Below, one piece after another: positions 1-64,000 of a stretch of 64,000 bases of DNA. Where the stretch lies: positions 1,674,001-1,738,000 of the forward strand of contig JAFHKN010000002.1 of the NCBI GenBank assembly GCA_016937575.1, read 5' to 3'. A program made the translations under genes and the position numbers. Every line of letters begins with the position of its first letter. Within the stretch, counting starts at the first letter, position 1. The notes beneath the pieces were generated by a model. That model was not told the DNA's origin, made no database searches, and was given only the letters and a program-made list of their open reading frames with translations. The DNA is from Roseomonas aeriglobus. Its GTDB lineage: Bacteria > Pseudomonadota > Alphaproteobacteria > Sphingomonadales > Sphingomonadaceae.

Positions 1-713
<713 letters not shown>

Positions 714-776
714 CTAGATAGAGGGTGGTTTTGCGGGGCGCCTCTAACGGTTCGCCGACCGAACGGCAACGTCGAT

Positions 777-801
777 GGAACCGCCCCGCCCGCCCCTTGT
801 T
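777..801 (+). promoter_or_regulatory. Candidate EcfG (general stress response) promoter
   Basis: GGAAC (777-781), 16 bases, then TGTT (798-801). The alphaproteobacterial EcfG consensus is GGAAC-N16/17-CGTT, so this matches the -35 perfectly and three of four -10 bases. It lies about 30 bases before the ATG at 833, which suits a short leader. This is inference from spacing and consensus only. Confidence 0.45.
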
Positions 802-832
802 GTGGAGGCGAACCGAAGGAAGGCGTCTGATC

Positions 833-1330
833 ATGGCGAACGACACTGCAAACGCTGGTAATCTGGACGTGGAATTCACGCCCGAAGCCGGTCTGGAAGA
901 CCGTTTCAACAACCGCGATGCCGAACAGGGCACGGCAACGACCGAGAAACTGCGCGGTGCCAAGCAACTGGTAAAGGACGAGGCCGGCAAGCTGACCGGC
1001 CAGGCCGGCGACAAGCTGCGCGCCTTCGCCGACGACGGAAAGGCGCGGGCGACCGGTGCGCTCGACGAACTGGCCAAGACGATCGAGGATGCGGCAACGA
1101 CCATCGACGAGAAGGTCGGTTCGCAGTTCGGCGGCTATGCCCGTTCGGCCTCGGGTGCCGTTACGAACTTCGCGGACACGCTGCGCGACAAGGACATCGA
1201 CGATCTGCTCGACGATGCCCGCGACTTCGTCCGCAAGTCGCCCGGCGTTGCGATCGGCGCGGCGGCGGCGGTGGGCTTCGTGCTCGCGCGTCTCGTCCAG
1301 TCGGGCATCGATGCCAACCGCGACGCCTGA
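833..1330 (+). CDS. YqjD/ElaB-like (DUF883-type) C-tail-anchored protein
   Basis: A 165-residue protein made mostly of charged amphipathic helix (EKLRGAKQLVKDEAGKLTG, repeated AK/DK-rich segments), followed by a C-terminal hydrophobic segment at about residues 139-157 (SPGVAIGAAAAVGFVLARL). This layout matches the ElaB/YqjD/DUF883 group, whose members are inner-membrane proteins anchored by a C-terminal helix; E. coli YqjD binds ribosomes in stationary phase. It is followed at 25 bases by a holin-type membrane protein, as yqjD is followed by yqjE in enterobacteria. The upstream EcfG-like box suggests stress induction. The family assignment rests on architecture and context rather than close identity. 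The ATG at 833 is chosen because upstream in-frame sequence overlaps the promoter. Confidence 0.75.
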   Translation: MANDTANAGNLDVEFTPEAGLEDRFNNRDAEQGTATTEKLRGAKQLVKDEAGKLTGQAGDKLRAFADDGKARATGALDELAKTIEDAATTIDEKVGSQFGGYARSASGAVTNFADTLRDKDIDDLLDDARDFVRKSPGVAIGAAAAVGFVLARLVQSGIDANRDA

Positions 1331-1355
1331 CGTCGGCATCGCGAGGGGGACTGGC

Positions 1356-1706
1356 ATGGCGGGATTGCCAAACGAGACGGAGATCGGCGTGGGCGTCGGT
1401 GACGCGATCGTACAGGTCGCCGAAGACGCGCGCGCCTACGCCCTGGCCCAGGTTGACGTCGCGAAGGCGGTCGCAAGCGCACGGTTACGGGCGGCGAAGT
1501 TCGGGCTGATCCTGGGCGTCGCCGCGGTCTTTCTTGCCGGATCGGCACTGACCGCGCTGCTCGTGGGGCTGATCCTGGCGCTCTCCACCCTGACCGGCCC
1601 CCTGCTCGCAACGGCGATCGTCACCGTCGCGGTGCTGGCGATCGCAGGTGTTCTGGGAACGATGGCAGCGTCCCGGCTGTCGCGAGCATTCGGAGGTGGC
1701 GCATGA
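1356..1706 (+). CDS. Phage-holin-superfamily (YqjE-like) membrane protein
   Basis: A 116-residue protein with a soluble N-terminal helix (residues 1-45) and two long hydrophobic segments at about 48-73 and 78-102, typical of the putative holin III / YqjE family. These are cellular membrane proteins despite the holin name, and no phage gene lies nearby. GAGGGGGA lies just ahead of the ATG. The stop overlaps the next start (ATGA at 1703-1706), so the two are probably translationally coupled. The exact role is unknown. Context with the flanking genes suggests an envelope or stress function. Confidence 0.75.
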   Translation: MAGLPNETEIGVGVGDAIVQVAEDARAYALAQVDVAKAVASARLRAAKFGLILGVAAVFLAGSALTALLVGLILALSTLTGPLLATAIVTVAVLAIAGVLGTMAASRLSRAFGGGA

Positions 1707-2023
1707 CCGAAGATGCCACCATCCTCGCTGCGCGTGCGCGCGCCCTGGCCGCCCGTGCGCGGCTCGACGCCTCGCTCGCGGTGGCAAAGCAGCGGCTGAA
1801 TCCCAAGTCACTGGCCGCGGATGCGGTCGGGACTGCCGCGGACAAGGCAAGCATGGCTGCGCAGACCAGCATCCAGGCCGTTCGCGAACGCCCTGCAATA
1901 GCCGCTGCCGTCGCGGGCGCCCTCGGCCTGGCCTTGGCGCACAAGCCACTGCTCGGCTGGGCTGCCGGATTGATCGGTCGCGACGATGCAACCGCGGCGC
2001 CCGACACGAGTTCAGAAATCTAA
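1703..2023 (+). CDS. Small YqjK-like protein
   Basis: A 106-residue Ala/Arg-rich helical protein with a single weak hydrophobic stretch near residues 70-90 (RPAIAAAVAGALGLALAHKP). Its start overlaps the stop of the preceding holin-type gene by four bases. Size, composition and position after a YqjD-like and a YqjE-like protein make it a counterpart of enterobacterial YqjK, but I see no diagnostic motif. Function unknown. Confidence 0.65.
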   Translation: MTEDATILAARARALAARARLDASLAVAKQRLNPKSLAADAVGTAADKASMAAQTSIQAVRERPAIAAAVAGALGLALAHKPLLGWAAGLIGRDDATAAPDTSSEI

Positions 2024-2042
2024 ATATCTGAAGGACATCATC

Positions 2043-2456
2043 ATGGCCGAAATTTCCAAGTCCGAAAAGACCAAGCCGGCCAAGCGTGCCAAGCTGGCCG
2101 ACGCGCGTGAAGCCGCGTTCGATCGCGCCAAGTCGGCCGTCCAGGGTCTCGAATCCAATCCCGTCGGGGTGCTCGTCGGCGGTCTAACCGTCGGCCTGAT
2201 CGCCGGTGCGCTGATTCCGCGCAGCGCGCAGGAGAAGAAGCTGCTCGGCACCGTCGGCAAGCGGCTGGCGGAGGGTGCCTCCGCCGCGCTCGTGGCCGCG
2301 CGCGAGACGGGCAAGGAACAGCTGAGCGGCGCCGTGCTTGGCCGTGACGCCGCACGGGAAAGCGCACGCAAGGTGTTCGACAGCGCACTGACCGCGGCAC
2401 GAACCGGCAAGACGAAGGCCGAAGACACGGTCGAGCGCGCCGCCGACGCCGTCTGA
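2043..2456 (+). CDS. DUF883-like membrane-associated protein
   Basis: A 137-residue, Lys/Ala/Glu-rich protein with one central hydrophobic segment at about residues 41-59 (NPVGVLVGGLTVGLIAGALI) followed by a long amphipathic helix with repeated AARETGK/ARESARK-type turns. The ATG at 2043 is preceded by GAAGGAC, and only 19 bases separate it from the previous stop, so it completes a four-gene operon. It resembles a second YqjD-type protein with the anchor moved to the middle. Role unknown; stress-related membrane association is an inference from the operon. Confidence 0.7.
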   Translation: MAEISKSEKTKPAKRAKLADAREAAFDRAKSAVQGLESNPVGVLVGGLTVGLIAGALIPRSAQEKKLLGTVGKRLAEGASAALVAARETGKEQLSGAVLGRDAARESARKVFDSALTAARTGKTKAEDTVERAADAV

Positions 2457-2461
2457 GTGCC

Positions 2462-2490
2462 TTGACCCCCGGGGATGTGCGGTTATCTGG
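2462..2490 (+). promoter_or_regulatory. Possible housekeeping promoter for the DUF4170 gene
   Basis: TTGACC (2462-2467), 17 bases, TATCTG (2485-2490), about 25 bases before the ATG at 2515. Spacing is ideal but the -10 is a weak match. Confidence 0.3.
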
Positions 2491-2514
2491 ACCGCGACAT
2501 TCCCGGGAGTTCCC

Positions 2515-2736
2515 ATGAGCAAGATGCATCTGGTGTTCGGCGGCCGCGTGACCGATCCGCGCACCCTCGATTTCGCCGACCTGTCGCAGATCGATATCGT
2601 CGGGATCTTTCCCGACTATGCCAGCGCGGAAAAGGCGTGGCGCGGCGCGGCGCAGAAGACCGTCGACGACGCCGAGATGAAATATGTCCTCGTCCATCTG
2701 CACCGGTTGCTCGAACCGGACATGCCGAGCGCATGA
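2515..2736 (+). CDS. DUF4170 domain-containing protein
   Basis: A 73-residue protein (MSKMHLVFGGRVTDPRTLDF at the start) that I recognise as the DUF4170 family, a small alphaproteobacterial domain containing the phrase YASAEKAWRGAAQKTVDDAEM and a C-terminal VHLHRLLEP. Members are stand-alone proteins of this size, so it is complete. GGGAG precedes the ATG. It converges with hflX, with 20 bases between the stops. No biochemical function is known to me. Confidence 0.85.
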   Translation: MSKMHLVFGGRVTDPRTLDFADLSQIDIVGIFPDYASAEKAWRGAAQKTVDDAEMKYVLVHLHRLLEPDMPSA

Positions 2737-2756
2737 AGCGATCGACGGGCGGCGTG

Positions 2757-4061
2757 TTAGGCGCCGCCCGTTTCTTCGCGGGCCAAAAAGCGATCATGGT
2801 CCTTTGGCGAGAGCCTGACGTCGTAGTGCGCCTGCTCGCCCGCGATCGCCTGCCCCAGGACTTCGCCGTGTTGATGCAGCCACGCCGCACCTGCACCATC
2901 GCCGGCGTCCAGCGTGATCGTATAGCGGCGGTGGCCGGCGGTCAGCAGCGCCGAAATCGTCGATAGCAGCGAATCGAGCCCCTCCCCGGTCAGTGCCGAA
3001 ATCGGGACGACATCCTCGCGGCGCGACGCTTCGACGAGCAGGTCCTCGCGGGCTTCACCATCGAGCAGATCGAGCTTGTTCCACGCCTCGATGCGCGGCG
3101 TGTGCTCTTCGACACCGATATCCGCCAGCACCCCCTCGACATCCGCTTTCTGCGCCGCGCTGTCGGGATGCGCCACGTCCCGGACGTGGACGAGCAGGTC
3201 GGCCGAGACGACCTCCTCCAGCGTTGCCTTGAACGCGGCGACAAGCTGTGTCGGCAATTCGGAAACGAACCCGACCGTGTCGGACAGGATCGCCTTGTCG
3301 ATGCCGGGCAACGAGATTTGCCGCAAGGTCGGGTCGAGCGTCGCGAACAGGAGATTTTCCGCCATGACGTCGCTGCCGCTCAGGCGATTAAACAGCGTCG
3401 ACTTGCCGGCATTGGTATAGCCGACCAGCGCGATCACCGGCCACGGCGCGCGCTGGCGCCGCTCCCGATGGAGCCCGCGTGTACGACTGACCTGGTCCAG
3501 TTCGCGGCGCAGGCGCGCCATCCGATCGCGGATCAGGCGACGGTCGGCCTCGATCTGGGTTTCACCGGGGCCGCCCAGGAAGCCGAAGCCGCCGCGCTGG
3601 CGCTCGAGGTGCGTCCAGCTGCGCACCAGGCGGCCGGCCTGATAATCGAGGTGGGCGAGCTCGACCTGCAACCGTCCTTCGGCAGTGCGCGCCCGTTCGC
3701 CGAAGATTTCGAGAATCAGTCCGGTGCGGTCGATGACCTTGCAGCCGAGCGCGGTCTCGAGATTGCGTTGCTGCACCGGTGTCAGGCTGGCGTCGAACAC
3801 CGCGAGCGTCAGCTCGTCCGCCTTTACGGCGTCCGCCAGCTGCTCGACCTGACCACTGCCGATCAGCGTCGCCGGCTTAGGCGCGCGGACACGGTAGGCG
3901 ATCTTGTGCGCGACCTGGACGCCGATCGCGAGCGCCAACCCCGCCGTTTCCTCGAGACGCGCGTCGGCATCGCGCGCCGCGCCGCCCTGGTCAGGCAGGA
4001 CGACGACGGCGCGGGCGCCGCGTGCGAAATCCTCTTGGTCGCGATCGAAACCCGTCGACAT
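2757..4061 (-). CDS. hflX: GTPase HflX
   Basis: A 434-residue ribosome-associated GTPase; HflX splits stalled or heat-damaged ribosomes into subunits. The N-terminal HflX domain occupies residues 1-200, with the GGPGETQIEADRR linker and a basic coiled region. The G domain starts with Walker A GYTNAGKST near residue 214, then DTVGF (G3) and NKLD (G4) near 328. The C-terminal ~70 residues are the usual tail. Its ATG shares one base with the hfq stop (TGATG at 4059-4063), so translation is coupled to hfq as in the common hfq-hflX pair. It is the last gene of the ntr operon here. Confidence 0.95.
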   Translation of the reverse strand: MSTGFDRDQEDFARGARAVVVLPDQGGAARDADARLEETAGLALAIGVQVAHKIAYRVRAPKPATLIGSGQVEQLADAVKADELTLAVFDASLTPVQQRNLETALGCKVIDRTGLILEIFGERARTAEGRLQVELAHLDYQAGRLVRSWTHLERQRGGFGFLGGPGETQIEADRRLIRDRMARLRRELDQVSRTRGLHRERRQRAPWPVIALVGYTNAGKSTLFNRLSGSDVMAENLLFATLDPTLRQISLPGIDKAILSDTVGFVSELPTQLVAAFKATLEEVVSADLLVHVRDVAHPDSAAQKADVEGVLADIGVEEHTPRIEAWNKLDLLDGEAREDLLVEASRREDVVPISALTGEGLDSLLSTISALLTAGHRRYTITLDAGDGAGAAWLHQHGEVLGQAIAGEQAHYDVRLSPKDHDRFLAREETGGA

Positions 4062-4549
4062 CAGGCCCCTTCGGACGCCTGTTCGTCGGCCAGGTTGAGC
4101 GGGTTGGCCGGCTGAATGGTGGAAACGGCGTGCTTGTAGACAAGCTGCGCCATGCCCTCACGCTGCAACAGCATGCAGAACAGGTCGAATGCGGCGATGC
4201 CCCCTTGGAGCATTACGCCGTTGACCAGAAACATGGTCACGCTTTCTTCCTGCTTGCGCACCGCGTTCAGAAAAATTTCCTGGAGGCCCGGGTTTCTCGA
4301 CGCGGAGTCGCCGATCGTCTCGACAATGCCAGCGACGTCGAGCGGACCCGACGGCATGATCGTCGAGATCGCATGCTTGTATATCAGCTGCGACTGGCCA
4401 TCGCGGCGCAGCAGGACGGAGAAATTGTCGAACCAGGTCACGATGCCCTGGAGCTTGACGCCCTTGACGAGGAACATCGTCACCGGGGTCTTCGACTTGC
4501 GGAGAGCGTTGAGGAACAGGTCCTGAAGCGAGGTCTGTTTTTCAGCCAT
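4061..4549 (-). CDS. hfq: Double-domain RNA chaperone Hfq (two tandem Sm-like domains)
   Basis: Hfq normally forms hexamers of ~80 residues that pair sRNAs with mRNAs. This 162-residue protein contains two complete Hfq domains: residues 7-70 ([13 protein letters not shown]... YKHAIST) and residues 88-151 ([13 protein letters not shown]... YKHAVST). They are spaced by exactly 81 residues, with a short linker. Both keep the Sm1 segment (VTMFLV[KN]GVxLQG) and the Sm2 YKH motif at 57-59 and 138-140. The second copy is more diverged in the middle ([14 protein letters not shown]). The ATG at 4549 is chosen because AAGGACAG precedes it and it opens with canonical Hfq residues; in-frame codons further upstream read as non-coding. 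A trimer of double units would rebuild a six-fold ring. Tandem Hfq has been noted in other sphingomonads; I am confident of the duplication itself. Confidence 0.95.
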
Positions 4550-4703
4550 CGTCTGTCCTTGCTTTTGGCGGGAGTTGCCCGCTGGGCGCCGCTGAACCGG
4601 CGTCGTTTCCGCGTGCCCCCTCGGCACACGGTTACGACAATCTAGGCGGCGGGTTGTTCCACGTCCAGCGCGACGGCGTCCGATCCGTCCCCGTCAGGGA
4701 ACG

Positions 4704-6077
4704 TCAGTCTTCTCGTGTCTCGGTGATTCCCAGCAGCTTCAGCTTCCGGTGCAATGCAGACCGCTCCATCCCGATGAAGCTCGCAGTCCGGCTGATATTG
4801 CCCGAAAAGCGCCGGATCTGGACGCGCAGATATTCGCGTTCGAAACTCTCCCGCGCTTCGCGCAAGGGGGCGCCCATGATCGCGGCCGAACCGCCGCCCT
4901 CGCCGTCCCCGCGCCCCAGCACTTCGGGCGGGAGCAGGTCGAGGTCGATGCGGCCGATGCGATTGCCGGGCGCAAGGATGATCGTCCGCTCGACGACATT
5001 GCGCAACTGGCGCACGTTGCCCGGCCATTCGTAGCTTTGCAGCGCGACCATCGCGTCGGGGGCGACTTCGGGCGTGGGCACGCGGCGTTCGGCGGCATAA
5101 TGGGCGACGAAATGCTCGACGAGCGCGGGAATATCCTCCCGCCGTTCGGACAGCGGCGGGATCACGACCGGCACGACATTCAGGCGATAATACAGGTCTT
5201 CGCGGAAACGCCCCTCCGCGATTTCGTCCTGCAGATCGCGCGCGGTGGCCGATACGACGCGAACGTCGACCTTCACCACACGTGTGCCACCGACGCGGGT
5301 GAAGCTCTGATCGGTCAGCACGCGCAGGATGCGCGCCTGGGTCGCGACCGGCATGTCGGCAATCTCGTCGAGGAACAGCGTGCCGCCGTGCGCCTGCTCG
5401 AGCAGGCCAGGGCGGACGAGGTCGCCCCCCTCCTCTACGCCGAACAATTCTTCCTCGACGCGTTCGGGCGTCATGCGTGCGGCGCTGACGATGACGAACG
5501 GCGCGTTGGCGCGACCCGACCAGCCGTGGAGCAGGCGGGCGGCGACTTCCTTGCCCACGCCCGCGCTGCCCGAGATCAGCACGCGACTGCCGGTCGATGC
5601 CACTCGCTTCAGCGTCGCACGGACGGCGTTGATCGCGGTCGAACTGCCGGTCAGATCGTCCTCGCGCCCCGCCGAGGCGCGCAGCGAGGCGATCTCGCGC
5701 CGCAACCGCTCGGTCTCGGTCGCGCGTTCGACCAGAAGCAGCAGGCGTTCGGCCTCGAACGGCTTTTCGATGAAGTCGGACGCCCCGCGGCGGATCGCGG
5801 CGACCGCGGTGTCAATGTTGCCATGGCCGGAGATGACGAGGACCGGGATCGACGGGTCCCGCCGCTTGATCTCGTCGAGGAGGTCGAGGCCGTCGAGGCG
5901 CGAGCCCTGCAGCCAGACGTCGAGCAGCACCAGGCTGGGCCGCCGCGTCGCGATCGCCTCCAGCGCGGCATCGCTGTCGGCGGCGAGGCGCGTGTCATAG
6001 CCCTCGTCCTCCAGCACGCCGGCGACCAGTTCGCGGATGTCATATTCGTCGTCGACAACGAGGATGTCGATACTCAT
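4704..6077 (-). CDS. ntrX: Response regulator NtrX, lacking the sigma-54 contact motif
   Basis: NtrX is the partner regulator of the membrane kinase NtrY, linked to nitrogen, redox and envelope control in alphaproteobacteria. The 457 residues comprise a receiver domain (1-120, acidic pair D9/D10, phospho-acceptor D53, KPFE), an AAA+ domain (about 145-370) with a slightly unusual Walker A (GSAGVGKE) and FLDEIAD Walker B, and a C-terminal Fis-type helix-turn-helix (about 410-450). The GAFTGA loop that contacts sigma-54 is absent: the position reads ELFGVEEGGDLVRPG. It therefore probably does not activate sigma-54 directly. It overlaps ntrY by four bases (ATGA). Confidence 0.95.
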   Translation of the reverse strand: MSIDILVVDDEYDIRELVAGVLEDEGYDTRLAADSDAALEAIATRRPSLVLLDVWLQGSRLDGLDLLDEIKRRDPSIPVLVISGHGNIDTAVAAIRRGASDFIEKPFEAERLLLLVERATETERLRREIASLRASAGREDDLTGSSTAINAVRATLKRVASTGSRVLISGSAGVGKEVAARLLHGWSGRANAPFVIVSAARMTPERVEEELFGVEEGGDLVRPGLLEQAHGGTLFLDEIADMPVATQARILRVLTDQSFTRVGGTRVVKVDVRVVSATARDLQDEIAEGRFREDLYYRLNVVPVVIPPLSERREDIPALVEHFVAHYAAERRVPTPEVAPDAMVALQSYEWPGNVRQLRNVVERTIILAPGNRIGRIDLDLLPPEVLGRGDGEGGGSAAIMGAPLREARESFEREYLRVQIRRFSGNISRTASFIGMERSALHRKLKLLGITETRED

Positions 6078-8356
6078 TGGGAATTCCGATTTCGGGTCAA
6101 CATGGCAGGACTGGGGTCGGATGCGTCGTCGGGCGCATTCGGGTCGGCGAGGCTCGACAGCGTGCCGGCATCGAACGCCAGCGTCACCACGGTCCCGCCG
6201 CCGGGGCGATCGGTGAAGTGCATGGCGCCGAAATGCTCCTCGACGATCTTCTTGACGATGGCGAGGCCCAGGCCGGTGCCCCGCGCGCGGGTCGTCATAT
6301 ACGGTTCGACAATGCGGTCGCGCTCGACGGGCAGGCCGATGCCATTGTCCGAAATCTGAACGCCGACGCTGCGCCCGGCGGTCAGGACCAGCGTGATCTC
6401 GCCGGTCGGCAGGTCATCGCCCGTCCGCGCCTCGATCGCTTCGACCGCGTTCTTGACGAGGTTCGTCAGCGCCTGGCCGATCTGGCGGCGGTCGCAGACC
6501 AGGGTCGGGGCCGGATCCTGGTAGATCAACGCGAAGCGGATCGCGGGATGCGCGACCTCGTGCAAGAACACCGCCTGCCGTGCGAGGTCGACCAGTGATT
6601 CCTCGCGGAACACGGGCTTGGGCATCCGCGCGAAAGACGAGAATTCATCGACCATCCGGCGCAGGTCGCCGACCTGTCGAACGATCGTGTCGGTCAGGCG
6701 GCCGAAGGTCGTATCGCCCTCCGGCGCCAGCTTGCCGTATCGCCGCTGAAGACGTTCGGCGGCGAGCTGGATCGGCGTGAGCGGGTTCTTGATCTCGTGC
6801 GCGATTCGACGCGCGACGTCGGACCAGGCGGCACGACGCTGGTCGATCAGCTGCTGGGTGATATCGTCGAACGTCAGGACATTGCCGTCGTCGTCGCGGG
6901 TGATCTTCACCGCCAGCGTGCGCGCTTCGCCGCTGGCGTTGATCTGAACGACACCCTCGCGTGCGCCGCTGGCCAGCAGCGAATCGAGCTCGGGGGACAC
7001 GGTCGCGAGCGGGCGCCCGACGACATTGGCGCCGGGTGCGATAAGAGCCAGGGCCGAACTGTTGACGAGGCGGACGGTCCGCTCGTCACCGACCGCGACC
7101 ACCCCCGCGGTCACGCCCGACATCACCGCCTCGATCAGCGCGCGGCGGCTTTCCGATTCGGCATTGGCTTCGACCAGTGCACTGGTCTGCGCCTGCAGGC
7201 GACCGGTCATGCGGTTGAACGCGTCGCCGAGCGCGCCGACCTCGTCCGACACCGCCTTGAGCGGGACCCGCGTCGACAGGTCGCCCCCCGCGACCCGCTC
7301 GGCCGCATGCACGAGCTCGTCGATCGGGCGGACGAGCCGGTCGGCGACCGCGAGCGCGATCCAGGTCGCCAGCGCCACGATCAGCAGCGCGACGCCGAAC
7401 AGGACCGCGTTGAACTGCAATTGCAGGAGCCGGGCCCGCGACTGAAGCGCCGAATAGTCGGACAACAGCTGTTCGGCGCTGCCACTCTGCGCGTTGAGGA
7501 AGTCGACGTTGAACGGAGTCGCGACATAGAGGAACAGCCGCTTCGACCGATCGATCGGGGTGATCACCCAGATCAGCTTGTCGTCGAAGTTGATGAACGG
7601 CTTGTCGTCCTTCAGCCGGTTGAGCGTATCGCCCGCAACGCGCCGGGCGAAACTTGGCGGATCGGGATAATCGAAGCCGAAGATCGCCTCGACACTCTGG
7701 CCGTCCTGCACCCGGAAGACGAGCGACTGCCGCAAGTTGCGCCAATAGGTCTGTTCGAGCACGAAGCGTTGGAACTCCGGCGACCCTGCCGGCGCCTGCG
7801 GGTACCAACGCCGGATGTCCTTCGCCATCGACACGGCTTCACCGGTCCAGCGCTCGGCGACGACCTTCTGGCCTTCGCGGGCCAGATCCAGGGTGCTGTT
7901 GAAGGCGCCAACCGCGCGCTCCGACCCCCAGAGCTGGACGCCCGACTGGAACATGATCGACGCCGCGACCACGGTCAGGACGATCGGGATGCTCGCCATC
8001 AGGGAGAACACGGCGACCAGCCGGACGTGGAGCCGCCCCTTGCCCGCGATCGACGCGCGCGATGCGCGGCGGATCGCGATGCGCCGGCCGATCAGGACGA
8101 TCAGGACCACCGCCGGGATCAGATTGGCAGTCAGCATGGCCGCTGCCATCGTCGGGCTGAACAGCGCCTTCGACGCGCTGGTCGCCGCGATGATCCGCCA
8201 ACTGGCGACCGCGACCGCCACCATGACCGCGATGACGGCGAATTCTATTGCGGGTGTAACGGCGAACCGCCGAAAGGGCGTTGCAGGCTCGTCGATCGGC
8301 AATGCCGCAACAGTCATCGTTGCGCGCTTACACCCGGACTGTTGCCGAGAAAACAC
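6074..8356 (-). CDS. ntrY: Nitrogen regulation sensor histidine kinase NtrY
   Basis: A 760-residue membrane kinase. Hydrophobic segments lie near residues 36-56, 73-91, 110-135 and 313-337, with a periplasmic sensor region between the last two. A HAMP domain (RLVRPIDELVHAAERVAGGD), a PAS domain (about 405-495), the H-box with H520 in [19 protein letters not shown] and an ATPase domain with DNGIGLP and GTGLGLAIV follow. This is the classical NtrY layout. The start is uncertain: ATG at 8356 (18 bases after the ntrC stop) or the internal ATG at 8317, which opens MTVAALPIDEP; neither has a strong ribosome-binding site. It phosphorylates NtrX, encoded immediately downstream. Confidence 0.94.
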   Translation of the reverse strand: MFSRQQSGCKRATMTVAALPIDEPATPFRRFAVTPAIEFAVIAVMVAVAVASWRIIAATSASKALFSPTMAAAMLTANLIPAVVLIVLIGRRIAIRRASRASIAGKGRLHVRLVAVFSLMASIPIVLTVVAASIMFQSGVQLWGSERAVGAFNSTLDLAREGQKVVAERWTGEAVSMAKDIRRWYPQAPAGSPEFQRFVLEQTYWRNLRQSLVFRVQDGQSVEAIFGFDYPDPPSFARRVAGDTLNRLKDDKPFINFDDKLIWVITPIDRSKRLFLYVATPFNVDFLNAQSGSAEQLLSDYSALQSRARLLQLQFNAVLFGVALLIVALATWIALAVADRLVRPIDELVHAAERVAGGDLSTRVPLKAVSDEVGALGDAFNRMTGRLQAQTSALVEANAESESRRALIEAVMSGVTAGVVAVGDERTVRLVNSSALALIAPGANVVGRPLATVSPELDSLLASGAREGVVQINASGEARTLAVKITRDDDGNVLTFDDITQQLIDQRRAAWSDVARRIAHEIKNPLTPIQLAAERLQRRYGKLAPEGDTTFGRLTDTIVRQVGDLRRMVDEFSSFARMPKPVFREESLVDLARQAVFLHEVAHPAIRFALIYQDPAPTLVCDRRQIGQALTNLVKNAVEAIEARTGDDLPTGEITLVLTAGRSVGVQISDNGIGLPVERDRIVEPYMTTRARGTGLGLAIVKKIVEEHFGAMHFTDRPGGGTVVTLAFDAGTLSSLADPNAPDDASDPSPAMLTRNRNSQ

Positions 8357-8374
8357 ATATTTTGATCGACCGCA

Positions 8375-9829
8375 CTAATCGGCATCGACGTCCCGGGCCG
8401 GCCGGCGCGCGTCCGGCATCGTAATGGCGAGATCGTCGAGACGCTTGCGCAGCGTATTGCGATTGATCCCCATGGCCCGGGCCGCACGCAGCTGGTTCCC
8501 GCCGTGCCGTTCGAGCATCGCAACGATCAGCGGCCGTTCGACCTCCGCGATGATGCGATCATAGACAGTGCCGTCGTCCAACGCGCCGACGCGCTCGCCC
8601 TCGATCTCGGTGAGGCGCGCGAGGACCGCCGCCTTGATCCCACCCGACGGCACAAGGCCGCTGGACACGGTCGCGCCGAGCATCGTGGCCAGTTCCTCGC
8701 GGCCGATCCATTCGTCGCGGCTTAGCGCGGCGAGCCGGCGCATCAGGTTTTCGAGTTCGCGCACATTGCCCGGCCAGTGGTGCGCTTCCAGCAGGGTGAC
8801 CACGCTGTCGTCGATCCGCTTGTGCGGCAGACCATCGTCCGCCGCGCGGTCGAGGAAATGGCGGGCGAGCAGCGCGATATCCTGCCGCCGCTCGCGCAAC
8901 GCCGGCAGGGCGATCGGTACGACATTCAGACGGTAGAACAGGTCCTCGCGGAAGCCGCCCGAGGCGACCTGCGCCGCCAGGTCCTTGTTCGTGGCCGCAA
9001 CGATCCGCACGTCGGCGCGGATGGTGCGCGACCCGCCGACCGTCGTGAATTCGCCCGACTGCAGCACGCGCAGCAACCGGGTCTGTGCGTCCATCGGCAT
9101 GTCGCCGATCTCGTCGAGGAACAGCGTACCGCCCGCCGCCTGCTCGAACTTACCCGCGACCCGCGCCTGCGCACCGGTAAAGGCTCCACGTTCGTGGCCG
9201 AACAGCTCGGCCTCGATCAACTCGCGCGGGATCGCCGCCATGTTCAGCGCGACGAACGGCGCTGCCCGCCGCGCCCCTAGATCATGGATCGCGCGGGCGA
9301 CGAGTTCCTTTCCGGTACCTGATTCGCCCGACACCAGCACGGTGAGGTCGTTGGAGACGACGCGCGCGATGACGCGGTAGACGCCCTGCATCGCCGGCGA
9401 CCGGCCGATCAGCGGCAGCGTATCGTCCACCTCTTCGGCGGTCGTCGTTCCCGCGCGGCGAGCCCGCGCGAGCCCACCGGCGACAGCCTGCGCCAGAACG
9501 TCGAGATCGAAGGGCTTGGGCAGGTAATCGAACGCGCCGGCCTCGGTCGCGCGGACCGCGGTCGACAGCGTGTTGCGCGCTGACAGCACAATGATCGGCA
9601 ACGAGGGGTGTTCGGCCAGGACCTGCGGCACCAGGTCGAGCCCGTCGCCGTCGGGCAGTACGACGTCGGTTACCAGCACATCGGGCAACCCCTCGGCGAG
9701 CAGAGCCCGTAGCTCGCCGAGCGATGCCGCCGTGGTGACGTCATGACCCTTGCGACGCAGCGCCTCGCCGACGACGGTGCGGATTGCCGTATCGTCGTCG
9801 ACCACCAGGATCCGGCCGGCAGCCGTCAT
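8375..9829 (-). CDS. ntrC: Nitrogen regulation response regulator NtrC
   Basis: A 484-residue sigma-54-dependent activator of nitrogen assimilation genes. The receiver domain (1-120) carries D10-D12 and phospho-acceptor D55. The AAA+ domain has Walker A GESGTGKE, an intact GAFTGA loop, Walker B FLDEIGD and the WPGNVRELENL arginine-finger region. The C-terminus is a Fis-type helix-turn-helix (AARAMGINRNTLRKRL). The ATG at 9829 overlaps the ntrB stop by four bases (ATGA). A longer in-frame opening continues upstream to 10603 but reads against ntrB and has no receiver homology, so it is not used. Unlike NtrX encoded next door, this protein can contact sigma-54. Confidence 0.96.
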   Translation of the reverse strand: MTAAGRILVVDDDTAIRTVVGEALRRKGHDVTTAASLGELRALLAEGLPDVLVTDVVLPDGDGLDLVPQVLAEHPSLPIIVLSARNTLSTAVRATEAGAFDYLPKPFDLDVLAQAVAGGLARARRAGTTTAEEVDDTLPLIGRSPAMQGVYRVIARVVSNDLTVLVSGESGTGKELVARAIHDLGARRAAPFVALNMAAIPRELIEAELFGHERGAFTGAQARVAGKFEQAAGGTLFLDEIGDMPMDAQTRLLRVLQSGEFTTVGGSRTIRADVRIVAATNKDLAAQVASGGFREDLFYRLNVVPIALPALRERRQDIALLARHFLDRAADDGLPHKRIDDSVVTLLEAHHWPGNVRELENLMRRLAALSRDEWIGREELATMLGATVSSGLVPSGGIKAAVLARLTEIEGERVGALDDGTVYDRIIAEVERPLIVAMLERHGGNQLRAARAMGINRNTLRKRLDDLAITMPDARRPARDVDAD

Positions 9830-10878
9830 GTCTTCGCCCTTTGCAGCAACACGCGGAACACCGTCCGCTGCGGTTCGCCCTCGCGGGCATAGGTCACGAT
9901 CCCGCCCATGTCGCGCACCAGCTTGGCGACGAGCGGCAGGCCCAGGCCCCGCCCCTCCGCCTTGCCCGACACGAACGGCTCGAACAGATGTTCGGCGATG
10001 TCGGCGGGTGCGCCAGGCCCGGTGTCGATGACGCTGATCTCGATCGGCAGCGGCAGCCGCGGCCGGCCGGGCGCGGCGCTCGCCGCCATGCCGTGTCGAT
10101 AGGCGGTCGCGAGCAGGATACGGCGATCCTCGACGCCATCCAGCGCCTCGGCGGCGTTCTTGATCAGGTTCAGCAGTATCTGCGTCAGCGCATCGGCATC
10201 GACAAGCGCCGGCGGCAGGGACGGGTCGAACTGCTCGTCGATCGTCACCGCGCGCGCAAAGCCGGCGCGGGCGATCTGCCGCACATGGTCGAGCAGCGGA
10301 TAGACGTTCCGCGGCTCGAGGTTCAGCGGCCGCGTGTCGGTGAAATCCTGCATCCGGTCGATCAGCGCGGCGATGCGATCGACCTCGGTCGTGATCAGCG
10401 CCGTCAGCGGGTTGGCCCCGCCGCCATCGCCCAACAGCTGCGCCGCACCGCGAATGCCCGACAGCGGATTCTTGATCTCGTGTGCCAGCATCGCCGCGGC
10501 GCCGATCGCGGCGCGCGCGTTCGCCCGGCGATCGGGCGAGCGGCTGCCAGGCGTCACCCGCACCGTCACCATCGTCCAGCCCGGCCGCTCCGGCACGTCG
10601 CATTCGACCAGATCGGCGCGAACCCGGCCGATCCGGCCGAGGCCGATATCGACGTCATATGCGGCAAAGGTCCGCCCTTTGCGACGATCGGTGTAACCCG
10701 GAGTGAAGCGGATGAGCGCATCGAGCTCCTGCCCCATCATCGCGCGTTCGGAAAAGTTTAGCAGGGTTTCGCTCGCCGCATTGGCGACGGCGATGCGCCC
10801 CCCTGGGTCGACGACCAGCATCGCGACCGGCATCGCGGTGAACAGTTCGTCGAAACCGGGCAGGTCGCGCGAGGTCAC
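9826..10878 (-). CDS. ntrB: Nitrogen regulation sensor kinase NtrB
   Basis: A 350-residue soluble histidine kinase and phosphatase that controls NtrC in response to PII. A small PAS domain occupies residues 10-110, the H-box contains H133 ([19 protein letters not shown]), and the ATPase domain has [16 protein letters not shown] and GRGLGLPLV. It starts with GTG at 10878, which overlaps the dusB stop (GTGA at 10875-10878), and ends within the ntrC start. Both overlaps imply translational coupling along the operon. No membrane segments, as expected. Confidence 0.95.
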
Positions 10879-11870
10879 GCAGCGGCGCGGTTCGTCCAGG
10901 GGGCGTAGAATTCCGCCAGCATCGCCTTCACCGTAGCGCCGTCGGGCACCTTATTCACGGTATTGCGGAACTCGGCCGACCCGTGCAGGCCGCGCGTGTA
11001 CCAGCCGAGGTGCTTGCGCGCCATCGCGACGCCCGTGTGCTCGCCGTAGAGCGACAGCATGTCGTCGTAATGCGCGACGATCAGGCGGTACTGCTCGTCG
11101 AGCGTCGGATCGGGCCGGGGATCGCGCCCTTCGAGCGAATCCATCACCTGGCGCAGCAGCCATGGTTTGCCGTACGCGCCGCGGCCGATCATCACGCCGT
11201 CCGCGCCCGACTGGTCGAGCGCGGTGTGAGCGTCCTCGGGCGAACAGATGTCGCCGTTGACGATGACCGGCAGGCTGATCGCCTCCTTCACGCGGCGAAC
11301 GAACGCCCAGTCAGCCGACCCCTTGTACATCTGGTTGCGCGTCCGGCCGTGGACGGTGATCAGCTTGACGCCCAGATCCTCGGCGATGCGCGAGAGCTCA
11401 GGCGCGTTCAGGCTCGAATGGTCCCAGCCCATCCGCATCTTCAGCGTCACGGGCACCTTCACCGCACCGACCACTGCCTTGATCAGCTGGGTCGCCAGCG
11501 GCAGGTCGCGCATCAGCGCCGATCCGGCGTCGCCGTTGGTCACCTTACGGACCGGGCAGCCCATGTTGATGTCGACGATCGCCGCACCGCGATCCTCGCT
11601 GAGCTTGGCTGCCTCGCCCATTTCATAGGGGGTGCAGCCGACCAGCTGCATCGACACCGGGTCCTCGATCGGGTCCCAGGCGAATTTCTGCAAGCTCTGT
11701 CGCGTCTCGCGGATCGCCGCCTGGCTCGCGACCATCTCGGTGACGTTCAGGCCGGAGCCATAGCCCCGCACGACCCGGCGGAACGGCAGGTCGGTCACGC
11801 CGGTCATGGGGGCGAGGAAGACGGGCGTGTCGATCCGGACCGGACCGATGTCGATCGGTTTGATGCGCAT
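10875..11870 (-). CDS. dusB: tRNA-dihydrouridine synthase DusB (NifR3)
   Basis: Reduces specific uridines in the tRNA D-loop using FMN and NAD(P)H. The 331-residue protein has the Dus barrel: [12 protein letters not shown] (FMN phosphate region) at 16-27, the catalytic cysteine C105 in [35 protein letters not shown] and [16 protein letters not shown]. It leads the dusB-ntrBC-ntrYX-hfq-hflX operon, the arrangement known from Rhodobacter (nifR3-ntrBC). The ATG at 11870 is followed by the expected hydrophilic opening. The region before it (11871-11974) should contain the operon promoter, but I cannot pick a convincing one. Confidence 0.95.
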
Positions 11871-11974
11871 GGGAATTGCCTGAAATTTGGGCAGCGCATA
11901 GCGGAATTGGGCGTATGCGGCAAGGCTGGCGGGCTTCAGCGTCCAGCCCTATGAGGCACGCCCAACACTAACCA

Positions 11975-12071
11975 CCGTCATTCCCGCGAAGGCGGGAATC
12001 AATAGTCGCTGAACGCCGTGGGACTCATGGACGCCAGCCAGAATTGATCCCCGCCTCCGCGGGGATGACGG
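11975..12071. repeat. Intergenic palindromic element
   Basis: Two outward-facing stem-loops, CCGTCATTCCCGC.. with ATTCCCGCGAAGGCGGGAAT (11980-11999) and ATCCCCGCCTCCGCGGGGAT (12047-12066), form the ends of a 97-base inverted repeat (CCGTCATTCCCGC against GCGGGGATGACGG). Similar GTCATTCCCGC palindromes are scattered through many alphaproteobacterial genomes. It sits between the divergent dusB and ispDF. Confidence 0.8.
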
Positions 12072-12097
12072 ATAGATAGCGATCGAGTCCCGCGCCG

Positions 12098-13243
12098 ATG
12101 TCCCCTCCCCGCACCGCCGCCATCATCGTCGCCGCCGGCAAGGGCGAGCGCGCGGGCGGTGACGTGCCGAAGCAGTTCGCTTCCCTCGCCGGCCGGCCGA
12201 TGCTCGCGCATAGCTACGCCGCGCTCTCGGCGCATCCGGCGATCGGCGACGTCATCGTCGTCATCGGCGCAGGCCAGGAGGATGTCCTTCGCAGCGCAGT
12301 CGGTGAGGCCCGCCACGTCATCGGCGGCGCGACGCGGCGTGATTCGGTCCTGGCGGGGCTTGCCGCGGTCGAGGGCGCCGACCGCGTTCTGATCCACGAC
12401 GCCGCCCGCCCGTTCCTCTCGGCGGCCGTGATCGATCGTTTGCTCGCCGCTCTCGACGACGCGCCCGGCGCGGTCCCCGCCCTGCCCGTCACCGACACGA
12501 TCGCGCGCGCTGGGTCTGACCTCGGGGATACGATCGACCGCTCGAACGTCGTGCGAGTCCAGACACCGCAGGCGTTCTGGCTCGAGACTCTTCGCGCGGC
12601 GCAGGCAGCGTGGCCCGCGGGGCAGGAAGCAACCGATGATGCGCAGGTGCTGCGCGCGCATGGGGGACAGGTCATGACGGTCGAAGGCGATCCGATGCTC
12701 GAAAAGGTCACGCACGCGGCCGATTTCGCCGCGGCCGAGGCGCGCCACGCCGCAGCAATGATCTCGCGCAGTGCCAGCGGCTATGACGTCCACCGGCTGG
12801 AAGCCGGCGAGGAACTGTGGCTGGGCGGCGTGCTGATTCCGCATGACAAGGGCCTGTCGGGTCATAGCGACGCCGACGTCGCGCTTCACGCCATCACCGA
12901 CGCCCTGCTAGGCACGATTGCTGCGGGTGACATCGGCAGTCACTTCCCGCCGAGCGATCCACAGTGGAAGGGGGCCGCGTCCGACCAGTTTCTCGCCCAC
13001 GCCGCCGCGCTGGTCGCGGCACGCGGCGGGGTCGTCGATTTCGTCGATCTGACGATCATTTGCGAAGCGCCGAAGGTCGGCCCGCATCGCGAGTCCATTC
13101 GTATGCGGATCGCCGACATCTTGCGGCTGGACGCCAGCCAGGTAAGCGTGAAGGCGACGACCACCGAACGTCTCGGCTTTACCGGCCGCGGCGAGGGAAT
13201 CGCTGCCCAGGCGGTCGCCACCGTTCGCGTTCCGAAAGTGTAA
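12098..13243 (+). CDS. ispDF: Bifunctional MEP cytidylyltransferase / MECDP synthase IspDF
   Basis: Catalyses two non-consecutive steps of the MEP isoprenoid pathway. Residues 1-225 are the IspD domain (IIVAAGKGERAGG nucleotide-binding loop, VLIHDAARPF, TDTIARA). Residues about 226-381 are the IspF domain (SGYDVHRL, SGHSDADVALHAITDALLG, HFPPSD, VKATTTERLGFTGRGEGI). Zinc ligands of IspF (DVH and the downstream H) are present. The fusion is usual in alphaproteobacteria. At 381 residues it is of normal length. The ATG at 12098 is followed at once by the IspD nucleotide-binding loop. Confidence 0.96.
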   Translation: MSPPRTAAIIVAAGKGERAGGDVPKQFASLAGRPMLAHSYAALSAHPAIGDVIVVIGAGQEDVLRSAVGEARHVIGGATRRDSVLAGLAAVEGADRVLIHDAARPFLSAAVIDRLLAALDDAPGAVPALPVTDTIARAGSDLGDTIDRSNVVRVQTPQAFWLETLRAAQAAWPAGQEATDDAQVLRAHGGQVMTVEGDPMLEKVTHAADFAAAEARHAAAMISRSASGYDVHRLEAGEELWLGGVLIPHDKGLSGHSDADVALHAITDALLGTIAAGDIGSHFPPSDPQWKGAASDQFLAHAAALVAARGGVVDFVDLTIICEAPKVGPHRESIRMRIADILRLDASQVSVKATTTERLGFTGRGEGIAAQAVATVRVPKV

Positions 13244-13247
13244 CCTG

Positions 13248-13775
13248 ATGATTCTTCGCCCCCTCCTTGCCGCCACCGCCCTGCTGTCGGCGACGGCTGC
13301 CCAGGCACAGGCGCCCGCCTGCATTCCCCAGCCCGAAGCCGAGGCCCTGTTCCTGGCGCTTGCCCCCGCGATGATCGGCAGCGTGGCTTCGACCTGTGCG
13401 ACGAGCCTGCCGGCGAACGCCTTGCTGCGCCGCCCGGTCGATCAATTGACCGCCAAATATGCCGCCGAGAGCGACGCCGCCTGGCCGCGGGCGAAGGAGG
13501 GCTTGCGCAAGCTTCTCGGGCCGCAGGGCGGACAGATGGTGGACAGCGAGCTTGCCCGACCGATGGTCACCTCGATGATTGCGCCGATGCTGGCAAAGGA
13601 GATCAAGGCGAAGGATTGCCCGAACATCGACCGCGTTCTGACGCTGATCGATCCGCTGCCGGCAAGGAACACCGCGGCTCTGGTCGTCGCGCTGCTCGAT
13701 ATCTCAGGGGCAGCCAGGCCAAAGGCCGGACGGAAAGCGGACTTTGCCCTGTGTCCGCGCGAGAGCCGGCCGTGA
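13248..13775 (+). CDS. Exported protein of unknown function
   Basis: A 175-residue protein with a clear Sec signal peptide ([20 protein letters not shown], cleavage after residue 20-22). The mature part is mostly helical with three or four cysteines (CIPQ, STCATS, KDCPN, LCPRE) that could form disulfides in the periplasm. It follows ispDF by four bases and overlaps the next start by four (GTGA), so it sits in an operon with ispDF and cinA. I do not recognise the family. Confidence 0.75.
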
Positions 13776-14314
13776 CCGAACACCGTGACACGATGCTACC
13801 GGCCGAACTGGTCGACGCCGCCCGGCGCGTCATCGACGCCAACCGCGCCGCTGGGCGCCGTATCGCGACTGCGGAGAGCTGCACGGGCGGTCTGGTCGCC
13901 GCGGCGCTGACCGAAGTGCCGGGGTCGTCGGACGTCTTTGACGGCGGGCTGATAACCTATTCGAACGAAGCGAAGAGCGCCCTGCTGAAGGTTTCGGGCG
14001 ACGTGCTCGAGACATTCGGCGCGGTGTCGGTCGCGACGGCATGGCAGATGGCGCAGGGCGCGCTCAGCAAGACCGGCGCCGACGTCGCGGTGGCGATCAC
14101 CGGCGTGGCCGGGCCAGGCGGCGGGAGTGAGACCAAGCCGGTCGGCACGGTCGTCTTCGCGCGCGCCGAACGCGGCGGCAATCCCGACCATGTCGTCGCC
14201 GACACGCGCCACTTCGGCGACCTCGGCCGCGGTGGCGTCCGCCTTCAGGCCGCGCTCTGCGCGCTCGAACTGTTGCTGCCGGAGGCGGACGAGCCGGTCG
14301 AGGAATCGCCGTAG
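13772..14314 (+). CDS. CinA-family nicotinamide-nucleotide amidohydrolase
   Basis: A 180-residue stand-alone amidase domain of the CinA/PncC type, which deamidates NMN to nicotinate mononucleotide in pyridine nucleotide salvage. Signature segments are [22 protein letters not shown] (catalytic serine region), [23 protein letters not shown] and [20 protein letters not shown]. The preferred start is GTG at 13772, which has GAGAG upstream and forms a GTGA overlap with the preceding stop; the ATG at 13793 is an alternative that removes seven residues. Its 3' end overlaps the convergent RatA-like gene by about 70 bases. Confidence 0.9.
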
Positions 14315-14735
14315 AGCTTCGCCGCGCGATCCTCGAACGCGCCGATCATCTTGCGCAGCGCGCGGTCGAAGACCTGGCCGGCGATCATCTCGAACATGCG
14401 GTTCTTGAATGCGAAGTCGACGCAGAAATCGACCAGACACCCCCCTGCCCATCCGGCCGGAATTTCCAGTCGTTGCTGAGGTATTGCAGCGGTCCGTCGA
14501 CGTAATCGACATGGATATGCTCGGGCCGCGTCTTCTGAACCCGCGAGGTGAAGCTCTCGCGCAGGCCCTTGAAGCCGACGATCATGTCGGCGACCATCTC
14601 GTTCTCGCTGTCCGAGCGCACCCGGATAGCGCTGACCCACGGCAGGAATTCGGCGTACGAGCGCACGTCGGCCACCAGGTCGAACATCTGCTCCGGCGTA
14701 TAGGGCAGGTGCCGGGTTTCGTTATGCTTTGGCAA
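14245..14735 (-). pseudogene. RatA/COQ10-type START-domain protein, frameshifted
   Basis: The first ~97 codons (from 14735) encode the START-like coenzyme Q-binding protein of the RatA/COQ10 family: ETRHLPYTPEQMFDLVADV, FLPWVSAIRV, GFKGLRESFTS, and WKFRPDGQGG. At the run of six C (14440-14445; G on the coding strand) the frame is lost. The expected continuation (CLVDFCVDFAFKNRMFEMI... [14 protein letters not shown]) is found in the next frame down to 14245. Adding one G would restore a ~163-residue protein. TTG at 14735 is the apparent start, overlapping the lipA stop by 14 bases. The cause may be an assembly error or a real slippage mutation; the sequence cannot decide. Confidence 0.85.
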
Positions 14736-15642
14736 GCTTCGCCTCGCGTGCCGCGCGCATCTTCGCGAAGTCGTCGCCGGCGTGGTAGCTCGACCGCGTC
14801 AGTGGCGACGAGGCGACCAGCAAAAAGCCCTTCGCCCGTCCGATCGCGGCATAGGCGTCGAACGCCGCCGGGGTCACGAAATCCTGCACCTTGGCGTGGC
14901 GCGGCGTCGGCTGGAGATATTGGCCCATCGTCAGGAAATCGATGTCGGCGCTGCGCATGTCGTCCATCACCTGATGGACCTCCAGTCGCTCTTCGCCGAG
15001 ACCCAGCATGATACCCGACTTGGTGAAGATCGACGGGTCGAGCTTCTTGACCGACTCCAGCAGCCGCAGCGACGCATAGTAACGCGCGCCCGGACGGATC
15101 GTCGGGTAGAGCCGCGGCACGGTTTCCAGATTGTGATTGTACACATCAGGCCGCGCCGCAACGATCGCCTCGACCGCGGCCTCGTGCTTGTTGCGGAAAT
15201 CGGGGGTCAGGATCTCGATCGTCGTGGTCGGGTTCGCCTTGCGTACCGCCTCGATCACCTTGACGAACTGCGATGCACCGCCGTCGGGCAGGTCGTCGCG
15301 GTCGACCGAAGTGATGACGATATGATTGAGCCCCATCTGCGCCGCCGCATCCGCGACGTTGTTGGGCTCGTTCACGTCGACCTTGCGCGGCATGCCCGTC
15401 TTGACGTTGCAGAAGGCGCAGGCACGCGTGCAGGTGTCGCCCAGGATCATGACGGTCGCATGCTTCTTCGACCAGCATTCGCCGATGTTCGGGCAAGCCG
15501 CTTCCTCGCAGACCGTCGTCAGGCTTTTCGAGCGCATCAGCGCGCGCGTCGCGGCGAAACCGGCGCTGGTCGGGGCCTTGACGCGGATCCAGTCGGGCTT
15601 GCGCTGGCGTTCCGGGCGGGCGAGCGGACTCATCTCGTTCAT
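14722..15642 (-). CDS. lipA: Lipoyl synthase
   Basis: A radical SAM enzyme that inserts two sulfurs into octanoyl groups on lipoate-dependent complexes. The 306 residues hold the auxiliary cluster motif ([12 protein letters not shown]) and the radical SAM motif CTRACAFC, followed by [13 protein letters not shown] and the C-terminal [15 protein letters not shown] with the conserved serine. An ATG at 15642 is used; ATG at 15660 would add six residues. The frame stays open to 15852, but that would cover the divergent carbonic anhydrase start and adds no family sequence. Precedes the RatA-like gene, a common pairing in alphaproteobacteria. Confidence 0.95.
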
Positions 15643-15753
15643 CGCGCGCGAGATAGCCATCGCGGGCGCGTCCGACAATGGTGGAACCGAAGCCGGCAAC
15701 ATATGTTGCCAGCCCGATGCGGGCTTGACGCCCGCCAACGATAGAGGATTTGC

Positions 15754-16383
15754 ATGACCCATTTCTCCGATCTGGTCGACGGCTACTACCGGTTCCGCGG
15801 CGGCGAGTGGCTGGAGGAACGCGAACGCTGGAGCGAGCTTGCGGCCGGTCAAAGTCCCAAGGTGATGATCATCGCCTGCTCCGACAGTCGCGTGGACCCG
15901 GCCACCATCTTCGGGTCACGCCCGGGGGAGGTCTTCGTGGTGCGCAATGTCGCCGCGCTGGTACCGCCGTTCGACGAATCGGGCGGCCTCCATGGCGTCT
16001 CGGCCGCGCTGGAATTTGCCGTCACCAAATTGAAAGTCGAAGAGATACTGGTGCTGGGTCACGGCGCTTGCGGCGGCGTGAACGCGGCGCTCACACAGAG
16101 CCTGGCCGATGCAAAACCCGGCGAAGGCGGGTTCGTGGCCGAATGGATCGGCCTGCTCGACGACGCGCGCGAGAAGGTCGTGGCGCAGCACGGCGTGTCG
16201 GATGCCGGGCAGACCGCACTGGAGCAGGAGGGCGTCCGCGTCTCGATCGAGAACCTCAAGACCTTCCCGTTCGTGCAGAAGGGGCTGGAAGACGGCTCGC
16301 TCAGTATCCATGGCGCCGTCTTCGCGATCGCCGACGGCAAGCTGCGGGTGCTCGAGGGCGACGATCAGTTCGTCCCGGCATGA
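15754..16383 (+). CDS. Beta-class carbonic anhydrase
   Basis: Interconverts CO2 and bicarbonate, supplying bicarbonate for carboxylations such as carbamoyl phosphate synthesis (carAB lies nearby). The 209-residue protein has the beta-class zinc and catalytic set: C42, D44 and R46 in [10 protein letters not shown]103 and C106 in LGHGACGGV. Length is typical. The ATG at 15754 follows GAGGATTTGC. Divergent from lipA. No signal peptide, so it acts in the cytoplasm. Confidence 0.94.
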
Positions 16384-16405
16384 CGGCCCGGCGGGGCGCC
16401 CCCGA

Positions 16406-17044
16406 TCAGGCGCCTCGCCATCGCCAGAGGAGCAGCGGCCGGCACAGCAGCACGCCGAGCAGGAAGCCGCCGATGTGCGCCGCCGCGGCGATCGGCATTC
16501 CCGCCTGTGCGCTCAGCACGCCGATCGCAAGATTCAGGACGGTCCAGGCGGCGAGCAGCCACAGCACGTGAAGCAGCCAGCCAGGCAGCGGGCCGAGATC
16601 GCGCGTCTTCTGCCGCCCATAGAGCAGCGCATAAGCCCCGACGATCGCCGACGCCGCGCCGCTCGCCCCGATCATCGGCACGGGTGACTGCGGCCCGACC
16701 GCCCATTGCGCGACACAGGCCGCATAGGCGCCGAGCAGGTAGAGGATCATGACTCCGCGACTGCCCAGCGCGCGTTCGGTGGCGATCCCGCAATAGACGA
16801 GCGTGACGAGGTTGAAGGCAAGATGCAGCGGTCCGGCGTGGACCAGCGTGGCGCTCAGCGGGGTCAGGCTGACGGGAAACAGCCCAGGCACGTCACCGGC
16901 AAACCCCAGGCTGGCGCGCGCCGGCATGAAACCAGCGTAAAGCGCTGCGTGCTGCTCAAGCCCGAACAGTGTCACGATCAGGCTGACGATCGCGGTGATC
17001 CCCGCGATCGCGATCGTGGCGGGGGCGCCCCTAAACAGATACAT
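16406..17044 (-). CDS. Rhomboid-family intramembrane serine protease
   Basis: A 212-residue protein with six hydrophobic segments. The catalytic serine is S128 in GASGA, and the partner histidine is H190 in AAAHIGGF. The upstream histidines and asparagine of the oxyanion region lie at H69, H74 and N78 (LVHAGPLHLAFN). This is the six-helix bacterial rhomboid core. An ATG at 17044 is preferred over a TTG two codons upstream. Substrates cannot be inferred. It converges with carbonic anhydrase; the inverted repeat at 17053-17150 sits directly upstream. Confidence 0.9.
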   Translation of the reverse strand: MYLFRGAPATIAIAGITAIVSLIVTLFGLEQHAALYAGFMPARASLGFAGDVPGLFPVSLTPLSATLVHAGPLHLAFNLVTLVYCGIATERALGSRGVMILYLLGAYAACVAQWAVGPQSPVPMIGASGAASAIVGAYALLYGRQKTRDLGPLPGWLLHVLWLLAAWTVLNLAIGVLSAQAGMPIAAAAHIGGFLLGVLLCRPLLLWRWRGA

Positions 17045-17052
17045 CGACAAAT

Positions 17053-17150
17053 CCGTTCGTCCTGAGCTTGTCGAAGGACCGTCCTACGACACGCCCGCGC
17101 GTTGCCCGCGGCACAGAGTAGAGTGCTTCGACAAGCTCAGCACGAACGGG
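17053..17150. repeat. Intergenic inverted-repeat element (CGTTCGTCCTGAGC type)
   Basis: Arms CCGTTCGTCCTGAGCTTGTC.. (17053-17077) and ..GACAAGCTCAGCACGAACGG (17126-17150) are near-perfect inverted copies around a ~48-base spacer. The same arm sequence recurs in variants at 23431-23506, 23849-23926 and 61789-61887 in this window. Confidence 0.85.
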
Positions 17151-17165
17151 GGTGTGACCTCAAAT

Positions 17166-17642
17166 TCAGATGAATTCGATCTTGTTGACCAGATAATATC
17201 GGTCGCCCGCCGGCACCGATACCTCGACCTCGTCATCGACCTTGCGTCCGATCAGCGCGCGGCCGAGCGGCGAGTTATAGCTGATACGACCGGTTTTCGC
17301 GTCCGCTTCGGTCTGGCCGACGATCTGATATTTGATCGGCTTGTCGTCCTCGTCGAGCAGAGTGACGGTCGCGCCGAACACGACCTTGTCGCCCGACAGG
17401 TCCTTGGGATCGATGATCTGCGCCCGGGACAGCTTGTCCTCGATGTCGGCGATCGACGCCTCGATCTGGCCCTGCCGTTCCTTTGCCGCATGATATTCGG
17501 CGTTTTCGGACAGGTCGCCGTGCGCGCGCGCTTCCTCGATCGCATCGACGATCTGCGGCCGTTCTTCCTTCAGACGCTTCAGATCGGCGTGGAGCTTCTC
17601 ATAGCCCTCGGCCAGCATCGGCATCTTCTCGACGGTCGCCAT
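17166..17642 (-). CDS. greA: Transcription elongation factor GreA
   Basis: A 158-residue factor that enters the RNA polymerase secondary channel and stimulates cleavage of backtracked transcripts. The N-terminal coiled coil (residues 1-78) ends in the acidic tip ([20 protein letters not shown]) with the conserved D and E needed for cleavage. The C-terminal FKBP-like domain contains [18 protein letters not shown]. Standard length and ATG start. A paralogous GreB lies at 48625. Sits upstream of carB with an 80-base gap. Confidence 0.96.
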
Positions 17643-17719
17643 GTCCTTAATTCCTCAACGCCCCTTTCCCCAAGCGACCTCCCTGAAAGGCCGCCCGCAC
17701 ATCAACCAGCTTGTGGGGA

Positions 17720-20700
17720 TCAGTTGTGCGACTGCGAATAATAGGCCTGCAGGGGCCGTACTTCAAGGGAGGTGCGTGCCAGCGCCGCGATCGCCTGCGC
17801 CGCCGCCACGCTCGCCGAAGCGGTCGTGAAATACGGTACCTTCTGCGCGAGCGCCGACTTGCGGATATCCTGGCTGTCCTTGAGCGACTGCCAGCCTTCG
17901 GTCGTGTTGAAGATCAGCGCCACATCGCCGTCGCGGATGCGATCGACGATGTTCGGGCGGCCCTGCGCGACTTTCAGCACCGGCTCCACGGTCACGCCGT
18001 TCGCCAGCAGATAATCCGCCGTGCCGCCGGTCGCGATGATGGTGAAACCCTGTTCGGCCAGGATGCGCACGCCCGGCAGGACGACCGGCTTGTCGCTATC
18101 CTTGACGCTGACGAACACCGTGCCGCCCTTTGGCAGGACCGTCCCCGCCCCGAGCTGCGCCTTGGCAAAGGCGATGTCGAAATCGCGATCGATTCCCATG
18201 ACTTCGCCGGTCGACTTCATTTCCGGTGACAGGACCGGATCGACGCCGGGGAAGCGGTTGAACGGGAAGACGGCTTCCTTGACCGCGATATGGCCTTGCG
18301 CCGTGTTGATCTTCGGCAGATCAGCCAGCTTCTCGCCGGCCATCACGCGGCTTGCGATCTTTGCGATCGGCGATCCCACCGCCTTGGCGACGAACGGCAC
18401 CGTGCGGCTGGCGCGCGGGTTGACCTCGATGAGGTACACGACGCCGTCCTTCACCGCGAACTGGATATTCATCAGTCCGACGACGCCCAGCGCGCGGGCT
18501 AGGCTATCGGCCTGCCGCTCGATCTCGGCGATCAAGTCGGCGGGCAGGCTGTACGGCGGCAGGGTGCAGGCGCTGTCGCCAGAGTGCACGCCGGCTTCCT
18601 CGATATGCTGCATCACGCCGGCCACGACCACATCGGTGCCGTCGCAGATCGCATCGACGTCGACTTCGATCGCGTCGCGCAAATAGCTGTCGATCAGCAC
18701 CGGCGAGTCGCCCGACACCTGCACCGCGGTCTGGATATAGTTGTCGAGCTGGGCGACGGTATCGACCACTTCCATGGCGCGCCCGCCGAGCACATAGCTC
18801 GGGCGCATCAGCACCGGGTAACCGATCCGCTCGGCCACCGCGATCGCCTCTTCACGGCTGCGCGCGATGCCGTTGGCCGGCTGCTTGAGGCCGAGCTTGG
18901 CGACGAGGGCTGCAAAGCGCTCGCGGTCCTCCGCCAGATCGATCGCGTCCGGGCTGGTCCCCAGGATCGGGATGCCGGCGGCTTCCAGCGCCTTGGCGAG
19001 GTTGAGCGGCGTCTGCCCGCCGAACTGGACGATCACGCCGACCAGCTCGCCCGACTGCTGTTCGACGTGCAGGATCTCCAGCACGTCCTCGGCGGTCAGC
19101 GGCTCGAAATAGAGGCGGTCGGACGTGTCATAGTCGGTGCTGACCGTTTCCGGGTTGCAGTTGACCATGATCGTCTCGAAGCCTGCGTCCGCCAGCGCGA
19201 AGCAGGCGTGGCAGCAGCAGTAATCGAATTCGATCCCCTGCCCGATCCGGTTCGGACCACCGCCCAGGATCACGATCTTGCGCCGATCCGACGGCATCGC
19301 CTCGTTCTCGGGTTCGCCGAAGCTGGGCGCTTCGTAGGTCGAGTACATGTACGGCGTCTTGGCGTCGAATTCGGCCGCGCATGTGTCGATCCGCTTGAAG
19401 ACCGGACGCACGCCCAGCTTCAGACGGTGCTCGCGCACCTCATCCTCAGTGACGCCACCGGTCATCGCCTTGACCGCTTCGTGGATCAGGCCCGACCCGC
19501 GCGCGATGCCGCGCTGCATGCCGCGCAGATTGGCCGACTGCAGCGCCAGCCACGCCAGACGCTTGTCGCTGAAGCCCATCGCCTTCAGCCGGCGCATGCC
19601 GACCGCGTCGATCGGCAGGCCGTTGGTGCAGACTTCCTTCTCGGCCTCGACGATCTCGGCGATCCGCTCCAGGAACCAGGGATCGAACTTGGCGATCGCG
19701 TGGACTTCGGCAACCGTGAAGCCTTCGCGCAGCGCCTGCGCCGCGACCAGCAAACGGTCGGGCGTCGCGACGGCGAGCGCCGCCTCGATCTCCTCGCGCG
19801 GGCGGCCGGCGATCCGGTCGACCGTGTTGAAGCCGCTCAGGCCCGTCTCAAGTCCACGCAGCGCCTTCTGCATCGATTCGTGGATGTTGCGGCCGATCGC
19901 CATGACTTCGCCGACCGACTTCATCGCGGTGCCCAGCGTCGCTTCGGCGCCCTTGAACTTCTCGAAGGCGAAGCGCGGGATCTTGGTGACGACGTAATCG
20001 ATCGTCGGCTCGAACGACGCCGGCGTCGCGCCGGTGATGTCGTTGGTGATTTCATCGAGCGTATAGCCGACCGCCAGTTTCGCCGCGACCTTGGCGATGG
20101 GGAAGCCGGTGGCCTTCGACGCCAGCGCCGACGAGCGGCTGACGCGCGGATTCATCTCGATGACGATCAGGCGGCCGTCCTTCGGATTGACCGAGAACTG
20201 TACGTTCGAACCGCCTGTTTCGACGCCGATTTCCCGGAGGACCGCGATCGATGCATTACGCATGATCTGATATTCCTTGTCGGTCAGCGTCAGCGCCGGG
20301 GCGACCGTGATCGAGTCGCCCGTATGGACGCCCATCGGGTCGATATTCTCGATCGAACAGACGATGATCGCGTTATCCGCACGGTCGCGGACCACCTCCA
20401 TCTCATATTCCTTCCAGCCGAGCAGCGATTCCTCGATCAGCACTTCGGTGGTCGGCGACAGGTCCAGCCCCTTGCGGACGATCTCGACGAACTCCTCGCG
20501 GTTGTAGGCGATGCCCCCGCCGGTGCCGCCCAGCGTGAAGCTCGGACGGATGACGGCGGGCAGGCCGGTGAACTCCAGCCCTTCCAGCGCCTCTTCCAGC
20601 GTGTGCGCGATGGCCGAACGGGCGCTTTCCAGCCCGATCTTGGTCATGGCTTCCTTGAACTTCTGGCGGTCCTCGGCCTTGTCGATCGCCTCGGCATCGG

Positions 20701-21052
20701 CGCCGATCATCGTGACGCCGAACTTTTCCAGCGTGCCGTCGTGGAACAGCGCCAGCGCGGTGTTCAGCGCGGTCTGCCCGCCCATCGTCGGCAGGACGGC
20801 GTCGGGCCGCTCCTTCTCGATGATCTTGGCGACCACCTCGGGCGTGATCGGCTCGACATAGGTCGCGTCGGCCAGATCCGGATCGGTCATGATCGTCGCC
20901 GGATTGCTGTTCACCAGGACGATGCGATAGCCCTCTTCCTTCAGCGCCTTGATCGCCTGCGTGCCCGAATAATCAAACTCGCACGCCTGCCCGATAATGA
21001 TCGGACCCGCGCCGATGACGAGAATGGAGGAGATGTCGGTGCGTTTTGGCAT
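17720..21052 (-). CDS. carB: Carbamoyl phosphate synthase large subunit
   Basis: Makes carbamoyl phosphate for arginine and pyrimidine synthesis from bicarbonate, ATP and ammonia delivered by CarA. The 1110 residues include the two ATP-grasp halves (first: [30 protein letters not shown]; second: [29 protein letters not shown]) and the C-terminal MGS-like regulatory domain ([31 protein letters not shown] near residue 1010). The opening [20 protein letters not shown] is canonical. Its ATG shares a base with the stop of the low-GC gene that separates it from carA (TAATG at 21050-21054). Slightly longer than the E. coli enzyme (1073). Confidence 0.97.
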
Positions 21053-21678
21053 TAGGAGTTAATCACTTTCCAAATGACGTCGAGCAGCTTCTTCGCCAAC
21101 TCACCAATTGCGGCGCCACTAAATTTCTCAGCTAAATATCTTAGCGGAGTGGCCAAAACACCGACCAGAGCCTCTAAACGAACCCGCCTTGATCGAATGA
21201 CGCTTTTACCAGCTTCAAACTCTGCTACGATACGATCCTTTTGATCGCCTAAGGCACTCCCCGCTTCGTTAGACTGTGCTATTTCGCGACCGATCTCGTC
21301 TAACCCGTCCGCAATGGAGCTTCGCTGATTATCTGTGAGAGTAACTACTCTATCGGAAGCAGGCACTCCCTCCACGGGATTTTCGCTTTTAAGCAAAGCT
21401 CGAATAAGTGTTTCGGCCGCCTCCCAGCCCTTTGCAGTCAGCGTGTAATACGGCCCGTCTTCATCATATGACGACTCGTTCACCAGGCTGTCCTCATCTA
21501 GTGAGGCCATTACTTTCCGCAGGAAAACCTTACCGACCTTTGACCCGATAAGCTGCTGTATTTCCTGGATGCCATAGTACTCTTGAGAGTCGCTGACGTA
21601 ACTCGCGCGATATATCGCAGTGAGCGCCTCATTTCGCGCCGAGTTGAAGGAAAGGAACACGTCAGCCACGAGCTTCAC
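21052..21678 (-). CDS. Hypothetical protein inserted between carA and carB
   Basis: A 208-residue protein of no family I recognise. Residues 30-95 look like a winged-helix domain ([20 protein letters not shown]... [18 protein letters not shown]). Residues 105-160 are a charged helix ([33 protein letters not shown]). The C-terminus (about 165-205) is an amphipathic or membrane-active helix region ([19 protein letters not shown]). Base composition is clearly lower than its neighbours: 27 of 60 bases are G or C in 21121-21180. The start is unclear: GTG at 21678 overlaps the carA stop by 17 bases, and GTG at 21660 would begin just after it. The stop overlaps carB (TAATG). The helix-wing-helix plus terminal amphipathic layout resembles small accessory or defence-island proteins, but that is a guess. 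Confidence 0.75.
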
Positions 21679-22855
21679 TCACAAACCGCTCGAACAGATA
21701 AAAGCTATCCTGCGGCCCCGGGCTGGCCTCGGGGTGGTACTGCACCGAAAACGCCTTGCGGTCGGTCAGCTCCAGCCCGGCGTTGCTGCCGTCGAACAGC
21801 GACACGTGAGTTTCGCGCGCGTTGGCGGGCAGGCTGTCGCGTTCGACAGCGAAGCCGTGGTTCATCGACGTGATCTCGACCGCGCCGTCCTCCAGCCGCT
21901 TGACCGGATGGTTGGCCCCGCGGTGGCCCTGGAACATCTTGGTCGTGCGCGCGCCGACTGCGAGCGCGAGCAGCTGGTGGCCCAGGCAGATGCCGAACAG
22001 CGGCTTGGTCGTAGCGAGCAGCTGCTGGATCACCGGCACCGCATATTCGCCGGTCGCGGCAGGATCGCCTGGGCCGTTCGACAGGAAAATGCCGTCCGGG
22101 TTCAGCGCCATGATCTCGTCATAGGTCGCGGTCGCAGGGACCACCGATACCTTAGCTCCCGCCTTAACAAGGTTGCGGAAGATATTGTGTTTGCTGCCGT
22201 AATCGATCGCGACGACGTGCGGGCGAAAACCGGCTTTGGTGTGAACTTCGTGACCTTCGCCATCATAGCCGAAACCCAGCCGCCACACGCCGCCGGCGCG
22301 GTCCTCGCCCCAGCCGCCATGCGTCTCGCGCGTCACCGCCTTGGCGAGGTCCATGCCCTCCAGCCCCGGCCATTCGCGCGCCATCTGCTGGAGCAGCGAC
22401 ACGTCGAACTCGCCGCTGGCCGAATGCGCGATCACCCCGTTCGGCGCCCCGCCGACACGGATGCGGCGGGTCAGCGCACGGGTGTCGATGCCCGCCAGGC
22501 CGATCCGCGCATGCTTCTTCATCCAACGGTCGAGATGTTCGGCCGAACGGAAGTTGGACGGCTCGGTCACATCCTCGCGCACGATCATGCCGAGCGCATG
22601 GGGGTTGTCCGCCTCTACGTCGTCGGGGTTCGCGCCGACGTTGCCGATGTGCGGGAAGGTGAAGCAGATCATCTGGCCCGCAAACGACGGGTCGGTCATG
22701 ATCTCCTGATATCCGGTCATCGCCGTGTGAAAGCACACTTCGCCGACCGCCTGGCCTTCGGCGCCGAATCCTCGGCCCCACACGACCTCGCCGGATGCGA
22801 GGACTAGGACGCCGGTGGCGCCTTCGGGCACGGCGATGGGATCGGCGGCAGCCAT
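21662..22855 (-). CDS. carA: Carbamoyl phosphate synthase small subunit
   Basis: The glutaminase subunit that feeds ammonia to CarB. The 397-residue protein has the N-terminal CPSase domain (SGEVVWGRGFGAEG, TGYQEIMTDPSF, GIAGIDTRALTRRIR-like region reading GLAGIDTRALTRRI) and a C-terminal class I glutaminase with the nucleophile Cys in FGICLGHQLLALAVG and the catalytic H and E in QYHPEASPGP. SNGPGDP confirms the GATase fold. ATG at 22855. The usual direct carA-carB adjacency is broken by the gene at 21052-21678. Confidence 0.97.
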   Translation of the reverse strand: MAAADPIAVPEGATGVLVLASGEVVWGRGFGAEGQAVGEVCFHTAMTGYQEIMTDPSFAGQMICFTFPHIGNVGANPDDVEADNPHALGMIVREDVTEPSNFRSAEHLDRWMKKHARIGLAGIDTRALTRRIRVGGAPNGVIAHSASGEFDVSLLQQMAREWPGLEGMDLAKAVTRETHGGWGEDRAGGVWRLGFGYDGEGHEVHTKAGFRPHVVAIDYGSKHNIFRNLVKAGAKVSVVPATATYDEIMALNPDGIFLSNGPGDPAATGEYAVPVIQQLLATTKPLFGICLGHQLLALAVGARTTKMFQGHRGANHPVKRLEDGAVEITSMNHGFAVERDSLPANARETHVSLFDGSNAGLELTDRKAFSVQYHPEASPGPQDSFYLFERFVSEARG

Positions 22856-22954
22856 GTCGGGCGGTCACTCCTGCGTCGGTTGTTGCAATGTCGCTAAGGC
22901 GCCGCCGCTAGGCCCCCTCGCCCGATCCGTCAACCGGCGGTATGGGCTTTCCCC

Positions 22955-23407
22955 ATGATTCGTGACGATATCAAAGCCGCCCAGATCGCCGCCATGAAAG
23001 CCGGCGACAAGGATTCCCGCAACGCGATCAGCCTGATCCAGGCCGCGATCAAGAACCGCGACATCGAAGCGCGCACCGGAAAGGCGCCCGACAGCGACGA
23101 CGCGCTGGTGGTCGAAGTGCTGCAGAGGATGGTGAAGCAGCGCCGCGAATCGATCGAGATGTACGAGAAAGGCGGCCGACCGGAACTGGCTGCAGCCGAG
23201 GCAGCCGAAGTCGCGGTGATCGAGCGTTTCCTGCCGGCAGTCATGTCGGACGCTGAAACGACCGCAGCGATCGAGGCGATCAAGGCCGAGATTGGCGCGG
23301 CCGGCATGAAGGACATGGGCCGCGTAATGGCGGAACTGAAGGCGCGCCACGCGGCGAACCTCGATATGGCGAAGGCGAGCGGGCTGGTGAAGGCGGCACT
23401 GGGGTAA
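22955..23407 (+). CDS. GatB/YqeY domain-containing protein
   Basis: A 150-residue YqeY-type protein, homologous to the tail domain of the amidotransferase subunit GatB that contacts tRNA. Typical segments are MIRDDIKAAQIAAMKAGDK, SLIQAAIKNRDIE, RRESIEMYEKGGRPELAAAE, IERFLPAVMS and MGRVMAELKARH. Its exact role is not established. The start follows the 100-base region divergent from carA. This gene is often found just upstream of dnaG and rpoD, as it is here. Confidence 0.92.
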   Translation: MIRDDIKAAQIAAMKAGDKDSRNAISLIQAAIKNRDIEARTGKAPDSDDALVVEVLQRMVKQRRESIEMYEKGGRPELAAAEAAEVAVIERFLPAVMSDAETTAAIEAIKAEIGAAGMKDMGRVMAELKARHAANLDMAKASGLVKAALG

Positions 23408-23430
23408 GTCATCGCGGCCTGGCCCTAGAC

Positions 23431-23506
23431 TACGCTCGGGACGAACGGATGGGGTGGGCCCGCGCCCGACACTGACACCGTTCGTCCCTAGCGAAGTCGA
23501 AGGACA
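23431..23506. repeat. Intergenic inverted-repeat element
   Basis: Arms ACGCTCGGGACGAACGG (from 23431) and CCGTTCGTCCCTAGCGAAGTCG.. (to 23506) form an imperfect inverted repeat related to the elements at 17053 and 23849. It lies between the yqeY-like gene and the GIY-YIG gene. Confidence 0.75.
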
Positions 23507-23561
23507 GGCCAACCCCCCTTTCCTCTCGACTCGAATCGCCCCCGTCTGTCACAGCGTAGCG

Positions 23562-23942
23562 ATGGCGTTCTGGACCTATATTCTGCGGTGCGCCGATGGC
23601 CGACACGATACCGGCCATACCGACAACCTCGACGGCCGGATCGCGGAGCATGACGCTGGCGGATATTGCGACGTCACAGCACGCCGCCAGCCAGCGATGC
23701 CGGTTTGCTTCCAAGATTTCCCGACACGGATCGAGGCGCTCGAAGCCGAACTCTCCATCAGTCCGTGGGCGCGCAAGAAGAAAGAGGCGCTGATCGCCGG
23801 TGATTGGGCCGCGCTGTCCTACTGGGCAAAGCCCCCCGCTGAGCGTCGCTCGACGTCGCTCGGGACGAACGGCGGGCAGGATGAGGCGGTGTCGAACCAT
23901 CTGTTCGTCCCGAGCAAAGTCGAGGGGCCGTCTTACCCATGA
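23562..23942 (+). CDS. GIY-YIG-type protein with a repeat-derived C-terminus
   Basis: A 126-residue protein. Residues 1-85 are a small UvrC/SLX1-like GIY-YIG domain (WTYILRCADG, GHTDNLDGRIAEHDAGGY, IEALEAELSI, WARKKKEALI). The second motif, usually YYxG or YVG, reads RHDTG, so the second catalytic tyrosine is replaced; Arg in DGR and the Glu in EALEAE are kept. The last ~30 residues ([10 protein letters not shown]... VPSKVEGPS) are the translation of the inverted repeat at 23849-23926, not family sequence. The stop overlaps the dnaG start (ATGA at 23939-23942). Nuclease activity is therefore doubtful. Confidence 0.75.
   Translation: MAFWTYILRCADGRHDTGHTDNLDGRIAEHDAGGYCDVTARRQPAMPVCFQDFPTRIEALEAELSISPWARKKKEALIAGDWAALSYWAKPPAERRSTSLGTNGGQDEAVSNHLFVPSKVEGPSYP
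23849..23926. repeat. Inverted repeat inside the 3' end of the GIY-YIG gene
   Basis: Arms CTCGACGTCGCTCGGGACGA.. (23849-23872) and CTGTTCGTCCCGAGCAAAGT.. (23901-23926). It is the same family as 17053-17150 and has been absorbed into the reading frame of the preceding gene. Confidence 0.8.
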
Positions 23943-25783
23943 CCCTCACGCCCCAATTCCTCGACGAACTCCGCACTCGCACGCTCCTCTCGTCGCTCAT
24001 CGGCAAGACCACGAAGCTGCAAAAGGCCGGCCGCGAGTTTCGCGCCTGCTGCCCGTTCCACAACGAAAAGTCGCCAAGCTTCTACGTCAACGACGACAAG
24101 GGCTTCTATCACTGCTTCGGGTGCGGGGCGCATGGCGACGCCATCCGCTGGCTGACCGACAACCGGGGCCTGCCGTTCATGGATGCGGTGAAGGAACTTG
24201 CCCAGGCCGCGGGCATGGAGCTGCCGGCGCTCGATCGTCGTGCCGCGGCGAAGGCGGAAAAGGCGAAGGGGCTGCACGAGGCGATGGCGGACGCCGCCAC
24301 GTGGTTCACCGAGCAGCTCCACGGCATCGCCGGCACCGAAGCGCGCGCGGCGTTGGAGGCCCGCGGGATCCGGGCCGAAACGGCGCGGACGTTCGGCCTT
24401 GGCTTCTCCCCCGATTCGCGCGGCAAGCTGAAGGATGCCCTGAAAGGCTACGGCGACGCGATGTTGGTCGAGGCCGGTCTGCTGATCGCTGTCGACGACA
24501 AGACGCCCTACGACCGCTTCCGCGGACGGTTGATGATTCCGATCCGCGATCCGCGCGGGCGGACGATCGCGTTCGGCGGGCGCATCATCGGCCAGGGTGA
24601 GCCGAAATATCTCAACTCGCCGGAGACGCCGCTCTTCGACAAGGGGCGCACGCTCTACAATCTAGACCGCGCCCTGCCCGCCGCCCGCAAGTCCGAGCGG
24701 GTCATCGCGGTCGAGGGCTATATGGATGTCATCGCACTCGCCCAAGCCGGGTTCGAGGAAGCCGTCGCGCCGCTCGGAACCGCGCTGACGGAGCACCAGC
24801 TCGAACGGCTGTGGCGAATTGCGGACGTACCGATCCTGTGCTTCGACGGCGATGCGGCCGGGCAGAAGGCGGCGATGCGTGCGGCGATGCGTGCGCTGCC
24901 GATGCTCGCGCCAGGGCGCAGCCTGTGCTTTGTCACGATCCCCGACGGACAGGACCCGGACGATCTCGTCCGTGCGAAGGGGCCGGCGGCATTCGACGCC
25001 TTGCTGCGCCAGAGCGAGCCTCTGGTCGACCGTTTGTGGACGCACGAGCTGAACGCCGAACCGCTCGATACGCCGGAGCAGCGGGCCGGGCTGAAACGAC
25101 GACTCGGCGATTTGGCGCAGGCGATCCAGGATCGCAGCGTCGCCGAGGAATATCGCGCCGAGTTCCGGCGCCGTTTCGACGCGCATTTCGCGCCTGCCCC
25201 GCGCAGCTTCACCCCGCGCGCGCCGCGCAGGCCCGGTCAGAAATGGACGCCCCCGCCCGAGCCCCCCTCCTCCACGGCTCGCGCGGTCGGCACCACGGGG
25301 ATCGACCGAGTGCTCGCCAAGGCAATCATCGCCGGTCTCATTCGTCATCCGGCCGAGATCGCCCGTCACATGGAGGTTCTCAGCAGCCTGCGCCTCGCCG
25401 ACGGCGCGCTCGGTCGGCTGTTCGAAGCGGTCGTCGATGTCGCGCTGGAAGACCGTGCGCTTGATAGCGCGGGGCTTGTCACCATATTGGCCCGGTCGGG
25501 TTTCGATTCGATGGCGAGCGAACTGCTTCGCGCCGATACCGTGCGGTTCAGCTTCACGAGCCGCGATGCGGACGAGGAGCAGGCCCGCGCCGACCTGGAC
25601 GAGGCGATCGCGGTGCTCGCAGCGCGTCCTGCGGTCGATGCGGCACTGGCGCAGGCGACCGCCGCGGTGGCGGATCGCTTCACCGACGAAGCGTTCGCGC
25701 GGCAGGTGGCGTTGGTAAAAGAACGACAGGCACTCGAAGCACGACTTGCAAATCTCATGCTCGATGACAAAGAGCAGACTTGA
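23939..25783 (+). CDS. dnaG: DNA primase
   Basis: Synthesises RNA primers at the replication fork in concert with DnaB (encoded at 54362). The 614 residues comprise the N-terminal zinc-binding domain (residues 38-62, CCPFHNEKSPSF... YHCFGCGAHGD), the TOPRIM catalytic core (VIAVEGYMDVIALAQAG near 257; LCFDGDAAGQKAA near 300 with the DxD acids) and a C-terminal helicase-binding region. ATG at 23939 overlaps the previous stop. rpoD follows after 18 bases, the normal dnaG-rpoD macromolecular synthesis operon without rpsU. Confidence 0.97.
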   Translation: MTLTPQFLDELRTRTLLSSLIGKTTKLQKAGREFRACCPFHNEKSPSFYVNDDKGFYHCFGCGAHGDAIRWLTDNRGLPFMDAVKELAQAAGMELPALDRRAAAKAEKAKGLHEAMADAATWFTEQLHGIAGTEARAALEARGIRAETARTFGLGFSPDSRGKLKDALKGYGDAMLVEAGLLIAVDDKTPYDRFRGRLMIPIRDPRGRTIAFGGRIIGQGEPKYLNSPETPLFDKGRTLYNLDRALPAARKSERVIAVEGYMDVIALAQAGFEEAVAPLGTALTEHQLERLWRIADVPILCFDGDAAGQKAAMRAAMRALPMLAPGRSLCFVTIPDGQDPDDLVRAKGPAAFDALLRQSEPLVDRLWTHELNAEPLDTPEQRAGLKRRLGDLAQAIQDRSVAEEYRAEFRRRFDAHFAPAPRSFTPRAPRRPGQKWTPPPEPPSSTARAVGTTGIDRVLAKAIIAGLIRHPAEIARHMEVLSSLRLADGALGRLFEAVVDVALEDRALDSAGLVTILARSGFDSMASELLRADTVRFSFTSRDADEEQARADLDEAIAVLAARPAVDAALAQATAAVADRFTDEAFARQVALVKERQALEARLANLMLDDKEQT

Positions 25784-25801
25784 GTATCCCGAGGGTAATT
25801 G

Positions 25802-27844
25802 ATGGCTAAGTCCAACGGCGGCGGCAACAGCGGCGGCGACGATATGACGATCGACACGGGCGACGCGCCGCTGATCGACCTGAACGAAGGGTCGCTGAAG
25901 AAGCTCGTCGCGCGCGCGAAAAAGCGCGGGTACATCACCGTCGACCAGCTGAACGAAATGCTCCCACAGGACCAGATGTCCAGCGAGCAGATCGAAGACG
26001 TCATGTCGGCGTTGAACGACATGGGCATCAACGTCGTCGAGAATGAAGACGCCGGCGAGGATGAGCAGCAGGAGGAGGATTCCTCCGACGAGACGGAAGC
26101 GTCGGATGACGGCACCGATGGCAGCCAGACCTTCGAAGTCGCGAAGAAGAAGGAAACGGTCGATCGTACCGACGATCCCGTCCGCATGTACTTGCGCGAG
26201 ATGGGGGCGGTCGAGCTGCTGTCGCGCGAGGGCGAGATCGCGATCGCGAAGCGGATCGAGGCCGGCCGCGACACGATGATCCTGGGGCTGTGCGAATCGC
26301 CGATCACCTTCAATGCCATCATCGGGTGGTCGACTGCGCTTAACGAAGGGACGATGCAGCTGCGCGAGATTCTGGATCTCGACGCCATGCTGTCGAAGGG
26401 CCCGTCGGCCGAGCAGGTCGAGGGCGCCGAGGAAGACGACAGCGGCGAGATCAGCGAGAAGACCGCCGGCGCCAGCTTCAAGGACGAGGAAGAGCCCGAA
26501 GAGGCGTCCGCGGACGAAGACGACGACATGACCGAGCGCCGCGCGCCGCGCCCCAGCGACGACGAGGACGAGGACAATACGCTCAGCCTCGCGCAGATGG
26601 AGGAGACGCTCAAGCCGCAGGCGCTGGAGAAGTTCGCCAACATCACCGCGATCTACAAGAAGTTCGCGAAGGTCCAGGAACAGCGCCTGGAAGCGATGGG
26701 CGCGGGCGGCGAACTGTCGTCGGCGGACGAGCGCAAGTATCACAAGCTGCGCGAAGACCTGACCGCGGAGGTCGAGAGCGTCCAGTTCCACCAGGCGAAG
26801 ATCGAATATCTCGTCGACCAGCTCTACAGCTTCAATCGCCGGCTGACGGCGCTGGGCGGCCAGATGCTGCGGCTCGCCGAGCGCCACAAGGTGCCGCGCA
26901 AGGCGTTCCTCGACGCCTATGTCGACCATGAACTCGACGAGAATTTCCTGGCGGCAAACGCCAAGAACGACAAGAAATGGGCGGCGTTCGCGGCCAACGA
27001 AGCCGGCGCGGTCGATCGCATTCGCACCGAAATCGCGGAAATCGCACAGCAGACCGGCATGGCGCTGAGCGAATTCCGCCGCATCGTGAACATGGTGCAG
27101 AAGGGCGAGCGCGAGGCGCGGATCGCGAAGAAGGAGATGGTCGAGGCCAACCTGCGCCTCGTGATCTCGATCGCCAAGAAGTACACCAATCGCGGGCTGC
27201 AGTTCCTGGACCTGATCCAGGAAGGCAACATCGGCCTGATGAAGGCGGTGGACAAGTTCGAGTACCGCCGCGGCTACAAGTTCTCGACCTATGCGACGTG
27301 GTGGATCCGCCAGGCGATCACCCGCTCGATCGCCGACCAGGCGCGCACGATCCGCATCCCGGTCCATATGATCGAGACGATCAACAAACTGGTCCGTACC
27401 AGCCGCCAGTTCCTCCACGAGCAGGGTCGCGAGCCGACGCCCGAGGAGATGGCCGAGCGCCTGAGCATGCCGCTCGAGAAGGTGCGCAAGGTGATGAAGA
27501 TCGCCAAGGAGCCGATCAGCCTCGAAACGCCGATCGGCGACGAGGAAGACAGCCACCTGGGCGACTTCATCGAAGACAAGAATGCGGTCATTCCGGTCGA
27601 TGCGGCGATCCAGGCGAATCTGAAGGAAACGGTGACCCGGGTGCTTGCCAGCCTGACGCCGCGCGAAGAGCGCGTGCTGCGCATGCGCTTCGGCATCGGC
27701 ATGAACACCGACCACACGCTGGAGGAGGTCGGCCAGCAGTTCAGCGTGACGCGCGAACGTATCCGTCAGATCGAGGCGAAGGCGCTGCGCAAGCTGAAAC
27801 ACCCCAGCCGAAGCCGCAAGATGCGGTCTTTCCTCGACCAATAA
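25802..27844 (+). CDS. rpoD: RNA polymerase sigma factor RpoD (sigma-70)
   Basis: The primary sigma factor. The 680-residue protein has region 1.1 (about 20-90, [20 protein letters not shown]), an acidic linker, region 1.2 ([20 protein letters not shown] near 122), a long acidic non-conserved insert (about 200-260), regions 2.1-2.4 (about 445-520, [35 protein letters not shown]), region 3, and region 4.2 ([20 protein letters not shown]) at the C-terminus. ATG at 25802 with GAGGGT eight bases upstream; a TTG one codon earlier is not needed. A strong terminator follows at 27850. Confidence 0.98.
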
Positions 27845-27849
27845 GACAA

Positions 27850-27876
27850 GGCCCGGGCAACCCCCGGGCCTTTTTT
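27850..27876 (+). terminator. Rho-independent terminator of dnaG-rpoD
   Basis: GGCCCGGG (27850-27857), loop CAACC, CCCGGGCC (27863-27870), then six T. Perfect 8-bp GC stem five bases after the rpoD stop. Confidence 0.95.
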
Positions 27877-27962
27877 ATCGAGAACGGACCCGTAAAGACG
27901 CGGCCGGCCGAAATCACGCTCGCTGACGCAATCAGTCAACGTCGATCGTTCCCGCGATCGAT

Positions 27963-27977
27963 TTTAACATTAGTTAA
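27963..27977. promoter_or_regulatory. CtrA-like box
   Basis: TTTA-ACATTAG-TTAA, one mismatch from the TTAA-N7-TTAA CtrA consensus, in a locally AT-rich stretch about 100 bases before the Phd-PAS regulator. A CckA-like kinase, which feeds CtrA, is encoded in this window. Tentative. Confidence 0.3.
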
Positions 27978-28079
27978 TCAAAGATTGGTCGCTAAATGGA
28001 TCATTCTTTTGGGGAAATCCTTTGCGATTAAAGTAACGTGGCCCTCATCGGATCGTCCCACAGGCAGGCGTCGGAGATT

Positions 28080-28955
28080 ATGGAAGCTGTCACTGCGTCC
28101 GACCTCGTCCGCCACTTCGGCGCCTGGCGCGATCGGGCAATGAACCAGCCCGTCTATATCCATCACCATGGTCGCCCGAAGCTGGTGCTGACCTCTGTCG
28201 ATTTCCTCGAACGCCTCGTTTCGTCACGCGATCAGGACAAACCGGATCGTGACGGCCTGGCGACCCTGCTCGACATGATGGATTCGATCGTTCTGGTCAC
28301 CGATCCTGACCTGTGCCTGATCGGCGTCAGTCCGCCGGCGCGCCACCTGCTGGGTCGGGTCGACTGGCGCGGCAAGACGCTGAACGATATCCTGCCCGAC
28401 GAAGTGCGCCCGTTCCTGCTCAGCGCAGTCGAAGCGGCACGGGCCGGCGGCGTCCCCGAACGCCTGCAACTCCGCCTGGGACGCGATGGCAGCCGTCGGG
28501 TCGATGTTTCGATCGAACCGTACGACGGCGGTGTCTGCATCGTCGGTCACGACCGCACGGCCCAGGAAATTCAGTCGTTGGCACGGGCGCGGATGCAGGC
28601 GATCGACGATATGGTCGGTCTGCTCGGTAATGTCGCGTGGCTGCAGATCAATCTGCGTGGATACATCGTCGACGCGTCCACGTCGTTCGAGCGCATGTCG
28701 GGGCTGGTCGCGGCCGCTTACCGCAGCGTACGATTGCCGACCTTGTTCGACCTGCCGACCCGCGTCGGCGTCGGCGATACGCTGGAACGCGCGATCGACA
28801 CCATGTCGGCCCATGCGGTTCGCGCGCGTCTCGTCGCGCAAGGGGGCACCATGATTCCGGTACGGATCGCCTTTTCAGGGGAGCTCCTGCGCGTGTCGGG
28901 CGATGCCGTTCTTGCCACGCTATCGATCGATCCCGTGTCGACGCACGCGGAATAA
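28080..28955 (+). CDS. PAS-domain regulator with an N-terminal Phd/YefM-like domain
   Basis: A 291-residue protein. Residues 1-50 (TASDLVRHFGAWRDRAMNQP, then VYIHHHGRPKLVLTSVDFLE) resemble the DNA-binding fold of Phd/YefM antitoxins. They are followed by two PAS-like modules: about 60-165 (LLDMMDSIVLVTDPDLCLIG, LNDILPDEVRPFL, VSIEPYDGGVCIVGHDRT) and about 175-285 (LLGNVAWLQINLRGYIVDAS). There is no kinase, cyclase or toxin partner, so it may be a one-component signal-responsive DNA-binding protein. ATG at 28080 is chosen because the Phd-like domain begins immediately; a GTG at 28038 would add 14 residues. A CtrA-like box lies upstream. Function is inferred. Confidence 0.75.
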   Translation: MEAVTASDLVRHFGAWRDRAMNQPVYIHHHGRPKLVLTSVDFLERLVSSRDQDKPDRDGLATLLDMMDSIVLVTDPDLCLIGVSPPARHLLGRVDWRGKTLNDILPDEVRPFLLSAVEAARAGGVPERLQLRLGRDGSRRVDVSIEPYDGGVCIVGHDRTAQEIQSLARARMQAIDDMVGLLGNVAWLQINLRGYIVDASTSFERMSGLVAAAYRSVRLPTLFDLPTRVGVGDTLERAIDTMSAHAVRARLVAQGGTMIPVRIAFSGELLRVSGDAVLATLSIDPVSTHAE

Positions 28956-29076
28956 TCGTCGATTACCGTAGTTAAGTCGTCATCAACCGCATCTTTACGC
29001 GGTTCGGTATAGGCTTTGCCCGAAGACAGAACCGACCGGCGCCGGCCGGGAATTTCTGACGGAGTGGTAACGGTCG

Positions 29077-29742
29077 ATGGTTTTCGCGACGACGCAAGGC
29101 GACAGGTCGAGTGACGCATGGAATGCGCTTGCGGGCTTGGTCGAAAACGACGGCAGCGCCCGCGAAGGCTTTGCCGCGTCGCTGCGGCGCCCCGATGCCC
29201 CCGCGCGCGATCTCGCCGATGCGGTCCATTGCCTGTGCTTGCTCCATGGCCGCCAGCCCGGCGTGATCGATTCGACGGCCGCGCGCCCCGTTTCCGATGC
29301 CGCGGTTGAATGGCTCGACGGGGCGACGGCCGCCTTTGCCGAAGAGCGGGCAAGCCTGGTCCGCCTCGTCGCAGCGGTTGGCCCGCTGCCAAGCACACCC
29401 GGCCAAGCCGAAACCGAAGCCGCCATCACCGCGCAGCGCCACGCCCTCGACATGCTGGCTACGTCCGACCGCAAGGGCTGCCCGATCGGCGCGTCTTTGG
29501 CGCTGGTGCTCGATTGGGCGGCGATCCGCGGCGTGCTCGACACCACAGCGGCACGGGTCGGCATCGACATCGCGCCGTCTGCCCTGCCCTCGCGGACTGA
29601 AACGGCCGCGCTGATCGGCGCGATCGCCGGCACTGCCCCCTTCGACCGTGCGCTGCTGTTCGGGGCGCAGCAACTGCTCGCCCAGCATCATGCGCTATGG
29701 CAATTGCTCGAGGCGCGCGCGGAGGCTCGCAACGCAGGCTAG
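29077..29742 (+). CDS. Hypothetical protein, His/Ala-rich helical
   Basis: A 221-residue soluble protein, mostly helical, with no motif that I can name. Features seen: WNALAGLVENDGSAREGFAA, DAVHCLCLLHGRQPGVID, and a long C-terminal helix FGAQQLLAQHHALWQLLEAR. No signal peptide or membrane segment. The stop TAG (29740-29742) uses the TA target site plus the first G of the mobile element that begins at 29742; without the element the codon would be TAA. It lies downstream of the PAS regulator in the same direction, with about 120 bases between. Confidence 0.7.
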   Translation: MVFATTQGDRSSDAWNALAGLVENDGSAREGFAASLRRPDAPARDLADAVHCLCLLHGRQPGVIDSTAARPVSDAAVEWLDGATAAFAEERASLVRLVAAVGPLPSTPGQAETEAAITAQRHALDMLATSDRKGCPIGASLALVLDWAAIRGVLDTTAARVGIDIAPSALPSRTETAALIGAIAGTAPFDRALLFGAQQLLAQHHALWQLLEARAEARNAG

Positions 29743-30020
29743 GGTCGGTATTCGATCAGGACGGGGATCGTGAACGCCCGCAGGTAGACGCTGGCAAGGA
29801 GTGCAGCGCAGCAGGTAGCAGTGCCACCTGCAAGAAAGCGACGCCGTCCAGCACCCTCCTGCAGGCGACCGCGAAGCGGCGGGCCGATCTTGACCCAGGG
29901 ACGGCGTCGCGAGCCACAATCCCCTGGGGTCACGATGCATCAGCATCGCTCCCCTCCTCGCGTCTTGCCCTGAACCAAAATCGGCTCCGTCACGACCCCG
30001 TCCTGATCGAGTACAGACCC
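29742..30020. mobile_element. Non-autonomous palindromic-end element (MITE-like, ~279 bp)
   Basis: The ends are inverted copies: left GGGTCGGTATTCGATCAGGA.. (29742 on) and the reverse complement of the right end GGGTCTGTACTCGATCAGGA.. (30020 back), about 30 bases with few mismatches. TA flanks both sides (29740-29741 and 30021-30022), consistent with a 2-bp target duplication as in some IS5-group elements. The inside has no transposase. The minus strand from 29933 has a 64-codon open frame whose end runs through the left repeat; I do not call it a gene. This element accounts for the whole 29743-30068 gap. Confidence 0.75.
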
Positions 30021-30068
30021 TAAGCACTGGCCCTTGGCGCGTCGCGGACGACCCGCTACGCATGCGCC

Positions 30069-30914
30069 ATGCGTTTCGAAGGCACTCAAAATTATGTGGC
30101 GACCGACGACCTGAAGGTCGCGGTCAATGCCGCCGTCACCCTCCGCCGTCCGCTTCTGGTCAAGGGCGAGCCCGGCACCGGCAAAACGGTGCTGGCGCAG
30201 GAGATCGCAAAGGCCGTCGGCGCTCCGCTGATCGAATGGAACGTCAAATCGACGACCAAGGCGCAACAGGGCCTGTACGAATATGACGCGGTCGCCCGCC
30301 TTCGCGACGGCCAACTGGGTGACCCACGGGTCCATGACATCGGCAATTACATCCGTCGCGGCAAATTGTGGGAAGCCTTCACCAGCCCCACCCTGCCCGT
30401 CCTGCTGATCGACGAGATTGACAAGGCCGACATCGAATTTCCGAACGATCTGCTCCAGGAACTCGATCGGATGGAGTTCCACGTCTACGAGACCAAGGAA
30501 ACGGTGCGCGCCGTCGACCGCCCGATCGTCGTGATCACGTCGAACAATGAAAAGGAGTTGCCCGACGCTTTCCTGCGGCGGTGCTTCTTCCACTATATCA
30601 AATTCCCCGATCGCGAGACGATGCAGGCGATCGTCGATGTCCATTTTCCCGGCATCCAGAAGCTGCTCGTGACCCGCGCGATGGACGTCTTCTACGAACT
30701 GCGCGAGGTGCCCGGTCTGAAGAAAAAGCCCAGCACGTCCGAACTGCTTGATTGGCTGAAGTTGCTGCTGCACGAGGACATGCCCCTGGAGGTGCTGCAG
30801 AACCGCGATCCGACGAAGGCGATCCCGCCGCTGCATGGCGCGCTGTTGAAGAACGAGCAGGACGTAATGCTGTTCGAACGGTTGGCCTTCATGGCCCGGC
30901 GTCAGGGGCGATGA
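30069..30914 (+). CDS. MoxR-family AAA+ ATPase
   Basis: A 281-residue MoxR ATPase. Walker A is GEPGTGKT (33-40), Walker B PVLLIDEIDKAD (D115, E116), sensor 1 ITSNNEKELP and the arginine region AFLRRCFFHYI. MoxR proteins act as chaperones for assembly or metallation of partner enzymes, usually with a von Willebrand factor A protein. The VWA partner is at 33025, separated by two unrelated genes. The start ATG at 30069 lies 48 bases from the mobile element end. The client enzyme is not apparent in this window. Confidence 0.93.
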   Translation: MRFEGTQNYVATDDLKVAVNAAVTLRRPLLVKGEPGTGKTVLAQEIAKAVGAPLIEWNVKSTTKAQQGLYEYDAVARLRDGQLGDPRVHDIGNYIRRGKLWEAFTSPTLPVLLIDEIDKADIEFPNDLLQELDRMEFHVYETKETVRAVDRPIVVITSNNEKELPDAFLRRCFFHYIKFPDRETMQAIVDVHFPGIQKLLVTRAMDVFYELREVPGLKKKPSTSELLDWLKLLLHEDMPLEVLQNRDPTKAIPPLHGALLKNEQDVMLFERLAFMARRQGR

Positions 30915-30981
30915 CCTTTCGACACGATACGGTAAGCCACGGTAACTGAATGGAAACCGCGACGCGGACATATCATCCGCG

Positions 30982-31527
30982 ATGTTCGACGGTGCGTTCA
31001 AGCGAATCGGGATCGGTCTGGCGCTGCTGACAGCGCCGGTTCCCGCGACAGCCTCCATCCTCGATTATGTCGGCCAGTGCGTGCCCTTCGCCCGTGCCGC
31101 GTCGGGTATCCAGATCTTCGGTGATGCCTGGACGTGGTGGGATCAGGCCAAGGGCCGCTATCCCCGCGGACACGAGCCGCGTGTCGGGGCTGTCGTGGCT
31201 TTTGCCCGCTCCGACAAGCTGCGCCTCGGCCATGTCGCGGTCGTCAGCCGTGTGGTCGAGCCACGCGTGCTGATGTTGACCCACGCCAACTGGTCTCGTC
31301 AGGACGGGCGGCGCGGCTTCGTCGAACAGGATGTGACGTTGTTCGACGTCTCGCCGGGTAACGACTGGTCGCAGGTGCGCGTCTGGTACAAGGGCGTGAC
31401 CGGCCTCGGCGGCTCCACCTACGCAGTCCACGGCTTCATCTACGGCCCGAAGGGGGCAACCACGCCGGAGTTGAGCGGCAGTCGCCCGGACTATGTCGGA
31501 TCGCTGATCGACGCCTACGGCGGCTGA
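30982..31527 (+). CDS. Exported CHAP-domain amidase/peptidase
   Basis: A 181-residue protein with a signal peptide (residues 1-24, IGLALLTAPVPATA) and a CHAP domain. The catalytic Cys is C33 (GQCVPFAR), the histidine is H84 (RLGHVAVVSR), and the third polar residue is N103 (HANW). CHAP enzymes cleave peptidoglycan peptides or glutathionylspermidine-like amides, so an extracytoplasmic cell wall role is likely. It is of usual length for sphingomonad CHAP proteins. It lies 67 bases after the MoxR gene and is probably unrelated to it. Confidence 0.85.
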   Translation: MFDGAFKRIGIGLALLTAPVPATASILDYVGQCVPFARAASGIQIFGDAWTWWDQAKGRYPRGHEPRVGAVVAFARSDKLRLGHVAVVSRVVEPRVLMLTHANWSRQDGRRGFVEQDVTLFDVSPGNDWSQVRVWYKGVTGLGGSTYAVHGFIYGPKGATTPELSGSRPDYVGSLIDAYGG

Positions 31528-31576
31528 TGCGCGGATTGACGCGGCGTTAACCACGCAGGCCATAGCGTCGACCACG

Positions 31577-32974
31577 ATGGAGACAGTGCCCGCCCCCAGT
31601 CTTACGCGCCGGGAATGGACGATCGTCCTGGCCCTGGCCGCCGGCGCACTCGTGCTGCGGATCGCGATGGGACAAGGGGCCCTATGGCTGGACGAGGCCT
31701 GGTCGGCGATGCACGCACAGGCGGCGCACACCCCGCTCGGCGTGTTCCTCGGCATCAATCACGACAATAATCATCATCTGAACAGCCTGTGGATGCAATG
31801 GGTCGGGATCGACGCCCCGCCCGTGCTCCAGCGTGCGCTTGCTATCGTCACGAGCACGGCGACGGTCGTTGTCGCCGCGATGCTCGCGCGTCGGGACAGT
31901 TGGCCGGCGGCGCTGGTCGCCGCGACGATCTTCGCGGTGTCGCCGTTCTTTGCACATTATGGGTCGGAGGCGCGCGGCTATGCCCCGATGATGCTCGCGC
32001 TGCTGATGGTCCTCCTGCGAACCCAGCATTGGTTGGACGGCGGGATGCGGCCAACGGCGGCGCTCGTCCTCTGGAGCGTGATCGGCGTCTTGTCGCAGCT
32101 GACGATGGTCGTCGGTCTGGTCGCAGTCACGGGGTGGGCGCTTATGACGCTGGCGCGGCGCATGCCGTTCCGGACAGCAGTTGCCGAGACCGCGCGGACA
32201 TTTGCCCCCGCGGCGATCGCCGGCGCGCTCGTGCTGGGCGGCATCCTGCTGGCAGCCAAGCTGAATTCCGGCGGGATGCGCTTCGGCGCCTATCTCGCCT
32301 ATACCGGCCATGACCAGTTGCGCGCGCTGTTCTCGATCACCGGATACACGATCGCTAATCCCGTGATTGCTGCCTGGCCCGCCCTCGCCCTGCTCGTGGT
32401 CCTCATGCTTGCGACCCGCCAACGCAGTCCGCGCGTTGCCTTTTACTGGCTGGCGCTGGTCGCGTTTCCCGCGGCCGTGGCGGTGCTCCAGCCGGGCAAT
32501 CCGGGTCATGCCCGCTATTATGCGCTGATGGCGGTCGCGATCGCGCTGATGCTGAGTGATGTCGCGGGCACCTGGATTCGCACGGGCGGTCGGCGGCGCG
32601 TGGCAGCGCTTACCGCCGTGGCGCTGCTGGTCGGGGCTAGTCTGATCGAGGACGCGCGGCTGATCCGCAACCAGCGCGGCGATCCCGGACGGGCCATTGT
32701 CGCGATGCGACAGGTCGCGCCGCGCGGAACCGGCATTCTCGTCGATCGGCAAAGCGCCGTGCCGGTCGTCACCGCCGCCGCTCTGGTCCACCAATATCCT
32801 CTGCGAATTACCCGGCAGGACTGTTCGGGCGCGCCTTTCCTCTTCATCGATCGCTACGACGACGAGGCGTTTCCCGAGATCGAGCGGCGCTGCGGGCGCG
32901 TCTATGTCCCCTTCGCCACCCTGCGGGCAGTCGGCATGACCAATTTTCACTGGCGGCTGTTCCGCCTGCGCTAG
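31577..32974 (+). CDS. GT-C glycosyltransferase (family 39-like membrane protein)
   Basis: A 465-residue protein with about ten transmembrane helices, typical of dolichyl/undecaprenyl-phosphate sugar transferases. The first luminal loop has the acidic motif ALWLDEAWSAMH (residues 35-46), the D-E catalytic pair of the PMT/ArnT-like clan. Later segments include PFFAHYGSEARGYAPMMLA, a second conserved loop. It likely transfers a lipid-linked sugar to an envelope molecule; the substrate is unknown. ATG at 31577 follows CGACCACG, with no strong ribosome-binding site. It sits between the CHAP gene and the VWA gene. Confidence 0.85.
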   Translation: METVPAPSLTRREWTIVLALAAGALVLRIAMGQGALWLDEAWSAMHAQAAHTPLGVFLGINHDNNHHLNSLWMQWVGIDAPPVLQRALAIVTSTATVVVAAMLARRDSWPAALVAATIFAVSPFFAHYGSEARGYAPMMLALLMVLLRTQHWLDGGMRPTAALVLWSVIGVLSQLTMVVGLVAVTGWALMTLARRMPFRTAVAETARTFAPAAIAGALVLGGILLAAKLNSGGMRFGAYLAYTGHDQLRALFSITGYTIANPVIAAWPALALLVVLMLATRQRSPRVAFYWLALVAFPAAVAVLQPGNPGHARYYALMAVAIALMLSDVAGTWIRTGGRRRVAALTAVALLVGASLIEDARLIRNQRGDPGRAIVAMRQVAPRGTGILVDRQSAVPVVTAAALVHQYPLRITRQDCSGAPFLFIDRYDDEAFPEIERRCGRVYVPFATLRAVGMTNFHWRLFRLR

Positions 32975-33024
32975 ACCGTCGCGCAGGCTTGCGTCGGCGG
33001 CGACCCACGGCCACAACGCCCACC

Positions 33025-34203
33025 ATGTTCCTCGCCTTTCTGGACGAACTGCGTGCCGCCGGTATTCCGGCGAGCCTGAAGGAGCATCTGCTGCTGCTCG
33101 AAGCGCTCGACCGTGACGTGATCGAGCAGACACCAGAGGCGTTCTACTATCTCGCCCGCGCGACCTTCGTGAAGGACGAAGGCCTTCTCGACCGGTTCGA
33201 CCAGGTCTTCGCCAAGGTATTCCGCGGTATCGCCACCAGCTCCGGCGTGCAGGGTGCCGACATTCCCGAAGACTGGCTGAAGGCCGTCGCCGAGAAATTC
33301 CTGAGCCCCGAGGAGATGGCGAAGATCGAATCGCTCGGCTCGTGGGACGAGATCATGGAGACTCTGAAGAAGCGGCTCGAGGAACAACAGGGGCGCCACC
33401 AGGGCGGCAACAAGTGGATCGGCACGGGCGGGACGTCGCCCTACGGCAACTCGGGCTACAACCCGGAGGGCGTCCGCATCGGCGGGGAGAGCCGGCACAA
33501 GCGCGCGATCAAGGTCTGGGACCAGCGCGAGTTCCGGAATCTCGACAGCACGCGCGAGCTGGGAACGCGCAACATCAAGGTGGCGCTACGCCGCCTGCGC
33601 CGCTTCGCGCGCGAAGGCGCGGCCGATGAGCTGGATATCGACGGCACGATCGAGGGGACCGCGAAACAGGGTTGGCTCGACGTCCGCATGCGGCCGGAAC
33701 GCCACAATGCGGTGAAGCTGTTGCTGTTTCTCGACGTCGGCGGATCGATGGATCCATTCATCAAGCTCTGCGAAGAGCTATTCTCCGCCGCGACGTCGGA
33801 GTTCAAGAACCTCGAATTCTTCTACTTCCACAATTGCCTGTACGAAGGCGTGTGGAAGGATAATCGTCGCCGCTTCACCGAACGCACGCCGACCTGGGAC
33901 GTGCTCCACAAATTCGGGCATGACTACAAGGTCGTGCTGGTCGGTGACGCGGCAATGAGCCCGTATGAGATCACCCACCCCGGGGGGTCGGTGGAACATA
34001 TGAACGAGGAAGCCGGCGCCGTCTGGCTGAAGCGGCTGACGAACACCTATCCCGCGACGATCTGGCTAAATCCGTCGCCGGAGGATCATTGGGGCTATTC
34101 GCAATCGACCCGAATCATCCGGGAGCTGCTGAACGACCGCATGTACCCCCTGACGCTTGCGGGGCTCGACGCGGCGATGCGCGAGCTGGTCCGCAAGAAC
34201 TAA
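33025..34203 (+). CDS. VWA-domain CoxE-like protein (MoxR partner)
   Basis: A 392-residue protein of the CoxE/VWA family. Residues 1-110 are helical (FLDELRAAGIPASLKEHLLL), followed by the linker GGNKWIGTGGTSPYGNSGYN and the VWA domain from about 230. The metal-ion site reads LFLDVGGSMDPF; the DxGxS form is normal for this subfamily. C-terminal segments include FGHDYKVVLVGDAAMSPYEI and WLNPSPEDHWGYSQST. Together with the MoxR ATPase at 30069 it likely forms a MoxR-VWA chaperone pair. ATG at 33025 opens the conserved region. The stop overlaps the stop of the convergent HPt gene. Confidence 0.93.
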   Translation: MFLAFLDELRAAGIPASLKEHLLLLEALDRDVIEQTPEAFYYLARATFVKDEGLLDRFDQVFAKVFRGIATSSGVQGADIPEDWLKAVAEKFLSPEEMAKIESLGSWDEIMETLKKRLEEQQGRHQGGNKWIGTGGTSPYGNSGYNPEGVRIGGESRHKRAIKVWDQREFRNLDSTRELGTRNIKVALRRLRRFAREGAADELDIDGTIEGTAKQGWLDVRMRPERHNAVKLLLFLDVGGSMDPFIKLCEELFSAATSEFKNLEFFYFHNCLYEGVWKDNRRRFTERTPTWDVLHKFGHDYKVVLVGDAAMSPYEITHPGGSVEHMNEEAGAVWLKRLTNTYPATIWLNPSPEDHWGYSQSTRIIRELLNDRMYPLTLAGLDAAMRELVRKN

Positions 34204-34493
34204 AGGCGCTCGACGGCCCGGCGCAGCTTGCGCAGCGTTTCGGCGTCGCCCGCCGGCGCGTTCGCGGCGTCGCCGGCCAATGCCATCAGCCGCACGGCGC
34301 CGAAGCTGGCGGCCAGCCCCTTCAGGCGCAGGGCTTGATCGATCCACTGCGCGCTGCCGTCGGCGCGCGTCATCGCGGTCACGCCCGCCTTTGCGCTGTC
34401 GAGAAAGACTTCGCGCAGCTCCGCGATCAGCGCGGGGTCGTCGCCGACTGCGGCGGCCAGCGTCGCGTCGATTGCTCCGGGGTCATATGCCAT
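34200..34493 (-). CDS. HPt-like protein lacking the phosphoryl histidine
   Basis: A 97-residue four-helix protein of the HPt fold: AELREVFLDSAKAGVTAM, QWIDQALRLKGLAASFGAVR, LMALAGDAANAP. In real HPt domains the central helix reads AH-x-LKG; here it is ALRLKG, so the phospho-accepting histidine is replaced by leucine. It may bind a receiver domain without phosphotransfer. ATG at 34493; sequence upstream of it is not HPt-like. Convergent and overlapping the VWA stop. Confidence 0.75.
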   Translation of the reverse strand: MAYDPGAIDATLAAAVGDDPALIAELREVFLDSAKAGVTAMTRADGSAQWIDQALRLKGLAASFGAVRLMALAGDAANAPAGDAETLRKLRRAVERL

Positions 34494-34579
34494 GGCCGGA
34501 AAGCTACGGGCGGCATGTTTAAGGCGAGGTTGCCGCAGCCCCCTGTCACGCGGCGCATTTCGTGATAGGTGTCCCATTT

Positions 34580-36868
34580 ATGAACGGGGGTTCGCGCATC
34601 ATCGGTCTGCGTCCGGCGACGGACGAGGAACTGGCTCAGGATTTTCCGGCCTTGGCGACACAGGAGACGGGGCTGGACGAGGATCCCTATATCGCGCTGT
34701 ACGAACCCGACACGCCGCGCTTCACCTGGGCGCTGCCGGTGCTGGGCGGACTGGTATCGGTCGGCTGGGTCGGCGCAATGCTGTGGTTCGCGCGTGACGC
34801 CTTTCCGCTACCGCCGGTCGCGTTCGTCCAGTTCGCCGCAGCTCTGTGCGTCGTGCCGACACTGGTCGCCGTGCTGTGCCTGCTCGCGTTGCGGACGAGC
34901 CGCGCAGAGGCGCATCGCTTCGGCGCCACGGCACGCGCGATGCGGGCGGAAGCCGCCAACCTCGAGCGTACCGTAGCCAGTCTTGGGGATCGCATAGCCG
35001 CAAACCGCGAATCGCTCGTCGAACAGGCGACGATCCTGTCGCAGATCGGCGATGTCGCGTCCGATCGGCTCCGCTCGCTGGGCGGTCAGATCACCGCCGA
35101 GGCGCAGCTCCTCGAAAATCTGTGCGGCACCATCACCCAGGCGTCGTCCAACGCCGAACGCGCCCTGGCCAATGTCTTCGACGCGCTGCCCAAGGCGCAT
35201 GCCGAATGGACCGGCATGGCGCAGTCGATCGAGGCGGTCGGGCTGAACGCCTCCACCCACGCTGCCGCGCTCGACACGCAATTGTCGGCCCTCGCCGAGC
35301 GCGGTCGCAGCGCGGAAGAGATCGCGTCCGGCGCAGCCGCCCGACTGGCGGCGCATGTGCAACGCACCGAAAGCGCGACCGAGGCGGCGGCCCAGCGGCT
35401 CGATACCGCAGCCGCACAGATGGGCGATTCGGTCGACGCCGTGCTCGAACGGGCGGCCGAAGCGATCGACGAAGCCCGCAAGGGCATCGCGGCGCAGGGC
35501 GAGGCAATGCTGGCGATGATCGCCGCCAGCCAGGCCGCGCTGGAAAAGACGGGTCGCGACGGGGCCGACGCGCTGCAATCGCGGCTGCAGGACGTCGAGG
35601 GAGTCGTCGTCCGCATCTCCGAGAAGCTGGGTGCCGAGCGTCACGAGAGCGACGCCCTGTTCGAAACGCTGGTACTGAACGTCGACGGCGCGACCGAGCA
35701 GCTCGATCGGATGCATAGCGAGGGGATGGCCAAGAGCCAGGCTCTGGCCGCGTCGATCAGCGCGCTGACCGTGTCGACCGAGGCAATGCGCGAGACGATG
35801 CGCGTCGGCGATGCGACCGCGCGGACGCTGATCGGCACGACCGAAGAGCTGCTGACCGCACTCGATGCTTCGTCGCGCGAGCTCGACGAAACCCTGCCCG
35901 ACGCGATCGCGCGGCTCGACCAGCGCATTGTCGAGACGCGGCGCCTGGTCGGCGCGGCAAAGCCCGAACTGCTGGCGCTGGTGACCGCGGCCGAGAGCAC
36001 GCATGTCGCGGTGGAGGCCGTCAATGCGCTGGTCACGACCGAACGCGAGAAGCTGGCGGAGATCACCGCGACGCTGACCGAAGCTCTCGACATCGGGCAG
36101 GACAAGGCGCTGACGATGGACAGCGTCGTCGGCGACGCCATCGCCAAGACCCGCCGCTTTGCCGAAGACGCCGCGCCGCAACTGGTCGAAGCGCTCGGCC
36201 GGATTCGCGAAACCGCCGATCGCGCCGCCGACAGCGCGCGTGCGGTATTGACCGGGGTCATTCCGGAAGCCGCGACCGCGATCGAACGCGCCAGCGCCGA
36301 TGCGGTCCGCCAGGCCTTTGCACGCGCCCTGCCCCAACCGCTTGCCGAACTGCGCGACGCGTCGGAAGGCGCGGTCGAGGCGGCAACCCGCGCGTCGGAA
36401 CGCCTGTCGCAGCAGTTGATGACGATCGCCGAATCGACCGCGACGATCGAGGCGCGGATCGATGCCGAGCGAGCCGAGCGCGAGGCGAGCAATCAGGACA
36501 ATTTCGCGCGCCGGGTGTCGTTGCTGATCGAGGCACTCAATTCCTCGTCGATCGACATCACGAAGACCTTCTCTCACGAAGTCTCCGACAGCGCCTGGTC
36601 GGCCTATCTGAAGGGTGACCGCGGCGTCTTCACCCGCCGCGCGGTGCGCCTTCTCGATGCCGGCGAGGCCCGGGAGATTGCGCGACTGCATCAGGAAGAC
36701 CCCGAGTTTCGCGAGCACGTCAATCGCTACATCCACGATTTCGAGGCGATGTTGCGCCAGATTCTGACCCAGCGCGACGGATCGCCGCTGGGCGTGACGT
36801 TGCTGTCGTCCGACATGGGCAAATTGTACGTCGCGCTGGCCCAGGCGATCGAGCGGTTGCGGGCTTAA
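34580..36868 (+). CDS. Large membrane-anchored coiled-coil protein
   Basis: A 762-residue protein with an acidic N-terminus (residues 1-45), two transmembrane helices (about 48-67 and 77-100), and roughly 500 residues of Ala/Glu-rich coiled coil with heptad-like repeats (SLGDRIAANRESLVEQATIL, TEAMRETMRVGDATARTLIG). The conserved-looking C-terminal domain (about 640-762) includes RRVSLLIEALNSSSIDITKT and AMLRQILTQRDGSPLGVTLL. It resembles structural or polarity proteins seen in alphaproteobacteria, with apolipoprotein-like helices, but I cannot name it. ATG at 34580 with AGGTG upstream; a GTG at 34562 is an alternative. The opposite strand also stays open over this region, which reflects codon bias only. 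Confidence 0.85.
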   Translation: MNGGSRIIGLRPATDEELAQDFPALATQETGLDEDPYIALYEPDTPRFTWALPVLGGLVSVGWVGAMLWFARDAFPLPPVAFVQFAAALCVVPTLVAVLCLLALRTSRAEAHRFGATARAMRAEAANLERTVASLGDRIAANRESLVEQATILSQIGDVASDRLRSLGGQITAEAQLLENLCGTITQASSNAERALANVFDALPKAHAEWTGMAQSIEAVGLNASTHAAALDTQLSALAERGRSAEEIASGAAARLAAHVQRTESATEAAAQRLDTAAAQMGDSVDAVLERAAEAIDEARKGIAAQGEAMLAMIAASQAALEKTGRDGADALQSRLQDVEGVVVRISEKLGAERHESDALFETLVLNVDGATEQLDRMHSEGMAKSQALAASISALTVSTEAMRETMRVGDATARTLIGTTEELLTALDASSRELDETLPDAIARLDQRIVETRRLVGAAKPELLALVTAAESTHVAVEAVNALVTTEREKLAEITATLTEALDIGQDKALTMDSVVGDAIAKTRRFAEDAAPQLVEALGRIRETADRAADSARAVLTGVIPEAATAIERASADAVRQAFARALPQPLAELRDASEGAVEAATRASERLSQQLMTIAESTATIEARIDAERAEREASNQDNFARRVSLLIEALNSSSIDITKTFSHEVSDSAWSAYLKGDRGVFTRRAVRLLDAGEAREIARLHQEDPEFREHVNRYIHDFEAMLRQILTQRDGSPLGVTLLSSDMGKLYVALAQAIERLRA

Positions 36869-37031
36869 GGGTTCCCGCCAGCGCCCCATAGCTGGTTATC
36901 GCGAGGGAAGTCGCGGGATGTGGCATCGCCGGCCAGTCCCGCATCCACATGCGGAAAGAGCCGGACTGAGGTAGAAGCGCAGTCGAGCGCAGACCGCGAA
37001 ACGATAATCGACGCCGGTCTGCGAGACGCGT

Positions 37032-37382
37032 TTACAGCGCCGCCAGCGCCTTTTCGATACCGTCCATCGTGAACGGCTTGGCCAACACCGGCCTGCCCTT
37101 ATGCGCGTCCGCGATCGCGCCGTCGCCGCCGCCGGTCGCCAGCACGAACGGAACACCCGCTTCGGCCAGGGCATCGGCCACCGGCCAGCTCTGCTCACCG
37201 CCGCGCAGGTTCACGTCGAGGATCGCGGCATCGATGCCGCCGGCCTGTACCAGCTCCAATGCCGCCGGCACGCTTTCGGCGGTGCCGGCAACGTCCTTGT
37301 CCAGGGCATCGAGGAAATCCTCGAGCATCATGGCAATCAGGGGCTCGTCTTCGACGATCAGGATACGCGAACGGTCTGACAT
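37032..37382 (-). CDS. Single-domain response regulator
   Basis: A 116-residue stand-alone receiver: VEDEP acidic pair near residue 10, phospho-acceptor Asp in DAAILDVNL, ATGGG with the conserved Thr, and LAKPF lysine. There is no output domain, so it probably acts as a phosphate sink or interacts with another protein. It follows the CckA-like kinase by about 40 bases on the same strand and may share its phosphorelay. The ATG at 37382 gives the canonical start; a TTG at 37418 would add 12 residues. Preceded (on the plus side) by 163 bases, 36869-37031, in which I see nothing. Confidence 0.9.
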   Translation of the reverse strand: MSDRSRILIVEDEPLIAMMLEDFLDALDKDVAGTAESVPAALELVQAGGIDAAILDVNLRGGEQSWPVADALAEAGVPFVLATGGGDGAIADAHKGRPVLAKPFTMDGIEKALAAL

Positions 37383-37421
37383 TCCTCGCCCATATGCGAA
37401 GCTTTCGCTTTCGGCCAAGCG

Positions 37422-39809
37422 CTATTTGCTAGCCAGGGCGTCACGGACCGCTTCACCAAGCTGCTGCACCGAGAACGGCTTGGGGAGGAAGGCGACATTG
37501 TCGAGGTCGATCGACTTGCGCAGTTGCTCCTCCGCATAACCCGACATGAACAGGATCGGCACGTCAGGGAAGCGTGCCCGCACCCGCCGCGCCATCGTCG
37601 GGCCGTCCATCGACGGCATGACGACGTCGGACACGAGAAGGTCGGGGGCGGGCCCGTCGCCCAGCACGTCCAACGCGACTTCGCCGTTTTCGGCCGTCCG
37701 CACGGTATAGCCCTGGCGGGTCAGCGCGCGTTCGGCAACCGCGCGGACCATGTCCTCGTCCTCGACCAGCAGGATGGAACCCGACCCCCAGGTCTCGCCT
37801 GTCTTGGGCTTGCTCGCGACTTTCTGCGGGACCACACCGTTCGCTGCCGAATGGACCGGCAGGTAGATGATGAACGAGGCTCCGCCCTTCGGAACATTCT
37901 CGGCAAAAATATATCCGCCCGACTGTTTGACGATGCCGTAGACGGTCGAAAGACCGAGCCCGGTGCCTTTGCCCACTTCCTTCGTGGTGAAGAACGGCTC
38001 GAAAATCTTGGGCAGCACGTCCGCGGGAATGCCGGTGCCGGTGTCGGTAATGCGAAGCGCGGTATAGTCGCCGACCGGCAGCACGTCATGGTTGAGCCGG
38101 CGCGTCTCCGCTGCACTCACCGATAGCGTCTCGATCGTCAGCACGCCGCCGCCATTGGGATGGCTCGCCAGCATCGCATCGCGCGCGTTGACCGCAAGGT
38201 TTACGACGACCTGTTCGAGTTGCCCCGGATCGGCGCGCACCGGGCCCAGGTTGCGACCGTGCTGCACGACCAGCTCCAGCGTCTCGCCGAGGAGCCGCTT
38301 GAGCAGGTTCGACACTTCCGAAATCACGTCGGGCAGCTGCAATACCTGCGGCCGCAACGTCTGTTGCCGCGAAAAGGCGAGCAATTGGCGGGTCAGGCCG
38401 GCGGCGCGGTTCGAATTGGTCTTGATCTGCTGGATATCGTCATAGTCGCTGTCGCCGGGGGTATGGCGCATCAGCATAAGGTCACAGTGGCCGATGATCG
38501 CGGTCAGGATGTTGTTGAAATCATGCGCGACACCGCCCGCCAGCTGGCCGACCGCCTGCATCTTCGTCGCCTGCGCAACCTGATGCTTCAGCCGGCCTTC
38601 CTCGCTATTGTCCTTGATCGCCATCAGCACTGCGGCGTCGCCCAAGCCCCGCGCACCGGTCAGTGAAATCTGGACCGGTTCGTCGGGTCGCTCGGCAAAG
38701 CGGACCGGCAATTGGGTCGCATAGCCCCCGCCCCCGCCGAACCGGCGGATCGCATCGGCCAGCGCCCCCTTGTCTTCACGTACGACCAGGTCGCCGGGAT
38801 AGAGCGGCGGCGCGGCGGCATCGACCGCCGCGGCGCGCTGGAACGCGTCGTTCATGTGCACGAACCGCCCGTCGCGGTCGACCAGCGCGAGCGGCACCGG
38901 CAGCAGCGCGACCAGGCTGCGGACGTGGCTTGCCGCACTCGAACCGATCGCCGGCACCGGGATTGGCGCCTCCTCGTCGAGCAACGCCACGAGCATCGGC
39001 GCATCGTCGGTGTCGAGCAGCGGCAGCTGAAGCACGCGCAGCGGGTTGCCCGACAGCCCTTCCCGCTCGAACCGCACGAGGCCGGCGGCGTCGGTGATCA
39101 GGAAACGCGCGAAATCCCGGCCCTCGATCGCCCCCTCGTCATGCCCCATCGCACGCGTGCGCAGCACACGATTGGCGATGCGGACACGGCCGTCCGGGGA
39201 CAGCAATGCCGCCATGATTCCTGCCTCGCCGAGCCGATCGCCCTCCGGCCCCGCCAGCAGCGCGCTGGTCGTGGCGAGGACGTCGGCGCTGTCGCGCGCG
39301 GCAAAGCGCCAAAGCAGCATCGTGTCGCCGATCCGGCGGATCGTCACGTCGACCCGGATACCGTTGACCAGAAGCGTGGTAACGGCGTCACCATCGCGCC
39401 AGGCGGCGCGTCCGGCACTGCCCAGCCGCTCGGTCTCGGCAGCATCCACCGGCAGATTCGGCGGCGTGGGATAGCCGCGAAACAGCTGATCGTAGCGATC
39501 GTTAGCGCACGCCAGGCGCCCGGCGCGGTCGGTCAGCGCGACCGCATCGGCGGCGATAGATGCGATGGCATTGGCGACGGTCCAATCGGGCTCTGCCGCC
39601 TGTGCCGGCTTCGGCGGGAACAGCAGCCGGATCGCGATCGCGCCGGCGCCGATCACCAGCGCCGCTGCGCCGAAGCCTGCCGCGACGACGGGCAGGCCGA
39701 CCAGCCAGAGGATCAGCAGCGCAGCCGCAAGGCCGCACGTCGCCGCAATGGCGATGATCCGCCAATGGGACGGGACGGCGGGGACGGAAACATCGGCGAT
39801 GGAGGCCAT
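37422..39809 (-). CDS. cckA: CckA-type hybrid histidine kinase
   Basis: CckA phosphorylates ChpT and through it CtrA and CpdR, controlling the alphaproteobacterial cell cycle, motility or development. The 795 residues contain two membrane helices (about 16-40, 43-62), PAS-like regions (about 80-170, 195-275 and 295-400), the H-box with H429 ([20 protein letters not shown]), an ATPase domain ([30 protein letters not shown]) and a C-terminal receiver (phospho-Asp in [10 protein letters not shown] near 730). The architecture and H-box are those of CckA. ATG at 39809 with GGGAGAGGG just upstream. Confidence 0.9.
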
Positions 39810-39882
39810 CCCTCTCCCATGTCCGTCCCCTGCCCCGAGCGTCAAGGGCCGCGCACGCCGCACGGCCCTCAACGCGTTCGAA

Positions 39883-41931
39883 TCACCAGATTCGCACGCG
39901 CTGCTCGGGCGTCAGATACAGTTTCTGGCCCGGCTTCGGATCGAACGCCGCATACCAGGGATCGAGATTGCGCACGACCCAGGTGCGCTGTTCCGACGGC
40001 GAATGCGGATCGGTCAGCAGCTGGTTGCGCAGCGCCGCCTCACGGTAATTGCGCCGCCAGACCTGCGCCCAGCCGAGATAGAAGCGCTGGTCGCCGGTGA
40101 AGCCATCGATGACCGGCGCCGGCTTTCCGCCAAGCGACATCTTGTAGGCGTCATAGGCGGCACTCAGCCCCGCCAGGTCGGCGGTGTTCTCGCCCAGCGT
40201 CAGCCCGCCCTTTACGTGGAAGCCCGGCAGCGGCTCGTACGCGTCATACTGTGCAACCAGCGCGTCGGTGCGCTGCTTGAACGCGGCGACGTCGGCGGGG
40301 GTCCACCACTGGGTCAGCTTGCCGGTGATGTCGAACTTCGACCCCTGATCGTCGAAGTGATGGCTGATCTCGTGGCCGATGACGGCACCGATGCCGCCAT
40401 AGTTGACCGCCGGATCCGCCTTAGGATCGAAGAACGGCGGCTGCAGGATCGCAGCCGGGAAGGTGATTGCGACCAGGGTCGGGTTCGCCTGCGCGTTCAC
40501 CGTCATCGGGGTCATCCCCCATTCCCAACGGTAGACCGGCTTGCCGAGCTTGCCGATGTTGTAGTCGTGCGACCACTGCGCGGCGCGCAGCGAGTTGCCG
40601 AAGGCGTCGCCCGGGACGATCCGCAGGCTCGCATAATCGCGCCACTTGTCGGGATAGCCGATGCGCGGGGTAAAGGCGTCGAGCTTCGCCACCGCCTTCG
40701 TCCGCGTCTCGGGCGTCATCCAGTCGAGCTTGGCGACGCGCGCCTTCATCGCGGTGATGACGTTCCTGACCAGCGCGTCGGCCGCGGCCTTCGTTTCCGG
40801 CGGGAAGTACCGTGCCACATACAGCTTTGCGATGTCGTCGGTCAGCGCCCCCTGCGTAAAGGCAACCGCGCGTTTCCACCGCTCCTGCTGCTGCGGCACG
40901 CCCGTCAGCGTCGTGCCGAAGAACGCGAACCGCTCCTGGTCGAACGCCGCCGGCAGCACCGAGGCATAGCCATCGAGCGAGCGGATCAGCAGTTGGTCCT
41001 TCAAGACCGCAATCGGCGCCGCGCCGATGATCGCCGCCATGCCGGTGAAGGCGCTCGGTTGACGAACGATGACCGTCTGCGTCTTCAGCCCCGCGGCGTT
41101 CAGATAGGTCGCGAAGTCGAAGCCGGGGGCGAGAGCGGTCAACTCGGCGACCGTCATCTTGTTATAGCCCTTGTCGGCGTCGCGGCTCTGGATGCGGGTC
41201 CAGTGCTTGTCGGCGATCTGCGTTTCGAAATCGACGATCGCCTTCGCTCGCGCGTCGGCATTCGGCTCGCCGGCCAGCGTGAACATCTTGGCGATGTGTG
41301 CCTGATACGCCGTCTTCACTGCCGCCAGTTTCGGATCCGCGCTCAGATAATAGTCGCGGTCCGGCATGCCGAGCCCGCCCTGGCTCATGCTGACGGTGTA
41401 GGTGTTCGGGTCCTTGGCGTCGGCGCCGACGCCCGCGTTGAAGGGCACCGACACCCCATTGCGGTCAGCCTCGGCCAGCAGGCGAACGTAGCCTGCCTTG
41501 TCCGACACACCCTTGATCCGGTCGAGCCACGGCTTGACCGGGGTCAGGCCCTTCTTCTCGATCGTCGCGGTGTCGAGGTAAGCGTTATACGCTGCGCCAA
41601 TCTTGGAATTCGGTGCCTTGGCCTGTTCCTCGATCAGTCCGCGGGTACGCAGTTCGGACTGGTCGGACAGCACGTTGAACATGCCATAGCTCGACTTGTC
41701 CGCCGGGATCGCGCTGCGCTTCAGCCACTCGCCGTTGGCAAAGGCGTTGAAGTCGTCGCCGGGCTGGACCGACCGATCCATGCCGGCCTCGTCGAAACCG
41801 AAGGTGCCATAGGTCGGACCCTCGGCCTTCGCCGCGGACGCCGGCGATGGCGACGACGACTCTTGCTGGGCGTGGAGCGCCGTCGCGCCGAGCACGGCCG
41901 CGGACGCGAGGATGAGAATGCGGGTGCGCAT
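39883..41931 (-). CDS. M13-family (neprilysin-like) zinc metallopeptidase, copy 1
   Basis: A 682-residue exported peptidase with a signal peptide (MRTRILILASAAVLGATALH). The zinc site HEISHHFDDQG lies near residue 519, and the third ligand Glu is in GENTADLAGLSAAYDA. NPTLVAITFPAAILQPPFFD is the conserved NAY-like substrate region preceding it. M13 enzymes cleave oligopeptides, here probably in the periplasm. ATG at 41931 with GGAGAGG upstream. A related copy is encoded 25 bases upstream in the same direction (41957-43969), so they are tandem paralogues, probably one operon. Confidence 0.94.
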   Translation of the reverse strand: MRTRILILASAAVLGATALHAQQESSSPSPASAAKAEGPTYGTFGFDEAGMDRSVQPGDDFNAFANGEWLKRSAIPADKSSYGMFNVLSDQSELRTRGLIEEQAKAPNSKIGAAYNAYLDTATIEKKGLTPVKPWLDRIKGVSDKAGYVRLLAEADRNGVSVPFNAGVGADAKDPNTYTVSMSQGGLGMPDRDYYLSADPKLAAVKTAYQAHIAKMFTLAGEPNADARAKAIVDFETQIADKHWTRIQSRDADKGYNKMTVAELTALAPGFDFATYLNAAGLKTQTVIVRQPSAFTGMAAIIGAAPIAVLKDQLLIRSLDGYASVLPAAFDQERFAFFGTTLTGVPQQQERWKRAVAFTQGALTDDIAKLYVARYFPPETKAAADALVRNVITAMKARVAKLDWMTPETRTKAVAKLDAFTPRIGYPDKWRDYASLRIVPGDAFGNSLRAAQWSHDYNIGKLGKPVYRWEWGMTPMTVNAQANPTLVAITFPAAILQPPFFDPKADPAVNYGGIGAVIGHEISHHFDDQGSKFDITGKLTQWWTPADVAAFKQRTDALVAQYDAYEPLPGFHVKGGLTLGENTADLAGLSAAYDAYKMSLGGKPAPVIDGFTGDQRFYLGWAQVWRRNYREAALRNQLLTDPHSPSEQRTWVVRNLDPWYAAFDPKPGQKLYLTPEQRVRIW

Positions 41932-41956
41932 GGTTATGCCTCTCCTGCTGTGTCGA

Positions 41957-43969
41957 TTACCAGATGCGGACGCGATCGGCAGGGCTGAGGAACAGCGCAT
42001 CGCCATCCTTCACGCCAAAGGCCGCGTACCAGGGATCGAGATTGCGAACCATCGCGACCCGCTGCGCGCCCGGCGAATGCGGGTCGGTCAGCAGCGCCTG
42101 CCGCAGCGCCTGCTCGCGCTCCTTGCTGCGCCAGACCTGTGCCCAGCCAAGGTAGAAGCGCTGATCGCCGGTCATCCCGTCGATCACCGGCGCCGGCTTG
42201 CCGTTCAGCGACTTCTTATACGCTTCATAGGCGACCGTCAGGCCGGCGAGGTCGGCGATGTTCTCGCCCAGGGTCAGCGATCCGTTGACCTTCTGCCCCG
42301 GCAGCGGCTCGTACAGATTATACTGCGCGACAAGCTTGTCGGTGAAGGTCTTGAACCGCGCGACATCCTCCGGCGTCCACCACTCGGCCAGCTTTCCGCT
42401 CGGGTCGTATTTGCGGCCCTGATCGTCGAAATGGTGGCTCAGTTCGTGACCGATGACCGCGCCGATGCCACCATAGTTGATCGCCGGATCAGCCTTTGCA
42501 TCGAAGAACGGCGCCTGCAGGATCGCCGCGGGGAACACGATCTCGTTCATCGGCGGGTTGGCATAGGCGTTGATCGTCATCGGCGTCATGAACCATTCGG
42601 TCCGATCGATCGGCTTACCCAGCTTGGCGAGGCCGCGACGGAATTCGAACTCGCTCGCGCGCGCCGCATTGCCGACCAGATCGTCGCGCTTCACCGCCAG
42701 CGTCGAATAGTCGCGCCACTTGGTCGGATAGCCGATCTTGGGGGTGAAGGCGGCGAGCTTGGCGAGTGCCTTCTGCTTGGTTTCCGGTGCCATCCAGGTC
42801 AGCCCAGCCAGGCGGTCATGCATCGCTGCACGGACGTTGACGACCAGCTTGTCCATTTCCGCCTTCGATGCCGGCGGGAAGTAGCGGGCGACGTAGATCT
42901 TGCCGACTTCCTCGCCCAACGCACCGCTGGTTGCCGACACCGCGCGCTTCCAGCGCGGCTGTTGCTGCGGCACGCCCGACAGGACCGTCCCTGTGAACGC
43001 GAAATCAGCCTGTTCGAACGGCTTCGGCAGGATGCTGGCATAGCTCTTCAGCACACGCAGCATGTAATAGTCCTTCAGCACCGGCAGCGACGCGTCGGCG
43101 AACGCCTTGGCCTCGCCGGTCAGCGCGCTCGGCTGGCGGACGATGTAGGCTGACTGGCGGGGTACGCCCATCGCCGCCTGCCACTGCGCCCAGGGGTAGC
43201 CCGGCGCCTTCGCCTCGAAATCGGCAAAGGTCCACTTGTTGTAGGTCTTGTCGGCATCGCGGTTCTCGACGCGGGTCCAATGCGCCGTGGCCAGCGCCTT
43301 TTCGAACTCGAACACGGCCGCGGCACGGGTCTGTGCGTTCGGCTCGCCGGCCAGCGTCAACAACTGCGTGAGATACGCCTGATAGGCCGTGCGGACAGCC
43401 GCCAGCTTGGCGTCGTCCTTCAGATAATAGTCGCGGTCGGGCAGCGAGGTACCCGCCTGCCCCGCACTGACGATGTAGGTGTCGGGCGCTTTGCTGTCCT
43501 GTGTCACGCCCATGCCGAACAAACCGCCGACGCCCTTCGTCTGAAGCTTGCCCGCCTCGACGACCAGTGCGGTCTTGTCCTTGGCGTTCGCGATCGCGGT
43601 CAGCCACGGCTTGACCGGGGCAATGCCCTTCTTCGCAATCGTCGCCTCATCCATATAGGCGGCATAGAAGTCGCCGATCTTGGTGCCGGGCCGCTTGGCC
43701 GAGTCCTGCAGGATCGCGTGGGTTTGCGTCAGCGACTGGTCCTGCAGGACGTGAAACATGCCCCACGAGGCGCGATCGGCCGGGATTTCGGTCGTCTTTT
43801 CCCAATTGCCGCTGGCAAAGCCATCGAAGTCGTCGCCGGGCTTGACCGAGGTGTCCATGCCCTTGGTATCGAAGCCGTAGGTGCCGATCCGCGGCCCGTC
43901 CTGCGCAGCGAGGGCAGTGACCGCGATGGTGGTTGCAAGGAAAGTGGAAACGAGACGCGAGACCCGCAT
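41957..43969 (-). CDS. M13-family zinc metallopeptidase, copy 2
   Basis: A 670-residue paralogue of the downstream gene. Signal peptide residues 1-22 (RVSRLVSTFLATTIAVTALA), GTYGFDTKGMDTSVKPGDDF opening of the mature part, HELSHHFDDQG near residue 508, GENIADLAGLTVAYEA, and the C-terminal DPHSPGAQRV. All zinc and catalytic residues are present. The two copies share the same layout end to end but differ throughout, so the duplication is not recent. ATG at 43969 with AAAGGAC eight bases upstream; codons further upstream have no signal-peptide character. Confidence 0.94.
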   Translation of the reverse strand: MRVSRLVSTFLATTIAVTALAAQDGPRIGTYGFDTKGMDTSVKPGDDFDGFASGNWEKTTEIPADRASWGMFHVLQDQSLTQTHAILQDSAKRPGTKIGDFYAAYMDEATIAKKGIAPVKPWLTAIANAKDKTALVVEAGKLQTKGVGGLFGMGVTQDSKAPDTYIVSAGQAGTSLPDRDYYLKDDAKLAAVRTAYQAYLTQLLTLAGEPNAQTRAAAVFEFEKALATAHWTRVENRDADKTYNKWTFADFEAKAPGYPWAQWQAAMGVPRQSAYIVRQPSALTGEAKAFADASLPVLKDYYMLRVLKSYASILPKPFEQADFAFTGTVLSGVPQQQPRWKRAVSATSGALGEEVGKIYVARYFPPASKAEMDKLVVNVRAAMHDRLAGLTWMAPETKQKALAKLAAFTPKIGYPTKWRDYSTLAVKRDDLVGNAARASEFEFRRGLAKLGKPIDRTEWFMTPMTINAYANPPMNEIVFPAAILQAPFFDAKADPAINYGGIGAVIGHELSHHFDDQGRKYDPSGKLAEWWTPEDVARFKTFTDKLVAQYNLYEPLPGQKVNGSLTLGENIADLAGLTVAYEAYKKSLNGKPAPVIDGMTGDQRFYLGWAQVWRSKEREQALRQALLTDPHSPGAQRVAMVRNLDPWYAAFGVKDGDALFLSPADRVRIW

Positions 43970-44062
43970 GGGCGTCCTTTCAGCCGGAGGGGAGAGCGTG
44001 ACAATCGACACGCAATGGCCTCTCGTAACCGACTGATGACAATCGTCAATTCCGCGTAAGCG

Positions 44063-44611
44063 TCACTCGTTTCGATTGTGACGTTTCCGCCACTTTGCGG
44101 CAATCCACCAACGACAGCCGAGCGCCGTCACGGCATAACCCAGGACGGCGAAGACGATCGTCAACGCCAGCAGGCCAACGATGATGGCCGGACCCGCTTC
44201 CGCATAGATCCACTGCAGCCAATCCATGTTTTCGCGGACCTTCTCCGCGATCGGCGAGCCAGGAACCGTTGCATCGAGCCGCAGGACTTTACGCCCGACC
44301 CAGTAGGCCGCACCCCATAGGACAGGGGTCGTGAACGGGTTGGTGAAGAAAGTCGTCAGTGCGGCCGCGGGAATATTCGCGCGCAACGGAAGGGCAAGGA
44401 CCGCAGACGCCGGAATCTGACCCATCGGGATCAGAATGCCCGTGACCATCCCCAAGGCAACGCCGCGCGGTACGCTGCGCCGCGTGAAGCGCCACAGCGC
44501 CGGTGCCAGCACACGGTGCGCTATCGGACGCAGGATGCGGCTCTGCTCCATGCTTTCGCGCGTCGGCAGATTGCGGTGCGCCCAGGCGATGAAGCGACCC
44601 CAGACACGCAT
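44063..44611 (-). CDS. DUF2062 membrane protein
   Basis: A 182-residue protein of the DUF2062 family: RRSVPRGVALGMVTGILIPM followed by hydrophobic segments (PASAVLALPLRANIPAAALT, TNPFTTPVLWGAAYWVG, and a C-terminal helix GPAIIVGLLALTIVFAVLGY). In other genomes this domain appears with glycosyltransferases or in small inner-membrane proteins. It starts one base after the smpB stop, so the two are co-translated. Function unknown. Confidence 0.88.
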   Translation of the reverse strand: MRVWGRFIAWAHRNLPTRESMEQSRILRPIAHRVLAPALWRFTRRSVPRGVALGMVTGILIPMGQIPASAVLALPLRANIPAAALTTFFTNPFTTPVLWGAAYWVGRKVLRLDATVPGSPIAEKVRENMDWLQWIYAEAGPAIIVGLLALTIVFAVLGYAVTALGCRWWIAAKWRKRHNRNE

Positions 44612-44612
44612 A

Positions 44613-45095
44613 TCAGCCCCGGTCGCGGAGGATGCGGCCCTGTTCGCGCTTCCAGTCACGTTCGCGGATCGTGTCGCGCTTGTCATGCGCCTTCTTGCCC
44701 TTCGCGAGCGCCAGCTCGACCTTCGCGCGTCCCCGCGAGTTGAAATACACGGTCAGGGGAACGAGGGTCATACCCTCGCGCGCCACCGCGCCGTGCAGCT
44801 TGTTTATCTCGCGTTCGTGAAGGAGCAATTTACGGGGCCGCTTCGGTTCGTGATTGAAGCGGTTGCCATGGCTGAATTCCGGAATGTTCGCGTTCACCAG
44901 CCATGCCTGCTCGTCGCGAACCTCCGCATAGGCTTCCGCGATCGACCCCTCGCCGAAGCGGAGCGACTTCACTTCGGTCCCGGTCAGCGCGATCCCGGCC
45001 TCGAACACCGTCTCGATGAAATACTCGAAACGCGCGCGCCGATTCTCGGCGACGATGTTGGTCTTTTCGAACTGCGGGGGTTTGGGACGGGACAT
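44613..45095 (-). CDS. smpB: SsrA-binding protein SmpB
   Basis: Delivers tmRNA to stalled ribosomes for trans-translation. The 160-residue protein has the OB-fold core ([63 protein letters not shown]) and a basic C-terminal tail ([20 protein letters not shown]) that folds in the mRNA channel. Full length. dapA lies upstream on the same strand beyond the small gene at 45243. The ssrA gene is not in this window. Confidence 0.97.
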
Positions 45096-45174
45096 TGTTT
45101 GCGCGATGTAGGCGCGGCTCACGCGGAAGGAAAGCGCGGCGACCAAATCATCCGTCGCGACCGACGATCCGCTA

Positions 45175-45214
45175 AACGCAAACCGCCGGCGGTCGATGGA
45201 GCGACCGCCGGCGG
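45175..45214 (-). terminator. Rho-independent terminator of the small gene at 45243-45491
   Basis: On the minus strand a perfect 13-bp stem (45202-45214 with 45183-45195, loop of six) is followed by TTTGCGTTT. It lies about 30 bases after the stop. Confidence 0.85.
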
Positions 45215-45242
45215 CGTATTCTTTCGCTGTGCAGGTCGAAGC

Positions 45243-45491
45243 TTAGTTGCTGTCCGAACCCGACGTCGCAACGGCAACGACGCCCACTGCAGCAGCGACG
45301 ATGAGCAGGATCAGGCCCGCGCCGATCGCCTTCTGCTTGCCCGCCGGCGCGCTGACACGCGCACCAGCCGGAACCGAATTCTTGAGCGACAGCTTCTGTG
45401 CCGCTTCCGCCGGACGCGCTGCAACAGCCGCAACCGGCTGAGCAACGACCATGGCAACCGCCAGGGTCGCAAGTGCCTTTGAAATCCGCAT
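45243..45491 (-). CDS. Small exported/membrane protein with C-terminal helix
   Basis: An 82-residue protein with a signal peptide (residues 1-24, ALATLAVAMVVAQPVAAVA), a short polar middle (KLSLKNSVPAGARVSAPAGK) and a Gly/Ala/Val-rich C-terminal membrane helix (AIGAGLILLIVAAAVGVVAV), ending SGSDSN. The start is set by AAAGGGAGA, seven bases before the ATG at 45491; the ATG at 45497 would lie too close to it. Similar small proteins are common in sphingomonads; no function known to me. Confidence 0.75.
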   Translation of the reverse strand: MRISKALATLAVAMVVAQPVAAVAARPAEAAQKLSLKNSVPAGARVSAPAGKQKAIGAGLILLIVAAAVGVVAVATSGSDSN

Positions 45492-45604
45492 GGTCATTCT
45501 CCCTTTGTCGCCACAGTCATCGCGACGTTGCTGCAATTGCACAAAGTGCATCATTTCGCAACTGCGAGATGGGCGGGATTGAGACGAATGGGTTCAAATC
45601 GGCG

Positions 45605-46483
45605 TCAAATGAGTCCGGCGTGTTCGAGGGCTGCATCGACCGCGCGCCGGCTCGCCTCGGACGCCGGAGTCATCGGCAGGCGAAGTTCTGTGGAAATCTC
45701 GGGCCGTACGCGGTTCAGTGCATATTTTACCGGTCCCGGCGACGCATCGCTGAACAGGGCGGCGTGCAGCGGATACAATTGGTCATTGATGGCCAGCGCT
45801 CGCCCGTAGTCGCCCGCCAGCGTGGCCGCCTGAAAGGCTGCGCATAGCTTCGGAGCGACGTTCGCAGTCACGGAAATACAGCCCCTGCCGCCCATCGCGT
45901 TGAAAGCGAGCGCCATGTCGTCGTTCCCGGAGAGCTGAACAAACGTGGCTCCCGCCCCATCCCGATGCGCCGACACGCGCGGCAGGTCGCCGCTCGCGTC
46001 CTTGATCGCCACGATCTGGTCGAAGGCGGTCGCCAGGCGCACGACCGTTTCGGGTCTGATGTCGGTCACCGTCCGCCCCGGGACGTTGTACAGAACGATC
46101 GGCAGGTCGCACGCGGCCACGATCGCCTCGAAATGCGCGAAGATCCCGTCCTGATTCGGTCGGTTGTAATAGGGCGGCACCATCAGTGCGGCATCGGCAC
46201 CGGCGTCCTTCGCCGCTCGAATATTCTGGATCGCGACCTGCGTGTCGTTCGATCCGGCGCCAGCGATGACCGGCACGCGCCCCTTCACCTGGTCGACGCA
46301 GGTGCGGACGACACGGAAATGCTCCTCGAAGGTCAGCGTCGCGGACTCCCCGGTCGTACCGCAGGGGACGAGCGCTGCGGAGCCGTCGGTCAGCTGCCAT
46401 TCAACGAAGGCGCGGTAAGCATCCTCATCAAAGCTGCCGTTGCGGAATGGCGTGACGAGCGCCGGAATGGAACCGGAGAACAT
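45605..46483 (-). CDS. dapA: 4-hydroxy-tetrahydrodipicolinate synthase
   Basis: Condenses pyruvate with aspartate semialdehyde in lysine and diaminopimelate synthesis. The 292-residue barrel has the pyruvate-binding GTTGESATL, the catalytic Tyr in VLYNVPGRT and the Schiff-base Lys in IVAIKDASGD, and GNDDMALAFNAMGGRG. ATG at 46483 opens MFSGSIPALVTPF, the family start. Frame continues upstream to 46708 without homology. Divergent from the transglycosylase gene, with a 37-base gap that must hold both promoters or be shared with internal ones. Confidence 0.97.
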   Translation of the reverse strand: MFSGSIPALVTPFRNGSFDEDAYRAFVEWQLTDGSAALVPCGTTGESATLTFEEHFRVVRTCVDQVKGRVPVIAGAGSNDTQVAIQNIRAAKDAGADAALMVPPYYNRPNQDGIFAHFEAIVAACDLPIVLYNVPGRTVTDIRPETVVRLATAFDQIVAIKDASGDLPRVSAHRDGAGATFVQLSGNDDMALAFNAMGGRGCISVTANVAPKLCAAFQAATLAGDYGRALAINDQLYPLHAALFSDASPGPVKYALNRVRPEISTELRLPMTPASEASRRAVDAALEHAGLI

Positions 46484-46520
46484 ATTGCGACGAACAGCCT
46501 TATCTGAGCGATTTTCGGTG

Positions 46521-48611
46521 ATGGCCGATACGGCCGGACCCGGTATCATGTCCAGCATGCAGGGGTTGTTGCGTAAATCGGGCCTGTTGGCCGCGTTGGT
46601 GGGTGTGTCGGGTGTCGCAATGGCGGCAACGATCGGACAGGCGCCGATCGCCTGGGTCGGGGCGCGGGTGCAGCAGGCGTGGCCGCCGCGCCTGCCGAGC
46701 ACTGCCATCGTTCAGCCGTTGCCCGAAACGTCGCAGACGGTGCAGTCGGTCGCGGTCGATCCGTTCAGCTATACGATCGATCAGTGGCGGCGCCTGCAGC
46801 AGTCGGACAACCTGCCTTTTGCCACCTATGCCGATTTCCTTCTCGCCCATCCCGGTTGGCCGGGTGAGACCAGCCGGCGCGCCGCGGCCGAGACGGTTGC
46901 CGATGCCTCCGTATCGCCGGCGCAGGCACTGCGGTTCTTCGACAAGTTTCCGCCGATCACCGCCGCCGGCCGTGTCCGCTATGCCGAAGCGCTGGCGATG
47001 AGCGGCCAGCCCGACCGCGCCGCCGATCAGGCGCGCCGGGCGTGGCGAATGGGCGTGCTGCGCCCGACTGACGAAAGTAAGGTCTTGGCCTTGTTCCCCG
47101 CGGCGTTGGCGCCGGCCGATCACGACGCCCGGATCGATATGCTGCTGTGGCAGGGAAACACGAGCGCCGCGCAGCGCTGGCTGTCGTTTGCCAGCGTTGA
47201 GCGGCGGCCGATCTTCGACGCGCGGATCGCGTACCGGACGAAAGCTGCCGACGCCGCCACCCGCGGCGCGACGGTGGAGGCGATCGGGCAGAACGACGCC
47301 GGCTTCCTGGCCGACCGAGCGAATTGGTACCGCGACAACGGCGCGAGTCCGACCGCGCGGGCGCAGCTCGCCCGCACGCACGCGATTGCGACGCCGCCGG
47401 GCTCCGCGGAAAAATGGTTCGAGGTATTGCTGACCGCCGCGCGTGGCGCCGCCGCCGATGGTCAGCACGCGACGGCCTATGACATCGCGCGTCAGGTCGA
47501 CGACGCCTATCTGCCCGGCACGGACGTCTCGACGCGGCCGTTGGGCGAGCGCGACGACTATACCAGTCTCGTCTGGCTGGCCGGCACGACGGCGATGAAG
47601 CAACTCGGCCGCCCCCGCGACGCGGTCGGCATGTTCGACCGTTATTCGCGTGGATCGAAGACTCCGACGACTCAGTCGAAGGGGCTCTACTGGGCGGGCC
47701 GCGCAGCAGAGGCAGCGGGCGACCGGGCGGCGGCGCAAAACTATTTTGCGCGCGCGGCCGGCTTCGGGGATCTCTTTTACGGCCAGCTCGCCAGCGAACG
47801 GCTGGGCCAACCGCTCCGCCGCCCCACGCCGGTGAACACCGCCACCGTCGATCCGGCTGCGCGCGCCGCCTTTGCCAATCGCGACGTCGTCCGCGCCGCG
47901 CGCCTGCTTGGGGCGCAGCGGAATGCGCGCGAGCAGAGCATGTTCATCCGCCAGATCGCGGCGGACGCGACGACCGATGTCGATCATGCGCTGGCGAGCG
48001 AGCTTGCCGCCCAGATCAATCGCCCCGACCTGGGCGTCCTCGTCGGCAAGAGCGCGCTGCAGAACGGGCTGAGCGATTTCACGGCCGCCGGCTATCCCAG
48101 CGTGCGCGTGCCGGCTGCGGCGAACGACAGCTGGACGATGGTCCACGCCATTGCCCGGCAAGAAAGCCAGTTCGATCGCAACGCCGTCAGCCATGCAGGT
48201 GCACGCGGTCTGATGCAGCTCATGCCGGGCACCGCCCGCGACGTCGCGGGCAAGCTCGGCCTGGGCTATGATGCGTCGCAGCTGAACGCGAATACCGACT
48301 ACAACATTCAACTCGGTTCGCATTATTTCGAGAAGATGTACGCGCTCTACGGCAGCTATCCGCTCGCCGTCGCCGCCTACAATGCTGGTCCCGGCAACGT
48401 GAACAAATGGCTTCGCGCCAACGGCGACCCGCGCACCGGCAGCGTCGACGTAATCGACTGGGTCGAGGCGATCCCGTTCTTCGAGACCAAAAACTACGTC
48501 CAGCGCGTGCTGGAAAACGCGGTTGTCTATGATCTGATGAACCCGGACCGCGCGCGATCGAAGGGCCCGAACAACCTCAGCTGGTATCTCGGCAAGCGTA
48601 CTCCCGGCTGA
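46521..48611 (+). CDS. Soluble lytic murein transglycosylase (Slt-like)
   Basis: A 696-residue periplasmic enzyme that cleaves peptidoglycan glycan strands to anhydromuropeptides. After a signal peptide (in MQGLLRKSGLLAALVGVSGV, about residues 13-40) comes a long alpha-superhelical U-domain (RRAWRMGVLRPTDESKVLAL, GLYWAGRAAEAAGDRAAAQN), then the C-terminal SLT catalytic domain with the Glu in ARQESQFDRNAVS near residue 546, GARGLMQLMPGTA, and PLAVAAYNAGPGNVNKWL. The start could be ATG 46521, 46548 or 46557; the first is used. greB follows after 13 bases. Confidence 0.94.
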   Translation: MADTAGPGIMSSMQGLLRKSGLLAALVGVSGVAMAATIGQAPIAWVGARVQQAWPPRLPSTAIVQPLPETSQTVQSVAVDPFSYTIDQWRRLQQSDNLPFATYADFLLAHPGWPGETSRRAAAETVADASVSPAQALRFFDKFPPITAAGRVRYAEALAMSGQPDRAADQARRAWRMGVLRPTDESKVLALFPAALAPADHDARIDMLLWQGNTSAAQRWLSFASVERRPIFDARIAYRTKAADAATRGATVEAIGQNDAGFLADRANWYRDNGASPTARAQLARTHAIATPPGSAEKWFEVLLTAARGAAADGQHATAYDIARQVDDAYLPGTDVSTRPLGERDDYTSLVWLAGTTAMKQLGRPRDAVGMFDRYSRGSKTPTTQSKGLYWAGRAAEAAGDRAAAQNYFARAAGFGDLFYGQLASERLGQPLRRPTPVNTATVDPAARAAFANRDVVRAARLLGAQRNAREQSMFIRQIAADATTDVDHALASELAAQINRPDLGVLVGKSALQNGLSDFTAAGYPSVRVPAAANDSWTMVHAIARQESQFDRNAVSHAGARGLMQLMPGTARDVAGKLGLGYDASQLNANTDYNIQLGSHYFEKMYALYGSYPLAVAAYNAGPGNVNKWLRANGDPRTGSVDVIDWVEAIPFFETKNYVQRVLENAVVYDLMNPDRARSKGPNNLSWYLGKRTPG

Positions 48612-48624
48612 TAGGGCGGCCAGC

Positions 48625-49107
48625 ATGGATCGCCCCAATTACATCACCCCGGCCGGCTATGCCGCGCTGCGCCAGGAATATGAGGCGCTGTTCGCGGTCG
48701 AGCGGCCGAAGCTGGTGGACACCATTGCCTGGGCGGCGGGGAATGGCGACCGTTCGGAAAACGGCGACTATATTTACGGTCGCAAGCGGCTGCGCGAGAT
48801 CGACCGACGGCTGGGTTTCCTGTCGAAGCGGATGAAAGCGGCGAAGGTCGTCGATCCGCGCGCGCAGGAAGATCGCAGCCGCGTCTGGTTCGGCGCGACC
48901 ATCACGATTGCCGACGAGGACGATCAGCACCGAACGCTGACGCTGGTTGGGGACGATGAGGCGGAAGCGGGCGACGGCCGGGTCGGCTGGAACGCGCCGA
49001 TCGCGCGCGCGCTGCGCGGCGCTGCCATCGGCGACGTGCGCCGCGTGATGCTGCCGTCGGGCGAGCGCGAATATGAAGTGATGGAGATCAGCTATCCGTC
49101 GAAATGA
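48625..49107 (+). CDS. greB: Transcription elongation factor GreB
   Basis: A 160-residue GreA/GreB paralogue. The coiled-coil tip reads GNGDRSENGDYIYGRKRLRE, the GreB form, and the basic patch typical of GreB lies between helices (KRMKAAKVVDP). The C-terminal FKBP-like domain carries VGWNAPIARALRGAAIGD. Compare greA at 17166, whose tip reads [15 protein letters not shown]. Starts 13 bases after the transglycosylase stop. Confidence 0.93.
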   Translation: MDRPNYITPAGYAALRQEYEALFAVERPKLVDTIAWAAGNGDRSENGDYIYGRKRLREIDRRLGFLSKRMKAAKVVDPRAQEDRSRVWFGATITIADEDDQHRTLTLVGDDEAEAGDGRVGWNAPIARALRGAAIGDVRRVMLPSGEREYEVMEISYPSK

Positions 49108-49108
49108 C

Positions 49109-49133
49109 GGAACGGCCGCCCCGCCCGCTCATT
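49109..49133 (+). promoter_or_regulatory. Candidate EcfG promoter
   Basis: GGAAC (49109-49113), 16 bases, CATT (49130-49133); one mismatch to the CGTT -10. It overlaps the region just after greB and precedes the ATG at 49156 by 22 bases. Confidence 0.35.
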
Positions 49134-49155
49134 TCTCCTGGAAGAGGAGAGAGTG

Positions 49156-49404
49156 ATGAGCGACACGCGTACCGATACCGCCCGCGCGCACGACGATCGC
49201 GACCTGATCGAAGGCGTCGACAGCGAACCTGACGCCGTCGGTGGGACCAGCAGCAACGCGGTCGGTCGCGCCGTCGGGGCGCGCGACGAAATGAACATTG
49301 TCGACGATCCCGAAGGCACCGAACGCGCGACCAAGAGCGATGCGATCGACGCCGGCGTTGCCGAACCGTCCAACCGAGCCGGCGGCGACACCGGCGGAAT
49401 GTGA
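49156..49404 (+). CDS. Small acidic, probably disordered protein
   Basis: An 82-residue Asp/Gly/Ala-rich protein without hydrophobic core (TARAHDDRDLIEGVDSEPDA, ATKSDAIDAGVAEPSNRAGG). GGAGAGAG lies just upstream of the ATG at 49156. Its composition recalls hydrophilic stress proteins. It lies behind an EcfG-like box. I recognise no family. Confidence 0.65.
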   Translation: MSDTRTDTARAHDDRDLIEGVDSEPDAVGGTSSNAVGRAVGARDEMNIVDDPEGTERATKSDAIDAGVAEPSNRAGGDTGGM

Positions 49405-49569
49405 CCGGATCGACCTGAATTTCGCAGAAATCCGCGGGTCGCGCCGGAGCCAAAGCCCCGTCGGGACGTTGTCACATTACCGGGGTAGCCGCCGTGGCGG
49501 CTGACAACAAAGGGCCAATATCTTGGAGGGCGGCGCGAGTGATGACGCGCTCGCCGAGTGGAGTGTATC

Positions 49570-49770
49570 GTGACTAACGTGTCCGTTGATTTCGACTATT
49601 ATCAGCGTCGCGCCGAGGCGCAGCTTGAATTGGCCCAGAAGAGCGTGGAACCGGCCGCCGTCGCGGCGCATGTCGCGATCGCCGAGCGTTATCTCGAAAT
49701 CTGCGAACCTGCCCGACTGGCCGAACTTGCCGAACACGACGGGCCACGGCTGGCACCGATTGCCGCGTAA
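49570..49770 (+). CDS. Small helical hypothetical protein
   Basis: A 66-residue protein with a helical core (DFDYYQRRAEAQLELAQKSV, PAAVAAHVAIAERYLEICEP). The GTG at 49570 is chosen because GGAG lies seven bases upstream. Similar short proteins with a YYQRRAEAQLELA core appear often in sphingomonads; I know no function. Confidence 0.65.
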   Translation: MTNVSVDFDYYQRRAEAQLELAQKSVEPAAVAAHVAIAERYLEICEPARLAELAEHDGPRLAPIAA

Positions 49771-49947
49771 CGCGCTGGATCTGCAGCCCATCCTCGTCCT
49801 GCCGCGCGATGGTAACGCGTTGCGCCGAACAGACTCCCTGGCGCGGTGAGTTCCCGGCGCCGGCCGTCGTGTTCCCCCCGCCACTGCCGCTAAGGTCGAT
49901 GTCTGGGTGGACGGCACAGGGTCGTTCCATCAGGGCGGGGACATATC

Positions 49948-50226
49948 ATGGGTGAAATGCAGCGCGTGCTGGTGAGTGGTCGCGTGCAGCAAGTCGGGTA
50001 TCGCGATTATGTCGTGCGCCAGGCGCAGAAGCTCGGCGTGAAAGGCTGGGTACGAAATTTGAGCGATGGCCGGGTCGAATTGCTGGCCGATGCCGACGCC
50101 GCCGTTCTCGACGAGTTTCTGGCAAAGTGCCGAGAGGGGCCACAGCTTGCCCGAGTCGACGACATCTCGGCGTTTCCGGTGGAGGAACGTCCCGTGAAGG
50201 GCTTCACCAAAAGGTTTACGCCATAG
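49948..50226 (+). CDS. Acylphosphatase
   Basis: A 92-residue enzyme that hydrolyses carboxyl-phosphate bonds. The signature VSGRVQQVGYRDYV holds the catalytic Arg, and GWVRNLSDGRVELLADAD carries the conserved Asn and the second motif. Full family length. ATG at 49948 follows GGGGACATATC. Convergent with ettA, with 45 bases between stops. Confidence 0.95.
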   Translation: MGEMQRVLVSGRVQQVGYRDYVVRQAQKLGVKGWVRNLSDGRVELLADADAAVLDEFLAKCREGPQLARVDDISAFPVEERPVKGFTKRFTP

Positions 50227-50271
50227 GCAAGTCGCGGGCCGCCCCGGCGATGGGCGGCCCGCGATAGCAAC

Positions 50272-51951
<1,680 letters not shown>

Positions 51952-52046
51952 CTGGGGTCTCCGTTCGAGCGATCTGAATGCGGGAAATTGCCCGCGCGAT
52001 GTAATGGCTGGACGCGCGATTGGCAACGCGCCTACCACCCGTTCCC

Positions 52047-53420
52047 ATGACCAAGCGCCTCCTGCTCGCGGCCGTCGCCGCCTTCGCCCTTCCCCTCCCC
52101 GCCGCGGCCCAGCAGATGGACGCCGCCCAGATGCGCGACGCTGCGCTGACGGACGACATCGCCTGGGACATCACCGAAGGGCTGACGACCGAAGTCGGCC
52201 CGCGGCTGGCTGGTACCGAGGCGGAGGCGCGGGCGCGCGACTGGGCGGTGAAGAAGCTCACGGCGCTGGGCTTCAAGAACGTCCGCATCGAGCCCTTCAA
52301 GATGCCCGTCTGGGTCCGCGGCGAGGAAACGGCGGAGATCGTCGCCCCCTTCCCCCAGAAACTTTATCTGACCGCTCTCGGCAACTCGGGCGCGACGCCC
52401 GTCACGGGAATGACGGCCCAGGTCGTCTATTTCCCGACGCTTGCCGACCTCAATGCCGCGCCCGACGGCAGCCTGAAGGGCAAGATCGCCTTCGTCAGCC
52501 ACGCCATGATGCCCACGCAGGACGGGTCGTCCTATGGCTATTTCGGCGGCGTCCGGCGATCCGGCCCAGCGCTGGCGGCGAAGAAGGGGGCGGCAGCGAT
52601 GCTGATCCGCTCGATCGGCACCGACTACCACCGCAATCCGCATGCCGGCGGCACGAACTTCCCCGAAGGCACCAAGGCGATTCCGGCCGCCGCCCTGTCG
52701 ATCCCCGACGCCGAGCAACTGGAGCGCGTGCTGAAGCGCGGGGCGCCGGTGCGCATCAAACTGACACTGACGCCGCGCCAGACCGGCATCAAGGAATCGG
52801 GCAACGTCATTGCCGAAGTGCCGGGCAGCGATCCATCGGCGGGGATCGTCCTCGTCGGCGGGCACCTCGACAGCTGGGATCTCGGCACCGGAGCGATCGA
52901 TGACGCGACGGGCGTCGCCATCACCGCCGCCGCCGCCAAGCGGATCATGGATGCCGGCACGCCGCGTCGCACGATCCGCGTCGTCTGGTTCGGCGCGGAG
53001 GAAGTCGGCGTGTTCGGCGGCCGCGCCTATGCCGAAGCGCATGGCAGCGACAATCATGTCGCCGCGGCCGAAAGCGATTTCGGCGCGGATCGCATCTGGC
53101 GATTCGAGACGAATTTGCCCGATAGCGCGAAGGCCGTGGGCGACCGGCTGGCAACCGCCCTCGCCCCGCTCGGTATAGCCAGGGGGCCGGGCAAGGCGAG
53201 CGACGGCGCCGACGTCGGGCCGATCATGGCGAAGGGCGTAGCCGCGATCGACCTCAACCAGTCGGGCCTCGATTACTTCAACTTGCACCACACGCCCGAC
53301 GACACTCTGGACAAGGTCGACCCGGCAAAATTGCGTCAGAACGTAGCGGCATGGACGGCAATGCTCGCAATTGTCGCAAACGCCCCCGAAACGATCGGTC
53401 GCGTTACGCCCGCCCGATAA
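52047..53420 (+). CDS. M28-family exported aminopeptidase
   Basis: A 457-residue protein with a signal peptide (residues 1-21, LLLAAVAAFALPLPAAAQ) and a PA-like insert (SYGYFGGVRRSGPALAAKKG) before the peptidase core. Zinc ligands of the M28 site appear in GGHLDSWDLGTGAIDDATG (H and D), FGAEEVGVFG (E, E) and a late HHTPDDTLDKV. It likely trims peptides in the periplasm. Divergent from ettA, sharing ~95 bases of spacer. Confidence 0.93.
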   Translation: MTKRLLLAAVAAFALPLPAAAQQMDAAQMRDAALTDDIAWDITEGLTTEVGPRLAGTEAEARARDWAVKKLTALGFKNVRIEPFKMPVWVRGEETAEIVAPFPQKLYLTALGNSGATPVTGMTAQVVYFPTLADLNAAPDGSLKGKIAFVSHAMMPTQDGSSYGYFGGVRRSGPALAAKKGAAAMLIRSIGTDYHRNPHAGGTNFPEGTKAIPAAALSIPDAEQLERVLKRGAPVRIKLTLTPRQTGIKESGNVIAEVPGSDPSAGIVLVGGHLDSWDLGTGAIDDATGVAITAAAAKRIMDAGTPRRTIRVVWFGAEEVGVFGGRAYAEAHGSDNHVAAAESDFGADRIWRFETNLPDSAKAVGDRLATALAPLGIARGPGKASDGADVGPIMAKGVAAIDLNQSGLDYFNLHHTPDDTLDKVDPAKLRQNVAAWTAMLAIVANAPETIGRVTPAR

Positions 53421-53478
53421 TCGCCCTATTTGATGCGTCCTACGCTGGCACTCTGCGACGAGCCGACCAATTTGAGCG

Positions 53479-53506
53479 TTGACGTGGGGTGCGGCGTCGG
53501 TAATGC
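53479..53506 (+). promoter_or_regulatory. Candidate housekeeping promoter for the lipoprotein gene
   Basis: TTGACG (53479-53484), 16 bases, TAATGC (53501-53506), about 60 bases before the ATG at 53568. Confidence 0.4.
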
Positions 53507-53567
53507 GGCGAATTCGCGTCGGCAATCGGGCCGGTCCGCGACCGAAATTTTTGCTTGGGAGCAATTA

Positions 53568-53828
53568 ATGAAGAAGGTTCTCATTGTCGCCGCTGCTGCC
53601 GGCCTGATGTCGCTCGCGGCGTGCAATTCGCAGCAGGCTGAGTCGAACGAAGCCAACGCGGAAGCGGTTGCCGACAACATCGAAGCACAGGCCGACAATC
53701 TCGAAGCGATGGCCGACAACGCCACCAACGAGTCGACCGAAGCGATGCTCGAGAACGCTGCCGACAACATGCACGCAAAGGCCGATGCGGCCGAAGCGAA
53801 CGCCGACAACGAGACCGACGTCAAGTAA
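53568..53828 (+). CDS. Small Ala/Asn-rich coiled-coil lipoprotein
   Basis: An 86-residue lipoprotein. The signal ends in the lipobox SLAAC with the acylated C19. The mature 68 residues are a repeated ADN-containing helix (AVADNIEAQADNLEAMADNA and AADNMHAKADAAEANADN) with seven-residue spacing, and the last residue is lysine (ETDVK). Size, single helix, heptads and terminal Lys parallel Braun's lipoprotein Lpp, but there is no sequence identity I can point to. GGGAG sits seven bases before the ATG. A terminator follows. It might be a free outer-membrane or periplasmic lipoprotein; cross-linking is speculation. Confidence 0.8.
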   Translation: MKKVLIVAAAAGLMSLAACNSQQAESNEANAEAVADNIEAQADNLEAMADNATNESTEAMLENAADNMHAKADAAEANADNETDVK

Positions 53829-53866
53829 TCGGCTTCCAGGCCGCCTACGGTCTGGACGAGATTCGA

Positions 53867-53902
53867 GGGCGCTTCCCGATCGCGGGAGGCGCCCTTTCTT
53901 TT
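53867..53902 (+). terminator. Rho-independent terminator after the lipoprotein gene
   Basis: GGGCGCTTCCCG (53867-53878) pairs with CGGGAGGCGCCC (53883-53894; one G-U), loop of four, followed by TTTCTTTT. Confidence 0.9.
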
Positions 53903-53927
53903 GTCCGTTGCCTGTGAAGGAACACCC

Positions 53928-54368
53928 TTGACCATTCGACTTCGACGATCGCGCGCCGATGACGCCGACCATGTCATCGCCGTCTGGATCGCAGCGGTCG
54001 ACGCGACGCACCATTTCCTCACGGCCGAGGATCGGATCGCCATCGAAGCCGAGGTGCGCGATTTTCTGCCGAGCGCGTCGCTATGGCTCGCCGTCGATCA
54101 GGACGACCGCCCCCGCGCCTTCATGCTACTCCGCGACGCGCACATGGACGCGCTGTTCGTCGATCCCGCGTCAGCCGGTCGGGGTGTCGGTCGACTGCTG
54201 GTTGAACACGCTCTCACCGAACATCCGACGTTGACCGCCGACGTCAACGCACAGAACGAGGGCGCGATCGGCTTCTATCGGCGAATGGGGTTCGTCGAAA
54301 TCGGTCGCTCCGCTCTGGACGACAGCGGCCGCCCCTACCCGCTGATTCACCTCGCCCGGCGTCAATAA
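53928..54368 (+). CDS. yjaB: GNAT N-acetyltransferase, YjaB-like
   Basis: A 146-residue GNAT enzyme that resembles E. coli YjaB along its length: IRLRRSRADD, VDATHHFLTAEDR, FLPSASLWLAVDQDDRPRAF, MDALFVDPASAGRGVGRLLV (acetyl-CoA P-loop RGVGR) and NAQNEGAIGFYRRMGFVEIG. It uses TTG at 53928 with AAGGA seven bases upstream; the terminator just upstream argues against the earlier TTG at 53901. Its substrate is unknown. Converges with dnaB, overlapping by seven bases. Confidence 0.85.
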   Translation: MTIRLRRSRADDADHVIAVWIAAVDATHHFLTAEDRIAIEAEVRDFLPSASLWLAVDQDDRPRAFMLLRDAHMDALFVDPASAGRGVGRLLVEHALTEHPTLTADVNAQNEGAIGFYRRMGFVEIGRSALDDSGRPYPLIHLARRQ

Positions 54369-55873
54369 TCGTCGCCGCCCCCGAACTGTGCTTCGCCGGC
54401 ATAGTCGCTGAAGCGCGTGATATTCGCCTCGAATCGCATCGTTACCTTGCCCGTCGCACCATGGCGCTGCTTGGCGACGATCAGCTCGGCCAGACCGTGT
54501 ACGCGGTCCATCTGCATCGCCCAGGCGGCGTGGTCGTCGAAGACACGGGTGTCGTCGCCGTCGGTCGGGATCTTGGGCTCGCGTGCGGCGAGATAATAAT
54601 CCTCGCGGTACACGAACCACACCATGTCGGCGTCCTGCTCGATCGAGCCCGATTCACGCAGGTCCGACAGCATCGGGCGCTTGTCCTCCCGCTGCTCGAC
54701 CGCACGGCTGAGCTGGGACAGCGCGATGACCGGCACGTTCAGATCCTTCGCCAGCGTCTTCAGGCCGCGGCTGATTTCCGAAATTTCCTGCACACGCCCG
54801 TCGCCAGACGATTTCGCCGAGCCCGACAACAGCTGCAGATAATCGACCACGACCAGGCCGAGCTGGTTGTTCTGCCGCCGCTGGAGGCGGCGGACGCGGG
54901 TGTGCAGGCCGCTGATCGACAGGCCCGCGGTATCGTCGATGAACAGCGGCAGGTTTTCGAGGTCGGCGGCGGCGGCGGCGAGTTGCGCGAACTCTGCCTT
55001 GCTGATCTTGCCCATGCGCAACGATTCGGAACTGATCCGCGCCGCTTCGGCGAGCACGCGCGTCGCCAACTGGTCGGCCGACATTTCCAGGCTGAAGAAC
55101 GCGACCTTCGCGCCCACCGACTTCTCGGGCGGGATGCCAAGGCGCATGTCGTCCATCCACCGCTTGGCGGCGTTGAACGCGATGTTGGTGGCAAGCGAGG
55201 TCTTGCCCATGCCGGGACGGCCGGCGAGGATGATGAGGTCGCTGTGGTGAAGGCCACCGATCTTCTGGTTGATCGAATCGAGACCCGTCGTGACGCCCGA
55301 CAGGCCACCGCCGGCGTTCAGCGCCTTTTCCGCCAGGCGCACCGCTTCGGTCGTCGCCTGAGCGAAGGTCTTGACCGTGTTCGCACTGCCGCCGTCCGCG
55401 GCGACATTGAACAACAGCTCTTCCGCCGCCTCGATCTGCGCGCGCGGATTGACCTCCTCCGAGGTATCCATGGCCCGGTCGACCAGCGTACGGCCGACCG
55501 TCACCAGCGCGCGGAGCATCGCCAGGTCGTAGATCTGCTGCGCAAACTGCTTGGCACCGATCAGGCCGGCGCCGCTGCCCGTCAATTGCGCGAGATAGCC
55601 GGGACCGCCCAGCGCCTTCATCCCCTCGTCGCCATCGAACATCGGACGCAGCGTCACCGGGGTTGCCAGCATGTCATTCTGCCGCAGCGAGCGGATCGCG
55701 GCAAAGATGCGGCCATGAAGCGGCTCGAAGAAATGCTCGGGCTCGATCCGGTCGAGAATGTCGTCCGCCAGACGATTGTCGATCATCATCGCGCCGAGCA
55801 GCGCGGCTTCTGCCTCGACATTCTGGGGCAGTTGCGGGGCGGGTGCGTCGAGGGCACGAATCTGGGTAGCCAT
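54362..55873 (-). CDS. dnaB: Replicative DNA helicase DnaB
   Basis: A 503-residue RecA-fold helicase that unwinds DNA at the fork and binds DnaG. The N-terminal domain covers residues 10-125 (LPQNVEAEAALLGAMMIDN, GRIFAAIRSL). Walker A GRPGMGKTSLA lies near residue 219, followed by FFSLEMSADQLATR, VVVDYLQLLSG (Walker B), and DLRESGSIEQDADMVWFVYR. ATG at 55873 with GAGAGGGG upstream. The frame is open upstream to 56521 but that part lies antisense to the UPF0262 gene and is not used. Confidence 0.96.
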   Translation of the reverse strand: MATQIRALDAPAPQLPQNVEAEAALLGAMMIDNRLADDILDRIEPEHFFEPLHGRIFAAIRSLRQNDMLATPVTLRPMFDGDEGMKALGGPGYLAQLTGSGAGLIGAKQFAQQIYDLAMLRALVTVGRTLVDRAMDTSEEVNPRAQIEAAEELLFNVAADGGSANTVKTFAQATTEAVRLAEKALNAGGGLSGVTTGLDSINQKIGGLHHSDLIILAGRPGMGKTSLATNIAFNAAKRWMDDMRLGIPPEKSVGAKVAFFSLEMSADQLATRVLAEAARISSESLRMGKISKAEFAQLAAAAADLENLPLFIDDTAGLSISGLHTRVRRLQRRQNNQLGLVVVDYLQLLSGSAKSSGDGRVQEISEISRGLKTLAKDLNVPVIALSQLSRAVEQREDKRPMLSDLRESGSIEQDADMVWFVYREDYYLAAREPKIPTDGDDTRVFDDHAAWAMQMDRVHGLAELIVAKQRHGATGKVTMRFEANITRFSDYAGEAQFGGGDDY

Positions 55874-55981
55874 GCCGCCCCTCTCCCACCCCACGCCGAT
55901 CACATCAACCGCCGTGCGACGGGCGCCCTGTGGATCACGGGGAGCGTTGCCGTTTGGCGAGGGGGCCCGTAAGCCGGTCGG

Positions 55982-56464
55982 ATGGCCGATCCGCGGATCA
56001 TCGATGTCGAACTGGACGAACGCACGATCCTGTGGCGCTCGGCCGACGTCGAACAGGAACGCCGCATCGCGATCTTCGACCTGCTGGAGGACAACAGCTT
56101 TGCGCCCCAGCGTCAGCATCCCGACGGCTATGCCGGACCGTACCGGATCAAGCTGAGCGTCGAGGACGGACGACTGGTGCTCGCCATCCATCGTGAGGAC
56201 GGCAGGCATCTGGAAACGCTGATCCTCGCACTCGGGCGGTTCCGCCGCCCGATCCGCGATTATTTCGCGATCTGCGACAGCTATTATCAGGCGATCCGTG
56301 CCTCGACCCCGCAGCAGATCGAAACGATCGACATGGCGCGGCGCGGCATTCACAATCAAGCGGCGGAATTGCTGATCGAGCGGCTGGAGGGCAAGGTGAC
56401 GGTCGATTTCGACACCGCGCGCCGGCTCTTCACGCTGATCTGCGTGCTGCACATCAAAGGATAA
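55982..56464 (+). CDS. UPF0262 family protein
   Basis: A 160-residue protein I recognise as the UPF0262 family of alphaproteobacteria (RIIDVELDERTILWRSADVE, ERRIAIFDLLEDNSF, HREDGRHLETLILALGRFRR, SYYQAIRASTPQQIETIDMA, RRGIHNQAAELLIERL). Function unknown. Followed at three bases by cdd, so they share an operon. Divergent from dnaB. Confidence 0.92.
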   Translation: MADPRIIDVELDERTILWRSADVEQERRIAIFDLLEDNSFAPQRQHPDGYAGPYRIKLSVEDGRLVLAIHREDGRHLETLILALGRFRRPIRDYFAICDSYYQAIRASTPQQIETIDMARRGIHNQAAELLIERLEGKVTVDFDTARRLFTLICVLHIKG

Positions 56465-56467
56465 GCA

Positions 56468-56911
56468 ATGGACGATACCGCTCTGATCGCCGCGGCGCGT
56501 GCGGCCGCGATGAACGCCCATGCCCCCTATTCGCGCTTCGCGGTCGGGGCGGCGGTGCTGATGACCGACGGGTCAGTCGTCACCGGCGCCAATTTCGAAA
56601 ACGCCAGCTACGGCCTGTCGCTCTGCGCCGAGACGGTCGCATTGGCGACGATCAGTGCCCAGGGTCGCCTGCGCGAGGTCGCGGCAGTGGCGGTGATCGG
56701 CGGCGCGATGGATGCCGGTGGCCGTCCGACCGGCACCGGTCCGGTCAGCCCCTGCGGCCGTTGTCGCCAGGTAATCAACGAAGCGGCGCAGATGAGCCGC
56801 CGCGACCTGCCCGTGATCTGCGGCGCTGCCGAGGGCGATGCCGTGCGCCGCTATCGCCTGTCGGAGCTTCTTCCCGACGCTTTCGGTCCGGCCGACCTGG
56901 GGCTTGCCTGA
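56468..56911 (+). CDS. cdd: Cytidine deaminase
   Basis: Deaminates cytidine and deoxycytidine in pyrimidine salvage. The 147-residue protein has the homotetramer-type zinc site: C53 and catalytic E55 in LCAETVAL, C96 and C99 in [13 protein letters not shown] binds substrate. Standard length. It follows the UPF0262 gene by three bases and precedes dcd by 61 bases. Confidence 0.95.
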
Positions 56912-56972
56912 GTTCGGGACTTGCCGACCGCGCGGGGACCCGCGACAAGCTGCCGCAGATCAGGGGGAAGAC

Positions 56973-57527
56973 ATGGCGATTCTATCCGACAAATGGATCC
57001 GCGAACGCGCGTTGGCCGACGGAATGATCGAGCCGTTCGTCGAGGCGCAGCGTCGCGAAGGCTGCATCAGCTATGGCCTGTCCTCCTATGGCTATGACGC
57101 CCGCGTTGCCGACGAATTCAAGATTTTCACCAACGTCGACAGCGCCGTCGTCGACCCCAAGAATTTCGCCGCGAACAGCTTCGTCGACCGCAAGACCGAC
57201 GTCTGCGTCATCCCGCCCAACAGCTTCGCACTGGCGCGGACGGTCGAATATTTCCGGGTGCCGCGCGATGTGCTCGTCATCTGCCTCGGCAAATCGACCT
57301 ATGCCCGCTGCGGCATCATCGTGAACGTCACCCCGCTGGAACCGGAGTGGGAGGGTCACGTAACGCTCGAATTCTCGAACACGACACCGCTGCCGGCAAA
57401 GATCTACGCCAATGAAGGCGCGTGCCAGTTTCTGTTCCTGAAGGGTGATCAGCCCTGCGAGACGAGCTACGCAGACCGCGCGGGCAAATATATGGGCCAG
57501 CGTGGCGTTACGCTGCCGCGACTCTAG
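56973..57527 (+). CDS. dcd: dCTP deaminase
   Basis: Converts dCTP to dUTP. The 184-residue protein has the dUTPase-like fold: [33 protein letters not shown] (nucleotide binding and the catalytic-region Glu in [14 protein letters not shown]), and [20 protein letters not shown]. Full length. ATG at 56973 with AGGGGGAAG upstream. Together with cdd it makes a small pyrimidine-salvage unit. Confidence 0.97.
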
Positions 57528-57623
57528 CCCGTATCCACCGGTCCCGCCGGCCGAGGTCGGAAGAGGAATAGCAGTCCCGGCAGTTCGCTCGAGACGAATA
57601 GCGGCGCCCGGGACCACCACCAT

Positions 57624-57652
57624 AAAAAAGGCGGCAGCTCGCGCTGCCGCCC
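57624..57652 (-). terminator. Rho-independent terminator of the TPR gene
   Basis: On the minus strand GGCGGCAGC, loop of four, GCTGCCGCC, followed by six T (57624-57629 as A on the plus strand). It lies about 27 bases after the stop at 57679. Confidence 0.85.
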
Positions 57653-57678
57653 AATGTCACCGTATCCGCGGTCCGCCT

Positions 57679-58038
57679 TCAACGAGCCGCGGTCTGATAC
57701 GCACTGATCCGGCCAAGACCGGCTTGCGCAATCTGATGCGACGAGACGACGCTCTTGTCGCCGCGGTCGAGCAACACCGGATCGCGGTCCAGAACCTGAC
57801 GATAGAGTGTCGCAGCCTGCATCTGGCGGCCAGTCGCCGCATAGACCGCGGCAAGGTTGACCAGCACTTCGGCGCTGCCTGGATAAATCTGTCGCTCGGC
57901 CGACAGCAAACGCTCTGCCTTCACATAATTACCACCGACGATCGCGTCGTGCGCCAACCGCACCGCACCGTCCTGTGCCAACGCAGGGGTCGCGGCGATC
58001 ACCGCCGTTGCAACCGCTACAGCAAGCTTCTTGACCAT
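57679..58038 (-). CDS. Exported small TPR-repeat protein
   Basis: A 119-residue protein with a signal peptide (residues 1-22, LAVAVATAVIAATPALA) and a TPR-like pair of helices (HDAIVGGNYVKAERLLSAER, AEVLVNLAAVYAATGRQMQA, ATLYRQVLDRDP). Probably a periplasmic binding scaffold; partner unknown. GGAGGATGGG precedes the ATG. Bounded by its own terminator. Confidence 0.8.
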   Translation of the reverse strand: MVKKLAVAVATAVIAATPALAQDGAVRLAHDAIVGGNYVKAERLLSAERQIYPGSAEVLVNLAAVYAATGRQMQAATLYRQVLDRDPVLLDRGDKSVVSSHQIAQAGLGRISAYQTAAR

Positions 58039-58157
58039 CCCATCCTCCGTCCGTTTGTTACTGTTTTATGACGTATGGGTGTCACTTTTGTTTCGCATCG
58101 GCAAGTGCGTATATTGCATTTCCATGACAGTGACGGTTTCGTAACGAATTAGCCTTA

Positions 58158-58182
58158 GGAACCTGCAATGATCTGAAAGGTT
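58158..58182 (+). promoter_or_regulatory. Candidate EcfG promoter of the SDR gene
   Basis: GGAAC (58158-58162), 16 bases, GGTT (58179-58182), 31 bases before the ATG at 58214. One mismatch in the -10. Confidence 0.4.
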
Positions 58183-58213
58183 TGGCTTCCGTCTGCGCGT
58201 CTGGAGCCAAGCC

Positions 58214-59209
58214 ATGTCCGATATCGACAAAAGCCGCCGCACCTTCGTCGCTTCGGCCGGACTTGCTGCGGCCGCGGTGGGTGCCGCTCCGGCTCTGGCG
58301 CAGGATACACCGCCCCCACCGCAGGCGCCCACCACGCCGCAGGCGGGTCGCTATCCCAAGCCGCCGTTCCAGAACCAACGCCAACCCTGGCCGGGCCTCG
58401 CGAGCCGCATGTCGCCACGGCCGGATCATGGCGAGACGAGCTACAAGGGTTCGGGGCGACTGGCCGGCAAACGCGCGCTCATCACCGGTGGCGACAGCGG
58501 GATCGGCCGGGCCGCAGCGATCGCCTATGCGCGCGAGGGCGCCGATGTCGCGATAAACTATCTGCCGGCAGAGGAACCCGACGCGCGCGAAGTCGTGCAA
58601 CTGATCGAGGCGGCGGGACGCAAGGCGGTCGCCATTCCCGGCGATCTGCGCGACGAAGCGTTCTGCCGGCGTCTGATCATCGATGCGACCCGCCAGCTCG
58701 GCGGGCTGGACATCCTCGTCAATAATGCCGCGCGCCAGCAGACCCGACCTGACATCGGCAGCATCTCGTCGGAGGATTTCGACGCGACGATGAAGACCAA
58801 CGTCTATGCGCCGTTCTGGCTATCGAAGGCGGCCGTCGCGCGGATGGGCCCGGGGTCGGTGATCGTCTTCACCTCCTCCGAACAGGCCGGCGATCCGTCT
58901 CCGGACATCCTGGAGTATGCGATGAGCCGCGCGGCCGTGCTGAACCTTGCCAAGGGACTGGCGAAGCAGCTCGCGCCGAAGGGCATTCGTGTGAATGCGG
59001 TGACGCCCGGGCCGTTCTGGACGCCGCTGCAGGTGTCAGGCGGCGCAACGCCCGAAAAGCTGCGCACCTTCGGACAGTCGAGCCCCCTCGGCCGGCCGGG
59101 CCAGCCCGCGGAGATCGCCGGGCTGTACGTCGCAGCCGTCGACCCGGCGAACAGCTTTTCGACCGGACAGATCTTCGGCGCGACCGGCGGTGGCGGGCAG
59201 CCGGGCTGA
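58214..59209 (+). CDS. Tat-exported SDR-family oxidoreductase
   Basis: A 331-residue protein. The N-terminus has a twin-arginine signal (SRRTFVASAGLAAAAVG, residues 7-23), then a proline-rich stretch to about 80. The classical SDR domain follows: nucleotide loop TGGDSGIGRA (91-100), NNAARQQTRPDI, N195, S221/S222 and Y235. The residue expected to be lysine (YxxxK) is R239 (EYAMSRAAV). It belongs with the ~300-residue SDRs sometimes annotated as glucose-dehydrogenase-like or YghA-like stress proteins. The EcfG-like box suggests general-stress control. An NAD(P) enzyme with a Tat signal would fold in the cytoplasm before export. Confidence 0.87.
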   Translation: MSDIDKSRRTFVASAGLAAAAVGAAPALAQDTPPPPQAPTTPQAGRYPKPPFQNQRQPWPGLASRMSPRPDHGETSYKGSGRLAGKRALITGGDSGIGRAAAIAYAREGADVAINYLPAEEPDAREVVQLIEAAGRKAVAIPGDLRDEAFCRRLIIDATRQLGGLDILVNNAARQQTRPDIGSISSEDFDATMKTNVYAPFWLSKAAVARMGPGSVIVFTSSEQAGDPSPDILEYAMSRAAVLNLAKGLAKQLAPKGIRVNAVTPGPFWTPLQVSGGATPEKLRTFGQSSPLGRPGQPAEIAGLYVAAVDPANSFSTGQIFGATGGGGQPG

Positions 59210-59225
59210 GCCCGGCGCCTTTCCC

Positions 59226-60866
59226 TCAGGCCTCGATCACCAGGACGTCCACGACGGGCTTCTTGCCCGTCCATCGCGTCGCGACGCGGCGCACAGCCAG
59301 GCGGATCGCCTCGCGGAGGGAGTCGCGGTTCTTGCCGCCCTTCCCGCCCTTGCGCACCGCTTCCTCGGCGGCGTCGATCGCCTCGTCGATGAAGGGATCG
59401 CGGTCCTCCTCGACCGGAATGCCCTGCAACTTCACCTCGGGCTCGCCGATCAACTGGCCGTTCTTCCCGATCGCAACGGCGACCGACATGTGGCCGTACA
59501 TCGCGACCTTGCGGCGCTCGTTGATCGTGCCGCCGTCAGCCGGCAGGATGACGTCGCCATCGACCGCCAGGCGACCGACCGGTGCGACGCCGATCTTCTC
59601 GGGCGTCCCCGGGGCCAGGCGGATGATGTCGCCATCCTTCTGGATCACCGCGCCGGGTACGCCGCTCTCGATCGCGAAGCGGGCATGTTCGGCCAGATGG
59701 CGCATCTCGCCATGTACCGGCATGACCAGCTTGGGCCGGATCCACTTGTACATCTGCGCCAGCTCCGGGCGACCCGGATGGCCCGATACGTGGACGAACG
59801 CCTGACGATCGGTGATGATGTTGACGCCCATTGCCGCCAGGCGGTTCTGGATGTCGCCGATCGCCTTCTCGTTGCCCGGGATCTGCTTCGACGAGAAAAC
59901 GACGGTGTCGCCACGGTCGAGCTTGATCGGGTGATTGTTCTCCGACACGCGGTTGAGCGCCGCGCGCGCCTCGCCCTGGCCACCGGTCGCGACGATCAGC
60001 ACTTCGTTGCGCGGCAGCTTCATCGCCGTTTCCCAATCGATGATCGGGGGCAGGTCCTTCAGATAGCCGGTCGCCTTGGCCACGCGCGTGATGCGGTCGA
60101 GCGAGCGGCCGGCCAGGCATAGCTGGCGCCCGGTATCCTTCGCCACCTCGCCCAACGTTGCCAGGCGGGCGGCGTTCGACGCGAAGGTCGTCACCAGCAC
60201 GCGGCCTTTTGCAGCGGCGATCACCTGATCGAGCCCATCGCGGACGTCCGCCTCGCTGCCCGAGGCCTCGGGATTGAAGACGTTGGTCGAATCGCAGACG
60301 AGCGCGAAGATGCCCTTGTCGCCGACCGCCGTCAGTTCGTCGGCGGTCGACGCGCCGCTGGCTTCGTCGATCTTCCAGTCACCGGTGTGCAGGATGTTGC
60401 CGTACTTGGTCTCGATCAGGATGGCGTTGCCTTCCGGGATCGAGTGGGCAAGCGGGACGTAGCTGATGCCGAACGGTCCCAGCTTGAACAACTGGTCCTC
60501 CTGCACCACCCGCAGCTTCACCTGCTTGGTGATGCCTTCCTCGTCGAACTTCTCGCGAATCAGGCCCGCGGTGAAGGGCGAGGCGTAGACGGGGACGCCC
60601 AGGTCGGCGGCCAAATAGGGCAGCGCGCCGATATGATCCTCATGCCCATGGGTAATGACGATGCCGAGCAGATCGTCGAGCCGATCCTCGATGAAGCTCA
60701 AGTCCGGCAGGATGATGTCGATGCCCGGGTAGTTCGGGTCGGCAAAGGTCACGCCGCAATCGACCATCAGCCATTTGCCGTCGCATCCGTACAGGTTGAC
60801 GTTCATGCCGATCTCGCCCGACCCGCCGAGTGCGACGAAGAGCAGTTCTTTGTTGGGAGTAGTCAT
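59226..60866 (-). CDS. rnj: Ribonuclease J
   Basis: A 546-residue metallo-beta-lactamase/beta-CASP RNase with endo- and 5'-exonuclease activity, used in rRNA and mRNA processing by alphaproteobacteria. The metal motif HGHEDH occupies residues 73-78, preceded by MVDCGVTFADPNYPGIDIIL; GDWKIDEAS, DSTNVFNPEASGSE, VTTFASNAARLATLG, and PVHGEMRHLAEHA follow. ATG at 60866. Lies downstream of coaX in the usual nuoN-birA-coaX-rnj order. Confidence 0.95.
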   Translation of the reverse strand: MTTPNKELLFVALGGSGEIGMNVNLYGCDGKWLMVDCGVTFADPNYPGIDIILPDLSFIEDRLDDLLGIVITHGHEDHIGALPYLAADLGVPVYASPFTAGLIREKFDEEGITKQVKLRVVQEDQLFKLGPFGISYVPLAHSIPEGNAILIETKYGNILHTGDWKIDEASGASTADELTAVGDKGIFALVCDSTNVFNPEASGSEADVRDGLDQVIAAAKGRVLVTTFASNAARLATLGEVAKDTGRQLCLAGRSLDRITRVAKATGYLKDLPPIIDWETAMKLPRNEVLIVATGGQGEARAALNRVSENNHPIKLDRGDTVVFSSKQIPGNEKAIGDIQNRLAAMGVNIITDRQAFVHVSGHPGRPELAQMYKWIRPKLVMPVHGEMRHLAEHARFAIESGVPGAVIQKDGDIIRLAPGTPEKIGVAPVGRLAVDGDVILPADGGTINERRKVAMYGHMSVAVAIGKNGQLIGEPEVKLQGIPVEEDRDPFIDEAIDAAEEAVRKGGKGGKNRDSLREAIRLAVRRVATRWTGKKPVVDVLVIEA

Positions 60867-60882
60867 TCTTATCCTATTGCGT

Positions 60883-60950
60883 GCTCCCGCGCGGGCGGGA
60901 GCCTGGGGCCGCGCGCCACGCAGCCTGGAAACTCTGGGCTCCCGCCTTCG
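60883..60950. repeat. Intergenic GC-rich palindrome
   Basis: GCTCCCGCGCGGGCGGGAGC (60883-60902) and a GGGCTCCCGCCTTCGCC segment (60936-60950) are part of the gCTCCCGC repeat type widespread in alphaproteobacteria. It lies between rnj and coaX. Confidence 0.7.
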
Positions 60951-60965
60951 CCCCCCCTCAAAGTC

Positions 60966-61775
60966 CTACTTTGATGGGAAGCCCTGCGCAGGAGCGCTAC
61001 GATGTCGGATATGGGCTCTTTCCCACTCCATTGCGAGGCCGATGAGCGTCAGATCATGCTCGACGAGATCGAAAAACTGCGTGTGCTGTTCGAACAGCAC
61101 TGCCAAGCCGCCGGTGGCGATGACGGTAACCGGCCGACCGACCTCCGCCTTCATGCGCGCGATCAGCCCTTCGAGCATCGCCACATAGCCCCAGAAGATG
61201 CCGATATGCATCTGGTCGACCGTATTGCGCCCGATCACCGTCGGTGACCGCGGGGCCTCGATGGCGATGCGCGGCAGCTTGGCCGCCGCGGTCACCAGCG
61301 CGTCGAGGCTGAGGTTGATCCCCGGTGCGATGATGCCGCCCTTATAGGCGCCCGAATAATCGACCAGGTCGAATGTCGTCGCCGTGCCGAAATCGACCAC
61401 GATGAGATCACCGGGATGCGCAGCATGGGCCGCGATGACGTTCAGCGCGCGGTCGGCACCCAGGTTGGACGGCTCATCGACGTCGAGCTGAAACGGCCAA
61501 CCGCCCTCGCCGGCGATGGTCGGCTCTCCGCCGAAATATTTGGTCGCCAGCATCCGAAGGTTATGCATCGCACGCGGGACGACGGTGCCGATGACGACCC
61601 CCGTCACCGCCGAACGGTCAAGCCCCTCGAGCGCCAGCAGCTGGCTGAGCCAGACGACATATTCGTCTGCCGTCCGTCGCGGATCGGTCGCGATCCGCCA
61701 GCGCGCGCGAACCTCGCGGCCCTCCAGCAGCGCGAAGACGACATTGGTGTTTCCGGCATCGATCGCGAGTAGCAT
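60966..61775 (-). CDS. coaX: Type III pantothenate kinase
   Basis: Phosphorylates pantothenate as the first step of coenzyme A synthesis, in the CoaX (type III, ASKHA-fold) version. The 269-residue protein has [19 protein letters not shown] (phosphate loop), [15 protein letters not shown], and [20 protein letters not shown], and a C-terminal [19 protein letters not shown] at 61775; the frame extends to 61856 through the intergenic repeat with no family sequence. Confidence 0.95.
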
Positions 61776-61788
61776 GACGTTGAGGATA

Positions 61789-61887
61789 CCCGTTCGTGTC
61801 GAGCGAAGTCGAGCCTGTCGTGCGAAGCCAGGACGCAGGGGCGCCCCCCCCGGCACCCGTTCCTCGACTTCGCTCGGAACGAACGGG
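61789..61887. repeat. Intergenic inverted-repeat element
   Basis: Arms CCCGTTCGTGTCGAGCGAAG.. (61789-61813) and ..CTTCGCTCGGAACGAACGGG (61862-61887) around a spacer with an eight-C run. Same family as 17053-17150. Confidence 0.85.
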
Positions 61888-61898
61888 CGCTTTTGCTC

Positions 61899-62615
61899 TT
61901 ACAGCAGGAATACGTCGGCGGCGTGAATGACGCGCACGCCGCCGTCCGCCAGGCGCAGTCGCAACGCACCGCTGTCGTCGAGACCATCGAACAAACCCTC
62001 CACGGCATCGTCGCCGACCCGCGCCGCGAGCGCCGTCCCTCGCGGATGCGCCCGCTCCAGCCAGCGCGCCCGGATCGCCGCGATCCCCTCGGCCCGCCAG
62101 CGCGCCAGCCAGGACGCAAACGCCGTCGCCAGCACTTCGACCAGCACGCCCGGGTCCACCAGGCATCCGCAATCGACAAGGCTTGTCGTCGCGCGCCCCA
62201 GCGAGGTGGGGCGATTCGCGCAGTTTACGCCGATGCCAATGACGACGCTGTCATCGGCGCGCTCGAGGAGGATGCCGACCAGCTTTGCGCCGTCGATCAG
62301 GATGTCGTTGGGCCATTTGATCGTCAGGCGGCCGGACGCGGCGATATCGCCACACAGCAACTGGATCGCCTCATCAACCGCCACCGCGGCGACGAGCGCG
62401 AGCGTCGCTGCGGGCGGATCGGACGGCCGCAGCCGGACGAGCGTGCTCGCGTAGAGATTGCCCGTACGCGATTCCCACGCCCGCCCCTGCCGGCCGCGGC
62501 CCGCCGTCTGGCATTCCGCCCGCAGCCACCGCCCCTCGGGCGCACCCGACGCGGCGGCGGCAAGCAGGTCGGCGTTGGTCGAACCCGTCGCGCTGACGGT
62601 GACGATGTCGATCAG
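61899..62615 (-). CDS. birA: Biotin--[acetyl-CoA-carboxylase] ligase without a canonical start codon
   Basis: Attaches biotin to carboxylases. A ~238-residue short form without a DNA-binding domain: ATGSTNADLLAAAASGAPEG, biotin loop QTAGRGRQGRAWESRTGNLY, KWPNDILIDGAKLVGILLE, GIGVNCANRP and a small C-terminal domain (ALAARVGDDAVEGLFDGLDD, GVRVIHAADVFLL). No ATG, GTG or TTG precedes the conserved VTVSATGSTN in frame; the candidates are CTG (62613-62615) and the overlapping ATC at 62610-62612, both abutting the nuoN stop (TGATC). Start is thus uncertain. The longer frame to 63386 is not used since it runs antiphase through nuoN. Confidence 0.85.
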   Translation of the reverse strand: MIDIVTVSATGSTNADLLAAAASGAPEGRWLRAECQTAGRGRQGRAWESRTGNLYASTLVRLRPSDPPAATLALVAAVAVDEAIQLLCGDIAASGRLTIKWPNDILIDGAKLVGILLERADDSVVIGIGVNCANRPTSLGRATTSLVDCGCLVDPGVLVEVLATAFASWLARWRAEGIAAIRARWLERAHPRGTALAARVGDDAVEGLFDGLDDSGALRLRLADGGVRVIHAADVFLL

Positions 62616-64000
62616 AACAGCGCGCCTGCCGCTGCGTTGGTGAACGGTGCCAGCGGCTGGATCAGCAGCCAGCCCAGCGGCGACACCAGCAGCGCCATGA
62701 CCGCGATCAGGACGTATTCGACGGTCGAACGCGTGCCCGTATCCACGATCTCGTTCGCCGGCGCATCGAAGTACATCGTCTTGATGATCTTCAGATAATA
62801 GAACGCCCCGACGACAGAACCGATGGCGCCGAACACGGCAAAGGCAAGCAGACCGGCATCGGTCGCGGCCCAGAACACCGCCAGCTTCGGCCAGAAGCCG
62901 AGCAGCGGCGGAATTCCTGCGAGCGAGAACATGAAGATCGCCATGGCCGCCGCGAGACCCGGCCGCGTCCGCGACAGGCCCGACAGGCTGGCGATGCTCT
63001 CGATCGGCTGACCATCCGCACCGCGCATCTGGAGCACGACCAGGAAGCTGCCGAGCGTCATTACGACGTAAACGGTGACATAGCTGAGCACCGCCGCCGT
63101 GCCCTCGGGCGTCGCTGCGGCAAGGCCGATGAGGGCGAAGCCGACGTTGTTGATCGAGGAATAGGCCAGCAGGCGCTTGATGTTCTTCTGCCCGATGGCG
63201 CCGATCGCGCCGAAGTAGACCGAAGCGAGGCTGGCGAAGATGACGATCTGGCGCCACTCGACGGCAGCCGGGCCCATCGCTTCCAACGCGACGCGCAACG
63301 CCATGCCGATCGCGGCAACCTTGGAGGCGGAGGCAAAGAACGTCGTGACCGGCGTCGGCGCGCCTTCGTACACGTCCGGCGTCCACATGTGGAACGGCAC
63401 GGCCGCGATCTTGAAGGCGATGCCGGCGAAGACGAACACCAGCCCGACGATCAGGCCGGTCGATTTCGCCCCCCCGAACGCGGCGGCGATCGTGTCGAAC
63501 CCGGTCGACCCGGCAAAGCCGTACACCAGGCTGATGCCATAGAGCAGGATGCCCGACGCGAGTGCGCCCAGCACGAAATACTTCAGGCCCGCTTCGGCCG
63601 AGCGCGTGTCGCGCCGCATGAAGCTGGCGAGAACGTAGCTGGCAAGGCTCTGCAGTTCGAGGCCGACGTAGAGCGCGAGCATGTCGCCTGCCGATACCAT
63701 GACGCCCGAACCGATCGCGGCAAGCAGCATAAGCACCGGATATTCCGGACGCAGGTCATCGCCGCTGGTGCGGGCGAAGAAGCCCGGCGCGATGATGATC
63801 GAAACCGCAGTGGCGGCATAGATCAGCACCTTGGCATAGGCCGAGAACGCGTCGGTGCGCAGCAGGCCGTCGAACGGCTGCCCGCCTGCCGAGGCGGGTC
63901 CGGCCAGCGCGATTCCCGCGCCGATCAGCACGGCAACTGCCGTCCAGCTGACCAGCCGGGTCACGGCCTGGCCGCCCCAGGCCGCCACCAGCATCAGGAC
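62612..64000 (-). CDS. nuoN: NADH-quinone oxidoreductase subunit N (5' end outside)
   Basis: A proton-pumping antiporter-like subunit of complex I. About 460 residues are in the window, with a dozen hydrophobic helices. Signature segments are LALYVGLELQSLASYVLASF (with the conserved Glu), LKYFVLGALASGILLYGISL, AFKIAAVPFHMWTPDVYEGA (conserved Lys and His), KRLLAYSSINNVGFALIGLA and FSLAGIPPLLGFWPKLAVFW. The N-terminal ~20 residues and the upstream nuo genes lie beyond 64000. The stop overlaps the birA region. Confidence 0.95.
   Translation of the reverse strand, partial: VLMLVAAWGGQAVTRLVSWTAVAVLIGAGIALAGPASAGGQPFDGLLRTDAFSAYAKVLIYAATAVSIIIAPGFFARTSGDDLRPEYPVLMLLAAIGSGVMVSAGDMLALYVGLELQSLASYVLASFMRRDTRSAEAGLKYFVLGALASGILLYGISLVYGFAGSTGFDTIAAAFGGAKSTGLIVGLVFVFAGIAFKIAAVPFHMWTPDVYEGAPTPVTTFFASASKVAAIGMALRVALEAMGPAAVEWRQIVIFASLASVYFGAIGAIGQKNIKRLLAYSSINNVGFALIGLAAATPEGTAAVLSYVTVYVVMTLGSFLVVLQMRGADGQPIESIASLSGLSRTRPGLAAAMAIFMFSLAGIPPLLGFWPKLAVFWAATDAGLLAFAVFGAIGSVVGAFYYLKIIKTMYFDAPANEIVDTGTRSTVEYVLIAVMALLVSPLGWLLIQPLAPFTNAAAGALF

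Follow-up and report, generated by a model that had tools for sequence, protein, structure and literature searches.

The DNA analysed here is a stretch of 64 kb, referred to below as the window. On its minus strand an ORF is situated between carA and carB, the genes for the small and large subunits of carbamoyl-phosphate synthase, and greA follows carB. The interval between carA and carB is referred to as the slot. The features relevant to this report are as follows.

21662..22855, minus strand: carA, carbamoyl-phosphate synthase small subunit, from its ORF; left border of the slot
21052..21660, minus strand: slot gene, 202 aa from the GTG at 21660, from its ORF and eight homologues
21385..21660, minus strand: head of the slot protein, winged-helix domain in the order helix-helix-helix-strand-strand-helix, from AlphaFold2
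21055..21372, minus strand: tail of the slot protein, a conserved domain of 106 residues, predicted four-helix bundle, from alignments A1, A2 and A7 and the model
21349..21363, minus strand: PASDR motif at the start of the tail, from alignment A1
21050..21054, minus strand: TAATG, the slot-gene stop overlapping the carB start, from the sequence letters
17720..21052, minus strand: carB, carbamoyl-phosphate synthase large subunit, from its ORF; right border of the slot
17166..17642, minus strand: greA, which forms the control junction with carB (77 nt gap in the window)

An earlier note on this DNA had placed an ORF of about 208 aa at 21052–21678, and this ORF is present, on the minus strand and with 208 aa from a GTG. 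Its overlap with carB through TAATG is also real: AACTCCTAATGCCAAAA. The 17-nt overlap with carA is doubtful. Eight full-length relatives of the protein, of 202–204 aa, align from the Met encoded by the GTG at 21660, one base after the carA stop codon (TGACGTG). The overlap is therefore probably an annotation effect, and the gene probably starts at GTG 21660 and encodes a protein of 202 aa. A third recorded start lies at 21669 (205 aa; P0001). Since the eight homologues are 44–59% identical, the gene is not an ORF by mere chance. A search for close homologues at the DNA level found none.

The gene fits into the carAB operon, as had been suggested. No sigma70-like promoter was found in 20700–23100, which is slight evidence, and terminator-like sites in that interval occur at the shuffled expectation. 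These results are compatible with co-transcription of the slot gene with carA and carB.

The gene had also been described as poor in G+C. This holds for the gene as a whole, with a G+C content of 0.507 (GC3 0.53) compared with 0.661 (0.83) for carA and 0.652 (0.87) for carB. When 1,268 windows of 609 nt were taken across the 64 kb, values of 0.54 or less were obtained only for those starting at 20800–21150, which overlap the slot gene. The count originally offered, 27/60 G+C in 21121–21180, is correct, yet not striking by itself, as counts this low were found in 34 of 6,394 60-nt windows. Elsewhere in the window, at 23454–23942 and 16995–17200, repeated peptide-like strings (VPSEVEG, S-LGTNG) were observed that resemble translated dispersed repeats; the ORF there includes what we take to be a GIY-YIG-like stretch.

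The carA-carB junction in sphingomonads is a hypervariable slot, usually holding one gene in register with both neighbours. The C-terminal 197 residues of CarA were matched in 198 of 199 genomes and the first 200 residues of CarB in 195. Gaps between matched ends on one contig were obtained from the matches listed for 130 of the 199 genomes, that of the window included, with broken contigs and some listed rows left out. They ranged from 4 to 2,896 nt; for the 113 genomes of the same genus they began at 65 nt, with a median of 370 nt and the same upper limit of 2,896 nt. The junction was empty (gap below 100 nt) in 17 of the 130. The control gap, between carB and greA, measured 73–87 nt in 19 of 20 hand-chosen genomes of the same genus and 202 nt in the remaining one. 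Among at least 80 loci with named records, gaps outside the Alphaproteobacteria were mostly 11–169 nt, with one of 326 nt (L208), and those of Alphaproteobacteria extended from about 0 or 16–87 nt up to 4 kb. It is apparent that many alphaproteobacteria keep one interchangeable extra gene between carA and carB.

One hundred of the 130 junctions were read, comprising all gaps of at most 225 nt or at least 403 nt, plus 20 of the 50 in between. At least 180 nt separated carA from carB in 83 of them, and in 67 of these 83 a single co-oriented ORF spanned more than 80% of the gap. An ATGA-type start, 4 nt inside the carA stop, was observed at 40 of the 67 single-ORF junctions; the commonest end, at 31 of the 67, was the +1 offset, one base into carB. 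These ORFs were called mechanically, and a few of those counted (G067, G132 and G180) are probably spurious. Related strains without the slot gene are thus not simply empty at this site, as might have been expected from the earlier note: most junctions hold another gene.

The occupants are mixed. They include RraB-like, DUF4177 and DUF6680 proteins, outer-membrane barrels, small secreted-looking proteins and winged-helix-like proteins with a hydrophobic end, as well as genes of toxin-antitoxin type, namely PIN (G033, G067), FitA-like (L144) and NTase_sub_bind (L177). Occupants of close species are often unrelated. Seven close species hold five occupant groups that have no mutual match at E 1e-3, and their carB genes are 95–97% identical over 1,500 nt in the pairs listed, 19 of 21.

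Two further groups of occupants were observed. In eight genomes of one other host family (f5), the slot holds a conserved outer-membrane barrel protein (L058, L059 and L061–L064, corresponding to G174, G162, G176, G186, G164 and G158, and also L076 and L078); in G145 and G141 both this barrel gene and a tail-protein gene lie in the slot. Several small secreted-looking proteins have a common C-terminal end, like LGFVGNE..E, and differing front parts (L098, L101, L102, L038, L039 and L050, corresponding to G065, G102, G064, G107, G030 and G031, and L149). They are perhaps a further group in the slot with a constant end and a variable front.

Abrupt changes of sequence coincide with the ATG of carB and, on the other side, fall within the final carA codons. 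No integrase was found in the gap of the window and no att-like site at its slot; the only repeats in 20900–21900 are a direct repeat of 11 nt and an inverted pair (76%). With no integrase in the unit, which is a bare gene, the simplest route for its exchange would be homologous recombination in the flanking carA and carB sequences. When carB was compared within a clade of ten genomes in 27 bins of 100 nt, conservation was highest in the first two (0.995 and 0.99), a result compatible with recombination in the flank but likewise with constraint. An attachment-site signature was considered and rejected, as blocks of equally low silent-site variation occur elsewhere (first 20 carB codons in 83 same-genus junctions; carB of 21 genomes). 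Degenerate copies of the first 17–40 carB codons were found upstream of the true carB in G079, G094 and G096 (loci L077, L073 and L074, respectively) and at L158:4234-4521, and the gap ORFs of the first three fall into one cluster with the ORFs of G033 and G067, the gaps of which bear PIN. It is possible that such partial copies of the carB 5′ end are scars of some insertions.

The protein encoded in the window is predicted to consist of two parts. The winged-helix region that had been proposed from the sequence is backed by an AlphaFold2 model with a pLDDT of 89. The tail, modelled alone, gave a pLDDT of 92 and a pTM of 0.80. The C-terminal amphipathic helix to which the earlier note drew attention is present; it is not a free or membrane helix but the last helix of the predicted soluble four-helix bundle. 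Reading that helix as a membrane pore was discarded, given that the highest Kyte-Doolittle 19-residue window of the slot protein reaches only 0.96 and a compact helical bundle is predicted.

At the start of the tail, in the 31 rows of alignment A1, the P, A, S and R of PASDR, together with a V and an N behind it, are at least 90% conserved and the D is invariant. The rows of A1 were not picked by the motif; those of A2, from which P0011, G047 and G093 were left out, were picked by the motif pattern, and PASDR conservation in A2 is biased for that reason. The motif is absent or unmatched in G047 and in three weak relatives from the class (G617, G813 and G819). The tail matched nothing in Pfam, NCBIfam or PADLOC. 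The whole protein had no match in NCBIfam, nor in PADLOC up to an E value of 10, and its score against HxlR was 12.8 bits, below the cut-off of 20.8; PadR gave one match among 36 family members. No prior account of the protein family was found among the literature searched, in line with the suggestion that this is an undescribed factor.

Relatives of the protein are distributed in an accessory, patchy manner, as had been supposed: they were found in 10 of the 199 genomes, that of the window included, and the tail in 27 of 396 genomes of the order. This patchiness and the low G+C content are the opposite of uniform presence by vertical descent with ordinary composition, the outcome that had been named as counting against the claim. 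All ten genomes have carB in the same 2–3.6 kb locus, and nine have carA there too; in the tenth, the tail gene is on a 3-kb contig. At some loci (e.g. G141) another gene stands between the tail gene and carB. The 27 Sphingomonadales genomes recovered with the tail profile represent 16 of 84 genera, and five are shared with the set of ten. In 24 of the 27 the tail relative is in the carA-carB slot; the three matches outside the slot are G383 (E 8e-16) and the weak G010 and G420 (E about 1e-5). In the class the profile matched 10 of 385 genomes, eight of them new. Five of these eight matches lie between carA and carB, and G624, G819 and the doubtful G555 lie elsewhere; the weaker class matches G617, G813 and G819 align only behind the PASDR part. 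The tail family is thus strongly concentrated in the carA-carB slot.

Four of 296 genomes of the order contain a second tail family, with the pattern WTG...EAPEP, each time between carA and carB; the alignment of this family (A5) consists of seven rows from slots. Homology of the two tails, VPASDR and WTG, is not claimed: profile comparison gave a probability of 4.9% and an E value of 0.008, and the single clustering link between them, G093–G101, is weak (E about 1e-5). The WTG protein of G119 and the VPASDR protein of G383 have a head in common at 29 bits, a weak match whose E values refer to a set of eight sequences.

Mobile and viral sequences were searched as well. There was no match to the alignment of close relatives in genome contigs and viral contigs, to two tail proteins or one WTG protein in phages, or to the window protein or L117 in plasmids. 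Two weak, distant tail relatives of 182 aa (L137:1240-1788 and L136:1492-2040; E about 1e-5) were observed, one of them in a region that may be a prophage, near an ORF that is presumably HNH-like.

The relationship of the tails to their hosts was compared by means of a Mantel test. Tail distance and CarA+CarB distance had a Spearman correlation of 0.22 (n=32), a value equalled or exceeded in 53 of 2,000 permutations; the tail distances are large (least 0.34), so that the correlation may be reduced by saturation. By CarA+CarB, L120 and L135 are closest to each other (0.07), and their tails differ by 0.77; the tails of the more distant hosts L120 and L007 (0.18) differ by only 0.35. Among database proteins, for which only the sequence is available, the tails of P0018 and P0019 are 95% identical, whereas their heads are no more alike than by chance (z 0.9), and P0016 and P0018 have tails 89% identical and a head z of -0.6. 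One WTG protein has a DUF1508 head. On these comparisons, the tails track host distances weakly, and near-identical tails carry unrelated heads.

The G+C content was below that of the host carA in 28 of 28 slot members, by 12–22 points (about 17); L130, L262, L265 and L268 were left out of this count, as was L266, the start of which was not resolved. It nevertheless tracks the carA value of the host (Pearson 0.87, Spearman 0.57), and the pattern therefore does not look like one recent low-G+C donor of the slot genes. It suggests either a standing property of such genes or exchange among similar hosts.

Copies outside the slot provide the link to defence, and through them the phage-resistance role hinted at in the earlier note is indirectly supported. 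The copy in G383 lies approximately 0.6 kb from a protein that matches AbiJ_NTD4 (Pfam E 1e-10) and PADLOC PDC-S32 (E 2e-51). On a conjugative plasmid of Bradyrhizobium elkanii (NZ_CP126030.1), the tail protein starts 19 nt after a dCTP deaminase gene, which had no PADLOC match; a pyrophosphohydrolase and a uracil-DNA glycosylase are near, and a Shedu nuclease (SduA, E 4.5e-87) lies approximately 6.6 kb away. The copy in G624 is 0.6 kb from a tRNA-Arg gene, and its head matches PADLOC PDC-M14B (E 1e-6). One plasmid protein of Neorhizobium has a related head (tblastn E 7e-8; 45.9 bits) and a C-terminus that matches Cap12 (E 9.5e-8), with AbiEii-type and TIR genes nearby. Another related head belongs to a Polaromonas plasmid protein (L275:2872-3642; E 5e-10; 58.5 bits), which stands directly after pglX of a BREX-1 operon and whose main domain is that of the G624 head. 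Because the G624 head is shared with a Cap12-like TIR protein, the PASDR tail stands, by this sequence match, where another protein carries a TIR effector. An Ensifer plasmid encodes a protein with a WTG tail (E 8e-4 by tblastn; 60.6 bits against the WTG profile). Its gene comes after one for a PtuA-like ATPase (E 2.8e-7 at best, and 3.6e-6 against a chain with the name PtuA) and one annotated as HNH, for which structure-sequence search gave an E value of only 0.09.

The slot gene of the window does not itself reside beside defence genes, and no defence gene was recognised by eye in the 12.6 kb around the G819 copy. When 65 slot occupants were examined with PADLOC, only five single-member matches were obtained, with E values of 0.004–0.07, so that the case for immunity is carried by a few copies located elsewhere. 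Many other occupants are secreted-, outer-membrane- or RraB-like, and the slot is accordingly not a pure defence site.

On balance, we lean towards the explanation that the slot protein is an exchangeable, anti-phage sensor-effector riding in an essential operon. The protein would be made at a low level with the CarAB mRNA through translational coupling, and its variable head would recognise a signal derived from a phage or other invader. The tail would then act as an effector or adaptor, in the position occupied by the TIR domain in the related protein. As invaders change, diversifying recognition would favour the exchange of heads, with the tail kept. Winged helices are usually DNA-binding domains, which counts against a sensor-effector.

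A bolder version is offered only tentatively. In alphaproteobacteria, the carA-carB junction would be a translationally coupled site of exchange that works without an integrase, and the head-tail immune family in it would diversify by replacing its heads; the four-helix PASDR tail would be an effector or adaptor module of a new kind, for which TIR or the WTG tail can substitute. From its site in the operon for pyrimidine supply, the protein might sense the supply of nucleotides during infection or restrict it, which would accord with the copy next to a dCTP deaminase. The linkage to carAB could instead reflect a role in carbamoyl-phosphate or pyrimidine metabolism.

Other explanations were considered. 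The first is that the gene is neutral or selfish cargo: a translationally coupled slot in an essential operon would be hard to lose without harm, so that any ORF that has landed there persists and drifts. The very mixed occupants, the G+C content below that of carA in every slot member examined (28 of 28) and the genes of toxin-antitoxin type among the occupants all speak for this explanation. It is nonetheless unlikely, since the tail residues conserved across distant relatives, the full-length homologues at 44–59% identity and the strong bias of location point to selection, and the empty junctions indicate that loss is possible.

It is also quite improbable that the protein is a local regulator of carAB, with the winged helix binding operon DNA, or the tail binding CarA or CarB, and so tuning carbamoyl-phosphate synthesis. 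The predicted winged-helix fold, the concentration of the tail family between carA and carB across Alphaproteobacteria and start and stop positions that fit coupled translation with both subunits would favour such a role. However, the 17 of 130 junctions with less than 100 nt have no room for the gene, seven close species hold five mutually unmatched occupant groups, the heads do not belong to a single DNA-binding family (PadR matched one of 36 members) and copies away from carAB exist. Least credible is a toxin, or half of a toxin-antitoxin-like unit with its partner elsewhere, kept by addiction: PIN, FitA-like and NTase_sub_bind genes (G033, G067; L144; L177) do occupy the same slot in other genomes, but the slot of the window holds a single gene with no adjacent partner, 67 of the 83 filled junctions that were read are largely taken up by one ORF, and empty junctions demonstrate that the slot can be without any gene.

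A gene family tied to one spot in the genome and only weakly to host relationships, with interchangeable heads, is unusual. If the exchangeable sensor-effector favoured here is indeed an immune protein, an operon with a housekeeping role also serves as a docking site for immune genes that change, and the carA-carB gaps of alphaproteobacteria would be a simple source of defence candidates missed by island-based searches. Whatever the role of the protein, the PASDR tail is a new small domain with conserved residues, and the slot is a clean natural system for integrase-free exchange of single genes.

Several known systems invite comparison. Integron cassettes and integrase-borne islands differ from the slot of the window, at which neither an integrase nor att-like flanking repeats were found. 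The predicted head has the fold of the MarR, HxlR and PadR winged-helix proteins, but there is little support for such a relationship in sequence, and the head is fused to an unrelated constant tail. The TIR effectors of the Cap12 type are connected to the family by the head of the G624 tail protein, which is also that of the Neorhizobium protein with a Cap12-matching C-terminus; the G624 protein, however, has no TIR domain and carries the predicted four-helix tail in its place. The 6.4 kb read near the Neorhizobium protein have no CD-NTase annotation, and by eye none was recognised near the G624 copy. Some copies outside the slot are near genes typical of defence islands (AbiJ, Shedu, Septu-like, BREX), whereas the main home of the tail family is a metabolic operon.

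No description of the carA-carB slot as an exchange site, nor of the head-tail protein family, was found in the literature searched, which lay mostly outside subscription journals. A carA-orf-carB arrangement was reportedly described for Pseudomonas aeruginosa in 1994, and Neisseria is said to have a variable carA-carB spacer. Xanthomonas citri has an ORF between carA and carB, of 444 bp and with a one-base overlap with the end of carA; it is without similarity to the ORF at the same place in P. aeruginosa (PMC4619228). The X. citri and P. aeruginosa ORFs are told there as single cases, whereas the slot described here was followed through 130 genomes; its occupants belong to many families, and a single tail family is concentrated in it.
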